A stretch of 49,685 nt of DNA from an uncultured Verrucomicrobia subdivision 3 bacterium (lineage in GTDB: Bacteria; Verrucomicrobiota; Verrucomicrobiia; Limisphaerales; UBA8199). Where the stretch lies: assembly GCA_903913865.1 (NCBI GenBank), contig CAIWMU010000150.1:1-49685 (forward strand). The letters run 5' to 3'. The notes under the pieces are model-generated. The model ran no database searches. It was not told the origin of the DNA and was given only the letters and a program-made list of their open reading frames with translations. Of this stretch, positions 1-49,685 are shown one piece after another. Position 1 is the stretch's first letter; each line of letters starts with the position of its first letter. A program made the position numbers and the translations under genes.

Positions 1-1
1 C

Positions 2-145
2 ACCATCTCCATCCAATGGAACGGCGGCGGCCAACTCCAGAAAGCCTCAACCCTCAACGGCCCCTGGATCACCATCACCAACGCCACAACCCCCTTCAAA
101 GCCAATACCTCCGGCAACAGCGGCTACTTCAGGGTGGTTCAGTAG
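2..145 (+). CDS. C-terminal end of a secreted/surface protein (5' end outside window)
   Basis: An open frame enters from the left edge and ends at TAG 143-145, giving 47 residues. The tail has the pattern IQWNGGG..LQ.A..L.GPW....NAT.PF followed by YFRVVQ at the very end. This resembles the C-terminal module ending in FFR(L/V).. that closes many large extracellular proteins of Verrucomicrobiota; this is recognition by pattern, not by alignment. The rest of the protein is upstream and its function cannot be told. The gene is on the same strand as the export cluster that begins 142 nt further on, so it is a possible but unproven substrate of that system. Confidence 0.6.
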   Translation, partial: TISIQWNGGGQLQKASTLNGPWITITNATTPFKANTSGNSGYFRVVQ

Positions 146-287
146 ACCGGTTGTGTAGTCTCTTTGCCTTGTTGGCTGCTCCGGAATTGCCGGTCAGCCA
201 AGGGGATAATTAGGATAGATAAGTCTCCTAGTTAGAAATTGATGCTAGACAGACGGCTCCCAAATAGTATGTTCACCGTGATTTCCA

Positions 288-2183
288 GTGAACATAGAAT
301 TGCGTTTGATATTGGGATGGGCTTTGGCTGTCTTAGGAGGAGTTTGCTTGGTTCAGGGGCAGGAGTCTGCACCGGGAGGGCAGATTTCCACTCAGACCAC
401 CAATTCGGTTTCGACCCGGCAACCTTCGGCTGCCTCCATCGATGGCCAGACCGGGGACCTCTTTCAGGGAAAAGCTCCTGAGGAGATTTCCCTGAATGGT
501 TTGTTGGGGCGGGTTCTTGAGCGGAACGAGTCTCTGCAATCAAAGATGCTCGAGTTCGAGGCGCACCGTCGCCGATACAGGGCGGAATTTGGTGCGTTCG
601 AGCCGGACCTCTATGGATCCGTTGGCAAAGAGGTCAACAATCGGAAGAATACTGCCGAGCAGCAGGTATCGCTGCTGACCCCGAACTTTCATGAGACCAA
701 CAATGTTTATGAAGGAGGCATTGAAGGGTTGATTCGGACGGGGGCCCGCCTGCGTCTGGGCTACAATCTGCGTGATCTCCAGAACAATCTTCAATCTTTG
801 CGCAGTGCCACCAATGGAGAGTTTCAGAGCTTTTTCGGTCTTTCCGGAGTGCAGCCGCTGCTCAAGAACATTGGGGCAGCGAGTGCCATGGCGGGGATCC
901 GGCTCGCCGCGATATCCAACAAGATCGCCTTTCAGGAATATCGCCGCGGCATGATGAATGTGGTCTCGGCGACGGAGGCGAGTTATTGGAATCTGTTTCT
1001 TGCTCAAGAACAGGTCAGGTTTTTTGTGGATTCCGTCAAGACCGCTGAGGCGATTTTGAAGGATACAAAGGCGCGACTGGAGGCGGGGAAGGGGACCGAG
1101 ATCGAAGTCATGGAGGCTGAGGCGGGATTGAGCTTGAGACGGGCCAAGCTGGAAGAGGCACACCAGAAGCAGTTGGAGACAGCGAATAGAGTTCTTTCCC
1201 TTTATGCTGAGGAAGCCCCCAGGGATGGAGCCAGACTTAGGGTGACCGACGTTCCGAAGATCCGGGCGGAGTCTCCAGACTTCAACAGCCTCAGGCAGAC
1301 CGCCTTCAATCTGAGTCCTGATTACTTGATCGCTGAGGAACGTATTCAGCAGGACCGGGTCAGGCTTGGGTTGGCCAGGAACCAGCGCCTCCCTGAGTTG
1401 AATTTGAAGGGTAGTTATGGGATGAATGGACTCGGTCGCACTCCCGGGATTGCATGGGATGACATTCAAAATCAGGACCAGCCCGCGTGGTTTGTGGGTG
1501 CTGAATTTCGTGTGCCGTTGGCGGGGGGGATACGAGGGCGAAATGATCTGACCGCAAGCCGCCTTCAACTGCAGGCATCCGAACTCTCACTGCGCGGTCT
1601 TGAGACGGAACTCGCCAACTCGATGAATTCAGCTTGGCACAAGATCGGGAGCACCCGCCAGAATATCCGCAGTTACCAAACTTCTGTCCGGTATAATCAG
1701 GCCCTGCTGGCCTCCGCGATGACCCGGTTGGAGGCTGGCAAACTTGAGAGCCGCAAGGTTCTTGAGATTGAGGCTGATCTGCTCCAGACACGTGTTTCGG
1801 AGGTAGAATCCATGGTTCGCTTTGAGTTTGCCTGGATGGAATTGGAACTGATGGAAGGAAGTCTTCTGATGACCCGTGATCTGGAGTTGACCCAGATGGA
1901 GTTGCAGTCGGCGACCTCGAGAATGAGTTCCAGCCGGGTGATAGGAGATTCGGAATACCAGCGGGCCCTTGCCGCCAAGGCTGCCCTGCTCAAGGCGTCG
2001 GACGGCTCGGGGAGATTTGCCGAACTGACTCCCGCTGACAACCATGCAAGGGAGGCGCATCAGGAGTCCCGAATGATCACCATCAAGGCTGAGGTGAAAA
2101 AGGGATTTGAGAAACCAACTCCGAATGAGAAGAACAAGCGGGTTTTTGAGGATCTTGAGAAAGGGGAAGGGAATAGAAAATGA
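288..2183 (+). CDS. TolC-like outer-membrane efflux protein
   Basis: 631 residues. A hydrophobic signal peptide (about residues 4-24, ending near VQGQ) is followed by the two-fold repeat of long amphipathic helices and short strands typical of the TolC/OEP family. Examples are the helical stretches at about 255-305 (KDTKARLEAGKGTEIEVMEA) and 480-530 (ASAMTRLEAGKLESRKVLEI), which are mirror copies of one another. Members form trimeric outer-membrane channels that dock on periplasmic adaptors. The start is GTG 288; an in-frame TGA at 279 excludes anything further upstream. The last ~90 residues form a charged, probably disordered tail that is longer than in classical TolC. The stop overlaps the next gene's start (ATGA), so the adaptor is probably translated in coupling with this gene. 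Confidence 0.85.
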   Translation: MNIELRLILGWALAVLGGVCLVQGQESAPGGQISTQTTNSVSTRQPSAASIDGQTGDLFQGKAPEEISLNGLLGRVLERNESLQSKMLEFEAHRRRYRAEFGAFEPDLYGSVGKEVNNRKNTAEQQVSLLTPNFHETNNVYEGGIEGLIRTGARLRLGYNLRDLQNNLQSLRSATNGEFQSFFGLSGVQPLLKNIGAASAMAGIRLAAISNKIAFQEYRRGMMNVVSATEASYWNLFLAQEQVRFFVDSVKTAEAILKDTKARLEAGKGTEIEVMEAEAGLSLRRAKLEEAHQKQLETANRVLSLYAEEAPRDGARLRVTDVPKIRAESPDFNSLRQTAFNLSPDYLIAEERIQQDRVRLGLARNQRLPELNLKGSYGMNGLGRTPGIAWDDIQNQDQPAWFVGAEFRVPLAGGIRGRNDLTASRLQLQASELSLRGLETELANSMNSAWHKIGSTRQNIRSYQTSVRYNQALLASAMTRLEAGKLESRKVLEIEADLLQTRVSEVESMVRFEFAWMELELMEGSLLMTRDLELTQMELQSATSRMSSSRVIGDSEYQRALAAKAALLKASDGSGRFAELTPADNHAREAHQESRMITIKAEVKKGFEKPTPNEKNKRVFEDLEKGEGNRK

Positions 2184-3016
2184 CCAAGCCGTCCACAGAG
2201 ACAAAACTTACATTCGAAACGTTTTCAGGTTCGTCGGAGTGGAGGATCTTCAGGGCGCATGCTCCCTGCGGACCGGATTCTCTCTACTGTCGTGTGGTCC
2301 GGCTTGTCTTGATGGTGAGCCTCACGATTTTGACAACCACCCCCACTGTGGCGGCGGGGCGCTTGATGGGGATCACAGAGCCTGTTTTTGATGTCCTGCT
2401 GAGTCTTCCTGTGCCCGGAATCGTGGCGAGCATCCACTTGCGCGAGGGGGACACTGTGAAGACCAATCAGGTGATCCTTGAGCTGGATAGCAGACTTGAG
2501 GAGCTGGAAGTGGACCGCAGGAAGCTGGTTCTGGACAATCGAAAATCGGATTGGGAGAGCACACGGACGGTATTCGAAAAGGGGAACTCGGTAAGCCGCG
2601 ATGAGCTGTTGAAGAAGGAAGCGGACTACAAGGTTGCGGTTGCGGAGTATGAGACTGCGGTGGAGCAACTGCGCAGAAGGCATCTGGTTAGTCCCGGGGT
2701 CGGAGTGATTGCTGAATTCAAGCCACACGTGGGAGAATCCTGCTCAGCGTATGAACCGGTTGTGAGAATCGTGGATATCCGCAGGTGTTATTTTGTGAGT
2801 AATGTGGAGTCCCAAATTTCCGCATCTTTCAAGGTTGGCCAAAAAATGGGTGTTGAGATTGAGGATGGCGAGGGAAAGATCCGCATCGATGGATCGGTGG
2901 TTTTCATCTCCCCGGTTGTGGACAGTTCAAGCGGGTTGCAGAAAATAAAGGTCCTGTTTGAGAATCCGGATGGGAAGATTCGACCGGGCCTGTCCGGCAG
3001 GATACTGACGGAGTAG
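2180..3016 (+). CDS. HlyD/RND-type periplasmic adaptor protein
   Basis: 278 residues. An N-terminal hydrophobic segment lies at about residues 38-59 (VVRLVLMVSLTILTTTPTVA). It is followed by a split barrel-sandwich (lipoyl-like) domain (PGIVASIHLREGDTVKTNQV near 75-95), a short coiled-coil hairpin (about 100-155) and a beta-barrel domain ending in IRPGLSGRI, the usual end of membrane-fusion proteins. The role known for this family is to link an inner-membrane pump to a TolC-type channel. The 37 residues before the signal-like segment are unusual, so the true start may be an internal codon near residue 40-45. The annotated ATG 2180 overlaps the stop of the TolC-like gene by 4 nt. Confidence 0.8.
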   Translation: MTKPSTETKLTFETFSGSSEWRIFRAHAPCGPDSLYCRVVRLVLMVSLTILTTTPTVAAGRLMGITEPVFDVLLSLPVPGIVASIHLREGDTVKTNQVILELDSRLEELEVDRRKLVLDNRKSDWESTRTVFEKGNSVSRDELLKKEADYKVAVAEYETAVEQLRRRHLVSPGVGVIAEFKPHVGESCSAYEPVVRIVDIRRCYFVSNVESQISASFKVGQKMGVEIEDGEGKIRIDGSVVFISPVVDSSSGLQKIKVLFENPDGKIRPGLSGRILTE

Positions 3017-3020
3017 CATT

Positions 3021-3104
3021 ATGTCGCAGCAAGATTTGCACATTGATCATCTCATGCCGGAGATTTCCAAAATGAGACAGGACTCGAGGAGGGGTAATGT
3101 CTGA
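3021..3104 (+). CDS. possible 27-residue small ORF between adaptor genes
   Basis: ATG 3021 opens a 27-codon frame ending at TGA 3102-3104. It fills the 80-nt gap between the HlyD-like gene and the GAF/HlyD gene, and its stop overlaps the ATG at 3097. The peptide is hydrophilic and charged (it begins MSQQDLHIDH and ends RRGNV), with no signal peptide or cysteine. The start is 5 nt after the previous stop and has no clear Shine-Dalgarno site. It could be a small peptide linked to the export cluster, a leader that couples translation of the next gene, or chance. Nothing in the sequence decides between these. Confidence 0.25.
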   Translation: MSQQDLHIDHLMPEISKMRQDSRRGNV

Positions 3105-5043
3105 GGAAGCCGCCAAAGGTGACAGTCCGATTGAGTTGGCGCTTGCTGAGCTTTCGCGGTTACAGCAGTTGCCGGGAGGCCCCAAGGAATTCTGGCCCCG
3201 CTACCTCGCTGTTGCACTCGAGCTGACCGGGGCAGACAAAGCTGTCCTCCTGGTGCGGAAGCCGGGTCAGGTGTGGCGTCGTCTGATCGAGTGGCCATCT
3301 GGATCGGCTCCCTCGAAGATGATCACGGTCTTTTTGTCCCAGCTTGACACCGTTGCTTCGCAGGCATCCGGGTCGGGTGGGTTGCTTCTTCCTCTTGATC
3401 CCAAGTCTGCAGCAACCTCCGGCGCCTACCTTCTGGCCACAAAAGTCAACTTGCAGCAGCAGGATGAGTGTGTTCTTGCCATGCTGGTTTGCGAGATGAG
3501 CGAAGCGGTAGCCCGGGAAAGGCTCCTGCGCCTGCGACTCATCGCCGCGACACCGGAAACCTATCAGGGGTTTCAGGGGGGGCGTCAGTCAAAGGCGGAT
3601 GTCGAGAAGTTTGCATCCGTCCTCGATCTGGCAGCAAGTGTCACAGCTGAGAAGAGATTTCTTGCGACGGCAATGGCCTTCTGCAACGGGATGGCAACAC
3701 GCTTCACTTGCGACAAGGTGAGCCTCGGCTGGTTGGAGGGTGGATTTATTCGGTTGAAGGCGATGAGCCATACCGAAAAATTTGACCGACAAATGGCTGC
3801 TGCACAGGGTCTGGAGACGGCGATGGAGGAAACACTGGATCAGGATGATGAAATCCTATGGCCTGCCGTCGATGCTGAGTCACTCGGTGAAAGGCCTCCG
3901 ACCACATCTTCGACATCCTCTGCAGGCGAATTGCCGGGTCAGACAGATGCAGATGGGGCTGCGACATCCGCCATCAATAGGGATCACGCCAGGTATGCAT
4001 TGGATCAAAAAATTCCCTTTCTTTGCTCCCTTCCGGTGCGCAGCGGGGATCATCCGGTGGCTGTGGTTCTGTGTGAACGTCAGGGATCTGCGTTCAGCAG
4101 TTCCGAGCTCCAACAAATGCGGCTCGGATGCGACCTCGTGGCGGCCCGCTTAACTGATCTCAGACATCAGGACTTGTGGTTTGGCGCAAGGTGCGCGGCG
4201 ACTCTGCGTGAGAAAACCTCCCGATTGCTTGGTCCGGAGCATACCTGGGCGAAGGTGGCTGCCTTGGGGATTTCGGCCCTGCTCATCCTTTTGTTTTTCC
4301 TGCGTGTTCCATACCGTGTGGAGGGGAGTTTCACGCTTAGAAGTGATGAACTCAGCTATCTCACCGCACCATACGAGGGGTTCATTGACGAGGTCCTGGT
4401 GCGCCCGGGCGACCATGTCTCATCCAACGCGCCGCTCGTGAGACTCAAGAAGAACGAGCTGGAGCTTGAGGAATCATTTGCGATGGCCGACCTCAACCGC
4501 TACCAGCGCGAGGCTGAGAAGGCTCGTGCAATGCGCGCACTTGCGGAGATGAGGATTGCTGAGGCGATGGCCGAGGAGGCCACTGCGCGATTGGGCACCG
4601 TTCGTTACCGTTTGGCCCATGCAACCATCCGGAGCCCCTTCGCCGGGGTGGTGGTTGAAGGCGACCTCCGGGAGCATCTGGGTGCCCCGGTCAAGACGGC
4701 GGAGGTCATGCTGAAGGTTGCCCGCATCGACACCCTGTATGTGGAGGCCGAGATCAACGAACGGGATATACATGAGATTCTGGGCAGGACCAGCGGGGAG
4801 ATTGCCTTCGTCAGTCAGCCGAAGCTCAAGTTTCCGGTTCGCATCCAGACCGTGGAGCAGGCTGCCATGCCCAAGACTGAAGCCAACGTTTTTCTTGTGC
4901 GCTGCCAGTTGGAGCACGCGATAGAGTCCTGGTGGAGGCCGGGGATGAGCGGCGTGTGCAAGTTGAATGTCGAAAAGCGTTCATTGCTGTGGATTTTGAC
5001 CCACCGCACCATCGACTTTCTGCGTTTGAAACTTTGGTGGTGA
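3097..5043 (+). CDS. GAF-like/HlyD fusion: membrane adaptor with cytoplasmic sensor region
   Basis: 648 residues in two halves. The first ~380 residues look like two GAF-type domains (about 20-150 and 170-365) separated by a low-complexity Ser/Thr/Gly/Asp stretch near 275-305. One transmembrane helix follows (about 387-405, VAALGISALLILLFF). The second half is a HlyD-type adaptor: a barrel-sandwich half (TAPYEGFIDEVLVRPGDHV), an Ala/Glu-rich coiled coil (about 450-515), the second half-motif (ATIRSPFAGVVVEGDL) and a beta-barrel ending in WWRPGMSGVCKL. The predicted topology places GAF inside and the adaptor in the periplasm. A good Shine-Dalgarno AGGAGG (3087-3092) precedes ATG 3097. GAF domains usually bind small ligands, so this part could gate the machine; that is inference. 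Confidence 0.78.
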   Translation: MSEEAAKGDSPIELALAELSRLQQLPGGPKEFWPRYLAVALELTGADKAVLLVRKPGQVWRRLIEWPSGSAPSKMITVFLSQLDTVASQASGSGGLLLPLDPKSAATSGAYLLATKVNLQQQDECVLAMLVCEMSEAVARERLLRLRLIAATPETYQGFQGGRQSKADVEKFASVLDLAASVTAEKRFLATAMAFCNGMATRFTCDKVSLGWLEGGFIRLKAMSHTEKFDRQMAAAQGLETAMEETLDQDDEILWPAVDAESLGERPPTTSSTSSAGELPGQTDADGAATSAINRDHARYALDQKIPFLCSLPVRSGDHPVAVVLCERQGSAFSSSELQQMRLGCDLVAARLTDLRHQDLWFGARCAATLREKTSRLLGPEHTWAKVAALGISALLILLFFLRVPYRVEGSFTLRSDELSYLTAPYEGFIDEVLVRPGDHVSSNAPLVRLKKNELELEESFAMADLNRYQREAEKARAMRALAEMRIAEAMAEEATARLGTVRYRLAHATIRSPFAGVVVEGDLREHLGAPVKTAEVMLKVARIDTLYVEAEINERDIHEILGRTSGEIAFVSQPKLKFPVRIQTVEQAAMPKTEANVFLVRCQLEHAIESWWRPGMSGVCKLNVEKRSLLWILTHRTIDFLRLKLWW

Positions 5044-5046
5044 CCC

Positions 5047-7263
5047 ATGGCCGAACCATCCAGCACGTTCAGTGAATCATGGTACCGGATTGCCGGGCAG
5101 CGGTTGTATCTCAAACCGGGGGTCCGTGTTCAACGGCAGTATTTTCGGGGGGAACGCTGGTTTGTGTTGCAAAACCCATTCAGTAACCAGTACTTCAGAC
5201 TACGCCCGGCCGCCTATGAATTTGTGGGCAGACTCCGTCCTGAGCGAACCGTGGAGGAGGTTTGGCGTGAGTGCGTGTCCCGGTTTCCGGACGATGCCCC
5301 AGGACAGGAGGCAGTGCTCCAACTGCTCGCCCAGCTGAATTTTGCGAACCTCCTTCAATATGAACAGGCAGTTGACACAACACAGCTTTTCGAGCGGTTC
5401 AAGAAGCGCAGGCAAAGAGAAGTCACGGGCTGGCTATTGAACCTGATGTTCATCCGTTTCCCGTTGCTGGATCCGGATCGGTTTCTGGCGACTTTGCTTT
5501 TCCAGAGGGCACGCCCATCCGGTGAGGGATCCAGTGGCACCCAGCAGCCGGTTGACAGGGGTGCCTCCGTTCTTGGGAAGTTGATCGGTCGGGTGGGGGC
5601 CATCCTCTGGCTTGTTGTTGTCGGTTTGGGCATCAAGGTCGTCATGGATCATTGGCCGGAGGTCCGCGATCAAGGGCAGGGGGTGCTTGCGCCAGGCAAT
5701 CTTGTGCTGCTTTATGCCGGTCTGGTTGTGACCAAGACCATCCATGAATTTGGTCACGCGTTTTTCTGTCGCAAATTCGGCGGCGAAGTGCATGTGATGG
5801 GCATCATGTTGATGATCTTCACGCCCGTTCCGTATGTTGACGCCTCATCCAGCTGGGGCTTGCGAAGTCGCTGGCAGCGGGCGATGGTCGGCGCTGCTGG
5901 CATGATTGTGGAACTGTTCTTTGCCGCCATCGCGGCGTTCGTGTGGGTTCGAACATCCCCGGGAACGATCCACAGTCTTGCCTATAACATGATGTTTGTG
6001 GCATCCGTTTCCACGCTGATTTTCAACCTGAATCCCCTCCTGCGTTTTGATGGCTACTACATCCTTTCGGACCTGCTGGAGATACCGAACCTGTCCCAGC
6101 GAGCGAATCAGCAACTGCGCCATCTCTGGGAGCACCATGTTTTCGGGGTTGCGAACTCGACCAGTCCGGCGTTGACCACCCGTGAAGCGGGTTGGCTGGT
6201 TGTGTTTGGCATTGCCAGTGGGATCTACCGGGTGTTTGTTTTTGCAGGAGTTCTTCTGGTGGTGGCAGACCGGTTCCTGTTGCTCGGTATCGTAATGGCG
6301 GTGGTGTGTCTCATTTCATGGATCACGGTTCCGGTTGGAAAGTTTATTTATTATCTGGCCACAAGTCCCCGTCTCGACCGGGTGAGAATCCGGGCCACCG
6401 CCGTGACCTTGGGGCTGCTGGCAGGATTGTTGGGATTGCTCGGCTTGATACCTTTTCCAAATCACTTCAGAGCGCCCGGTGTTTTGCAGGCATCCCAGCG
6501 GACGCAGGTGATCAATGAAGTTGCCGGGATGGTGCAGCGCGTTGTGGCGGTGCCCGGGGGGCCTGTCCACAAAGGTGATCCCCTTCTTCAACTGGAGAGT
6601 CCGGAACTGGCGTTGGACCTGGAGGCGGCCAGAGCCCGGACGGTTGAGGCAGAATCAAGGGTCAGGCAGGCCCTTAGCCGGACCAATGCCGATGTCATGC
6701 CGCTCCGGGCAAAGCTGGAGTCGGCCACACGGCAATTAGACAAACTCAAGGGCGACCGGGATCTGTTGATTGTGAGGGCCCGGCATGATGGGAACTGGGT
6801 GGCGCCGCGCATCGACGAACTAATCGGCCGAAGGATCAACCGGGGCACCCCTCTGGGGTTGGTCGTTAATTCAAATGCCTTCGAGTTTGTTGCCACGGTG
6901 CCTCAAACGGATGCGGATGCCGCTTTTGCCCGCAAGCCCAGAGATGGGGAAGTCCGACTTCGCGGTCAGGAAGGAGAGGTTTTTTCCGTTTCAAAGTGGG
7001 ACGTCGTGGCAGGTGGAAAGCTGACTCTGCCCTCAGCCGCCCTTGGTTGGGCGGCTGGCGGGGAGGTTCCGGTGGCGTCGAATGAACCGGAGAAGGCCAA
7101 GGAGCAGTTTTTTGAAATACATGCCGCTCTGATCTCAAACGCAGCGGTGGCCCAGGTGCATGGACGCTCAGGGACCATCCGGTTTGCCCTGGAGCCTGAG
7201 CCATTGTTGCAGCGATGGCTGCGACGCCTATGGCAGTTGCTTCAAACCCGTTACCAGATCTGA
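5047..7263 (+). CDS. winged-helix/M50 zinc metalloprotease/HlyD multidomain membrane protein
   Basis: 738 residues. The N-terminal ~100 residues (LKPGVRVQRQYFRGERWFVL) resemble the PqqD-like winged-helix segment found in peptide-handling M50 proteins. A multi-pass M50 (site-2 protease) core follows. The zinc motif HEFGH is at 233-237, PVPYVDASS follows it, and NPLLRFDGYY at 329-338 supplies the third metal ligand, Asp335. The protease therefore looks catalytically intact. Further helices run to about residue 475. The C-terminal ~260 residues form a HlyD-like periplasmic domain (INEVAGMVQRVVAVPGGPVH, then a coiled coil and a second half-barrel). The closest described relatives are annotated as putative peptide zinc metalloproteases of the YydH kind. 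The start ATG is 3 nt after the previous stop. Confidence 0.82.
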   Translation: MAEPSSTFSESWYRIAGQRLYLKPGVRVQRQYFRGERWFVLQNPFSNQYFRLRPAAYEFVGRLRPERTVEEVWRECVSRFPDDAPGQEAVLQLLAQLNFANLLQYEQAVDTTQLFERFKKRRQREVTGWLLNLMFIRFPLLDPDRFLATLLFQRARPSGEGSSGTQQPVDRGASVLGKLIGRVGAILWLVVVGLGIKVVMDHWPEVRDQGQGVLAPGNLVLLYAGLVVTKTIHEFGHAFFCRKFGGEVHVMGIMLMIFTPVPYVDASSSWGLRSRWQRAMVGAAGMIVELFFAAIAAFVWVRTSPGTIHSLAYNMMFVASVSTLIFNLNPLLRFDGYYILSDLLEIPNLSQRANQQLRHLWEHHVFGVANSTSPALTTREAGWLVVFGIASGIYRVFVFAGVLLVVADRFLLLGIVMAVVCLISWITVPVGKFIYYLATSPRLDRVRIRATAVTLGLLAGLLGLLGLIPFPNHFRAPGVLQASQRTQVINEVAGMVQRVVAVPGGPVHKGDPLLQLESPELALDLEAARARTVEAESRVRQALSRTNADVMPLRAKLESATRQLDKLKGDRDLLIVRARHDGNWVAPRIDELIGRRINRGTPLGLVVNSNAFEFVATVPQTDADAAFARKPRDGEVRLRGQEGEVFSVSKWDVVAGGKLTLPSAALGWAAGGEVPVASNEPEKAKEQFFEIHAALISNAAVAQVHGRSGTIRFALEPEPLLQRWLRRLWQLLQTRYQI

Positions 7264-7266
7264 AGC

Positions 7267-9333
7267 TTGAGCACTTCCCCGAATGAACCGGGTTTGTCGT
7301 CCAGGGAGGCCGTTCCGAGCCCGGCGCGGCGGACCTTCAGAGGGGCCGTGCAGCCCACTCCTTCGCAGATTTATCGTCAGATCCGGCAACCGCATCCACC
7401 GCCATTGTTGAAGGGGTTGGACGCAAAAGTCCACCACCTGTCCGGTGTAATCCGAAGGCGGTCAGGGTTACTCTCCCAGCTACAGGCGCAGGCTGCCGAG
7501 GTGGAATCAATGGCCCCGCAATTCAGCGAGATGCCGGATCACCAACTTCACGAAAAGCTGATGGAGTGCAGGGATGTGTTTCGTAGAGGGGGCGCAGGGG
7601 TGGGGGCATCCCTGCTGACGTCATTGGCTGCGATCAGGGAGGCTTCGGATAGGAGGCTTGGGCTTCGGCCCTTTCCGGTCCAAATCATGGGGGCGCTTGC
7701 GCTGCATCATGGATGGCTTGCTGAGATGGCCACAGGGGAGGGAAAGACTCTCACTGCGGGATTGGCCGCCGTCCTTGCAGGGTGGTCCCGCCATCCATGT
7801 CACATCGTTACGGTCAATGACTATCTGGTGGGGCGGGATGCTGAATGGATGCGGCCCCTGACAGCATTTTGCGGGGTTCGGGTGGGCACGGTGACAGCCA
7901 GCATGCCATTGCCAGAGCGGAGGAGGGGGTATGCGTCGGATGTTACCTATGTGACCAGCAAAGAGTTGCTGGCCGATTTCCTCAGGGACAGGCTCCGACT
8001 TGGTGCGTTAAGCAACCCTACACGCCGCCTTTTGCGCGAGTTGTTGCGGCCCCGGGATGCGTCTGGAGATGATGGGCTCGCACTTCGAGGTCTGCATTCC
8101 GCCATCGTGGACGAGGCAGACAGTGTGCTCATCGATGAGGCTGTCACCCCTCTCATCATCTCGCAGCCACGGAAGAATCCCTACCTGGAGGCGTCGGTCA
8201 CGACCGCCCGGGGGATCGCCGAAGGGCTCGTGCCCGACACTGATTTTCGGGTTGTCGATCGCTACCGTGAGATCGAACTCACGCGGCATGGGAAAGATCG
8301 ACTCGCTGGTCTGTGCAAGGATCTTGAGGGGCTGTGGAGGGGGGAAGCCCGGCGGGAGGAACTCATCCGTCAGGCTCTGGTGGCGCGCGAGTTTTTTATC
8401 CGGGACAAGCAATACATCATCGTGGACGGCAGGGTGGTGATTGTGGATGAATTCACCGGCAGACAGATGGCCCAGCGGACCTGGAGGCAGGGTCTGCACC
8501 AGGCAATTGAAGCCAAGGAGAACATTCCTCTCTCAGATCCATCGGAAACCATTGCGAGGCTGAGTTTTCAGCGGTTCTTCCGGTGTTTTAGTCATATTTC
8601 AGGGATGACTGGGACGGCCCGGGAGGCGGCAGCGGAATTTTGGCAGATTTACAAGCTGCCGGTCGTTTCCATCCCGACGAATCGTCCTTGTATCAGAAAG
8701 CAGCTGCCTGACGTTGTTTTCAGAACCGCATCAGAGAAGTGGAAGGGAGTGGCCGATGAGGTTGAACGTATGCACTCCACAGGCCGGCCGATTCTTGTCG
8801 GAACGCGGAATGTGGATGTGAGCGAAAAACTGGCGGCGCTCCTTGCAGATCGCCACATTCCCTGCAAGGTTTTGAACGCTGTCAGGCATCAGGACGAGGC
8901 CGTGGTCGTTGCACAGGCAGGAGAGCCCGGCTGCATCACGATCGCCACGAACATGGCCGGGCGTGGCACCGACATCAAACTTGGCAACGGCGTTGCCGCG
9001 ATGGGGGGATTGCATGTTCTGGCGACCGAACGGCATGAGTCGGGCCGGGTGGACCGCCAGTTGATCGGTCGCGCGGCACGGCAGGGTGACCCCGGGAGCT
9101 GCCAGATTTTCGCAAGCCTTGAGGATGACCTTCTAGTCCGCCATCTTCCCGGTTCGGTCCTTGGGGCCGTCCGAAGAGTTGCTGACTCAGGGAGGATGTC
9201 ATGGATCAGTTCACCAGCTTTCAGATTCGCACAACGTCGAGCTCAGGCGCTGGCCTTCCATCAGAGGCAGGCCGTGCTTGCTTCGGACACGTGGCTCGAT
9301 GAGAGCCTTTCCTTTGCTGGCGTGGGTGTGTAG
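7267..9333 (+). CDS. shortened SecA-like translocase ATPase
   Basis: 688 residues, against about 850-900 for housekeeping SecA. The motor is intact: Walker A MATGEGKT at 154-161, DEAD box DEAD at 282-285, and the second motor domain with NMAGRGTDIKLG (about 562-573) and GRAARQGDPGS. A pre-protein cross-linking region between the motor halves is also present (FTGRQMAQRTWRQGLHQAIEAK). The protein ends at the beginning of the helical scaffold, so the helical wing, the two-helix finger and the C-terminal zinc-binding tail are missing. The N-terminus is about 50 residues longer than in E. coli SecA. TTG 7267, 3 nt after the M50 stop, is the assumed start; an internal GTG near 7347 is possible. This is a specialised paralogue, not the essential SecA. 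Confidence 0.85.
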   Translation: MSTSPNEPGLSSREAVPSPARRTFRGAVQPTPSQIYRQIRQPHPPPLLKGLDAKVHHLSGVIRRRSGLLSQLQAQAAEVESMAPQFSEMPDHQLHEKLMECRDVFRRGGAGVGASLLTSLAAIREASDRRLGLRPFPVQIMGALALHHGWLAEMATGEGKTLTAGLAAVLAGWSRHPCHIVTVNDYLVGRDAEWMRPLTAFCGVRVGTVTASMPLPERRRGYASDVTYVTSKELLADFLRDRLRLGALSNPTRRLLRELLRPRDASGDDGLALRGLHSAIVDEADSVLIDEAVTPLIISQPRKNPYLEASVTTARGIAEGLVPDTDFRVVDRYREIELTRHGKDRLAGLCKDLEGLWRGEARREELIRQALVAREFFIRDKQYIIVDGRVVIVDEFTGRQMAQRTWRQGLHQAIEAKENIPLSDPSETIARLSFQRFFRCFSHISGMTGTAREAAAEFWQIYKLPVVSIPTNRPCIRKQLPDVVFRTASEKWKGVADEVERMHSTGRPILVGTRNVDVSEKLAALLADRHIPCKVLNAVRHQDEAVVVAQAGEPGCITIATNMAGRGTDIKLGNGVAAMGGLHVLATERHESGRVDRQLIGRAARQGDPGSCQIFASLEDDLLVRHLPGSVLGAVRRVADSGRMSWISSPAFRFAQRRAQALAFHQRQAVLASDTWLDESLSFAGVGV

Positions 9334-9343
9334 TGTTGCACCC

Positions 9344-10129
9344 ATGAGAACCAAAAGTCGCATCCTCAGTCTGACCCTCGCCTGTGGGATTTTGGGCATT
9401 ACCTGTGAATGGGCATCCCATGCACAGCCCACCCCCGCACCCACTCCGAAGCGGGTGCTCTTCGTGACGGGTGTGGATTACCCGGGGCATCATTGGCGAG
9501 AGACGGCCCCCGCTCTGGTGCGATCCCTCTCTGCTGACCCAAGACTCACCGTCGTGACTATCGAGAGCCCGGCATTTCTTGATTCTGCGGCGATCACAAA
9601 TTTCGACTGCATTTTCTTGCACTTTCAGAACTGGGAACAGCCGGGACCGGGAGGGGTCGCAAAGACCAACCTGCTTCGGTTTGTTGAGCGGGGCGGGGGA
9701 CTGGTACTCGCTCATTTTGCCTGTGGCGCGTGGTATGGAGAGTGGCCGGAATTCGAGTCAATCGCAGGGCGGGTTTGGTTCGGATCAAATCCCGGACCCG
9801 GCAAACGGCAGCATGATCCATTTGGCAAGTTTCAGGTTGAGTTTGCAAAGGCGGATCATGAAATCGTTCAGGGTTTGAAGCCGTTTGAGACGGAAGATGA
9901 ACTCTACACCTGTCTGACGGGGAACCACCCCATCGAGGTAGTGGCCCAGTCGAAATCCAGGATTGATGGCGAATACTATCCGATTGCCTTCACTTCACGT
10001 TATGGCAAGGGCAGAACCTTCCACTGTGTGCTTGGGCATGACACGCGCGCATTGGCCAAGTCGGAGGTGCAGGAATTGTTCCAGCGTGGGTGTGCATGGA
10101 CCAGCGGGTTGGAGCCGAAGAAACCCTGA
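9344..10129 (+). CDS. secreted ThuA-domain protein
   Basis: 261 residues. A signal peptide (about 1-30, ending near ASHAQ) precedes a class I glutamine-amidotransferase-like ThuA fold: KRVLFVTGVDYPGHHWRETA at the first strand, VERGGGLVLAHFACGAWYGE in the middle, and FTSRYGKGRTFHCVLGHDTR near the end. ThuA was named for trehalose utilisation in rhizobia; family members act on oxidised (3-keto) sugars, but the reaction of this one is unknown. The start ATG 9344 is chosen because it gives a clean signal peptide; a longer frame reaching back into the SecA-like gene is not credible. It begins 10 nt after the SecA-like stop, so it may be co-transcribed, though its family has no known link to export. 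Confidence 0.8.
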   Translation: MRTKSRILSLTLACGILGITCEWASHAQPTPAPTPKRVLFVTGVDYPGHHWRETAPALVRSLSADPRLTVVTIESPAFLDSAAITNFDCIFLHFQNWEQPGPGGVAKTNLLRFVERGGGLVLAHFACGAWYGEWPEFESIAGRVWFGSNPGPGKRQHDPFGKFQVEFAKADHEIVQGLKPFETEDELYTCLTGNHPIEVVAQSKSRIDGEYYPIAFTSRYGKGRTFHCVLGHDTRALAKSEVQELFQRGCAWTSGLEPKKP

Positions 10130-10291
10130 CGTTGGCAGCCCTGTTTGATTTGCGGTTTGGATTTGGGAGATTCGCTTCACAAAGCATTTGCGAGCCAGGC
10201 TGTTGGCTCCAAAACCCATGCTGTTTTGTAATTGCTGGAAGCCGTGCTTTGGCCTACCAGTATTCATAGCAGGAGATTGTTTAACATAATT
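10130..10291. other. intergenic region between ThuA and lemA with a small hairpin
   Basis: 162 nt without a convincing gene. A 6-bp stem GAGCCA (10192-10197) / TGGCTC (10204-10209) with a 6-nt loop could be a weak terminator or an mRNA end for the upstream cluster; no T-run follows. AGGAG at 10271-10275 is the only Shine-Dalgarno-like sequence before lemA, but it lies 16 nt from ATG 10292, further than usual. Confidence 0.3.
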
Positions 10292-10888
10292 ATGAATCCG
10301 ATTCTACTTTTGGTAATATTGGCGGTTCCGGTGATCCTCGCCTTTCTTTGGGCCGTGGGTGCCTACAACGGTCTTGTGACACTTCGCAACCGGTTCAAGA
10401 ATGCATTCGCACAGATTGATGTTCAGCTGAAGCGCCGCTACGACCTGATCCCTAATCTCGTTGAGACGGCAAAAGGCTACATGAAGCACGAACGTGGCAC
10501 GCTTGAGGCCGTTATCTCGGCCCGGAACGCCGCGTCGTCCGCCCAGTCCCGCGCCGCCCAGATTCCCGGAGATCCCGGGGCGATGAAGGAGTTGGCAGGA
10601 GCTGAGGCTGCCCTCACAGGAACGCTGGGACGCCTGTTCGCTCTTGCAGAGGCCTATCCCGATTTGAAGGCCAACACGACCATGAACGGACTCATGGAAG
10701 AGTTGACATCCACCGAGAACAAAGTTTCCTTCGCCCGGCAGTCCTATAACGATGCCGTCATGCAGTATAATACGGGGAGGGAGTTGTTTCCGACCAACCT
10801 GGTCGCGGGTGCCTTCAATTTCACTGCAGCAGAGTTGTTTGTCGTGGAACGGCCGGAGGAAAAGCAGGCACCCAAGGTATCCTTTTGA
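10292..10888 (+). CDS. lemA: LemA family membrane protein
   Basis: 198 residues with one N-terminal transmembrane helix (about 4-25), followed by the helical LemA domain. Recognisable are AYNGLVTLRNRFKNAFAQID, then LKRRYDLIPNLVETAKGYMK and AFNFTAAELFVVE near the end. The N-terminus is expected outside or periplasmic and short, with a long helical bundle. The function of LemA is not well defined; in bacteria it is commonly encoded next to an HtpX-type M48 protease, and that is the arrangement here (100 nt apart, same strand). ATG 10292 is preferred over the upstream in-frame codon at 10232 because it starts directly at the membrane helix. Confidence 0.9.
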   Translation: MNPILLLVILAVPVILAFLWAVGAYNGLVTLRNRFKNAFAQIDVQLKRRYDLIPNLVETAKGYMKHERGTLEAVISARNAASSAQSRAAQIPGDPGAMKELAGAEAALTGTLGRLFALAEAYPDLKANTTMNGLMEELTSTENKVSFARQSYNDAVMQYNTGRELFPTNLVAGAFNFTAAELFVVERPEEKQAPKVSF

Positions 10889-10988
10889 TCTCAGGACTCG
10901 TTCTACGATCCGTCTGTTGGGGCAGTGGCTGTTCTTAAGGCCCCCCAACGAAGCACATTGCAAAGAGGTTTGATCAGTTCCAGCATTC

Positions 10989-12974
10989 ATGTCCATGGAC
11001 TTCTTCAAACGTCAGGACGACTCGCGGCGCAACACTAAGTGGCTCGTGTGCTACTTCGGTCTCGGGGTCGCAGCGGTTACCGTCTGCATTTACCTGGTCT
11101 GTGTTGTCGCGTTCAGTGGGGTTTCCCGTGATCGCCGCCACCGTTATGCCGAGGCCCAACCGATTCAACTCTGGAGACCGGAGCTATTTCTTTGGGTCAG
11201 TGGCCTGACGGTGACTGTCATCGGCATCGCCAGCTTCGCAAAGATTGCGGAGCTTTCCCAGGGGGGCGGGGCGGTTGCCTCCAGCCTTGGTGGACGTCTA
11301 GTAAATTCAGGAACGACCGACCCGCATGAGCGTAAGTTACTCAATATTGTTGAGGAAATGGCGATCGCCTCCGGCATACCGGTTCCCCAGGTTTATGTCC
11401 TCCCCTCAGAGGATGGGATCAACGCCTTCGCTGCCGGAAACTCCCCCAGTGATGCTGCCGTGGCTGTGACTTCAGGGGCACTGCGTGTCCTGTCGAGGGA
11501 TGAGTTGCAGGGGGTCATTGCCCACGAATTCAGTCATATTCTGAATGGGGACATGCGGTTGAACCTGCGCCTGATGGGGGTCGTTTTCGGGATCATGTGC
11601 ATCGCCGTCATTGGCCGTATTCTTCTGGAGGTTCGTTCCGGTGGAAAAGACAAGAATCCTCTGCCATTTGTCGGTCTTGCGCTCCTGATCATCGGCTGGC
11701 TTGGAGTCTTTTTTGGACGGTTGATCCAGGCCGGCGTAAGCAGGCAGCGGGAGTTTCTGGCGGATGCCTCCGCAGTGCAGTTCACGCGCAACCCGCTCGG
11801 GTTGGCAGGCGCATTGAAGAAGATCGGCGGCTGGAGCAGTGGTTCCCGCGTCAACAGTCCACATGCCGACGAGGCATGCCATCTGTTTTTTGGTGGTGGC
11901 AGGGGATCATCCCTCTTCGGGTTCATGGACACTCATCCTCCCCTTGAGGCTCGGATCAAGGCTCTCGACCCGGAGTTTAACGGTGTCTTTGAAAAAGCCT
12001 CTGCTTCCCGTGAAGAAACCGGGCAGGTCCATGCAAAGCCTGGCAGCAGCAAGGTTCAGCAGCTCTTTCAGGGTTCGAATCGGTCCACTGCCAATACCCT
12101 TGCCGGATCCAAAGTTCCCAACACCCCACCTGTGATCGTGGCCAATGGGCTGTTCTCCAGCGTGGGCAATCCTGAGTTCTCCCATCTCCGGTTTGCAGCC
12201 CGGTTGCAGGGGGAGATGTCTCCGTTGCTGCGTTCAGAGGTTCGGGATTCCCTTGGAGCCGCGTCCCTTACTTATGCACTCCTTCTCAGTGAGGATGCAG
12301 GGATCAGGTCGATCCAGCTGCAAAGGCTTAAGGAAATCTCTGGCCCTGAGGCGCTTGCTGAGACGGAGCGGCTGCAGGAGGAAGTCTCGGCGCTGGCTGC
12401 CAACACCAAATTGCCGCTTGTGGATCTTGCGGTTCCGGCCCTTCGCCTGATGTCAAAGCCGCAGTTTGACGTGTTCGTCCAAACGATGGCAGCGTTGATC
12501 GAGGCAGATGAACAAGTCGATCTGTTCGAGTTCATGCTCCAGAAGATGGTTGTCCGCCACGTTCAGCCGCACTTCGATCAACAGTCGCGTGCGGTCATCG
12601 AGTTTTACGCCCTGCGTCCACTCGTTCGTGAATGCGGAGTGATTCTTTCGGCGTTGGCATATGCGGGACAGGGTGGACTTGACAACGTATCCAGCGCCTT
12701 CCAACGTGGCGCCGAGACGATCAGCCAGGCCTCGCGTGAGTCGTTGTTTCTTGAGGACAGGGAGAACTGTGAATTGACCCACATCGATCAGGCTTTGAAC
12801 CGCCTCTCGCGAGCGGTTCCGCAGATTCGCAAGCTGGCGTTGCAAGCCTGTATGATGACAGTGGCGGCAGATGGGGTTGTGACGGAACTTGAGGCCGAGT
12901 TGCTCCGCGCCATCGCCGATACCATTGATTGTCCGCTCCCGCCTGCCTTCACCGGGTCGTCTGAGGAAGTCTGA
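10989..12974 (+). CDS. M48 (HtpX-like) zinc metalloprotease with long C-terminal TerB-like region
   Basis: 661 residues. Two N-terminal transmembrane helices (about 20-42 and 60-85) are followed by the M48 catalytic domain, with HEFSH at 179-183 and the downstream zinc ligand in SRQREFLADASAVQF. Two more helices lie between these motifs. This is the HtpX topology, in which the protease faces the cytoplasm and degrades damaged membrane proteins. HtpX is normally about 290-330 residues; here another ~330 follow, including a low-complexity linker (about 335-375) and, near the C-terminus, a TerB-like acidic helical motif (MMTVAADGVVTELEAELLRA). The extension may bind metal or a partner protein; its role is unknown. 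LemA lies directly upstream. ATG 10989 is followed by a second ATG at 10995. Confidence 0.85.
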   Translation: MSMDFFKRQDDSRRNTKWLVCYFGLGVAAVTVCIYLVCVVAFSGVSRDRRHRYAEAQPIQLWRPELFLWVSGLTVTVIGIASFAKIAELSQGGGAVASSLGGRLVNSGTTDPHERKLLNIVEEMAIASGIPVPQVYVLPSEDGINAFAAGNSPSDAAVAVTSGALRVLSRDELQGVIAHEFSHILNGDMRLNLRLMGVVFGIMCIAVIGRILLEVRSGGKDKNPLPFVGLALLIIGWLGVFFGRLIQAGVSRQREFLADASAVQFTRNPLGLAGALKKIGGWSSGSRVNSPHADEACHLFFGGGRGSSLFGFMDTHPPLEARIKALDPEFNGVFEKASASREETGQVHAKPGSSKVQQLFQGSNRSTANTLAGSKVPNTPPVIVANGLFSSVGNPEFSHLRFAARLQGEMSPLLRSEVRDSLGAASLTYALLLSEDAGIRSIQLQRLKEISGPEALAETERLQEEVSALAANTKLPLVDLAVPALRLMSKPQFDVFVQTMAALIEADEQVDLFEFMLQKMVVRHVQPHFDQQSRAVIEFYALRPLVRECGVILSALAYAGQGGLDNVSSAFQRGAETISQASRESLFLEDRENCELTHIDQALNRLSRAVPQIRKLALQACMMTVAADGVVTELEAELLRAIADTIDCPLPPAFTGSSEEV

Positions 12975-13084
12975 GGAGCTTCATCATCGGGCGGGAGGCT
13001 GCCGCTGTTCCGGTGTTACAGGTCGTGCGATGGGTGTAATGGTCGTGACCAATCTCCAGATAGCAACCGACGGGCCCCTGCCGG

Positions 13085-14200
13085 GTGGTGGATTCATTTG
13101 ATCTTCCGGATGGAAACGAGAAGATTTTTGCTGACTTTTCCAAGCCGATCACAAACCTCTTTGGCATAGTGCTGTTCCCAGTTGATCTTTATTTTGCTGC
13201 GATTGCGGGCGCGCTCACTCTGACGTGGGCATGCCTGCCTCTCTGGCGTCGTTGGTGTGTCCGGACGAATCTGGTGGATGACCCTGGACATCGAAAAATT
13301 CATTCAAAGCCCATACCGCTTGCAGGTGGTTTGGCCGTGATGACCGGAATCCTCTCATCCCTCCTGATAGGGCTTTGCATCCTTTGGTTGATTGAGCGGT
13401 TTGGAGGCGACTCCAGTAACGGTTCCGGGATTAGGCGGGTATTGGGAATTCTCGATAACAGGATGGCACACCCCCTGACCTATGGGCTAGGGAAGCGCGG
13501 GTTCGAACTGGTGGGAATCCTCGGCGGGGCTTTGGGAATGCTTCTCGTTGGCTGGATTGACGACAAGTATGAGTTGCGTGCAGGGGGCAAGTTTTTGATG
13601 CAGGGGCTGATAGCCTTTATGGTGGCTCTTGCCGGGGTGCGTATCACCCTGTTTGTCCCAAGTCTGGCCTTCAGTTATGTCATCACGGTCCTGTGGATTT
13701 TGACTGTGATCAATGCGTTCAATTTCATGGACAACATGAATGGGTTGTGCGGTGGTCTGGGTGCGATCGGGGCCTGGTATTTCGCCATGTTCGCAGCCCG
13801 CGAGGGGCACTACCTTGTTGCGTTGATCGCATTTCTAACGTTCGGAGCGCTTCTGGGCTTTTTACCATGGAATTTTCCAGAAGCCCGGGTCTTCCTTGGG
13901 GATGCGGGGAGTCATCTTGTGGGATACCTGCTCGCCGTTCTAGCGATTCTACCGCACTTCCACAGCGCAGCAACTCCCCGACCCTGGGCGGTAGTTCTTC
14001 CACTGCTTGTGCTGGCGCTGCCGCTGGCGGACATGGCATGGGTTGTGGTGCTCCGGTGGAGGATGGGGAAGCCCTTTTATATCGGGGACACCAACCACCT
14101 CTCCCACCGTCTGGCGCGAGCCGGTCTTGGACAGAGGCTGTCGGTGTTGCTCATATGGCTCATGGCAACCTTCTTTGGCGGTCTAGCCTTCTGGCTCTGA
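13085..14200 (+). CDS. MraY/WecA-type polyprenyl-phosphate sugar-1-phosphate transferase
   Basis: 371 residues, about 10 membrane segments. The family motifs are clear: VDDPGHRKIHSKPIPLAGGL near residue 60, GWIDDKYELRAGGKFLMQ, NAFNFMDNMNGLCGGLGAIG, and PWNFPEARVFLGDAGSHLVG with the conserved Asp, then DTNHLSHRL near the C-terminus. These enzymes transfer a sugar-1-phosphate from a UDP-sugar to undecaprenyl phosphate on the cytoplasmic face. The HxSHRL-type ending and the NMNGLCGG motif favour the WecA/TagO branch (O-antigen, exopolysaccharide or cell-wall polymer initiation) over MraY. The exact donor sugar is not determined. The start is uncertain (GTG 13085, or a GTG about 80 nt later). It may share a transcript with the M48 gene 110 nt upstream. 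Confidence 0.85.
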   Translation: MVDSFDLPDGNEKIFADFSKPITNLFGIVLFPVDLYFAAIAGALTLTWACLPLWRRWCVRTNLVDDPGHRKIHSKPIPLAGGLAVMTGILSSLLIGLCILWLIERFGGDSSNGSGIRRVLGILDNRMAHPLTYGLGKRGFELVGILGGALGMLLVGWIDDKYELRAGGKFLMQGLIAFMVALAGVRITLFVPSLAFSYVITVLWILTVINAFNFMDNMNGLCGGLGAIGAWYFAMFAAREGHYLVALIAFLTFGALLGFLPWNFPEARVFLGDAGSHLVGYLLAVLAILPHFHSAATPRPWAVVLPLLVLALPLADMAWVVVLRWRMGKPFYIGDTNHLSHRLARAGLGQRLSVLLIWLMATFFGGLAFWL

Positions 14201-14207
14201 GCAACTG

Positions 14208-14226
14208 AACGGGACGAAAGGCCGTT
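14208..14226. terminator. weak hairpin between convergent genes
   Basis: In the 36-nt gap between two convergent genes, AACGG (14208-14212) can pair with CCGTT (14222-14226), followed by a short TTT on the plus strand. A competing CGAAA/TTTCG pairing is also possible. It is a candidate terminator only. Confidence 0.3.
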
Positions 14227-14236
14227 TTCGATGTGA

Positions 14237-16126
14237 TTACTCCTCAGTCTTGCTGGTCGAATCGATCACTTCGGAGAAGATTGTCAGGACTTCAGAGCGA
14301 AGCAGGGCACCCACCAGCTTGTTTTCCTTCAGGTTGTTTACGACGGGTATGTTGCGCTGTTCGCTGGCGAGCACCGCTGGCAGGATTTCGATGAGGCGCT
14401 GTCCCGGTGTCACTGGGACTGGCGCCGGACGCATGACATCATGGGCGATGACTCCGGGTATCGATTCACCTTGCCCAAGGTGCTCCTTCAAATCCTGAAG
14501 CGCAACCATCCCCACAAGTTGATTGTGTTCATCGACCACGGGGAGGAAATTGTTGGAACTGCCGAGAAATCTCTCCGCGATCTCCTGGAATTGGGTGTTC
14601 TCCCGCAGGGGGGGGACAGGGGCGAGCATGACCTCCCCGACTGTGCGGGCGGAGGGAGAGTCGGATCCGGTGGGATCGGTGGGGACTTGCAATCCTTTTT
14701 GCCGAAGTGGGTCTGTATAAATGGATCCGGCATGCCATCGGCGGCTCATCAGACTGGAAACCACGCAAGCGAGCATGAGGGGTGGCATGAGGGAATAGTC
14801 CATCGATATTTCAAATATCATGATCATTGCCAGCAACGGGGATCGAATGGTGGATGCCAGCATCCCTCCCATTCCAACCATCGCAAAGGTGAGGACCGGA
14901 AGGTTCATCCCGAAGCCCAAATGTTGCAGAAGCAGGCCGAAGGAGGCCCCGAGGGCGGCTCCCAGAAACAGAGTTGGCGTGAAGACTCCCCCCACTGCTC
15001 CAGATCCCACCGTGATGAGGGTTGCTCCTCCCTTGGCAACAAGCAGACCGGTCAGGTAGTAGGCTCCATTCAACCCCTCCGGGTAGTCATTCTGGAGAAT
15101 GCGATTTGTGACCACATAACCGTTTCCCCAAACCTCAGGGTATTTCCACGCGATGATTCCAACCAACAGCCCCCCCAACGCCAGCCGCACGGGGATTGGA
15201 ATCTTGAGACTCAAAAAACCTGATTCCGTCCGGCTGAGCAACTTCAGGAAGAGCGCCCCGGCCATCCCTGAGATCAGGCCAAGAACGAGAAACCAGGGCA
15301 ACTGTGTGATGCTGGTGAATTCAAACGGAGGCACATGATACCATGTCTGCAAGCCGAAGAAACTTCTGGATACCATCGTCGAGACCACTGATGCAAAAAC
15401 CAGCGGAGCAAACATGTGCATCGAGAAATTGCCTAGCACGATCCAGGCGGCAAAAACAGCTCCGGAGATCGGGGCATTGTATGCGGCGGATATTCCCGCC
15501 GCCGCACCACATCCCACCAGCAATCGGAGCCGGTATGGATGCCAGAGGGCGACTTGGCCGATTTTGGATGCGATGGTTGCCGACAGTTGCGTGATCGCCC
15601 CCTCCCGTCCTATGGAGGCGCCTGTGCCAATGCTGATCAGGGAGGAAAGAAACTTCACGATCGCAGTGCGAAACGGCAGTCGGCCATCGCCTGCCACCAC
15701 GACTTCAAGCAGGTTGCCGGACCTTTGCGGACCTACCAAACGCAATCCCCAGAACAAAGTCAATCCGGCCCCAAGTCCCCCCAACATGGGGATCAGGAGA
15801 CGTTCCAGAGGGGGCATGATTTCCGCGGCCTCGACTAGATCTCCGGCGCGGCCCAGGAAGACCGTTTTGATGAGTTCAGTTGAGTGGGATGCCAAAAGGT
15901 TCACCAAACCGCCGATGACACCAATTCCCCCTGCGAGAAACAGGTGAAACGCATCCTCGCTGAAGTGGAGTCTCTCCCGAAGTCGCAATCCCTGGCGCCA
16001 ATGTTTATGGGACTGTTGGCGCAGGCGATCCAGCAACTCTCTGTGGAACAACCAATTCACCGTAGTAATGTAGCAGAAACTTGTGAATAGAGAACGATCA
16101 AAAGGGAGGATTGATCCCCTTTGCAA
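14237..16126 (-). CDS. ClC family chloride channel/transporter with two CBS domains
   Basis: 629 residues. The membrane part (about 60-460) has the ClC selectivity-filter motifs: GTGASIGREGAI with the gating glutamate at E175, and GSGAVGGVFTPTLFLGAALG. The first filter motif (GSGIP in E. coli ClcA) is replaced by PQRSGNLLEVV, which is usual in CBS-containing bacterial ClCs. The C-terminal ~150 residues form a CBS pair (VGEVMLAPVPPLREN... and HDVMRPAPVPVTPGQRLIEI) that typically senses adenine nucleotides. The role is chloride/proton movement across the inner membrane. The first start is TTG 16126; a GTG at 16060 would give a shorter N-terminus and is equally plausible. It is a single gene, transcribed divergently from the aminotransferase gene at 16304. 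Confidence 0.9.
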   Translation of the reverse strand: MQRGSILPFDRSLFTSFCYITTVNWLFHRELLDRLRQQSHKHWRQGLRLRERLHFSEDAFHLFLAGGIGVIGGLVNLLASHSTELIKTVFLGRAGDLVEAAEIMPPLERLLIPMLGGLGAGLTLFWGLRLVGPQRSGNLLEVVVAGDGRLPFRTAIVKFLSSLISIGTGASIGREGAITQLSATIASKIGQVALWHPYRLRLLVGCGAAAGISAAYNAPISGAVFAAWIVLGNFSMHMFAPLVFASVVSTMVSRSFFGLQTWYHVPPFEFTSITQLPWFLVLGLISGMAGALFLKLLSRTESGFLSLKIPIPVRLALGGLLVGIIAWKYPEVWGNGYVVTNRILQNDYPEGLNGAYYLTGLLVAKGGATLITVGSGAVGGVFTPTLFLGAALGASFGLLLQHLGFGMNLPVLTFAMVGMGGMLASTIRSPLLAMIMIFEISMDYSLMPPLMLACVVSSLMSRRWHAGSIYTDPLRQKGLQVPTDPTGSDSPSARTVGEVMLAPVPPLRENTQFQEIAERFLGSSNNFLPVVDEHNQLVGMVALQDLKEHLGQGESIPGVIAHDVMRPAPVPVTPGQRLIEILPAVLASEQRNIPVVNNLKENKLVGALLRSEVLTIFSEVIDSTSKTEE

Positions 16127-16239
16127 TCCCCCGTCTTGAGGTTCCGATCGACTTCAAAATCCAGACCTCTGACCCATCTGACCTGGTGCTGAGGGGTGAA
16201 TGCGTCAGGCGAGTCAGGAGATTGCAGGGACAAAAACGT

Positions 16240-16267
16240 TTGACGGGCAGTTTCATCCCGTCACAAT
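16240..16267 (+). promoter_or_regulatory. possible sigma70-type promoter of the aminotransferase gene
   Basis: TTGACG (16240-16245), a 16-nt spacer and CACAAT (16262-16267) lie about 37 nt before ATG 16304. The match to the sigma70 consensus is five of six and four of six. No Shine-Dalgarno is obvious between it and the start. Confidence 0.35.
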
Positions 16268-16303
16268 GGGTGGACACAACAACGATTTTCCGGGAAAGAC
16301 TCC

Positions 16304-17662
16304 ATGATGAATGCGCACATGAAACGACGTGAGTTCTTCAAGACATCGACTCTGGCAGGAACTGGTTTGGCCTTAGGGGCAGGTGGCCTTGCAACGCGAG
16401 CATTTGCGGAGGTGGATGGGAAGCCTGCCATTCTCGGTGGCAAGCCGGTGGTCACCCAGGGATTCCCTTCCTGGCCCGTTTATGACGAGACCGAGGAGAA
16501 GGCCTTGCTGTCAACTCTGCACAGTGGGCACTGGTTCAGGGGGAGCGGGGCCAATGTGGGAAGGTTTGAGGATGCTTATTCGAAGCTCACCGGTGCGAAG
16601 CACTGTCTCGCAACTTCATGCGGAACGAGCGCCCTGTTTACCGCCCTGGGCGCTCTCGATGTTGGGCCGGGAGACGAGGTCATCATCCCGCCGTATACCT
16701 TCGTGGCTACCTACAACGCCGTGGTGCTCAATTACGCCCTGCCGATTTTTGCGGATAGTGATCTGGAGACGTTCCAGATTGATCCCAAAAAGATCGGGGC
16801 TGCGGTGACACCACAAACCCGTGCGATTGTCCCGGTGCATCTGGGTGGATCCGTTGCGGATCTGGATTCCATTCTCGCCATAGGGGAAAAGCAAAAGGTT
16901 CCGGTGGTCGAGGATGCCTGCCAGGCTCATCTGGCAGAGTGGAAGGGGCGGAAAGTGGGCACATGGGGAAGGGCAGGGTGCTTCAGCTTTCAGGCGAGCA
17001 AGAATCTCAATTCCGGCGAGGGTGGGGCCCTCCTGACCAATGATGATGATTTCGCATCGGTCTGCTACAACTTTCACAATCAGGGCAGGGCCCGCCAATC
17101 CACAGGCTACAGCTTTGCCTACTCCGGTTCCCGGGGATCGAACCTGCGTCTTTCCGAATTTCAAGCGGGCATCCTGCTGGCGCAGATGACGAGGCTGGAG
17201 GCACAGGCCCGGCAGCGCAGCAGCAACGCAGAGTATCTTACCAGTATACTTAAAGACATTGAGGGGATTATGCCAGCGAAAATGTATGCGAACTGCACGC
17301 GCAACGCCTATCACCTCTACATGTTCCGGTTTTTGAAAGATCGGTTTGACGGCCTGGAACGTGGAAAGTTCCTGCAGGCCCTTCAAAAGGAGGGTGTGCC
17401 CTGCTCAAGTGGCTATGAGCCTTTGAACAAGGACAAATATGTGCAAGCCCTCACCCAATCCCGTCATTATCGCAAACTCTACACAGAGGCGGAGTTGAAG
17501 CACTGGACAGAACGAAACAGCTGCCCGCAAAACGATCAACTCTGCTCCCAGGCTGTCTGGTTGACCCAGAACATGCTGCTTGGACCCAGAAGTTCAATGG
17601 ACCAGATCGCCGATGCGATCAGGCGCATCCGCAAAAATGCGCCGGAAATCGCCAGGGGCTGA
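16304..17662 (+). CDS. Tat-exported DegT/DnrJ/EryC1/StrS-type PLP aminotransferase
   Basis: 452 residues. A twin-arginine signal (KRREFFKTSTLAGTGLALGA, ending near ATRAFA) precedes a complete sugar-aminotransferase-type fold. It starts with AILGGKPVVTQGFPSWP, has the substrate/PLP region CLATSCGTSALFTALGAL, VPVVEDACQAHLAEW with the PLP-pyridine Asp, and the Schiff-base lysine in FSFQASKNLNSGEGG (K233 counted from 16304). Cytoplasmic relatives make aminosugars or 3-amino-5-hydroxybenzoate. Exported versions with a Tat signal occur in Planctomycetes and Verrucomicrobia and have no established function. All catalytic features appear present. The start could be ATG 16304 or 16319 (MKRREF). The propeller-like gene follows 23 nt downstream, so the two probably form an operon. 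Confidence 0.85.
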   Translation: MMNAHMKRREFFKTSTLAGTGLALGAGGLATRAFAEVDGKPAILGGKPVVTQGFPSWPVYDETEEKALLSTLHSGHWFRGSGANVGRFEDAYSKLTGAKHCLATSCGTSALFTALGALDVGPGDEVIIPPYTFVATYNAVVLNYALPIFADSDLETFQIDPKKIGAAVTPQTRAIVPVHLGGSVADLDSILAIGEKQKVPVVEDACQAHLAEWKGRKVGTWGRAGCFSFQASKNLNSGEGGALLTNDDDFASVCYNFHNQGRARQSTGYSFAYSGSRGSNLRLSEFQAGILLAQMTRLEAQARQRSSNAEYLTSILKDIEGIMPAKMYANCTRNAYHLYMFRFLKDRFDGLERGKFLQALQKEGVPCSSGYEPLNKDKYVQALTQSRHYRKLYTEAELKHWTERNSCPQNDQLCSQAVWLTQNMLLGPRSSMDQIADAIRRIRKNAPEIARG

Positions 17663-17685
17663 AGTTTAACCGAAAGCATATCTAA

Positions 17686-19050
17686 ATGATGCGAATGACC
17701 ATGAAACAATTTGCCCTTCTGTTCCTCTCCATCGTGTTGCTTTCCGGTGTTGGCGACCTTCGGGCCGAGAGTGGTCCCGGGCGGTTGTTGGGGCGCACCC
17801 ACAACTCCGGCTTTCCTGAGGGACACGACACCTACAACGCGATGGGGGCCGCAAGTGACGGTTGCATCTATTATGTGCTGAGCTCGGAATCGATCGATGT
17901 GGGGGCCAGGATGTTCGCCTTTGATCCACGCAACAGCAGCATCCGGTGTGTGGGTGATTTAACTGCCGCCTGCGGGGAGAAGGACTTGAAAGCCATTCCC
18001 CAAGGGAAGAGCCATGTAAATTTCGTGGAGAGTCAGGGGAAGCTCTTTTTTGCCACTCATGTTGGAGTCTATTCCATTGTCGATGGCATGGAGACAATGG
18101 GGATTCCTCCCTCAGGATACAGACCTTATCCCGGCGGCCATCTTCTGTCCTATGACCTCAGGAGTGGACAGTTTGAAGATCTGGTGAAGGTTCCCGACCA
18201 AGAGGGGGTGCTTACGATGAGCATGGATGTTGTGCATGGGCGGATCTTCGGTCTGACCTGGCCATCCGGGCTTTTCTTTCGATACGATGTTCAGTCTCAC
18301 AATCTCAAGAATTTTGGCCCCAGTTGCGCTCTTGGCGAGAGGGGCAAGGGGGCTGATTATCGAACCGTTTGCCGCTCCATCTGCGTCGATCCGGCCACGG
18401 GTCGAGCCTGGTTCTCTACCTCTGAGGGCCGGATTTACGGATATTCGCCTGCTGCTGATTCGATTAATCCTGTCGAAGGAGAGGATCTTCGGAAGGATTA
18501 CTTCGGAATTTATGACCCCACATCCCCGGGGCACATGGGTTACAACTGGCGCCAGACCGCCTGGCATTCAGGTCAAAAGAAGGTCTATGGGGTCCATGGG
18601 AATTCCGGATATTTGTTTCGATTTGACCCTGATGCGACGACAATCGAGGTTCTGGACCGCCTGACATCGCTTCCCTCACAGCGGAGTGGCATGTTCGACC
18701 AGTTCAGCTACGGCTACCTTGGCTTTGGGATGGGGCCTGATGGACGGACCCTGCATTACTTGACAGGTGCACCCATCTACGTAAACGGGCGACGGTTGGC
18801 AGGCAAAGCCAGCACCGCCATGGGGGAGGCCAAAGGGCTTGAGGACCTCCATTTGATTACCTATGATGTTAGGAAAGAGGCTTACAATGATCGGGGTGCC
18901 ATATTTTATGAAAACGGCGATAGGCCTCTCTACGTCAATTCCCTGGCAGTCGGAAAGGATGGCAGCGTCTACTTTTTAGCCCGGATCAAGGAGAATGGGC
19001 GCACACGGTGCGATCTGGTGGAGGTCAAAAAACAGTGGAAACTGCGATGA
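17686..19050 (+). CDS. secreted beta-propeller-like protein of unknown function
   Basis: 454 residues with a Sec signal peptide (MKQFALLFLSIVLLSGVG, cleavage near LRAES). The mature part consists of short repeats in which an aromatic, a Gly-Asp/Gly-Gly turn and a beta-strand alternate (DGCIYYVLSS, QGKLFFATHVGVYSI, HGRIFGLTWPSGLFFRYD, TGRAWFSTSEGRIYGYSP, QKKVYGVHGNSGYLFRFD, DGSVYFLARI). This is the pattern of a six- or seven-bladed propeller related to SMP-30/NHL or lyase-like propellers. No catalytic motif was recognised. The gene directly follows the Tat-exported aminotransferase, so both products meet in the periplasm. Three Met codons crowd the start (17686, 17692, 17701). Confidence 0.7.
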   Translation: MMRMTMKQFALLFLSIVLLSGVGDLRAESGPGRLLGRTHNSGFPEGHDTYNAMGAASDGCIYYVLSSESIDVGARMFAFDPRNSSIRCVGDLTAACGEKDLKAIPQGKSHVNFVESQGKLFFATHVGVYSIVDGMETMGIPPSGYRPYPGGHLLSYDLRSGQFEDLVKVPDQEGVLTMSMDVVHGRIFGLTWPSGLFFRYDVQSHNLKNFGPSCALGERGKGADYRTVCRSICVDPATGRAWFSTSEGRIYGYSPAADSINPVEGEDLRKDYFGIYDPTSPGHMGYNWRQTAWHSGQKKVYGVHGNSGYLFRFDPDATTIEVLDRLTSLPSQRSGMFDQFSYGYLGFGMGPDGRTLHYLTGAPIYVNGRRLAGKASTAMGEAKGLEDLHLITYDVRKEAYNDRGAIFYENGDRPLYVNSLAVGKDGSVYFLARIKENGRTRCDLVEVKKQWKLR

Positions 19051-19221
19051 GCAGGTTTACATCGTCCGTTTTTTCCCCTATAAAAGGTCGTGCAACGGCC
19101 CTCTGGGATGTCGCTAAGAACCTCATGATCTGTTATTGATTACTCTTTCGGGAGTTGGTTGGGGGGCTTAAGCCCCGTTTCAGCAGGGAATCCGGTTTTT
19201 CCCACAGGTTTTTGCCGACTG

Positions 19222-20043
19222 ATGGATAACGAAATAAACACGCTGGGTCTGATAGCGGGCAACCGCTCACTCCCAATCATTCTTGCCAAACAGGCTCGCG
19301 CCATGGGGGTGAGGCGGGTTGTTGCGATTGGTTTCGATGGAGAAACCGATCCCGCTTTGGAAAAAGTGGTGGATGAGTTGATTTGGCTCAAGGTGGGGCA
19401 ACTCTCAAAACTCATTGGCGCCTTCAAGGACCGATCAGTCCGCCACTGTGTCATGGCGGGTCAGATAGCACCGAAAAACCTTTTTGATGTCCGGCCTGAT
19501 CTCAGGGCCGTCGCCATGCTCTTCCGGCTGAAGGAGAAGAATGCGCACACGGTTTTCGGAGCAATCGCGGACGAACTCCACAAGGATGGGATCGAATTGA
19601 TCGAAGCCTTGCCATGGCTCAAGCCCCTGATGCCGGCCTCCGGATTTCGGATCGGGCCTTCCCCGACAGCTGACCAGCGTGCCGACATGGAGTTTGGCTT
19701 CAAAATAGCCAAAGAGATTTCCAGGTTGGAAATAGGCCAGACGGTTGTTGTCAAAAATGGAACTGTCCTGGCTGTGGAGGGATTCGAGGGGACCGACCGG
19801 TGCCTTGCGCGTGGAGGTGAACTCGCGGGCAAGGATGGGGGCGGGGTGGCTGTTAAGGTCGCCAAGGAAAAGCACGATATGCGCTTCGACATCCCCTGCG
19901 TCGGTCCAGGCACCCTTCAGGTTTGCGCTGAGGCGCGAATTTCCGTGCTGGCGTTCGAAAGCGGTCGTTCTCTAGTTCTTGAACAAGAAACTTGCGAACA
20001 ACTCACCCGTCAAAATAAGCTTTGCCTTACGACGGTGGGATGA
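19222..20043 (+). CDS. lpxI: UDP-2,3-diacylglucosamine diphosphatase LpxI
   Basis: 273 residues. The sequence follows the LpxI (DUF1009) pattern: TLGLIAGNRSLPIILAKQAR at the N-terminus, VMAGQIAPKNLF, a middle linker, then ISRLEIGQTVVVKNGTVLAV, EGFEGTDRCLARGGELAGKD, and FDIPCVGPGTLQVC. LpxI hydrolyses UDP-2,3-diacylglucosamine to lipid X and UMP in lipid A synthesis, replacing LpxH. Its presence shows that the organism makes lipid A and so has an outer membrane. ATG 19222 is chosen because family members begin just before the GLIAG strand; the in-frame extension back to 19159 is not conserved in character. An unknown 166-residue gene follows at 38 nt. Confidence 0.9.
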   Translation: MDNEINTLGLIAGNRSLPIILAKQARAMGVRRVVAIGFDGETDPALEKVVDELIWLKVGQLSKLIGAFKDRSVRHCVMAGQIAPKNLFDVRPDLRAVAMLFRLKEKNAHTVFGAIADELHKDGIELIEALPWLKPLMPASGFRIGPSPTADQRADMEFGFKIAKEISRLEIGQTVVVKNGTVLAVEGFEGTDRCLARGGELAGKDGGGVAVKVAKEKHDMRFDIPCVGPGTLQVCAEARISVLAFESGRSLVLEQETCEQLTRQNKLCLTTVG

Positions 20044-20081
20044 TTCCCGCCGATCCTCAACAAGAAAACAAATAAATAGCC

Positions 20082-20582
20082 ATGCTCGCGTCTCACGAAC
20101 TGTTTGGATTCATGTCCCCTGAACTGGCCCAGGAAATTTTAAATTTCGCATACGACACCGATAAGACCCTTTATCGGGCGGCCTTGTCCGGCGTGGCGGA
20201 GGCACGCAAAGTCCGGTCCATCTTTCTCGAACGGCAACCGCGTGCCCAGAGGCATGCTTCCATGATATCAACTCTGTCCCGGCCCGGGCTTGATCTTGTG
20301 ACGGGGAACCTCATACGGTTCTGGTTGCTCAAAAAGTATAACGGAATGCTCGCCGACTTTCTCGATGCCCTCCAAATTCCCCACAAGGAGGGGGTTGTCG
20401 ATGATCTGCCCGCCACGGTGGATGACGGGCGATTGAAGGTGGCCATCGACGCCTTGACCGCAAAATATCCGCAGGAGGCGGTGGCGGTCTACCTGAATGC
20501 CTTCACCGACATGAATGAGGTGAACTGGCCCAGCCTGAACACCTTCCTTCAGGAGGACAAGCGCCTTCAAATCGGTGGCTGA
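20082..20582 (+). CDS. conserved-looking hypothetical protein, 166 residues
   Basis: I do not recognise the family. The protein is soluble and mostly helical, with no signal peptide or membrane segment. It begins with a short helix (SPELAQEILNFAYDTDKTLY). Further on it has a basic helix (ARKVRSIFLERQPRAQRHAS) and a repeated motif of the type LDALQIPHKEGVVDDLP, which reads like a sequence handling small helical subunits. It lies 38 nt behind lpxI and probably shares its transcript; a strong hairpin follows its stop. A link to lipid A or to growth is possible from position only. Confidence 0.6.
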   Translation: MLASHELFGFMSPELAQEILNFAYDTDKTLYRAALSGVAEARKVRSIFLERQPRAQRHASMISTLSRPGLDLVTGNLIRFWLLKKYNGMLADFLDALQIPHKEGVVDDLPATVDDGRLKVAIDALTAKYPQEAVAVYLNAFTDMNEVNWPSLNTFLQEDKRLQIGG

Positions 20583-20590
20583 TGCGGCTT

Positions 20591-20618
20591 CGGAGTTCTT
20601 CTTTGGAGAAGAACTCCG
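20591..20618. terminator. perfect 12-bp hairpin between convergent genes (bidirectional terminator)
   Basis: CGGAGTTCTTCT (20591-20602), loop TTGG, and the exact reverse complement AGAAGAACTCCG (20607-20618). It lies in the 53-nt gap between the stop of the 166-residue gene (plus strand) and the stop of the large Tat protein gene (minus strand, 20636). There is no long T-run on either side, so it may act as a bidirectional terminator or an mRNA-stabilising stem. Confidence 0.65.
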
Positions 20619-20635
20619 CGACTGCGGGCCCCTGC

Positions 20636-23587
20636 TTACGAAGGTTCGACCAGATAGAGGTGCGCCTCTCCCCAGGCTGCCTCTGACTGGAATTTTAGAA
20701 CTCCGTTCACGATCTCACTCGGGATGAGGGTTCCTGCAGTTCCTATTTTACCGCCTGCAAAGCAGAGTCTCCCTGTCCTTCCCCCCCACGGAATGGAGAC
20801 AGTTGCGGCTCCATGGAGCCAAAGTTCCAGCACTGCCCCTCCTGGAACCCGGCGCTCAGGCAGAACCGGAGCCCAACTCATCAATGGCATTGGGTTGCTT
20901 GCAAACTCCCATGTCTTGCCATCAATCAGGATGCTCTTGCAGTTGCGCCCGGCGAAGGCCTCCAATCCAGAACCCTTCCCCACCCGGAATGTCAGGAGCA
21001 AATTCCCCTGATAGGTCAACCGGTGTCCGGCGATGTCAAAATCACGAACATCAATCCTGTCGGGGGGTAGTGGATGACTTTTCAGGATTTCCTCGTCCTG
21101 CTTCTCGTCACGCTTGAATCCCCCTGGCCAGCGTTCCTCGTGTGATCGATAATGGGTGGCGAGACTCACCGCCCCGTTTGGGAATCGGCATGCCACAAAC
21201 CCGGTGGTTCGGCTGATGACGGTGGGATTGTCAACGGGGCCGCCTGCCTGGGTGTTCGGATACGCCCCCAGCGCCCTCAATACCTCAAACCACGTTCGTG
21301 ACTCATACCCCAGCGAGGCGGCTTGATCATCCCTCGGCCGAAAGCCTAAAAAAGTGGCTGAGCCACGCTCACCCAGCCTCCGCCTGATGCCAAGAACATT
21401 TTCCTGCATCCGGGCGACGACTTCCAGTTTTCCCACGGGTTCGACAGGATAAACATGATCCACAAGCAGGCTTGTAAGGATCGTCTGGGCTGGCACTTCC
21501 CGCAAGGATCCCTCGAAAGTGACCACGCGCCCGGGCAGGGGATGGCCCGCATGGTGAAACTTCAAATCCCCCACCCCAAACAAGGCCTTCCACTCTTCCA
21601 GAATCCCCTTGCCGGAGAAATTCATGCGTGGGGGCGGTCCGCTCCAGACCAGGTTGCCGCCCGCTTCGACGAACTGCCGAAGAAACGGCATGAATCCATC
21701 GAGTGGAAGCGGTTCAAACAGGACCACCAGAGTGGTGAAAGTTCGTCCCGCCATCTTCAACGAACCTTCCGTGGTAATGGCAGCCATCTCCAGCAATTTT
21801 CCCGGTGTGACGTAATTTGCATACCCATACTGCGTCATCCAGGAGCCAAATCGTTCCTCCGTGGCAACGAGAGAGGCGGGATAAAGAAACAGCACCTCAA
21901 TGTCACGATGCTGTGAGTCCTGAACATTCTGTGCCCAAGGGTTGGGGGAGGCACCAAAAGCATCACAAACCGCCTGATGGCGAGCACCTGCAGCTCCAGG
22001 CAGCCCCCAGGCGGCCGCGTAGGCATAGGGAACCCTGTTGAGGATCCCGGTGGAACATGCCAGCGCCACCCCATAGTAGTTGCGGTCGGACCATCCACCC
22101 TCGGCATGGTCGTTTCCACCTCCGGTCAGGAAATCGTTCCAGGCGAAGTAGTCACTGCATGCTGCCGCAGCCTGATGGACGGTATTCGACCACAGAAAGT
22201 CATCCGTATACTCATATTGTCTCGGCGCCTGAGGCAACTCGCCCGAATATTTGTCAATTGTCGGGCTTTGTGCCCATGTTGCGTGCGCACGTGCCTCAAG
22301 TTCGTGACCAAAAGTCTTTTCAGCAAAGGACTTGGCCTGCACGAACAGACTGACAACCGATTGTTCCAGAAGGTCGAAATATCTCCGGCGGAGCAGGGCT
22401 GTTCTGGCTATGGCATCCGGATCGGCTCCCATGACATGCTGGGTGCCAAGCCGGGCATCAAGGTTTGGTGAAAAGCCATGCTGGCCATAGCTGAAGTAGA
22501 CCAGATATTTTTCAAAATCGGCAAACTCGGACCCATATTTTTCAGCGAATCGTGCTTGAAAGTTTGAGGTCAGGTAGCGGAACGTAAAATTCCCGGCGTC
22601 ATGGTGGCTAAAATAGCCCCAGTCCTGCTGGATGTGGAGTTCGTCCGAATAGAGACCGTTAAGCGGGACCCCTGCTTTCTTATACTTGCCGATCAACTCC
22701 TGGAGAAATGCCGGGGCTTTGGGACTGAAATAGTCCATTTCCGGGGTCTTATAACTGACGACGACGAGGATCCGATCCAGTTCACCCACCGAGGTTTCAC
22801 CAATTCCAAGGGCGGTCAATCGACGCGCCCGGGTTGATCCTCTGGGACTCTCGCCGAGTTCAAGGCGCACTTCCCCCTTCAGCTCGACAATGTTTTTCGG
22901 GTCCACCACGAAGTATTCGCCTCCCCCGATCCGCTCTTCCCGAAAGGCGAATACTCTTACCCCGGTCCGCTGTAACTCGATGGTTCCCTTGTTGTTTGTC
23001 CAAAAGCGCTGCTCCCAGAGGCTGACTTCGAATTTTCCGGTCGCCGGATCACGGAATCCCTCCCGGTATTGAACCCACCGGCCAGATTCCCCAGTGGCCC
23101 CAGAATATCCCCGCCCCAACTCAAGCGGGCTGAGCAGGCTCAACTCCAGCCCCAGGTCGTAATCTTTGAGGGTTGTGCTGATGCGTGCGATGCGTTGGAT
23201 ATAATCATCGGTGTCGGGCAGAAACTTCCGGGGTTTTCCCTTCTGCCCGGGGCGATACTGCGAGAAGAACTCATCGAATGCCAGAATCACGGTGCGCCCC
23301 CCACCGGCTCGAGTGTCTTCGCAGATTTTGCGGAGGCAGGTCAAATTTGGTGAGCCGAGGCTTAAATCGACCTGTTTGTCCGGATCCTGCAGTTCATCCA
23401 GCTGCTCGTCGGTCACAAGAATGATCTGCCCTTTTGGGAGTTGGAACTGCCAGGGGCCAGGATATCGCAAGATTTGGTCCGGGGCGGTGGGGGAGGATTG
23501 GCTCCAAGTCAGATAGGGGGTTGAGGCAACGGCCAGCCCCAGAGCACCCGACCGGGCGAGAAACTGTCTGCGAGAGCATTCGTTCAT
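20636..23587 (-). CDS. large Tat-exported protein resembling a glycoside hydrolase
   Basis: 983 residues. A Tat signal (ECSRRQFLARSGALGLAVAS) leads into a TIM-barrel-like region (about 60-560; note VPLNGLYSDELHIQQDWGYF, where the acidic pair could be catalytic, and YEYTDDFLWSNTVHQAAAAC). A beta-galactosidase-type glutamine-amidotransferase-like domain follows (about 580-760; FLRQFVEAGGNLVWSGPPPR), and the C-terminal part is beta-rich. This order is like GH42-related or other large bacterial glycosidases, but no family signature could be confirmed, so the substrate is open. The start is ATG 23587; the GTG four codons upstream (23599) is less likely. It is a single gene, facing away from the LTA-synthase-like gene. 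Confidence 0.65.
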   Translation of the reverse strand: MNECSRRQFLARSGALGLAVASTPYLTWSQSSPTAPDQILRYPGPWQFQLPKGQIILVTDEQLDELQDPDKQVDLSLGSPNLTCLRKICEDTRAGGGRTVILAFDEFFSQYRPGQKGKPRKFLPDTDDYIQRIARISTTLKDYDLGLELSLLSPLELGRGYSGATGESGRWVQYREGFRDPATGKFEVSLWEQRFWTNNKGTIELQRTGVRVFAFREERIGGGEYFVVDPKNIVELKGEVRLELGESPRGSTRARRLTALGIGETSVGELDRILVVVSYKTPEMDYFSPKAPAFLQELIGKYKKAGVPLNGLYSDELHIQQDWGYFSHHDAGNFTFRYLTSNFQARFAEKYGSEFADFEKYLVYFSYGQHGFSPNLDARLGTQHVMGADPDAIARTALLRRRYFDLLEQSVVSLFVQAKSFAEKTFGHELEARAHATWAQSPTIDKYSGELPQAPRQYEYTDDFLWSNTVHQAAAACSDYFAWNDFLTGGGNDHAEGGWSDRNYYGVALACSTGILNRVPYAYAAAWGLPGAAGARHQAVCDAFGASPNPWAQNVQDSQHRDIEVLFLYPASLVATEERFGSWMTQYGYANYVTPGKLLEMAAITTEGSLKMAGRTFTTLVVLFEPLPLDGFMPFLRQFVEAGGNLVWSGPPPRMNFSGKGILEEWKALFGVGDLKFHHAGHPLPGRVVTFEGSLREVPAQTILTSLLVDHVYPVEPVGKLEVVARMQENVLGIRRRLGERGSATFLGFRPRDDQAASLGYESRTWFEVLRALGAYPNTQAGGPVDNPTVISRTTGFVACRFPNGAVSLATHYRSHEERWPGGFKRDEKQDEEILKSHPLPPDRIDVRDFDIAGHRLTYQGNLLLTFRVGKGSGLEAFAGRNCKSILIDGKTWEFASNPMPLMSWAPVLPERRVPGGAVLELWLHGAATVSIPWGGRTGRLCFAGGKIGTAGTLIPSEIVNGVLKFQSEAAWGEAHLYLVEPS

Positions 23588-23746
23588 AGGCAAACCCACA
23601 GGCGGGCTTGCTTGAGGAATTCATTTCTTCCGCAGCCCGGATTCATCTCTTTTAACCGCTGCGATGGATGGCAGCAATGTCAGACTCTGGGTGGTAGTGG
23701 AAAATATTCTTATCCCTCCCGTGAAGTTGGTGTATTCTATCAAAAG

Positions 23747-25774
23747 ATGGGTAGCTCAGATTCACATCCAACGAGTTCCAGAATGCAGCCGGTCAAAGCC
23801 GCGTGCCCTTTCCAGTCATACCGGCTGTGGTTCGACTCTACTCGCTATCATTTCTGCCTTTTCTGGTGGGCCTCTGTCCTGGCCGGTTGGACCTTCCTGC
23901 GGTGCTATCTGTTTTATCGCTTTCATCCCCAGGGGGCCTCATGGTCTGAGATGCTGGGTGGGTTCGCTGCCGGATTTCATCGCGACGCTGTTCTGGCGAT
24001 TGTTTACACGGTTCCCTGGCTGTTCCTCTTCTGGGGGGTCGGTGAAAAGTTCTGGGATCGGTTAAGAGTCAGGGTCGCTATATGGGTTTGTGCCAGCCTC
24101 GCCTGTTTCTATCTGGTTTTCATGTTGTTCGTGGAATACTTCTTCTTTGAGGAGTTCAAGTCACGATTCAACACGGTTGCCTTAGATTACCTGCTTTACC
24201 CCCACGAGGTGTTCGTCAACATCTGGGATTCATATCCTGTGCCGCTGGTGCTGGTGGCCTGCGGGGCCATAACCGGAGGGTGGATGTCGATGGCCCGCCG
24301 GGTCCTGATCCGACCTGATCCTGTCCCCATGGTCGCGCGAGCAAGGCTGGCCAAATTGGTCACTGGTGTTGGACTGGCGGCCATTCTGGGTTTGACGCTG
24401 TCATTCAAGTCCCCTGAGATCAGCAAGGACCGCACCCTGCGCGAAATTGCCAATAATGGCAGTCTTTCGTTCATCGCCGCATTCTGGACCCGGCATCTGG
24501 ATTACACGGCGTTCTATGCCACCATCGAGAAGGATGAGGCTTACCGTCGGACCCGGAAGATTCTCGCAGAACTGGGAACCCGGTTTCTTGAGGAGGGAAA
24601 CTCGATCCGGCGGGCCATTGCTGGTGATAGTTCAAGGCCGAGGCTGAATGTAGTCATCATACTGGAGGAAAGCCTGGGCTCCGAGTTCTGGGGCTGCCTT
24701 GGGCAGACCAACTCTCTCACCCCCTGCATGGACAAACTCGCAACCCAGGAGGGAATGTTGTTCGCGAACCTGTATGCCAGCGGCAACAGAACCGTGCGGG
24801 GCATGGAAGGGGTGCTATCCTCGTTCCCTCCGCTTCCCGGTGATTCCATCGTCAAGCGCGACCGATCGGACAACGTGGAGACCGTTGCACGCGTTCTGAA
24901 GCGGGATGGTTATGAAACGATGTTCATCTATGGTGGCAGGGGGCTCTTCGATGGCATGAGGTCGTTTGCGGTGCGCAACGGTTACGACAGGTTCATCGAG
25001 CAAAAGGATTTTCAAAGCCCTGTTTTCACTACGATTTGGGGTGTGAGTGATGAGGATTTGTTTGCCAAAGGGGTTCAGGAGATGCGGGAACTGCATGCGG
25101 CGGGAAAGCCGTTTTTGGCGACGCTGCTCACCGTTTCCAACCACAAACCATTCACCTATCCCCCGGGTCGCATACCGGAGCCTCCGGATGGGCGCGACAA
25201 TGTTGTGAAGTACACCGACTATGCGTTGGGAAAGTTTTTTAAGGATGCCAAAAAGGAACCCTTCTGGACCAATACCATTTTCGCTGTGGTCGCAGATCAT
25301 GGTGCCCGTGTGTATGGGAAGCAGAGCATTCCGATACGGTCCTACGAGATTCCGCTGGTCGTTCTGGGGCCGGCTGTCGTCAAAGCGGCTGAGCGTCATA
25401 CCATGTTGGGTGGCTCTCTGGATGTTTCCCCAACGTTGCTGGGTCTGATCGGGCGTCCCTACGAATCGTTGTTTTTTGGGAGAGACCTCCTGAAGGCCGG
25501 GGCAGTGGAGGGACGTGCGCCTTTGAATCACAATCGTGATGTGGGTCTCTTTTATCATGAACGTCTGGTCGTTTTGGGCCTCATGCAGGGAGTTGAGATT
25601 TACGATGGGGATCCCCATAGCGGGAACATGAAACTCATCGGCCGCAGTCCTGATTCCCGGGAAACAGAGATCCAACGGGATACCACTGCCTTGTATCAAG
25701 TCGCCGACGAGCTCTATGTGAGCAGACGCTACGCTTTGGATGCAGGCATTGAGCACACCCGCACGAACCGCTGA
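23747..25774 (+). CDS. LTA-synthase/OpgB-like membrane phosphoglycerol transferase (sulfatase superfamily)
   Basis: 675 residues. About five transmembrane helices in the first ~230 residues (for example FCLFWWASVLAGWTFLRCYL) are followed by an extracytoplasmic alkaline-phosphatase-superfamily domain. The expected catalytic elements are present: an acidic metal ligand in VVIILEESLG, the Thr nucleophile T349 in SGNRTVRGMEG, and the metal-binding Asp-His pair D517-H518 in VVADHGARVYG. Relatives transfer glycerol-phosphate from phosphatidylglycerol to lipoteichoic acid (Gram-positives) or to periplasmic glucans (OpgB/MdoB in Proteobacteria). In an LPS-bearing cell the second kind of acceptor is more likely. 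ATG 23747 was chosen from several in-frame starts (23612, 23783). Confidence 0.8.
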   Translation: MGSSDSHPTSSRMQPVKAACPFQSYRLWFDSTRYHFCLFWWASVLAGWTFLRCYLFYRFHPQGASWSEMLGGFAAGFHRDAVLAIVYTVPWLFLFWGVGEKFWDRLRVRVAIWVCASLACFYLVFMLFVEYFFFEEFKSRFNTVALDYLLYPHEVFVNIWDSYPVPLVLVACGAITGGWMSMARRVLIRPDPVPMVARARLAKLVTGVGLAAILGLTLSFKSPEISKDRTLREIANNGSLSFIAAFWTRHLDYTAFYATIEKDEAYRRTRKILAELGTRFLEEGNSIRRAIAGDSSRPRLNVVIILEESLGSEFWGCLGQTNSLTPCMDKLATQEGMLFANLYASGNRTVRGMEGVLSSFPPLPGDSIVKRDRSDNVETVARVLKRDGYETMFIYGGRGLFDGMRSFAVRNGYDRFIEQKDFQSPVFTTIWGVSDEDLFAKGVQEMRELHAAGKPFLATLLTVSNHKPFTYPPGRIPEPPDGRDNVVKYTDYALGKFFKDAKKEPFWTNTIFAVVADHGARVYGKQSIPIRSYEIPLVVLGPAVVKAAERHTMLGGSLDVSPTLLGLIGRPYESLFFGRDLLKAGAVEGRAPLNHNRDVGLFYHERLVVLGLMQGVEIYDGDPHSGNMKLIGRSPDSRETEIQRDTTALYQVADELYVSRRYALDAGIEHTRTNR

Positions 25775-25897
25775 GGTTCCCGCCTTCCTTCCGTCGCCCC
25801 CTCCTTGACGGCCGAGTGCTTCAACCCGTCCGGTTGCCGACTTTCAGGAGATCATGCTCCCTCGATCATATATCATCTTGATTTATGAATCGTGAGG

Positions 25898-25926
25898 TTG
25901 ACATTGTTCTGTGTTATGTGTATCTT
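25898..25926 (+). promoter_or_regulatory. sigma70-type promoter of the cytidylate-kinase-like gene
   Basis: A consensus -35 TTGACA (25898-25903), a 17-nt spacer and -10 TATCTT (25921-25926) are in a 229-nt gap that is distinctly AT-richer than the neighbourhood. Transcription would start near 25933 and give a leader of about 70 nt before ATG 26004. Confidence 0.55.
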
Positions 25927-25990
25927 TGATATGTCCGCCATGCGGAACAGATCATGATAGCAAACAAACCGGCACAGGTCGGTCGGATGA

Positions 25991-25996
25991 AAGGAG
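25991..25996 (+). promoter_or_regulatory. ribosome-binding site that fixes the start at 26004
   Basis: AAGGAG at 25991-25996 is 7 nt before ATG 26004. It is one of the best Shine-Dalgarno sites in the window and decides against the longer in-frame reading from 25911. Confidence 0.8.
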
Positions 25997-26003
25997 TGAT
26001 CCC

Positions 26004-26720
26004 ATGAAGACACCATCGGAGTTTGAGCATTATCTCTCGTTTATCAATTGCAGCGTGAAGCCGGCGCCTGAGGTTCTCCCGTTTAAGAAGCATCCCGCCT
26101 CCCGTCTTGCCATCACGATATCCCGTCAGAGTGGCAGTGGAGGCGCTGAAATTGCGAAGCTACTGGCCAGCGAATTGGAACAGGTGGCCCCGGGTGACGG
26201 CTGCCCATGGACAGTCTTTGACCGGAACCTCGTGGAGCGGGTGCTGGAGGAACACCACCTGCCACAGAGTTTGGCTCGTTTCATGCCTGAGGACCGCATC
26301 TCAGAGATCTCCGGCATCATGGACGAACTGTTTGGACTGCATCCGTCATCGTGGGATTTGGTGCGTCAGACGAGCGACACGATCCTGCATTTGGCCCATT
26401 GGGGTAACGTCATCCTGATCGGGCGTGGTGCTGTGGTTGTGACTGCCAAATTGGAAAATGTCTTTCATGTCCGGTTGATCGGATCAGCCCACAAGCGGGT
26501 GGAGCGTTTGATGAGCGCCCAGCATCTCAACCAAGAGGCTGCCCAGCAGCACATCGTGAAGGAGGATCAGGGTCGGGAGCGTTATCTGAAAACCTATTTT
26601 GACAAGAGCATCGATGATCCATCCCTGTACGATCTGGTGATCAATACAGATCGGATGACCATGGGCGCTGCCGCAAAAGTGGTTGCTCAGGCTGCCTTGA
26701 TTACTCTGAAACCAGCTTGA
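26004..26720 (+). CDS. cytidylate-kinase-like (P-loop NMP kinase fold) protein
   Basis: 238 residues. The protein matches the cytidylate-kinase-like family: a degenerate P-loop in ITISRQSGSGGAEIAKLLAS near residue 32, the conserved FDRNLVERVLEEH motif, GNVILIGRGAVVV in the centre, VFHVRLIGSAHKRVERLM, and a C-terminal DLVINTDRM that is usual in NMP kinases. True cytidylate kinase has GPxGxGKS at the P-loop; here the Lys-Ser pair is replaced (SGSGGAE), so the substrate is unclear. The protein is cytoplasmic. It stands alone, has its own promoter and Shine-Dalgarno site, and runs convergently toward the HEAT gene with a 14-nt gap. Confidence 0.8.
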   Translation: MKTPSEFEHYLSFINCSVKPAPEVLPFKKHPASRLAITISRQSGSGGAEIAKLLASELEQVAPGDGCPWTVFDRNLVERVLEEHHLPQSLARFMPEDRISEISGIMDELFGLHPSSWDLVRQTSDTILHLAHWGNVILIGRGAVVVTAKLENVFHVRLIGSAHKRVERLMSAQHLNQEAAQQHIVKEDQGRERYLKTYFDKSIDDPSLYDLVINTDRMTMGAAAKVVAQAALITLKPA

Positions 26721-26734
26721 CGCAGTGTTCGGCG

Positions 26735-29143
26735 TTATTTGCTGACGCCTGTCTTGAGTCCGGGGATGGTGGATCCATCCCGGGAGACGATCCTTGCGCA
26801 GGCGGCCCATCCACCTCCTCCCTGAGTGACTTTGAGCAGCAATTCGTTTGGCCCTTTTCTGAGATGGATGGTGGCGACATCCTGATCTGCAACCAGTCCC
26901 CGATCCACGTTCGCGCGATGGACCACCTCCCCGTTTAGCCACACTTTCAGCCCGTCATCGCTTCCCAGAAGGAGCATCCCATCCAGATCCGCCGGAGAGG
27001 ATACTGTGGTCTTCATGTAGGCCACACAATTAAGCTCGCCGGGGAAGAGTGATGAGAGATCGGCGGTCCCGGTGCAGGATAGTGGTTTCCAGGACACTGC
27101 TGCTCCCTCCTTTTCAGGAGCGAAGGCAACATCGAACAAAGTCAGGGCACTGCTGGCCCCAGATTCTGTAAAAGGACCGGCCGCGAGCCAACTCGTGACA
27201 AACGGTCCCGGAGGCTTTCCACGGAGAGTCCAGGCCCGCTTTATGAGTTCCGGACTTTGCGAATGGGCCAGCACCTCATTGGCGACGCTTGCCACAATTT
27301 GTGGATGATCTTTCGCGAGTTTTTCAGCAATCCCGAGGGCACCCAGTGCCGCCTCGTTGACCAGAGTCGGATCCACCATGGATTGCTTCATGATCTCGAG
27401 AGTCTTGAGGGTTGGAATCTGCCCAATCTGGCCGAGGGCCTGCCGTTTCTCTTCCGGGCGCTTTGCCAGGGCCATCGCCCTTTGCAATTTTGCAAGGCGG
27501 GCTTCCGGGTCTGTCTCCTGCGAGAGTCCGTCAATGGCACCTCGCAAAGCAAGAACCTGAAGCGTGGAGTCGGATGCGGTGTCTGCGAGCTCCAGAAGCG
27601 CCGTGGCAGCGGAGGCGTTCGGCCACTGCGTCAACACCCGAACGGCCTCCTTCACGATCTGGGGATTCTTCTCTCGCGCTGCAACCAGCGTGGCTTGCAG
27701 CGCTTCAGGGCTTCCAAGTTCGGCCATCAGAGGCAGCAACCGAACCCGATCCTGGGGTGATGATTTGCCCACGCGATCCAGAATAAGGCGGGCCGCTTTT
27801 TCATGGCTCTGGCCGTTTCTGCAGACCATCCCAAGTGCCTGCAGGATGGGCTCAATGTCGCCGCCCGGTGCCGTCTTGAGTGCCAGATTCAGGAGGAACG
27901 GCACCGTGGAAGGTAATGCCAGTTTGCCCAACGATTCGAGGGCCGCGAGCCGTGCCGGTTCAGGACCGCCCGAGGCATTCTTCATCAGCAGGGTCTCAGC
28001 CATGGCATCCCCCCTGTCTCCGATCGCAACCAAGAGTTCAACTTTTTCCGCCGGGCCAGCCTGCTTTGCCTCGGCAAGGATCGCCTTTTCAATTTTATCT
28101 CCAGCCATCATGGCAAGGGCTTCGCGCGCCAATGGACGCTCAGACGCATCCCCGGATGCTGCGGCAGTGGCAAGGGATGGAATAATTGGTGGGAAGGAGG
28201 ACTTTGCAGCCGCAAGCCAGGCGGCTTGGCGAACAGATGCGCTCGAACTCCGGCTGGCCAGCAGCAGAATGGGAAGGAACTCATCACCAAAGCGGACACC
28301 CACATCAATGACAGCTGTCTGCGCTTCTGCCGGGAGCCTGTCCCAATCCTTCGAGCAGGCCCGCCAAGTGGCCACATGATTCAACTCACGAACAATTTTG
28401 AGTGCGGCCAGCAGAAGAGGTTCATCCTTTCCTCCCAATGCTGCTTTGACTCGCTCCGGATTGGCTCCGGAATCGGCCCTGCATAGACCACTCCATGCCG
28501 CCACCCGGATCGGATCCGAAGCAGGATCCTTCAAGAGTTGGTCAAACAAACCCGCTGCTGCTTGGGGGTCGTTGGCGGCCAGAAAATTGTCCGCACACAT
28601 CAGGAGCGATCTTTGAACTGCTTCCTGAAGACTTGGATTTGTATGAGCCCGGGCGAGTTTCAGCGCTTCCACCGCCGCAGGTCCGCCAATTCGTCCCAGC
28701 GCAGTAACTTCGGCGTTCGCTGCTGCCGGATCACTCTCATCCACAAGCAGTCGCGCAAGTTCCGGGACGGCTGCCACATCCTTGCGCCACCCAAGAGAGT
28801 CTGCGATTCCAGTCCGGATGTTGCCGGATGAAACAGTCAAAGCTCTGCGAAGAGCCTCGCCAGCTTCAGGGAACGGCATTCCCTCCAACGCATAGCGGGC
28901 GGCTTGAGTTGTCTGAGCGTCCGACAGCAGTCGCGAGAGAGCTTCGATAGAGTTCTCGGTCCCGATCACCCTCAGACGCTGACATGCGTTGCACTTCTCT
29001 GCAAAACCGGCGTTGCTGCGGAGTATTCCCAGCAGCGATTGTTCCTCGGCCTGCACGGGCGCGGAACTCTGGGCAAACGCAAAAATTGAACCACTTGCCA
29101 GGATGGCCGCGAGTGCCAAACTCTTTATGAATCTTTTCATCAT
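26735..29143 (-). CDS. secreted HEAT-repeat protein with C-terminal carbohydrate-binding-like domain (copy 1)
   Basis: 802 residues. A Sec signal peptide (KRFIKSLALAAILASGSIFA) precedes about 600 residues of HEAT-type helical repeats (for example SIEALSRLLSDAQTTQAARY, AAVPELARLLVDESDPAAAN, PSTVPFLLNLALKTAPGGDI). The last ~160 residues are a beta-rich domain (FVTSWLAAGPFTESGASSAL, then LLLGSDDGLKVWLNGEVVHR and IHLRKGPNELLLKVTQGGGG), similar to PA14/lectin-like modules of glycan-active proteins. HEAT arrays serve as protein-binding scaffolds; no enzymatic residues were seen. It lies 28 nt behind a Gfo oxidoreductase. It is a paralogue of the HEAT gene at 33663, which lacks the C-terminal domain. 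Confidence 0.8.
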   Translation of the reverse strand: MMKRFIKSLALAAILASGSIFAFAQSSAPVQAEEQSLLGILRSNAGFAEKCNACQRLRVIGTENSIEALSRLLSDAQTTQAARYALEGMPFPEAGEALRRALTVSSGNIRTGIADSLGWRKDVAAVPELARLLVDESDPAAANAEVTALGRIGGPAAVEALKLARAHTNPSLQEAVQRSLLMCADNFLAANDPQAAAGLFDQLLKDPASDPIRVAAWSGLCRADSGANPERVKAALGGKDEPLLLAALKIVRELNHVATWRACSKDWDRLPAEAQTAVIDVGVRFGDEFLPILLLASRSSSASVRQAAWLAAAKSSFPPIIPSLATAAASGDASERPLAREALAMMAGDKIEKAILAEAKQAGPAEKVELLVAIGDRGDAMAETLLMKNASGGPEPARLAALESLGKLALPSTVPFLLNLALKTAPGGDIEPILQALGMVCRNGQSHEKAARLILDRVGKSSPQDRVRLLPLMAELGSPEALQATLVAAREKNPQIVKEAVRVLTQWPNASAATALLELADTASDSTLQVLALRGAIDGLSQETDPEARLAKLQRAMALAKRPEEKRQALGQIGQIPTLKTLEIMKQSMVDPTLVNEAALGALGIAEKLAKDHPQIVASVANEVLAHSQSPELIKRAWTLRGKPPGPFVTSWLAAGPFTESGASSALTLFDVAFAPEKEGAAVSWKPLSCTGTADLSSLFPGELNCVAYMKTTVSSPADLDGMLLLGSDDGLKVWLNGEVVHRANVDRGLVADQDVATIHLRKGPNELLLKVTQGGGGWAACARIVSRDGSTIPGLKTGVSK

Positions 29144-29171
29144 TTTTCTAGGTTGATGGGGTTCTTAGCCG

Positions 29172-30530
29172 TCACAGGATCCAGGGGGGCCTTGGAGTGT
29201 AGGATCGAAGACGATTTGCCGCCTCATCTCCCGGGAACTCCAGTTTCGCGGGATCCCACTTAACCGACCGCTGCAGGGCCATGGAGATGCCACCGATGAA
29301 GATCGCATTCATTGTATAGACAGCCGTTTCTGGATGGCAGATCGTTTGGCGTCGGGTTCTGATGCATTCGAGGAAATTTCCGGAGTGGCTGTTCGCGTGG
29401 TAAACATGCGCATCCCCGGATCGCAACGGATCGTTCAAGATGGTGCCGGGGTGGGATACAATCCCGTTTCGATCGACAGCGATGCGACCCTTTGTACCCA
29501 CGAAGCAGGCCCCGCCCTCGTTCCCGACATTTTCCCCAGGGTATGCTGTGGAGTGAACCACGACACCATTGGCATAATGGTAGTGAATCACGGCGGTTTC
29601 AGGACTGCTGCCCTGATTTTCATACTCCACCTGGATCGGTGCTGTCACATCCGGATTCACCGTCCATTGGATGATATCATAGTGGTGTGGGGCCCAGTTC
29701 ACATCCCCAATGAAACAGCCTGAAAGTGCATGACCGGTCTCGCCACCGTAGGGGCGCCAGGGCAGGGGACCGAGCCACAAATCCCAATCCAGGCCATCCG
29801 GTAATGGTTGTGTGTTGGTCGAAGTCCAAGGCCTCGGATAAAAGGCACCCGGTTGGCGGTAGGCAAAAACCTCCTTTAACGTTCCAATCCGGCCGCTGCG
29901 CACCATTTCGCAGGCAAGACGGAACTTGCCCCCATATTCTGACCGCTGCTGCATGCCAGCCTGATAAACTCGACTGTGGCGCCGGGCAGTTTCGATGACC
30001 TCACGTCCCTCCCGCACGGTAATGGCGACCGGTTTCTCACAATAGACATCCTTCCCGGCACGCATCGCCCGGATCGCCATGGGGGCAGCCCAGTGGTAGG
30101 GAAGCGCTATGAGGACGGCATCTATGTCCGGGCGTGCGAGCACCTCGCGGAAGTCGTTATAGGCATTTACGCCAACAAAGCCGGGTTTTCCCAATTTATC
30201 CGCATAAAGCTCATTGGCCCTTTTTTGTGCGAAATCCCGCCGCTCCTTCCGGACATCACAAACCGCAAGCACTTGAACGTCCTTGCGGGCAACATATCCT
30301 CCCGGAACATAGGTCCACGCGTGGCCAAGGAGGTGCCCCCCGCCCTGACCGCCCACACCGATGAAACCCATGTTGATTCGCTCGCTGGGAGGAACCAGTC
30401 CGCCACGGCCAAGGGCTGATGCGGGAATGATTGTGGGTGCAACTGCGGCCGCGAGCAGGGCGGATGATTTGCTCAAAAAGCCTCGACGGGACATCGATTG
30501 GGGCATGCTCATACTCATGTGCGTAAGCAT
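29172..30530 (-). CDS. Tat-exported Gfo/Idh/MocA oxidoreductase (copy 1)
   Basis: 452 residues. A Tat signal (SRRGFLSKSSALLAAAVAPT, ending near PASALG) precedes a Rossmann domain (INMGFIGVGGQGGGHLLGHA, with GxGGxG) and the family motif VYCEKPVAITVREG with the EKP triad. The C-terminal half is the Gfo_Idh_MocA_C alpha/beta domain (DLWLGPLPWRPYGGETGHAL and INWAPHHYDIIQWTV; the His-Tyr-Asp region near the active site is conserved in the family). Members oxidise or reduce sugars with a bound or exchanging NAD(P). Tat export fits folding with cofactor before export. TTG 30551 is an alternative start, but ATG 30530 is preferred. The HEAT gene follows 28 nt downstream. Confidence 0.88.
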   Translation of the reverse strand: MLTHMSMSMPQSMSRRGFLSKSSALLAAAVAPTIIPASALGRGGLVPPSERINMGFIGVGGQGGGHLLGHAWTYVPGGYVARKDVQVLAVCDVRKERRDFAQKRANELYADKLGKPGFVGVNAYNDFREVLARPDIDAVLIALPYHWAAPMAIRAMRAGKDVYCEKPVAITVREGREVIETARRHSRVYQAGMQQRSEYGGKFRLACEMVRSGRIGTLKEVFAYRQPGAFYPRPWTSTNTQPLPDGLDWDLWLGPLPWRPYGGETGHALSGCFIGDVNWAPHHYDIIQWTVNPDVTAPIQVEYENQGSSPETAVIHYHYANGVVVHSTAYPGENVGNEGGACFVGTKGRIAVDRNGIVSHPGTILNDPLRSGDAHVYHANSHSGNFLECIRTRRQTICHPETAVYTMNAIFIGGISMALQRSVKWDPAKLEFPGDEAANRLRSYTPRPPWIL

Positions 30531-30755
30531 AGAGGGATCCCAACCGTTCAAAAGCTGAAATTCACCTTAAACAGGGAAATCGGGGCGACTGTTTATCCAG
30601 GCATCATACGGTCACCCCTTCGCTCGTGTGCATCGGTGCCCCCGTCCACGTTCGGCATTTAATGAGGCCAACTCTTTGGGTGTGACGGCTCGGATTGACC
30701 GCTCCACCATTCATGCGGGCGGGCCAAGTAGGCCAGCCAAAGGGCGACGTGATGG
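30531..30755. other. intergenic region between the Gfo gene and the TIM-barrel-like gene
   Basis: About 225 nt. No gene with convincing coding character, RNA fold or repeat was found. It could hold the promoter of the Gfo/HEAT pair on the minus strand; no clear -35/-10 pair was found. Confidence 0.3.
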
Positions 30756-31967
30756 CTAACGCCCGCGCGTGAGACTTTGGACGGCGCTCATGATCTCCTT
30801 GTCGGCGCGGACAGCCTCCCAATTATAGATGCAAAGGTAGCGGCAGTTGGGTTGTGCCAGTGTGTTGGCCATGGCATCGCGCCATGGATCGAGTTTTCGG
30901 GGACCCTGATATAACCACTCCACCGCAGCCCAATAAGGGGCATCGCTCCGTTTCAGGGCGGCTTGAACTCCGGCGTCTTTTGAGGGGTCAGCAGCGTGCT
31001 GGTAAAAGCTCCACCCCGGACAACTGAAGGCGTTTGTGCCGGAGTGGTAAAGCATTTCCCCGCTCTTCCATCCTGCGATGTGTGTAAACAAACGATCCCG
31101 GGGGACGCCGAGTTCTCCAGCCAGACGGCAGAGGTCAAACAGGTGCCTGCGCACGACTTCAGCCAGATCGGCCTCCTGAATCTTCCCATCGGTCCGGATG
31201 CCCGCAGTCTTAACGGCAGCATACCCAATCTGTGCCACCCCGCGTGCCGGGAGTTCCGAGGCAGCCAATCCACCGGTTGGATCGCTGCTTGCAGGATGGT
31301 CGAGCATTTCGTTCCCGTGAGGGTAGTGCCATGCATTCACCCCGATTGAGGATTCCCACCCCAACTTGATACCAACGAGCAGGTGCTTCCTGTTTGCGGG
31401 CAGTTTTTTCCACCAATTGAGCACAAGCGGAATTAGCACCCGCATTTCCTCGTGGACGGCACCCCGGTATGCCCGGCTCATCAGGTTCGGCGGGGGGAGA
31501 ACCCGGATCTGGCTGCCCCAGTTTCGCCAGGCGATTTTGATTGCATCAGCCTGGGACCAACTCGTCCATTCGACATTCGTCCGGTTATGATCCGAGTAAC
31601 CGGGACGGTTGGTATCCCACCAGTTCCACAAATCAGGGCGCCCGCCCCACCAGTTTTCGCCGTCGAGCTGGACGACGATGGGGACATTCATCTCGCTGGA
31701 GCGATCAAGAAACAGCTTCAGGTCGGCCTCAATTTCAGGGCGTGCCTTCGCCAGATAACTGAAAATCAACCCGACCCCTGCTGCCACGGGGGAATCCTGT
31801 CCGTCCTGTCGCTGCTGATGGATGTAATCAAAAGCATCGGTGCCATTTCCCGAGCTGATGTTAAAAATAATGAACTGCTTCGGCTCGGCTACGGAATTGT
31901 GGGAGAAGAAGCAGAGAATAAGCAGGATCAGGAGGGTGGCCGGGAGTTTTTCAAGGTTGTCGAGCAT
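30756..31967 (-). CDS. secreted protein resembling a TIM-barrel glycosidase
   Basis: 403 residues. A Sec signal peptide (LPATLLILLILCFFSHNSVA) leads into a sequence with the alternation of strands and helices of a (beta/alpha)8 barrel. Notable stretches are IVVQLDGENWWGGRPDLWNW, EEMRVLIPLVLNWWKKLPAN, HLLVGIKLGWESSIGVNAWH, and a C-terminal CRYLCIYNWEAVRADKEIM that has the Asn-Trp-Glu motif often found at active-site strand ends. The family is not recognised; a retaining or inverting hydrolase is only inferred. It is in the minus-strand island 126 nt after the sulfatase. ATG 31967 was chosen because it gives a typical signal peptide; the 63-nt in-frame extension to 32030 would mask it. Confidence 0.6.
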   Translation of the reverse strand: MLDNLEKLPATLLILLILCFFSHNSVAEPKQFIIFNISSGNGTDAFDYIHQQRQDGQDSPVAAGVGLIFSYLAKARPEIEADLKLFLDRSSEMNVPIVVQLDGENWWGGRPDLWNWWDTNRPGYSDHNRTNVEWTSWSQADAIKIAWRNWGSQIRVLPPPNLMSRAYRGAVHEEMRVLIPLVLNWWKKLPANRKHLLVGIKLGWESSIGVNAWHYPHGNEMLDHPASSDPTGGLAASELPARGVAQIGYAAVKTAGIRTDGKIQEADLAEVVRRHLFDLCRLAGELGVPRDRLFTHIAGWKSGEMLYHSGTNAFSCPGWSFYQHAADPSKDAGVQAALKRSDAPYWAAVEWLYQGPRKLDPWRDAMANTLAQPNCRYLCIYNWEAVRADKEIMSAVQSLTRGR

Positions 31968-32093
31968 GGGATGTCGGACCACTCCATTCGACATCATCCG
32001 CCTCCAGAATATGAAACAACCGGTCCTCATGCCGAACGGTGGGACCCCAGTGGAAAAGATCTCGAACCTTTTGCGGAATGTAACATCAGAGCG

Positions 32094-33635
32094 TCACTCC
32101 TCGGAGCTTTTTGCCGGGAGGCTGGCGGGGCGGGCGGCCTGCCAGCCCGCCTTTCGTCTTGCGGAGAGTTCCTTCACCAGAACAGCACTTTCAGGACGCC
32201 CGGCAATGTTTTCGTTTTCCTGCGGGTCGGTGACATGGTCGTAAAGCTCAACGGCATCGACCTCGGAGGGATTCTTGCGGGAGACCCATTCGGTGAACCT
32301 GTAACGGTCTGTGCGCATGGAATAACCCATGAGGCTTGATCCTCCTGATGTTCCCTTGGTTCGGGGATATTGACTGAAGGCAGCCGATTTCCAAGGTTGC
32401 TTCGGGTTCTCGAGCAGTGGCTTGAAACTGATGCCTTCCAGGTGCGCAGGAAGCGGCAATCCGGCGAGCTCCGACAGGGTGGGATAGATGTCCACATATT
32501 CGACCAGGGCATCTGAGCGGGCCCCGGCGTTTTTCATTCCCGGAACGGAGAGAATCAAGGGGGCATTGACGTCGTTCTCGACGTTGCTGTGTTTGCACCA
32601 GGCGTCGTGCTCCCCAAGTTTCCAGCCATGATCCCCCCACAGAATGATGATGGTGTTCTTTCGCAGCCCCAGGCGGTCCAATTCATCAAGCACCTTGCCA
32701 ACTTGAGCATCCATGTAGCTGATCGCAGCATAGTATCCATGTTTCAATTGCCGGGCGAGATCGTCCGGAATTGAGCCTGGCGGGATTCCGTGATAAGAGC
32801 GCATCTCACCTCCAGGCAGCACCGCATAGTCAGGGGCATTTCTTGGCCGGAACTTGTTGGTCGCCAGAACGATTTTGGCCGGGTCATAGAGGTCCCAATA
32901 CTTCTTAGGGGAGACAAAGGGGAGATGTGGTTTCACGAAGCCGACGGCGAGAAAGAAGGGGGCGGACTTGTGGCTGAGTTCCCCCAGTGTTTCAACAGCC
33001 AACGATGCCACCTTGCCGTCGGTGTAGGTGTCATCCGAAACGTCCGCAGACTCAAATGCCGGGCCGCGGGAATTGGGTCCGGTCCTCGCAACACCCTTTT
33101 TCCCGGGGCGGTCGCCATCAGGTTCCCCCGCAAACTGCCGCTGGTTCAAAATAAGGTTCTCCCTGAGGGCATAGGCGACGGCCCTCGGGTTTTGCCAGGG
33201 AACCGACCAGGTGGCCGGATCGTCATAGCCACCGTGATAAATCTTGCCCATCCCCTGCACGAAGTAACCGTTCTGCTTGAAGTGCTGGCCCAGGGTGACG
33301 ACATCCGGAAGTGCTTTCCGAAAGTGGGTCACCAGATCCCAGACCTTGGTCGTATCAGGTCTGGTCCCGGTCATGAGGCTGCTGCGTGTAGGTGAACAAA
33401 CCGCCTGCTGGCAGTAGGCGCGGTTGAAAACCATCCCCCCACGGGCAATCCGGTCAATGTTGGGACTCTTGATGTAATCCCTGCCGTAACAACCCAACTC
33501 AGGGCGAAGGTCATCCACGGCGATGAACAGAATGTTGGGCTTTGAAGCCTGCGTTTCACCTGCCGAAATACCAGGGCAGCAGCAGGAGAGCAGCAATACC
33601 GCTGCAACGCTCGCCATGCGGACGGTCCGGTTCAT
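32094..33635 (-). CDS. secreted sulfatase (choline-sulfatase/iduronate-2-sulfatase type)
   Basis: 513 residues. A signal peptide (about 5-26) precedes the sulfatase fold: the calcium ligands in NILFIAVDDLRPELG (D41, D42) and the activation motif C80-S-P-T-R84 followed by SSLMTGTRPD. Cys80 must be converted to formylglycine by a separate enzyme; no such gene lies in this window. Also present are GKIYHGGYDDPATW, SPFFLAVGFVKPHLPF-like region near 210, and TIIILWGDHGWKLGEHDAWC with the second metal-binding Asp-His. The substrate is likely a sulfated glycan, from the neighbouring genes. A cysteine-rich stretch in the signal region (LLSCCCPG) could be a lipobox, so it may be a lipoprotein. The HEAT gene begins 27 nt upstream. 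Confidence 0.9.
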   Translation of the reverse strand: MNRTVRMASVAAVLLLSCCCPGISAGETQASKPNILFIAVDDLRPELGCYGRDYIKSPNIDRIARGGMVFNRAYCQQAVCSPTRSSLMTGTRPDTTKVWDLVTHFRKALPDVVTLGQHFKQNGYFVQGMGKIYHGGYDDPATWSVPWQNPRAVAYALRENLILNQRQFAGEPDGDRPGKKGVARTGPNSRGPAFESADVSDDTYTDGKVASLAVETLGELSHKSAPFFLAVGFVKPHLPFVSPKKYWDLYDPAKIVLATNKFRPRNAPDYAVLPGGEMRSYHGIPPGSIPDDLARQLKHGYYAAISYMDAQVGKVLDELDRLGLRKNTIIILWGDHGWKLGEHDAWCKHSNVENDVNAPLILSVPGMKNAGARSDALVEYVDIYPTLSELAGLPLPAHLEGISFKPLLENPKQPWKSAAFSQYPRTKGTSGGSSLMGYSMRTDRYRFTEWVSRKNPSEVDAVELYDHVTDPQENENIAGRPESAVLVKELSARRKAGWQAARPASLPAKSSEE

Positions 33636-33662
33636 TGTAAAGGGGCTGACCGGTCGATCAAG

Positions 33663-35654
33663 TTAGGGCTGGCTTGCCTTGGCTTTGGCCTGCTGAAGCA
33701 GTTGCTCAGCACGTGTCTTGATTGTGGGACTTCCTGCCTCACGAACCACCTGTTCCAGGGAGGGCAGAACGAGTTCCAGTTCCGGCTTCTTGGCCTGAAG
33801 TGCCTTCTCTGCAATCCGCAGAACTCCGTTTTGGGCCTCCTCTGCCACACTTGCATCTCCCAGATGGGGGCGAATCAGCTCCAGCGCAAGCGGGGAGCCT
33901 ATTCCGCCCAGCACGGAGAGCAGAAGCTTCTTTTCCTCTGGTTGTTGTGCGAGGGTCTGTGCCTGCTTGCACAAATCCAAACGCTGCTCCGGTTTGAGAT
34001 CCGACTCCGTGACAAGCCTCATGTAACTCCTGAGGCAGAGCATCTTCTCCGTGGCATCGGACGTGGATTGAGCCAATTTCAAAAGGTCCGGCGCTGCGTC
34101 GAGGCTGTTCCAGGCGCCAAGTGAACGGATCGCAGCAGAGTGGATTTCCTGGGTGCTGCTGCCGATCGCATCGCGCACGGTACGCAGCGCGTTGGTCCCG
34201 CCTATCGCAGTCAGAATGTTCAGCATGGACTTTTGCTGGGGCAGTCCGCCCAGAGTCCACGCTCCTGAGATGAGCGATGCCGCCGATTCACGATCCCTTG
34301 CCCTAAGGCTAAGAGTCGTCATGGTCTGTTCGGAAGCCTCCAGGTCTGCAGCCACGCTTGATTGGAGGAAGATCTTCATCGGTTCTGATGCGTTTTCAGA
34401 TGGCGCGAGGTCAGCCAGCTTTTTGATGGCCAACACCCGCAGGGTCGGCTCCGATCCCCGCGCAAGCCGCACGACCTGATCGTAGGCACCCAGCATTCTT
34501 CGGCGTGCGGCCAGTTCGAGGCCCATCGTGGCGGTCTCGACATTTTGGTTGGTCAGCATGCGGTTAATCATGGATTCGACATCCGGGGATGGCGTTGCGA
34601 CGAACGCCTCACGAGCCAGGTTAGCGACGTCCTTATCGGAGTCGTTGATGAAGGCGGACAGAAACGGCAGTGTGGAGGGGGTCCCGATCTGGCCCAGAGA
34701 TTTGATTGCGGCTATTCGCGCATCGTGATTGGGGCGTTGTGCCGCGATTGCAGCGAGTGGGCCGACGGCAATGGCATCACGCCGAATCCCAATCGTCTGG
34801 ATCAGCAGAATCTGCCGATCTCCTGAAGCGCTCTTCATCGCCGCGATCAGAGCCTGCGACACCTCCGCATTAGTCAGCTCATGGGAAGTCCGGCACGCAG
34901 CCGCGAACTCAAGATAATTTGGGCCGGAGAGGGCTTCAGACAGGATTTGGACTGAAGACTTGGGCTCACTGCGGGCGCGCCCTCTAAGAACCGCGACCTT
35001 GAAGTGCGGAGGACCATCCTGATTTTTGAGCCATTCGTAAATGGCCGCAGCCTTGGCATCTTTCTTATCAGCGAGAAATCGGTCCGCGCAGCGCAGCAAG
35101 CCTTCCCTGAAGGCGGGTAGATTTGTCGACGCTGTCCTGGAGTATACCGCTTCGAGTGCGGTTACCGCCGATCCACCGCCAATTTTTCCGAGTGCCCGGG
35201 CCGCCGCTTGTGCAACGTCAGGATTCGGGCCTGCCAGAAAAGGCTTCAGGCTCCCCACCGCACTTTCATCGTGGCGGACTCCGATGCTCGTGATCACTCC
35301 CATCAGGTTCCTGCCCTGAGCGGTCTTAAGGGCCTGTCGCAGGGCACGGTCCGGGCCTTTTCCCGGGATGGATTCCAACGCGTATCTGGCACTATGCGAC
35401 AACTTGTCGTCGTTTAGCAATTGGACCAGGGCCGGGATCGCTTCCGCTGTCCCCACACGGCTCAACTCGCGGCACGCATCGACCTTTTCCTTCAGTTCTG
35501 CCCCCGATTTGAGGACGGCAATCCATTTTGCCTCGTTGCCTGCGGTGCTCGCGCTCCCCTGGGCCTTGCCTGGCAGAACAGACAGACAAAGAAGGAGAAC
35601 CACAAGAAATGCGGATCCGAATCGGCAGATGTTGGAGGATGAAGATGACCTCAT
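33663..35654 (-). CDS. secreted HEAT-repeat protein (copy 2)
   Basis: 663 residues. A signal peptide (FGSAFLVVLLLCLSVLPGKA) precedes HEAT repeats throughout (AIPALVQLLNDDKLSHSARY, GSAVTALEAVYSRTASTNLP, STLPFLSAFINDSDKDVANL and further copies). It is clearly related to the HEAT protein at 26735: both have the same opening pattern of a charged Cys-containing helix followed by ARYALE and RALRQAL/RALRRAL. It ends with the repeats, whereas copy 1 continues into a beta-rich C-terminal domain. The ATG 35654 was chosen for the clean signal peptide; an upstream ATG at 35693 is possible. It follows Gfo copy 2 and precedes the sulfatase. Confidence 0.8.
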   Translation of the reverse strand: MRSSSSSNICRFGSAFLVVLLLCLSVLPGKAQGSASTAGNEAKWIAVLKSGAELKEKVDACRELSRVGTAEAIPALVQLLNDDKLSHSARYALESIPGKGPDRALRQALKTAQGRNLMGVITSIGVRHDESAVGSLKPFLAGPNPDVAQAAARALGKIGGGSAVTALEAVYSRTASTNLPAFREGLLRCADRFLADKKDAKAAAIYEWLKNQDGPPHFKVAVLRGRARSEPKSSVQILSEALSGPNYLEFAAACRTSHELTNAEVSQALIAAMKSASGDRQILLIQTIGIRRDAIAVGPLAAIAAQRPNHDARIAAIKSLGQIGTPSTLPFLSAFINDSDKDVANLAREAFVATPSPDVESMINRMLTNQNVETATMGLELAARRRMLGAYDQVVRLARGSEPTLRVLAIKKLADLAPSENASEPMKIFLQSSVAADLEASEQTMTTLSLRARDRESAASLISGAWTLGGLPQQKSMLNILTAIGGTNALRTVRDAIGSSTQEIHSAAIRSLGAWNSLDAAPDLLKLAQSTSDATEKMLCLRSYMRLVTESDLKPEQRLDLCKQAQTLAQQPEEKKLLLSVLGGIGSPLALELIRPHLGDASVAEEAQNGVLRIAEKALQAKKPELELVLPSLEQVVREAGSPTIKTRAEQLLQQAKAKASQP

Positions 35655-35717
35655 GGTTGTCAAAATTCCTGTTGGAATGACTTGGGTTTTCATAGGTTGG
35701 TGGCGTCAAGGTTGGGT

Positions 35718-37070
35718 CTAGATGGTCCAGGGAGCACGCATGGCGCGGGAGCGCAGCCGGTTTGCGTCGGCATCATTTACAAACTCCTCCTTGGCGGGGT
35801 CGTATTTCATATCCCGTTTCAACCACATACAGATGTTTGCGGCATGCACGGTGGACATGGATCGGTGCATCATCTCGGGGTGGGCAACGGTTTGGCGCCG
35901 GGTCTTGATGCAGTTGAAATAGTCGCGGACGTGGCTCATGGGCCTTTGTGTCCGGGCCATGTAATCGTTCACCAGCTTTGAGAAATCGAGCAGAAGCTCA
36001 GGGGAGGACACATCCGGCTTTGAATATCCGTCTGCAACCGAGACCCAACCTTCTGTTCCCTCGTATCTGACTCCGCAGGAGCCGTGCCAGCCCTCCCTCT
36101 GGAGGACCATCTTGATGCCGTTGGCGAATCGGGTTTCCATGCCGTCTCCCGATTCGTTTTTCACGTAGGCATAATCCGTCGCCGCCGTGTCGGTTGCGCC
36201 GATTGCGACCTGACATTGGGCGAATGTGTGGGCGCCCCATTCGCCGATGCAGCTGGTGTGAAAATCGTAATGACCGCGCCAGCCGCCTCGGGTATAGGCG
36301 GAATTATAGGGCCGCCAGGGGCAGGGGCCCAGCCATTGATCCCAATCGACCTCATCCAGTGAGGGTTCCGGTTCGGCGGGCAGCCAGTCGTGCCTCATCT
36401 CAGCCGCATCCCAAGGAGCGATATGAGCCCGGACGGTATGAACCTGTCCCAGCCGTCCCGTGCGCAGTAGTTCGTTGGCGAACGTGAAATTATCCTCGCT
36501 CAGCCGCTGCGTGCCTGTCTGATAAACACGGCCATACCGCTTCGCCGTTTCAACCACAGCACGTCCCTCCGCAATCGTCATGGCAGACGGCTTTTCGGAG
36601 TAGACGTCCTTTCCGGCTCTCATCGCCATGATCGAGGCGAGCGCGTGCCAGCGGTCCCCGGTGGCGATCAGCAGGGCATCGATGTCGGTGCGGATGGCCA
36701 GAAATTCCCGAATGTCCCGATACATGGCGCAATCCGTATTGCCGTAGCGGTTGTCCACCATGCGCTTGATGGCTTCCCTCTGGCTCTTTTTGGCATCACA
36801 GATCGCCACGAACTGCATGTCTTTTTCAGGCAGCATCCAGTTCAGCACACCTGTTCCACGGGATCCTACGCCCAGTCCGCCGAACACAATCCGCTCGCTG
36901 GGGGGCACGGTGCCATTCAGCCCGAGTGCTGATCCTGGTATGATTGTGGGAAACGCAACCACCCCTGCGGCCAGACCACTCCGGCGCAGAAAAGCCCGTC
37001 GTGTCAGCTTGGAGTTCGTGGTAGTGGCCTCGTTGGTAAGGCTGGATGAAGATGGGAGCCGTTTTGACAT
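35718..37070 (-). CDS. Tat-exported Gfo/Idh/MocA oxidoreductase (copy 2)
   Basis: 450 residues. The Tat signal is TRRAFLRRSGLAAGVVAFPT, ending near PGSALG. The Rossmann motif is IVFGGLGVGSRGTGVLNWML, and VYSEKPSAMTIAEGRAVVET carries the EKP triad. The C-terminal domain has DQWLGPCPWRPYNSAYTRGG and HTSCIGEWGAHTFAQCQVAI. It is related to copy 1 in length, order and motifs, and is followed in the same way by a HEAT gene. The product is periplasmic, with bound NAD(P) likely. The start ATG 37070 gives a long Ser/Thr-rich leader before the Tat motif. It is the first gene of the minus-strand island, so the promoter should be in the 160-nt gap shared with gnd. Confidence 0.88.
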   Translation of the reverse strand: MSKRLPSSSSLTNEATTTNSKLTRRAFLRRSGLAAGVVAFPTIIPGSALGLNGTVPPSERIVFGGLGVGSRGTGVLNWMLPEKDMQFVAICDAKKSQREAIKRMVDNRYGNTDCAMYRDIREFLAIRTDIDALLIATGDRWHALASIMAMRAGKDVYSEKPSAMTIAEGRAVVETAKRYGRVYQTGTQRLSEDNFTFANELLRTGRLGQVHTVRAHIAPWDAAEMRHDWLPAEPEPSLDEVDWDQWLGPCPWRPYNSAYTRGGWRGHYDFHTSCIGEWGAHTFAQCQVAIGATDTAATDYAYVKNESGDGMETRFANGIKMVLQREGWHGSCGVRYEGTEGWVSVADGYSKPDVSSPELLLDFSKLVNDYMARTQRPMSHVRDYFNCIKTRRQTVAHPEMMHRSMSTVHAANICMWLKRDMKYDPAKEEFVNDADANRLRSRAMRAPWTI

Positions 37071-37229
37071 GGGCCAAGCCTAACCGCATCCCCTCGGGGA
37101 AAGCAAACTGCTTTTTCCTAGCGCTGGGTTCCGCTTTTTGTATCGTCGGAGCAGGGGATCTTTGAGTTCACCCTTCCCTCAAAACCGTGGAAAGGTGAAA
37201 GTGTCCCCATTCGGGAAGCAAACTTATCT

Positions 37230-38684
37230 ATGGAACCAAAAGCTGACATCGCAGTCATTGGACTGGCGGTAATGGGCCAGAACCTGATTTTGAACATGAA
37301 CGACCATGGCTACACCGTGGTTGCCTACAACCGGACCGTCTCAAAAGTTGATGATTTCCTATCCAAGGAGGCCAAGGGAACCAATGTAATTGGAGCCCGG
37401 TCCATCGAGGAAATGGTTTCGATGCTTAAGCGTCCCCGGAGGGTGATGCTCATGGTGAAAGCGGGCCAGGCTGTGGATGAGTTCATCGACCAGGTTCTTC
37501 CACATCTTGAACAGGGGGATATCATTATTGATGGCGGCAACTCGCTGTTCGATGACACGATGCGCCGGACAAAGTATGTCGAAAGCAAGGGCCTCCTCTA
37601 CATCGGCACGGGCGTTTCCGGCGGGGAGGAGGGGGCTCGGCGCGGCCCCAGCATCATGCCTGGAGGATCTCCTGCGGCATGGCCTCATGTGAAGGATATT
37701 TTCCAAGCCATCTCCGCCAAAGTGGATGGGGGCGCGGCCTGCTGCGATTGGGTCGGGGAGAACGGTGCCGGCCATTATGTCAAAATGGTCCACAACGGCA
37801 TTGAATACGGAGACATGCAACTCATCTGCGAAGCCTACAACCTGATGAGAACCGGGTTGGGCATGACCGCGGGGGAGATTCATGAGGTTTTTGCCAGCTG
37901 GCAGGAGGGGGAACTCAACTCCTACCTGGTGGAAATCACTCGCGATATTCTCGCCTTCAAGGACGCCGATGGGCAGCCTTTGGTGGACAAAATTCTCGAT
38001 ACTGCGGGCCAGAAGGGCACCGGCAAATGGACCGTCATGTCCTCGCAGGAACTGGGCATCCCCATCACATTGATCGCTGAAGCGGTTTATGCGCGCATGA
38101 TTTCAGCTTTCAAGGACCAGCGGGTTGTTGCGAGTGGAAAGTTGCGGGGTCCAAATCCCGTTATCAAGGGTGACCGCGCGAAAATTGTTGAGGACATCCG
38201 TCGCGCCCTCTATGCCTCCAAGATTGTTTCCTACGCACAGGGTTACATGCTGATGCGCGCTGCGGCCGCTCAATACAAGTGGAACCTCAACTACGGTGGC
38301 ATAGCTCTCATGTGGAGGGGGGGGTGCATCATTCGCAGCGTCTTTCTCGGCAGGATCAAGGAGGCCTTCGACAAGAACTCCAAGCTGCAGAATCTGATGC
38401 TGGATCCGTTCTTCCGGAAGGCTCTCAACGCTTCCCATCGGTCCTGGCGCAATGTTGTGGCAACAGCCGTGAAGAAAGGAATTCCCGTTCCAGCACTGGG
38501 AACGGCCCTTGCCTTCTATGACGGTTACCGGACGGAGCGTCTGCCAGCCAATCTGCTCCAGGCCCAGCGGGACTATTTCGGGGCGCACACCTATGAACGG
38601 GTTGACCAGCCCCGGGGGCAGTTCTTTCACACCAATTGGACAGGGCGTGGTGGAGATACCGCCTCAAGCACCTACACGGTCTGA
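37230..38684 (+). CDS. gnd: 6-phosphogluconate dehydrogenase (decarboxylating)
   Basis: 484 residues, the usual length of the long-chain form. Motifs: IGLAVMGQNLILNMNDHGY (NADP-binding GxAxMGxN), IIIDGGNSLFDDTMRR, GTGVSGGEEGARRGPSIMPG, and the catalytic K185 and N189 in HYVKMVHNGIEYGDMQLI. The enzyme oxidises and decarboxylates 6-phosphogluconate to ribulose 5-phosphate with NADP in the pentose phosphate pathway. The C-terminal tail (HTNWTGRGGDTASSTYTV) reaches into the neighbouring subunit of the dimer. It is a single gene with a terminator-like hairpin 57 nt behind its stop. Its position between oxidoreductase islands may be only chance. Confidence 0.97.
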   Translation: MEPKADIAVIGLAVMGQNLILNMNDHGYTVVAYNRTVSKVDDFLSKEAKGTNVIGARSIEEMVSMLKRPRRVMLMVKAGQAVDEFIDQVLPHLEQGDIIIDGGNSLFDDTMRRTKYVESKGLLYIGTGVSGGEEGARRGPSIMPGGSPAAWPHVKDIFQAISAKVDGGAACCDWVGENGAGHYVKMVHNGIEYGDMQLICEAYNLMRTGLGMTAGEIHEVFASWQEGELNSYLVEITRDILAFKDADGQPLVDKILDTAGQKGTGKWTVMSSQELGIPITLIAEAVYARMISAFKDQRVVASGKLRGPNPVIKGDRAKIVEDIRRALYASKIVSYAQGYMLMRAAAAQYKWNLNYGGIALMWRGGCIIRSVFLGRIKEAFDKNSKLQNLMLDPFFRKALNASHRSWRNVVATAVKKGIPVPALGTALAFYDGYRTERLPANLLQAQRDYFGAHTYERVDQPRGQFFHTNWTGRGGDTASSTYTV

Positions 38685-38740
38685 CCGCAGCAAGGTGTAG
38701 GTCCGCTGATTTTTCCAGTGGCGGCTTACTTTTGGAACAG

Positions 38741-38768
38741 ACCCGCCGCCAACGACGCGGCGGCGGGT
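38741..38768 (+). terminator. GC-rich hairpin behind gnd
   Basis: ACCCGCCGCC (38741-38750), an 8-nt loop, and the perfect complement GGCGGCGGGT (38759-38768), then GTTTC. It is 57 nt after the gnd stop and just before the promoter of the ThuA operon, so a terminator is likely, although the T-run is short. Confidence 0.65.
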
Positions 38769-38784
38769 GTTTCAAATTGCTGGC

Positions 38785-38812
38785 TTGATTCGCCTGCGGT
38801 TCGCAACATAAT
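38785..38812 (+). promoter_or_regulatory. possible sigma70-type promoter of the ThuA/Gfo operon
   Basis: TTGATT (38785-38790), a 16-nt spacer and CATAAT (38807-38812) lie just behind the gnd terminator hairpin. The -10 matches five of six consensus bases. Transcription would start near 38819, about 70 nt before ATG 38890. Confidence 0.45.
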
Positions 38813-38889
38813 CATTGGCATCAACCGCGTCGAGAGTCGTTTCCCGGGTGGCTGATGAATGGTAGCTTGGTCGTTTGCGTCAAAAACTT

Positions 38890-39675
38890 ATGCACAACGG
38901 TTTTCGTTCCTGCTTGCTGGTGTTTATCGCCCTTTTGGGGTTGGTATTTCCCCGGTTCGTCAATTCAGCCCCGCCTGAAGCCCGGACAGTTCTGGTTTAC
39001 ACCAAAAACCAGGTTGCAAAAGGTTTGTTTGTCCATGACAACATAGCCGCAAGCTCTGCAGCCCTTCAAAAACTCGGCAAGGATAATGGTTTCTCGGTCG
39101 AGGTGAGTGAGGATCCTGCGATCTTCACATCGGCCAAACTGAAGAAGTATCGCGCCATAGTTTTCAACAACACGAACAACGAAATCTTTGAAACTGAGGA
39201 GCAGAAGGCTGCGTTTCAGGCCTTCATTCGTAGTGGCGGAGGAGTGGTCGGACTCCATTCTGCCACAGGTTCCATGCGCAAATGGCCATACTTTTGGCAG
39301 GTCATGGGTGGCAAATTCGCGAGGCACGCCAAGTTCCAAAAGTTCACCCTGATCGTCAAGGATGCGAAGCACCCGTCCACCACCCATCTCCCCGCCACTT
39401 TTGAGTGGAGCGATGAGTTTTACTATGTGGACAACATCCCCGATGGTCGGCATGTCCTGCTTGTTGGAGATCTGAAACACGTTGATGATCCCGGCAAGGA
39501 CAAGTTTCCGGGCACGGCCTTTGGTGATGAATACCCGCTCGCGTGGACTCAGACGTTCGACGGGGGACGCCAGTTTTACACATCCCTGGGTCACAAGATA
39601 GAGCACTATTCAGATCCCCGGCTCACCAGCCACATCCTCGGAGGTTTGCTCTGGGTGATGGGTGATTCCAAATAG
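38890..39675 (+). CDS. secreted ThuA-domain protein (second in window)
   Basis: 261 residues with a signal peptide (FRSCLLVFIALLGLVFPRFV, cleavage near NSAPP). The ThuA fold is clear: RTVLVYTKNQVAKGLFVHDN, YRAIVFNNTNNEIFETEEQK, RSGGGVVGLHSATGSMRKWP, and near the end PLAWTQTFDGGRQFYTSLGH. It is of the type common in Planctomycetes and Verrucomicrobia next to Gfo oxidoreductases, where it probably acts on oxidised or ketosugar intermediates. It is only moderately similar to the ThuA protein at 9344. ATG 38890 was chosen over TTG 38875. A Tat-exported Gfo oxidoreductase gene follows at 55 nt, and a third gene after that. Confidence 0.85.
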   Translation: MHNGFRSCLLVFIALLGLVFPRFVNSAPPEARTVLVYTKNQVAKGLFVHDNIAASSAALQKLGKDNGFSVEVSEDPAIFTSAKLKKYRAIVFNNTNNEIFETEEQKAAFQAFIRSGGGVVGLHSATGSMRKWPYFWQVMGGKFARHAKFQKFTLIVKDAKHPSTTHLPATFEWSDEFYYVDNIPDGRHVLLVGDLKHVDDPGKDKFPGTAFGDEYPLAWTQTFDGGRQFYTSLGHKIEHYSDPRLTSHILGGLLWVMGDSK

Positions 39676-39730
39676 TGAAATCCGTCGATTGCGCCAGACA
39701 ACCCCCACCGCAAACATCTCCTTATAAAAT

Positions 39731-41128
39731 ATGAAAAGAATTCTGCGTCCGTCCCGAAGGCAGTTTTTGAAGGTCGCCCTGGCAGGTGCCTCCGGCTCGT
39801 TGGTGTTTCCTGCGATTGTGCCCTCCTCTGTATTCGGCCAAAATGCGCCCAGCAACCGCATCAATATCGGTCAAATCGGGTGCGGACGCATCGGTCACAC
39901 AATGGACATGCCCGGGATTCTCAAGCATGACATCGCCCGGATCGTCGCCGTATGCGATCTGGATTCAAGGAGGGCTGGCCTGGCCAAAAAGCTTGTCGAA
40001 GACCACTACGCCAAGGCGAAGGGAAGTTCGACCGCAGTCAGTTGCAAGGTCTATGGGGATTACCGGGAATTGCTGAAAGATCCCGGTATCGACGCCATTG
40101 CCATCAGCACTCCGGACCATTGGCATGCGGAGCCCGTTGTGGCCGGGGCACTGGCCGGAAAGGATATCTATGTGCAAAAGCCACTCACGATGACTCTGGA
40201 GGAGGGTCGCCTCGTCAGCGATATCGTGGGGAAGCAGAAGCGTGCATTTCAAATTGGCAGCCAGCAGCGGTCCGGTTCCCAGTTCCGGCTTGCCTGCGAA
40301 CTGGTTCGCAACGGCCGGATTGGAAAGCTCCACACCGTCAAAATTGGTCTTCCTGTGGATCCCGCCGGCGTGATCGAACCGGAGATGCCGGTTCCCTCCA
40401 ATCTCAACTACGACACGTGGCTCGGCTGCACTCCGAAAGTCTACTACACAGAAAATCGGGTGCATCCCCAGAAGAGCATCACGGACCGCCCCGGTTTTTT
40501 GCGCATTGAAGCCCACTGTCTTGGAATGATCACGGGTTGGGGTTCCCATCATGTCGATATCGCACATTGGGGAATGGGTACCGAATTCACCGGGCCGATC
40601 GAGGCGGAGGGCAGGGCGGAATTTCCAAAGGATGGTCTGTGGAATGTGCACGGCCCCTACCACATTGAGATGAAGTATGCCAACGGGGTCACGATGGTCA
40701 TTGATAACACCTTTGTGAATGGAGTCCGGTTCGAGGGTTCCGAGGGATGGATTTTTGTAAGCCGGGGCGGCGAGAAGGCGACTGCGAGTGATCCAGCCAG
40801 TGCGTTCGGCAAGGCGCTTGAAGCCAGCAATCCAGTGATTTTGAACACCAAACTTGGGCCGAACGATCTCCATCTTCCGGTCAGTCCCGACCACCATCTT
40901 AACTGGCTCCAGAGCATCAAATCCAGGAAGCCGGCTGTGACCACCCCGGAGGAAGCCCACCGGTCCACAAGCGCGTGCATCATCGGTTGGATCTCCATGA
41001 AACTGGGCCGCAAGCTGAGATGGGACCCCGCAGCTGAAAAGTTCATCGGCGATCCTGAGGCGAACGCCCTCTGTTCCCGGATTGAGCGCGCTCCTTACGG
41101 GGTCAAGAACCTGCTGAAAAAAAGCTAA
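39731..41128 (+). CDS. Tat-exported Gfo/Idh/MocA oxidoreductase (third in window)
   Basis: 465 residues. The Tat signal is RPSRRQFLKVALAGASGSLV, ending near SSVFGQ. Rossmann motif: INIGQIGCGRIGHTMDMPGI. The EKP motif reads IYVQKPLTMTLEEGRLVSDI, with Gln in place of Glu; this variant is common among exported members of these phyla. SNLNYDTWLGCTPKVYYTEN and GWGSHHVDIAHWGMGTEFTG form the conserved C-terminal region with the usual His-x-x-Asp-x-x-x-Trp. The enzyme works on a sugar in the periplasm; the substrate is not known. It is not a close copy of the other two in the window, which share the ALG ending and EKP. It lies between a ThuA gene and an oxidoreductase-like gene on the same strand. 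Confidence 0.88.
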   Translation: MKRILRPSRRQFLKVALAGASGSLVFPAIVPSSVFGQNAPSNRINIGQIGCGRIGHTMDMPGILKHDIARIVAVCDLDSRRAGLAKKLVEDHYAKAKGSSTAVSCKVYGDYRELLKDPGIDAIAISTPDHWHAEPVVAGALAGKDIYVQKPLTMTLEEGRLVSDIVGKQKRAFQIGSQQRSGSQFRLACELVRNGRIGKLHTVKIGLPVDPAGVIEPEMPVPSNLNYDTWLGCTPKVYYTENRVHPQKSITDRPGFLRIEAHCLGMITGWGSHHVDIAHWGMGTEFTGPIEAEGRAEFPKDGLWNVHGPYHIEMKYANGVTMVIDNTFVNGVRFEGSEGWIFVSRGGEKATASDPASAFGKALEASNPVILNTKLGPNDLHLPVSPDHHLNWLQSIKSRKPAVTTPEEAHRSTSACIIGWISMKLGRKLRWDPAAEKFIGDPEANALCSRIERAPYGVKNLLKKS

Positions 41129-41247
41129 CCTCAGAGGGGAAACCGTCTCCATCATGCAGTCGATTCCTGAATGAGCCCATACGGAGTTCAAGTTTGCGCT
41201 CCTGTTTGGTTGCGGCATGCCCTGATCCACTCTCGATACCTCATACT

Positions 41248-42621
41248 ATGAACCTGAAGAACTTCGGAAGAACACTGACCATGGCGACCCTGCTTGCCAC
41301 CTTTGGTGCATCTGCAGCCGATTATTCGGTGCGGTTGCTGACACTCGATCCAGGCCACTTCCACGCCGGGCTTGTGCAAAAGCTCATGTATCCCCAGGTG
41401 GATCCTGTCGTTCATGTTTATGCTCCAGCCGGAGCTGAACTTGAGGATCACCTGAAACGTGTTGAGAGCTTCAATACCCGCCCGGAAAACCCGACCCACT
41501 GGCTGACGAAGACCCGTGTGGGATCCGATTTCCTGAACCAGATGGTTCAGGAAAAGGCCGGGAACGTCGTGGTGATTTCGGGAAACAACCTGCGTAAGAC
41601 AGAATACATTGATCGATCCATCGCGGCCGGATTCAACGTCCTGGCCGACAAGCCCATGGTGATCACACCGGACGGGTTTGGTCCGCTGTGCCGGGATTTT
41701 ACCCTCGCCCGCGAGCGGAAGGTGCTTCTGTATGACATCATGACGGAGCGGTTTGAGATCACCACGATTCTGCAGCGTGAGTTGGCACAGCAGTCTGAGG
41801 TGTTCGGCCACTTTATCACCGGCACACCGGCCAATCCGGCGGTCTACACGGAGAGCATTCACCATTACAGCAAAGAAGTGGCTGGAAAGCCGCTGGTCAG
41901 GCCCGCCTGGTTTTTTGACATGAAACAGCAGGGTGAAGCCATCCCTGATGTGGGCACCCATCTCGTGGATCTCGTGCAATGGGGTTGTTTCCCTGAGCAG
42001 ACCCTGGATTATCGCAAGGATGTGAAAGTTCTTTCAGCGAACCGCTGGGCTACTCCCATCAATCCAGCCCAGTTTAAGAAGGTTACAGGTCTCGATTCCT
42101 ACCCGGAGACGTTGAAATCAGCGGTTGATTCACAGGGGATTCTTCAGGTCTATTCCTGTGGAGACGTCACCTGGCGGCTGAAGGGGATCCATGCGCAGGT
42201 GAAGGTGATTTGGAACTTTGAGGCTCCTGCCGGCGCGAAGGATATGCACACATCAACCATGCGCGGGACGAAGGCCAACCTCCTGATCCGACAGGGAGCC
42301 GAGCAAAAGTATGCTCCCACGCTCTATGTCGAGCCGGCGGGCAATGGTGCAGCTCCGGATTTTGAAAAATATCTGACCAGTGCGGTCAAGGCGCTCGCCG
42401 TGAAATATCCCGGGATCGGTGTTCAGGCTTCAGGAAAGCTCTGGCAGATCACAATTCCGGAAAAGTACGTTCTTGGCCATGAGGCTCATTTCTCGCAGGT
42501 GACAGAAAATTATCTGAAGTTTCTGGCCCTCGGAAAACTTCCCGAATGGGAGGTGCCGAACATGATAACGAAGTATTACGTTACCACCGAGGCTTATCGC
42601 TTGAGCCACCTGAAAAAATAG
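41248..42621 (+). CDS. exported oxidoreductase-like protein (Gfo-like with divergent nucleotide-binding site)
   Basis: 457 residues with a Sec-type signal peptide (GRTLTMATLLATFGASAADY). The mature part starts VRLLTLDPGHFHAGLVQKLM, where Gfo enzymes have GxGxxG; here it is DPGHFHAG. NVLADKPMVITPDGFGPLCR corresponds to the EKP motif (DKP). The C-terminal half fits the family called putative oxidoreductase C-terminal domain (IPDVGTHLVDLVQWGCFPEQ, HTSTMRGTKANLLIRQGAEQ). NAD binding is therefore uncertain and the real chemistry unknown. A Sec rather than a Tat signal suggests it is exported unfolded, and so without cofactor. ATG 41248 was chosen because it starts the signal peptide; the ORF can be read 54 nt further upstream. 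Confidence 0.75.
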   Translation: MNLKNFGRTLTMATLLATFGASAADYSVRLLTLDPGHFHAGLVQKLMYPQVDPVVHVYAPAGAELEDHLKRVESFNTRPENPTHWLTKTRVGSDFLNQMVQEKAGNVVVISGNNLRKTEYIDRSIAAGFNVLADKPMVITPDGFGPLCRDFTLARERKVLLYDIMTERFEITTILQRELAQQSEVFGHFITGTPANPAVYTESIHHYSKEVAGKPLVRPAWFFDMKQQGEAIPDVGTHLVDLVQWGCFPEQTLDYRKDVKVLSANRWATPINPAQFKKVTGLDSYPETLKSAVDSQGILQVYSCGDVTWRLKGIHAQVKVIWNFEAPAGAKDMHTSTMRGTKANLLIRQGAEQKYAPTLYVEPAGNGAAPDFEKYLTSAVKALAVKYPGIGVQASGKLWQITIPEKYVLGHEAHFSQVTENYLKFLALGKLPEWEVPNMITKYYVTTEAYRLSHLKK

Positions 42622-42630
42622 GGCTCTGCC

Positions 42631-42643
42631 GGGGAACTTCCCC
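42631..42643. terminator. short palindrome between convergent genes
   Basis: GGGGAACTTCCCC (42631-42643) lies in the 21-nt gap and touches the stop of the HD-domain gene. It is a possible small bidirectional terminator, with only four to six pairs. Confidence 0.25.
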
Positions 42644-43257
42644 TACCAACCCAATCCGTTTCGCTCTTGCTCAGCAGCCTCCAGAAAGGTCTGGAGGGCT
42701 GTCAGTCTCGGTAGCGCTTGTTTTCTCGAAGTGTCCAGACGGAGCATTTGCGGCAGGTTTTCCAGATTGTCACGCAGCACACGGAGGGCATCCGAAAAGA
42801 GAGTGAATCGGGTATCCCTCCCAACCTTGCTCACGGTGCGGAGGATGGCGACAGCACCCAGTTGTTCCAGAACATCCGCATCACGCAGCAGGGTTGCCTC
42901 GTAGGTTTTCGGATCGTCCTTGGGCATGTGGGTCCGGATTGCATCAAGAACAGGAGATATCTTGGATTCAGGAAATCCAAACCGCATCAGGAGTGCCGGA
43001 GCCTGAGCTGCCACATAAGCCACATGATCCCATTTCGCCAACTCTTCCCGATTTTCGGGGCGGTGCCCGACGAACACCCCGAGGTCGTGCAACCAGGCGG
43101 AGGCATACAGGACATCGTCATCAAAAGCAGTTCCGGCGGCCAATTCAACAGCCAGGGCGTAAAGGCGATCCTGATGACTGAACTTGTCCGGGGGATTGGC
43201 TTGTGCGCGAATGTAATCCCTTAGAAGTTTACGGTATGGGGCTGGATTGGAGTTCAT
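42643..43257 (-). CDS. HD-domain phosphohydrolase
   Basis: 204 residues. The HD metal-binding set is present: H28 (FSHQDRLYALAVELA), H57-D58 in YASAWLHDLGVFVGHR, and the later Asp in LLRDADVLEQLGAVAILRTV. The HD fold hydrolyses phosphate esters; many small members act on nucleotides or are of unknown substrate. No membrane segment or signal peptide. ATG 43257 (MNSNPAPYRK) was chosen; the in-frame extension to 43362 crosses into the divergent promoter region and is unlikely. The gene is transcribed away from the HTH/metallo-beta-lactamase gene, with about 106 nt between the two starts. Confidence 0.85.
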   Translation of the reverse strand: MNSNPAPYRKLLRDYIRAQANPPDKFSHQDRLYALAVELAAGTAFDDDVLYASAWLHDLGVFVGHRPENREELAKWDHVAYVAAQAPALLMRFGFPESKISPVLDAIRTHMPKDDPKTYEATLLRDADVLEQLGAVAILRTVSKVGRDTRFTLFSDALRVLRDNLENLPQMLRLDTSRKQALPRLTALQTFLEAAEQERNGLGW

Positions 43258-43363
43258 TTGCGGGAAGGCAGCTTCATTCTGACAGGGAGTCTGCCTTGGC
43301 ATGAGCCAAAACACAACTTGAACTGTTTCCATTCGCGAGTATGGTTGCGCCCAGAAAAACATT

Positions 43364-44185
43364 ATGAATTTGGAAGATCATCTCGGGGATATCATTCGCA
43401 AAGCCAGGATGATGTCCAATGTGAGCGCGACTGAAGCAGCACGCGCTGTGGGCCTGTCTGCGGAGAACTTTTCCCGTCTAGAGGAGACAGGGACGGCAAC
43501 CGCAGGAGCAGACTTTGAAAAGCTCGGGGTGCTGTTGGGGCTTCGTGCTGGCAGGTTGGCCGGAATTGCCCGTGGCTGGCTGCCCACCCCAAAGGATCTT
43601 TCCTCATGGTGTGAGCTTCGATGCATCACGACCGTTGAGGATGGCATGGGTGTGAACGCATACCTCGTTTGGGACGAGGTATGCCGGGAAGCCGCACTGT
43701 TTGACACGGGATTTGATCCGGCACCGATCCTCGAAATCGTTGAGGCGGAGCAGTTGCAACTTAAACACATATTCATCACCCACAGCCATGAAGATCATAT
43801 CGCCGCCTTGCCTGCGCTCAGGGAGAAGTTTCCAAAAGCGCGGCTCCATATGAGTTCCCGCACGGCCGCTGTGGATCAGCGCAACCGGTCGAATGATTTC
43901 ATTCATCTCGGGAACCTGCGTATCACAAACCGTGAGACTCCAGGGCACGCGGAAGATGGGATGACCTACATCATCGGTAACTGGCCTGAGGACGCTCCCC
44001 ATGTGGCGATTGTGGGAGACGCCATTTTTGCGGGGTCGATGGGGCGGGGGAACATTTCCTGGGAAATAGCCCGACAAAAGGTCCGTGAACAGATCTTTTC
44101 GCTGCCAGCGGAAACGTTGATCTGTCCGGGGCACGGGCCGCTGACCACCGTCGGGGAAGAGATTGCGAACAATCCCTTCTTCTAA
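43364..44185 (+). CDS. fusion of an XRE-type HTH domain and a metallo-beta-lactamase fold hydrolase
   Basis: 273 residues. Residues about 5-65 form a Cro/C1-type HTH (IIRKARMMSNVSATEAARAV, then LSAENFSRLEETG). From about 80 there is a complete metallo-beta-lactamase domain. It has H140-S-H142-E-D144-H145 in ITHSHEDHIAALPALREKF, then ETPGHAEDGMTYIIGNWPED, the bridging Asp in VAIVGDAIFAGSMGRGN, and the last His in CPGHGPLTTVGEE. All metal ligands of a glyoxalase-II-like hydrolase are present. No signal peptide. A DNA-binding domain joined to a hydrolase suggests a sensor or regulator whose DNA binding depends on a metabolite, possibly acting on the divergent HD gene; that is inference. Confidence 0.82.
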   Translation: MNLEDHLGDIIRKARMMSNVSATEAARAVGLSAENFSRLEETGTATAGADFEKLGVLLGLRAGRLAGIARGWLPTPKDLSSWCELRCITTVEDGMGVNAYLVWDEVCREAALFDTGFDPAPILEIVEAEQLQLKHIFITHSHEDHIAALPALREKFPKARLHMSSRTAAVDQRNRSNDFIHLGNLRITNRETPGHAEDGMTYIIGNWPEDAPHVAIVGDAIFAGSMGRGNISWEIARQKVREQIFSLPAETLICPGHGPLTTVGEEIANNPFF

Positions 44186-44340
44186 GAGGGATCCGCCATT
44201 TTATCCTTTGTAATGTTTCAGCCTTCTTGAGGTGTTTCATGGCTTCTCACGATGGCTCATTTGCTTTTGCTCTCTGCCGAAATCATTGGTGACGAAGTGA
44301 TCACGCTGGGGTTTGCGCTGGACGCTGGGGGGGGCAGTGC

Positions 44341-44346
44341 TAATAT
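44341..44346 (+). promoter_or_regulatory. possible -10 element directly before ispH
   Basis: TAATAT (44341-44346) is preceded at 16 nt by TGGACG and by a run of eight G (about 44327-44334). If used, transcription would begin at or within a few bases of ATG 44355, which would make the ispH mRNA nearly leaderless; no Shine-Dalgarno site is present. Confidence 0.3.
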
Positions 44347-44354
44347 AAGTTTCT

Positions 44355-45578
44355 ATGTCAACAGACGCCCCGAGTGGGCCGAAGAAAGTCAATTTGCGCC
44401 GTCCCGATATCATGACGGCGGTGCAGGCTCAGGTTTTATCCCACTATCGCAGTAATCTGGTGGAGCGAATCCGTGAGAACGGTCACATTCTGGCAGCCGG
44501 GGAGTTGACAGTAAAATTGGCGAAGGAGTTTGGCTTTTGTTATGGGGTTGAACGTGCCATCGATCTGGCGTATGCAGCGTGCAAAGCCTATCCAGACCGT
44601 CGCATTTTTCTTCTTGGGGAGATCATCCATAACCCTGAGGTGAACGATCAACTCCGTCGCATGGGTATTGTCACCATCGCAGGCAAGCCGAAGGAGGAGG
44701 AGATAAACCAGTTGCAACCTGACGATCTTGTGATCATCCCTGCCTTCGGCACAGAGGTTTCCACGAGACGGAAACTGGAGGAGCGGGGATGTGAGTTTGT
44801 GGACACCACGTGCGGGGACGTGATGAGTGTCTGGAAACGGGTGAGGCAGTATTCAAAGGACTCCGTTACGAGCATCATCCACGGGAAGGCGTGGCACGAG
44901 GAGACGATGGCCACAAGTTCCCAGGCACGGTCGAGTGGCAGGGGGCACTACCTTGTTGTTTTCACACTGGGAGAGACCGACTACGTGTGCAATTACATTT
45001 TGAACGGTGGTTCGAAGGATGAATTCCTGAAGAAGTTCAAGGGGGCCTATTCAGATGGGTTCGACCCGGACGCGGATCTGACGGCCATCGGGGTTGCGAA
45101 CCAGACAACGATGCTGCGGGGGGAGACAGAGGAAGTTCAGCGCAGGTTGCGTGCTGCCATGGCGGGTAAATATGGGGAGGACCAGATTAACCAGCACTTC
45201 CGTTTTTTTGACACCATCTGTGGTGCCACACAGGACAGGCAGGATGCCCTGGGTAAATTGCTTCAGACACAGCTGGACCTGCTGCTGGTCGTTGGGGGCT
45301 ACAATTCTTCGAACACGTCCCACCTGGCAGAGATGGGGGAGGCCAAGCTGCCGACCTATTTCATCAAGAATGCCGCGAAGATGGAATCGGACCTGCTCAT
45401 TCGACATTACAACCAGCACATCCATCAGGAGGTGGAGACCCGCAACTGGCTTCCGGGGGGCCGGATCACGGTGGGCATTACTGCGGGTGCTTCCTGTCCC
45501 AACAATCTCATTGAGGAAACCATCCGGCGACTGTTCGAGCTTCGGGGCATCTCAGTTCAGAATCTGGTTGCGGCATAG
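44355..45578 (+). CDS. ispH: 4-hydroxy-3-methylbut-2-enyl diphosphate reductase
   Basis: 407 residues, the long form also found in cyanobacteria and plants; the E. coli enzyme has about 316. The three cysteines that hold the iron-sulfur cluster are present: C62 in EFGFCYGVERAIDLAYAACK, C153 in DTTCGDVMSVWKRV, and C289 in DTICGATQDRQDALGKLL. LLGEIIHNPEVNDQLRRMG and VVGGYNSSNTSHLAEMGE are further family motifs. The extra length is a segment near 155-235. The enzyme makes IPP and DMAPP in the last step of the MEP isoprenoid pathway. dgt follows after 26 nt. Confidence 0.96.
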   Translation: MSTDAPSGPKKVNLRRPDIMTAVQAQVLSHYRSNLVERIRENGHILAAGELTVKLAKEFGFCYGVERAIDLAYAACKAYPDRRIFLLGEIIHNPEVNDQLRRMGIVTIAGKPKEEEINQLQPDDLVIIPAFGTEVSTRRKLEERGCEFVDTTCGDVMSVWKRVRQYSKDSVTSIIHGKAWHEETMATSSQARSSGRGHYLVVFTLGETDYVCNYILNGGSKDEFLKKFKGAYSDGFDPDADLTAIGVANQTTMLRGETEEVQRRLRAAMAGKYGEDQINQHFRFFDTICGATQDRQDALGKLLQTQLDLLLVVGGYNSSNTSHLAEMGEAKLPTYFIKNAAKMESDLLIRHYNQHIHQEVETRNWLPGGRITVGITAGASCPNNLIEETIRRLFELRGISVQNLVAA

Positions 45579-45604
45579 GTTTTTCGACAACTCTGAATCC
45601 CGCC

Positions 45605-46753
45605 ATGCTTTGCACCTGCCACGATCTGGAGCAGATCGAACTCAAGACCCTGGCTCCCTACGCCCAGTTCAGCGCCCATACCCGCGGACGTGATTATGCG
45701 GAGAAGGTGCCTGATTGGCGGACGGAATACCAGCGTGATCGGGATCGTGTCATTCACTCCCGTGCCTTTCGCAGACTTGAATACAAGACACAGGTCTTTC
45801 TGAACGGCTCAGGAGATCACCTCAGGACCCGGCTGACACACACCATCGAGGTGGCCGCTGTTTCGCGGAATATCACGCGGGCCTTGAACTTGAACGAGGA
45901 TCTCGCTGAAACCATCGCCCTGGCCCACGATTTGGGGCATTCCCCCTTCGGTCACAAGGGGGAGACTGTTCTGAACGCCCTGATGAAGGACCATGGCGGT
46001 TTTGAGCACAACCTTCAGAGCTTGCGGGTGGTGGAGCAGTTGGAACAGAAATACCCACGCTTCAGGGGACTGAATCTGTCCTGGGAGGTTCGGGAGGGGT
46101 TGTCAAAACATTCCTGCTCGCAGCCCCCCGGTGGGGGCAAGGAGGAGTTCTTTTGTCCTTCACTTGAGGCGCAAATTGCGAACCTCGCCGACGAGGTGAC
46201 CTACTACAGCCATGACTTGGATGACGGGTTGGATTCAGGTCTGCTTTCTGAAGAGCAACTGAATCGCGAGGTTCGCTTGTGGAGGCAGGCAACCCAGGCT
46301 GTGGAGGATGAATATGGGAAGCTGCCGGACGAGTGTCGCCGCTATTTCATCATCCGCTGCATCATCGACATGCAGGTGACTGATGTGGTTACCACGACCG
46401 ATGCAGCCCTGCAGAAGTCCCGGGTGCGGAGCGCTGATGATGTGCGTCGCAGGGCACGTCCGCTTGTGCAATATAGTGCGGAACGCCGGGCTTTGAATCT
46501 GGAGTTGCGCCGGTTTCTCTACAAGAATCTTTACTTCAATCCCGTTGTGAACGAGCCCCATATCCGTGCGCGCCGGGTTCTGGAGGAACTGTTTCAGTAT
46601 TACACGAAAAACCATCGGGCGATTGGTATGCTGTCACGCAAACGGGCGCGGCGTGATGGCTGGCCGAGGGCGATCTGTGATTATCTGGCGGGCATGACCG
46701 ATCGTTTTGCCTTGCAGGAACATGCCCGGCTCTGCTGTCCACTTCCGCATTAG
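45605..46753 (+). CDS. dgt: deoxyguanosinetriphosphate triphosphohydrolase-like protein
   Basis: 382 residues. The HD-type metal-binding residues are in RLTHTIEVAAVSRNITRALN (H79) and IALAHDLGHSPFGHKGETVL (H108, D109), and the later Asp is in YYSHDLDDGLDSGLLSEEQL. DRDRVIHSRAFRRLEYKTQV is the usual family start. The enzyme removes triphosphate from dGTP or other dNTPs and may balance nucleotide pools. The length is that of the shorter family members (370-390), not the E. coli Dgt (505). No signal peptide. It is 26 nt behind ispH and probably in one transcript, and convergent with the anchored-protein gene 22 nt downstream. Confidence 0.92.
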   Translation: MLCTCHDLEQIELKTLAPYAQFSAHTRGRDYAEKVPDWRTEYQRDRDRVIHSRAFRRLEYKTQVFLNGSGDHLRTRLTHTIEVAAVSRNITRALNLNEDLAETIALAHDLGHSPFGHKGETVLNALMKDHGGFEHNLQSLRVVEQLEQKYPRFRGLNLSWEVREGLSKHSCSQPPGGGKEEFFCPSLEAQIANLADEVTYYSHDLDDGLDSGLLSEEQLNREVRLWRQATQAVEDEYGKLPDECRRYFIIRCIIDMQVTDVVTTTDAALQKSRVRSADDVRRRARPLVQYSAERRALNLELRRFLYKNLYFNPVVNEPHIRARRVLEELFQYYTKNHRAIGMLSRKRARRDGWPRAICDYLAGMTDRFALQEHARLCCPLPH

Positions 46754-46775
46754 GGAAGGGGCGGGACGGGTTGGA

Positions 46776-47426
46776 TCAGCCTCCCTTGGGGATGATTCTC
46801 ACATGGCTGTTCGTGATCTGGACCGCACCAATACGGTCCAAAAATGGCCGCGCAGCAGCATTGGTATTTAGGGCCGATCCCAGATTGACCTGGCTGATCT
46901 CATCCACATATATCTTCGGGAGAGATGCCCCGTGGACGGTAATATTCGTTGCTGCCAGTTTTAGTGATCCATCACGCAAACTGACATGAAATTTGGCCAC
47001 TGCGTTGAGGTAACGATCCCGGAAGACAGGCAGTCCTATCTCGGCCATCGGTATGCTTAACTGGCCGGAGGCCCGGTCCCCGTCAAGCATGACATGCAGT
47101 TTACCTCTCAAAATCTTCAAATGATCATCCTGATCGATCAGGGCGTTGAGATCCTGCGCGGACAACTCAAGGGGGGGAGGGATGTCTCCCCGGTTCAAGG
47201 ATCCCATGAACGAATTGAGACGGCGCTGCAGGCTTTGGTATTCCGTTGTTGTGATTTCGGACCTTGGGAGTGGAACCGGTGCTGCATCCGTGAACTGGGT
47301 GCGCAGTTTCTTGGCCATGCTGATTCCGAAGGCGAGACCCAGCAGGAGAAGGAGGAGAAAAACTCCCGCAACCAGCCCTCCATAGAAGAGGCACCCGCGA
47401 CGACCTGAGGTGTTCTGCAAATTCAT
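46776..47426 (-). CDS. membrane-anchored protein of unknown function
   Basis: 216 residues. A single N-terminal hydrophobic helix (about 14-36, FYGGLVAGVFLLLLLLGLAF) anchors a periplasmic part of mixed character. The latter has a helical first half (TTTEYQSLQRRLNSFMGSLN) and a beta-rich second half (LHVMLDGDRASGQLSIPMAE, LKLAATNITVHGASLPKIYV). The pattern of ELSAQDLNALI followed by strands occurs in other small verrucomicrobial anchored proteins; I know no named family. ATG 47426 was chosen; 47444 gives 6 more residues. The Glu-dehydrogenase gene lies upstream on the same strand with 61 nt between, so co-transcription is possible. Confidence 0.65.
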   Translation of the reverse strand: MNLQNTSGRRGCLFYGGLVAGVFLLLLLLGLAFGISMAKKLRTQFTDAAPVPLPRSEITTTEYQSLQRRLNSFMGSLNRGDIPPPLELSAQDLNALIDQDDHLKILRGKLHVMLDGDRASGQLSIPMAEIGLPVFRDRYLNAVAKFHVSLRDGSLKLAATNITVHGASLPKIYVDEISQVNLGSALNTNAAARPFLDRIGAVQITNSHVRIIPKGG

Positions 47427-47487
47427 GATTTCAAGCCCCGCCATCCCGCCAAGTGCCGGGGTTCAAAGTGATTCACTTGCAGCGTGC

Positions 47488-48744
47488 TCAGGGGAATAGC
47501 CCCCGGGTGCGCTTGGCCTCTTGAACCCGCCTTACGCCGAGGCTCAGAGCGGCCATGCGCATGCTGATCTTCTGCTTGCGGCTTAGTGACACCGTTTGTG
47601 TGAACGCAGTTTCAAGGATTCTAAAGAGCTTGTCCACCACTTCAGTCTCACCCCAGAAAAAGCTCTGCAAGTCCTGAACCCACTCGAAATAGGAAACCAC
47701 CACACCTCCCGCGTTGCACAGAACATCGGGAATCAGGAAAATTTCAGGCCTTTGAGCCAGAATGGCATCCGCCTCCGGGGTGGTGGGCCCGTTGGCTCCC
47801 TCCGCCAGAATGCGGCACTTAAGTTTGCCGGCATTCTCCTTTGTGATCTGCCGCTCGAGCGCTGCCGGCACCAGAATGTCGCAGGGCAGTTCCAACAACT
47901 CCTCGTTGGTTATCGAATCCGCCCCCGGGAAACCGACGACAGACCGGTTTACAGCCACATATTTTTCCAACTCCCACAAGTTGAGTCCATCCGCATTGTG
48001 GATACCGCCAAACGCATCGGTCACAGCGATAATCTTCACTCCATAGCGCGCCAGGGATAACGCCGTGATAGATCCCACATTTCCAAACCCCTGAATGGCA
48101 GCGGTTGCTTTGCCGATGTCCAAACCGATGGTGTCTGTCGCCCGGTTGACCAGATATCCAACTCCACGACCGGTCGCTTCGCGTCGTCCGAGGGATCCAC
48201 CCAACCCAACGGGTTTGCCTGTGACGATGCCCGGCACGCTGTTGCCCACGTGGACGGAGTAGGTGTCCATGATCCAAGCCATTACTTGAGGATTTGTGCC
48301 GAGGTCGGGAGCCATGACATCCACCTGGGGGCCAATGAATGGAATCATCTCCTGGGTGTAACGTCGGGTGAGGCGCTCCAGTTCGGTGATGCTCAGCTTG
48401 CCAGGGTCGCAGGCTATCCCTCCCTTGGCCCCTCCATAGGGAAGTCCGCACAACGCACACTTCCAACTCATCCACATCGCCAGGGCGGCCACTTCTCCCA
48501 GGCAAACGTCCGGATGAAATCTCAACCCTCCCTTGGTCGGTCCAAGAGTCAGGTGGTGCTGCACGCGGTAGCCGGAAAAGACCTGAGTGGACCCATCGTC
48601 CCGGTGGATGGGGAGGGAGACAATAAGAGAGCGTTTGGGATACTTCAACCGGTCCCGATCATCGTGCGGAATATCTAGAATGTCGGCGACCTGATCAAAT
48701 TGCTGGCACGCCATCTGGAAAGTTGGATGGTTGTAAATTTCCAT
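47488..48744 (-). CDS. Glu/Leu/Phe/Val dehydrogenase (glutamate dehydrogenase type)
   Basis: 418 residues, the length of the small hexameric glutamate dehydrogenases. The substrate and catalytic site is in MWMSWKCALCGLPYGGAKGG (the catalytic Lys in GGAKGG), DVMAPDLGTNPQVMAWIMDT carries the conserved Asp, and AAIQGFGNVGSITALSLARY is the GxGxxG nucleotide site. The enzyme interconverts glutamate and 2-oxoglutarate with ammonia; the family also includes leucine and phenylalanine dehydrogenases, but the length and motif order favour glutamate. ATG 48744 (MEIYNHPTFQ) was preferred to 48798. The coenzyme is not clear from sequence. Confidence 0.9.
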   Translation of the reverse strand: MEIYNHPTFQMACQQFDQVADILDIPHDDRDRLKYPKRSLIVSLPIHRDDGSTQVFSGYRVQHHLTLGPTKGGLRFHPDVCLGEVAALAMWMSWKCALCGLPYGGAKGGIACDPGKLSITELERLTRRYTQEMIPFIGPQVDVMAPDLGTNPQVMAWIMDTYSVHVGNSVPGIVTGKPVGLGGSLGRREATGRGVGYLVNRATDTIGLDIGKATAAIQGFGNVGSITALSLARYGVKIIAVTDAFGGIHNADGLNLWELEKYVAVNRSVVGFPGADSITNEELLELPCDILVPAALERQITKENAGKLKCRILAEGANGPTTPEADAILAQRPEIFLIPDVLCNAGGVVVSYFEWVQDLQSFFWGETEVVDKLFRILETAFTQTVSLSRKQKISMRMAALSLGVRRVQEAKRTRGLFP

Positions 48745-49064
48745 AGGTGAAATATACGAACATTGGATCCGGGACAAAGAAAATTCCGTCACCAGCACAG
48801 GGCAACCCCCTCCAGGGAAGACGCTTCCGTGATTACAAAGAGCAGATGGCTTTGTAGATGTGGATCGATCTGGCTCGTGGTTTGATTAAGGGAGTGGGAC
48901 ATTTTATTCCGATCGTTGATTCGCCTTGTGGGATTGAAGCCCAAGTGGTTTGGAGATGTGGTTTTGGTGACGGAATGGACCGGAATGGACGTGGGTCGGT
49001 TTATTAAGCTTGATTGATCTTCGGTTGTGATGTAATAGTTTGTCGAAAGCTGAGCGAGGAACGT
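48745..49064. other. 320-nt intergenic region between divergent genes
   Basis: It separates the dehydrogenase gene (minus) from the NfeD-like gene (plus) and is AT-richer than its neighbours. A possible promoter for the plus gene is TTGATT (49010-49015), a 17-nt spacer and TAATAG (49033-49038). Shine-Dalgarno AGGA at 49057-49060 lies 4 nt before ATG 49065. Short direct repeats of the GGAATGGAC type occur near 48974-48990. No RNA gene was seen. Confidence 0.45.
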
Positions 49065-49568
49065 ATGGACTTTATGATTTATGCGGTCTGTTTCGGTGTT
49101 GGGTTGGTGTTTACCATCCTGAGCGCTGCGCTTGGCCATCTTTTCGGGGGACACGATGCTCATTCGGATGTCGGCACTGGCGGTCAGGCTGATGCCGGAT
49201 TCGAGCACACGGGAATGCCTGGAATTGCCCCTTTCAGTCCCACGACCATAGCTTCCTTCCTCACCGCAGCAGGTGGTTTTGGCATGATTTTCTCCCGGAT
49301 GCCGTCCACCCGCTCGGTTTATGTCAGCGCACCACTCTCAATACTGGGGGGTCTGATTGTGAGTGCCGGGGTTTTCCTCCTTTTCAGCAGCATCTTTCGA
49401 AAAACGCAGAGTTCCAGCGAATCGCATGTCGGCGCCCTGATCGGGCATATTGCAAGCATTATCACGCCGATACCTGTGGATGGAGTCGGGGAGATTGTTT
49501 ATGTGCATTCCGGCACACGTTATACAGCACCCGCCAGAACGGAGGGCCTCGCAAGTTTTTTTCTGTAA
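49065..49568 (+). CDS. NfeD-like membrane protein, C-terminus cut off by an insertion element
   Basis: 167 residues. Two or three membrane segments (MDFMIYAVCFGVGLVFTILS; FSPTTIASFLTAAGGFGMIF; LSILGGLIVSAGVFLLFSSI) with a His/Asp/Gly-rich linker (about 28-50) are followed by the beginning of the NfeD OB-fold domain (GVGEIVYVHSGTRYTAPART). In complete relatives the domain continues for 20-40 residues after TAPAR; here the frame ends after eight more codons (EGLASFFL, poly-T) at the border of an IS256-like element. NfeD/YuaF proteins work with flotillin-like SPFH proteins in membrane microdomains, and the flotillin gene is often directly downstream, here expected beyond the insertion. Confidence 0.65.
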   Translation: MDFMIYAVCFGVGLVFTILSAALGHLFGGHDAHSDVGTGGQADAGFEHTGMPGIAPFSPTTIASFLTAAGGFGMIFSRMPSTRSVYVSAPLSILGGLIVSAGVFLLFSSIFRKTQSSSESHVGALIGHIASIITPIPVDGVGEIVYVHSGTRYTAPARTEGLASFFL

Positions 49569-49685
49569 AATGCAATAGCATCTTAAACTGAGGGCTGGGT
49601 GGTGGTGTTCATGTTGAGGTAGATTTTTCCGGATTCCCATTCTTCGCTGCGCTCGGCCAGGAGGGCGGAGACCAGGCGGAGCAGG
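49548..49685 (-). mobile_element. end of an IS256-family insertion sequence (element continues outside window)
   Basis: The left boundary is estimated at 49548, where homology to NfeD stops. The 35 nt from 49548 to the transposase stop contain CTGTAAAA after a poly-T, which resembles the terminal repeats of IS256-type elements (TGTGTAAAA). The exact end, the inverted-repeat partner and the 8-bp target duplication cannot be determined because the other end is missing. Confidence 0.55.
49583..49685 (-). CDS. C-terminal end of an IS256-family (mutator-type) transposase, partial
   Basis: On the minus strand a frame enters at 49684 and stops at 49585-49583 (TAA), giving 33 residues. The pattern LRLVSALLAERSEEWESGKI followed by YLNM is the characteristic C-terminal helix of IS256-type transposases. 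These have a DDE catalytic triad in the missing part and move by a copy-out mechanism. Only the C-terminus is in the window, so completeness is unknown. Confidence 0.7.
   Translation of the reverse strand, partial: LLRLVSALLAERSEEWESGKIYLNMNTTTQPSV

Follow-up and report, generated by a model that had tools for sequence, protein, structure and literature searches.

The gene at positions 5047 to 7263 of the window, as we call the whole 49,685-nucleotide stretch analysed here from an uncultured Verrucomicrobia subdivision 3 bacterium, is the fourth in a five-gene operon encoding a TolC-family channel, a periplasmic adaptor, a GAF-adaptor, a protease-adaptor and a truncated SecA-like ATPase (Table 1). 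On the evidence of sequence profiles and predicted structures, its product is a membrane protein that joins, in one chain, a domain of the leader-peptide-binding type to an intramembrane zinc protease and an adaptor for export. The ORF tail left at the contig edge upstream of the operon is possibly, with some uncertainty, the end of an exported protein, and a LemA and M48 protease pair lies downstream (10232-12974).

Table 1. Features of the operon and of the protease-adaptor gene, in window coordinates
Feature	Coordinates	Strand	Basis
ORF tail truncated at the contig edge, C-terminal 47 codons, immediately before TolC	2..145	+	six-frame translation, first 420 bases
TolC-family outer-membrane channel	288..2183	+	Pfam OEP 1.3e-35
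Periplasmic adaptor (RND_mfp/HlyD)	2180..3016	+	TIGR01730 5.2e-34, over cut-off
GAF-like N-terminus with HlyD adaptor	3097..5043	+	HlyD_D23 2.4e-16; GAF 0.0058, under cut-off
RRE/PqqD-like domain, M50 site-2 protease and HlyD adaptor, 738 aa	5047..7263	+	single open frame, ATG to stop
RRE/PqqD-like winged-helix domain, residues 20-105	5104..5361	+	profile matches and predicted fold
HEFGH zinc-binding motif, residues 233-237	5743..5757	+	H233, E234 and H237 invariant, 121/121 rows
Asp335, third zinc ligand	6049..6051	+	invariant in 121/121 rows
HlyD/MacA-type adaptor region, residues 470-738	6454..7260	+	structural match
SecA-like ATPase, 688 aa	7267..9333	+	SecA_DEAD 9.8e-90 (Pfam)

Pfam models for the protease (Peptidase_M50, residues 224-301, E 1.9e-8) and the adaptor (HlyD_3, residues 492-566, E 3.9e-5, 24.8 bits with the cut-off at 22.2) are matched over their cut-offs, and PqqD (residues 40-102, E 0.0015) reaches 19.3 bits, below its cut-off of 23.4, with the 738-aa protein taken alone. 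Among homologous N-termini, 39 of 66 match PqqD at E ≤ 0.01, the best at 2.4e-9. The closest curated model for the protease part (NCBIfam) is that of the daptide intramembrane metalloprotease, NF041824, at E 2.9e-46 and 158.3 bits, short of its 300-bit cut-off, and the YydH/LiaK RiPP proteases are also among the closest curated families. The domain order proposed in an earlier note on this DNA, a PqqD-like N-terminus followed by a site-2 protease and a HlyD-type C-terminus, holds in Pfam profiles and in AlphaFold models for all three folds. Elsewhere in the same genome, a 149-aa frame (G000 contig C160, 15900-16094; L074) matches PqqD more strongly, at 45.3 bits.

The AlphaFold2 model of the full-length protein has a mean pLDDT of 92.6, and that of the N-terminal 118 residues alone, at pLDDT 83.7, shows the strand-strand-strand-helix-helix-helix order of RRE/PqqD-like winged helices. 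Its best five PDB matches in Foldseek are leader-bound chains of TbiB1, the leader-binding protein of a lasso peptide, at E values of only 0.027-0.18 and probabilities of 0.97-1.00. In VIA-align the model superposes on a lasso B1 protein (Z 8.8, 3.0 Å, 84 residues aligned), on TbiB1 (Z 8.6, 3.2 Å, 87 aligned) and on PqqD itself (Z 7.9, 2.5 Å, 87 aligned), the last being the comparison that the earlier note had called for, and at least 23 of the 50 entries in the VIA-align list are RRE-bearing RiPP proteins as judged by their titles. Winged-helix parts of GdmN score Z 9.2-9.5, tying with or beating the RREs, and since the RRE scores are themselves modest, the comparison supports the fold class and does not by itself prove function. 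Fold order, Foldseek and VIA-align thus agree that the first 100 residues are predicted to be PqqD-like, and assignment of the N-terminus to the RRE/PqqD-like fold class is supported. RREs bind leaders along the third strand of the wing and the third helix. The most conserved RRE-like elements in the alignment are the third wing strand (residues 48-52, with Arg51), the third long helix (87-99) and a short pre-helix (12-15). At the other end of the predicted model, residues 471-716 match MacA (Z 16.2, 3.1 Å, 218 aligned), and the C-terminal part also resembles MexA and AcrA.

The protease domain has the hallmarks of M50 site-2 proteases, an HExxH motif and a distant Asp within a multi-helix membrane core, and residues 214-347 of the predicted model match RseP (7w6y; Z 10.3, 3.3 Å, 131 aligned). 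That HEFGH (233-237) and Asp335 are intact had been noticed before; H233, E234, H237 and D335 prove to be identical in 22/22, 78/78 and 121/121 rows of three alignments, at least two loci (L032/L080 and L036/L100) being counted twice in the largest, and the zinc ligands are accordingly general among the homologues aligned.

The ATPase encoded next to the protease-adaptor retains the motor domains of SecA, for nucleotide binding and preprotein crosslinking. The part from residue 69 to 677 can be aligned with positions 19-606 of a SecA chain that has 783 residues; since the alignment stops there, the greater part of the helical scaffold and wing is absent. Of 83 complete SecA-like ORFs, no more than 71 contain TGEGKT exactly. 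Elsewhere the genome has a longer SecA-type gene, with a frame of 1053 aa. A Pfam scan of nine locus proteins found no ABC transporter among them.

We annotated 120 homologous loci, 40 from the phylum of the window and 80 named loci from many phyla, among which the nearest relatives are Verrucomicrobia. Operon conservation was assessed in 63 loci, a few of them duplicated, that have an M50 domain of at least 33% identity and enough contig; in these, a SecA-like gene is found nearby in 57, GAF-HlyD in 61, the adaptor in 49 and TolC in 44. Where the SecA-like and M50-HlyD genes lie on one strand, the former follows immediately 3' of the latter in 85 of 87 loci. A SecA-like gene is near only 1 of 17 more distant loci; L052, L057, L064, L068 and other distant loci carry M50-HlyD, adaptors and often TolC with no SecA-like ATPase nearby. 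In one contig, annotated twice, an 863-aa ORF stands between the GAF-HlyD and M50-HlyD genes (L032:5228-7819, identical to L080:7052-9643). A conserved upstream substrate gene was considered and rejected, as the upstream neighbours differ among close relatives.

Beside many of these operons are genes for acidic proteins of more than 1000 aa that are almost free of cysteine. The N-termini of 8 of 10 such neighbours tested match the LEPR-XLL model (NF012209), both non-matching ones being from loci lacking SecA, and share the leader pattern F-x-hydrophobic-E-x-L-E-x-R-x-L-L-S-A. A regular expression for this leader, applied to the first 130 aa, finds it in 23 of the 52 giant neighbours, compared with 11 of 552 other ORFs and 1 of 451 ORFs belonging to the operon. 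The leader-bearing giants contain 0.93 Cys per 1000 aa compared with 7.74 for the operon proteins, and the longest LEPR-XLL open frame spans 20,466 aa. Pfam domains were identified in two of five large neighbours scanned, one a DUF4347 protein and one an NHL protein. DUF4347 lies near the N-terminus of the protein at L044:1-4295, and by similarity the large proteins of L046, L059, L066, L068 and L113 have a DUF4347 or DUF4347-like region there too.

The occurrence of these proteins follows that of the machine. In a sample of 288 genomes of the window's phylum, LEPR-XLL (E<1e-3) is present in 17/19 genomes with a close M50-HlyD homologue, close and distant being divided at a score of about 330 bits of our choosing, versus 2/269 others (Fisher 2.6e-23, with genomes taken as independent and shared ancestry uncorrected, as in all our co-occurrence counts). 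One of the two exceptions has a distant M50-HlyD (G217) and the other only a weak partial LEPR-XLL match (G119); at the looser curated NF012209 cut-off the counts are 17/19 versus 10/269. A second sample comprised 300 genomes of the order to which the genome of L137 (Burkholderiaceae) belongs. Here 28/32 genomes with a close homologue (E<1e-55, our setting) have LEPR-XLL versus 11/268 (E ≤ 0.01; 2.5e-26), and taking any M50-HlyD at E ≤ 1e-15 the figures are 36/54 versus 3/246, the LEPR-XLL frames in those three genomes being only 23, 50 and 452 aa long. Of all 98 LEPR-XLL matches in this order, 95 fall in genomes with the protease-adaptor, and 24 of these 95 lie within 30 kb of it where 2.05 are expected; the median open frame is 5463 aa. 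LEPR-XLL also exceeds the cut-off in 44 of the 50 genomes checked from the 80 named loci. The system occurs without a LEPR-XLL match in 4/32 genomes of the order and 2/19 of the phylum. As a control, HlyB-type ABC transporters over cut-off are weak predictors (LEPR-XLL in 9/31 versus 30/269 genomes, p 0.01), and a general link between type 1 secretion and LEPR-XLL was set aside on this ground. For distant homologues, most of which lack SecA, there is no clear enrichment in the phylum (4/44 versus 6/225, p 0.06), and there is enrichment in the Burkholderiaceae order (8/22 versus 3/246). The co-occurrence of a machine with a shared N-terminal tag suggests both what is exported and how the cargo is recognised, and LEPR-XLL proteins, often thousands of residues long, are the likely cargo of the close-homologue clade.

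We thus posit, as a reading that is on balance probable, that a type-1-like export machine for LEPR-XLL giants, operating with no ABC transporter, has this protein as its core in the inner membrane. The cytosolic RRE/PqqD-like domain would catch the N-terminal LEPR-XLL leader of the cargo, at which the M50 domain would cut or gate, and the adjacent truncated SecA-like ATPase might provide the force, with the HlyD part, the two further adaptors and TolC carrying the chain out. The invariant catalytic residues, the conserved third strand and helix, the structure of the operon and the genome statistics support this mechanism, in which leader binding, cleavage, energy source and outward direction are proposed steps. 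If the machine does export giants, the LEPR-XLL tag would be a readable signal and the protease and motor testable parts, and leader recognition known from peptide natural products would have been reused for giant proteins.

Whether the organism of the window itself has LEPR-XLL-type cargo is a more conditional matter. Its own draft genome gave 0 matches to NF012209 at E ≤ 1, although LEPR-XLL is present in 17 of the 18 further genomes of the phylum that encode close orthologues, and 0 of 13 genomes of its family, itself included, match at E ≤ 0.01, its own being the one of the 13 that was examined for the operon. A leader profile that we built (A3) gave a best E of 0.30 in this genome, similar to controls. 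Applied to 11 system-bearing genomes without an NF012209 match, it recovered a real match only in G086 (1.2e-5; best E of 0.03 or worse in ten control genomes), and the attempted rescue of LEPR-XLL-negative genomes failed save for that one. The assembly is a draft of 267 contigs and an ORF runs off the edge upstream of TolC, so a repeat-rich gene may have been missed; another leader or a RiPP-like cargo in this species is just as conceivable.

The latter would make the protein a maturation and export factor for a small ribosomal peptide in the window's organism, an explanation that we regard as unlikely. It would fit the kinship with the daptide and YydH/LiaK RiPP proteases, the fusion of an RRE to a site-2 protease being a RiPP architecture (PMC10036551), and the failure of the LEPR-XLL search to find a giant cargo in this genome. 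Relatives lend it some weight as well, since small proteins (114-176 aa) with the leader F-E-x-E-x-L-E-S-R-x-L-F-A-A accompany distant homologues at L051:1932-5278, L056:2102-2446 and L062:18559-19089. In L051 the small leader-bearing protein has a radical-SAM/SPASM protein, an ATPase-like fragment and a free PqqD beside it, and with the radical-SAM protein and the PqqD this locus is probably a RiPP cluster associated with M50-HlyD. Large proteins of two distant SecA-less loci, L059 and L066, carry a further leader variant, Y-Q-L-E-[ED]-R-I-L-F-D. Against a RiPP product here stand the close orthologues, which accompany very large proteins, the lack of a modifying enzyme among the nine locus proteins scanned, and the lack of a leader-motif precursor in the window, where a regular-expression search for short leader-bearing precursors matched only two unrelated frames, one inside the M48 gene on the same strand and one of 77 codons at 30962. 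The search for short leader-like ORFs recommended in the earlier note was productive in distant relatives and not in the window. Its suggestion that the protein might recognise, cut and pass on a peptide fits the scheme proposed here and has precedent in RRE-site-2 protease fusions, with the amendment that the likely cargo of the clade is giant LEPR-XLL proteins instead of a peptide.

It is also conceivable that the SecA-like ATPase still works with SecYEG, that LEPR-XLL proteins pass the inner membrane by way of Sec, and that the protease-adaptor, together with the other adaptors and TolC, acts only afterwards, the protease freeing a leader held in the membrane. The retained nucleotide-binding and preprotein-crosslinking domains would suit such a role, as would the longer SecA-type gene elsewhere in the genome. 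We consider it improbable given that the ATPase has lost most of the scaffold and wing and that, in the leaders examined, the motif does not lie in an extended hydrophobic segment.

M50 proteases with regulatory roles exist, RseP being an example. That the protein is such a protease, sensing the state of the envelope and cutting a regulator or adaptor with HlyD and RRE parts serving for docking, would accord with its fold match to RseP and the GAF-like partner encoded alongside, and is very unlikely in view of the stable coupling of adaptors and ATPase to M50-HlyD across loci and of how strongly the system is tied to very large proteins that carry the leader.

Export of LEPR-XLL giants thus remains our preferred reading, and it could be taken further. 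More tentatively, the operon might represent a secretion system in its own right, derived by converting RiPP-type machinery to protein export, the fusion protein replacing the ABC transporter, LEPR-XLL serving as a cleavable signal and a SecA-derived motor operating without SecYEG. If so, the distant relatives with small variant-leader precursors, radical-SAM proteins and PqqD would be an evolutionary bridge to RiPP pathways.

The proposed machine resembles type 1 secretion (HlyB-HlyD-TolC) in its TolC, HlyD-type adaptors and large cargo, and differs in that the nine locus proteins include a SecA-like ATPase and an M50 protease where an ABC transporter would be expected, and in that the candidate signal is N-terminal. 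The SecA translocase has a complete helical scaffold and wing, most of which is absent from the ATPase here. The published precedent for a site-2 protease with an RRE at its N-terminus comes from daptide biosynthesis (PMC10036551), whose protease is both the best curated match and likewise an RRE-S2P fusion; in the available part of that paper no HlyD part and no SecA-like or TolC partner is named, and the daptide cargo is a small peptide. The M50 protease EpeP/YydH of Bacillus subtilis is thought to cleave and export its epipeptide (PMC10885120), again a small peptide, and the part of that source consulted names no RRE or HlyD fusion. A search confined to open-access papers found no published export route for LEPR-XLL proteins. 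The closest precedent is the work of Kamneva, Poudel and Ward (2015), who described the same operon as a secondary SecA_DEAD or T1SS-like module (PMC4452313), so that membership in an operon with a SecA-derived ATPase, absent from the earlier note, was already published. Their module, reported from the same phyla, comprises SecA_DEAD without most of the wing-scaffold, M50+HlyD, GAF+HlyD, HlyD and sometimes OEP, and the locus studied here likewise has a wing-scaffold-poor SecA_DEAD beside M50-HlyD and GAF-HlyD. The authors propose SecA_DEAD as the ATPase and M50 as the pore; none of the terms PqqD, LEPR, zinc and adhesin occurs in the text, and the cargo is unnamed there. New relative to that report are the RRE-like fold, the invariant zinc site and the link to LEPR-XLL, and should the machine export LEPR-XLL giants, a published operon of unknown purpose would gain a function.
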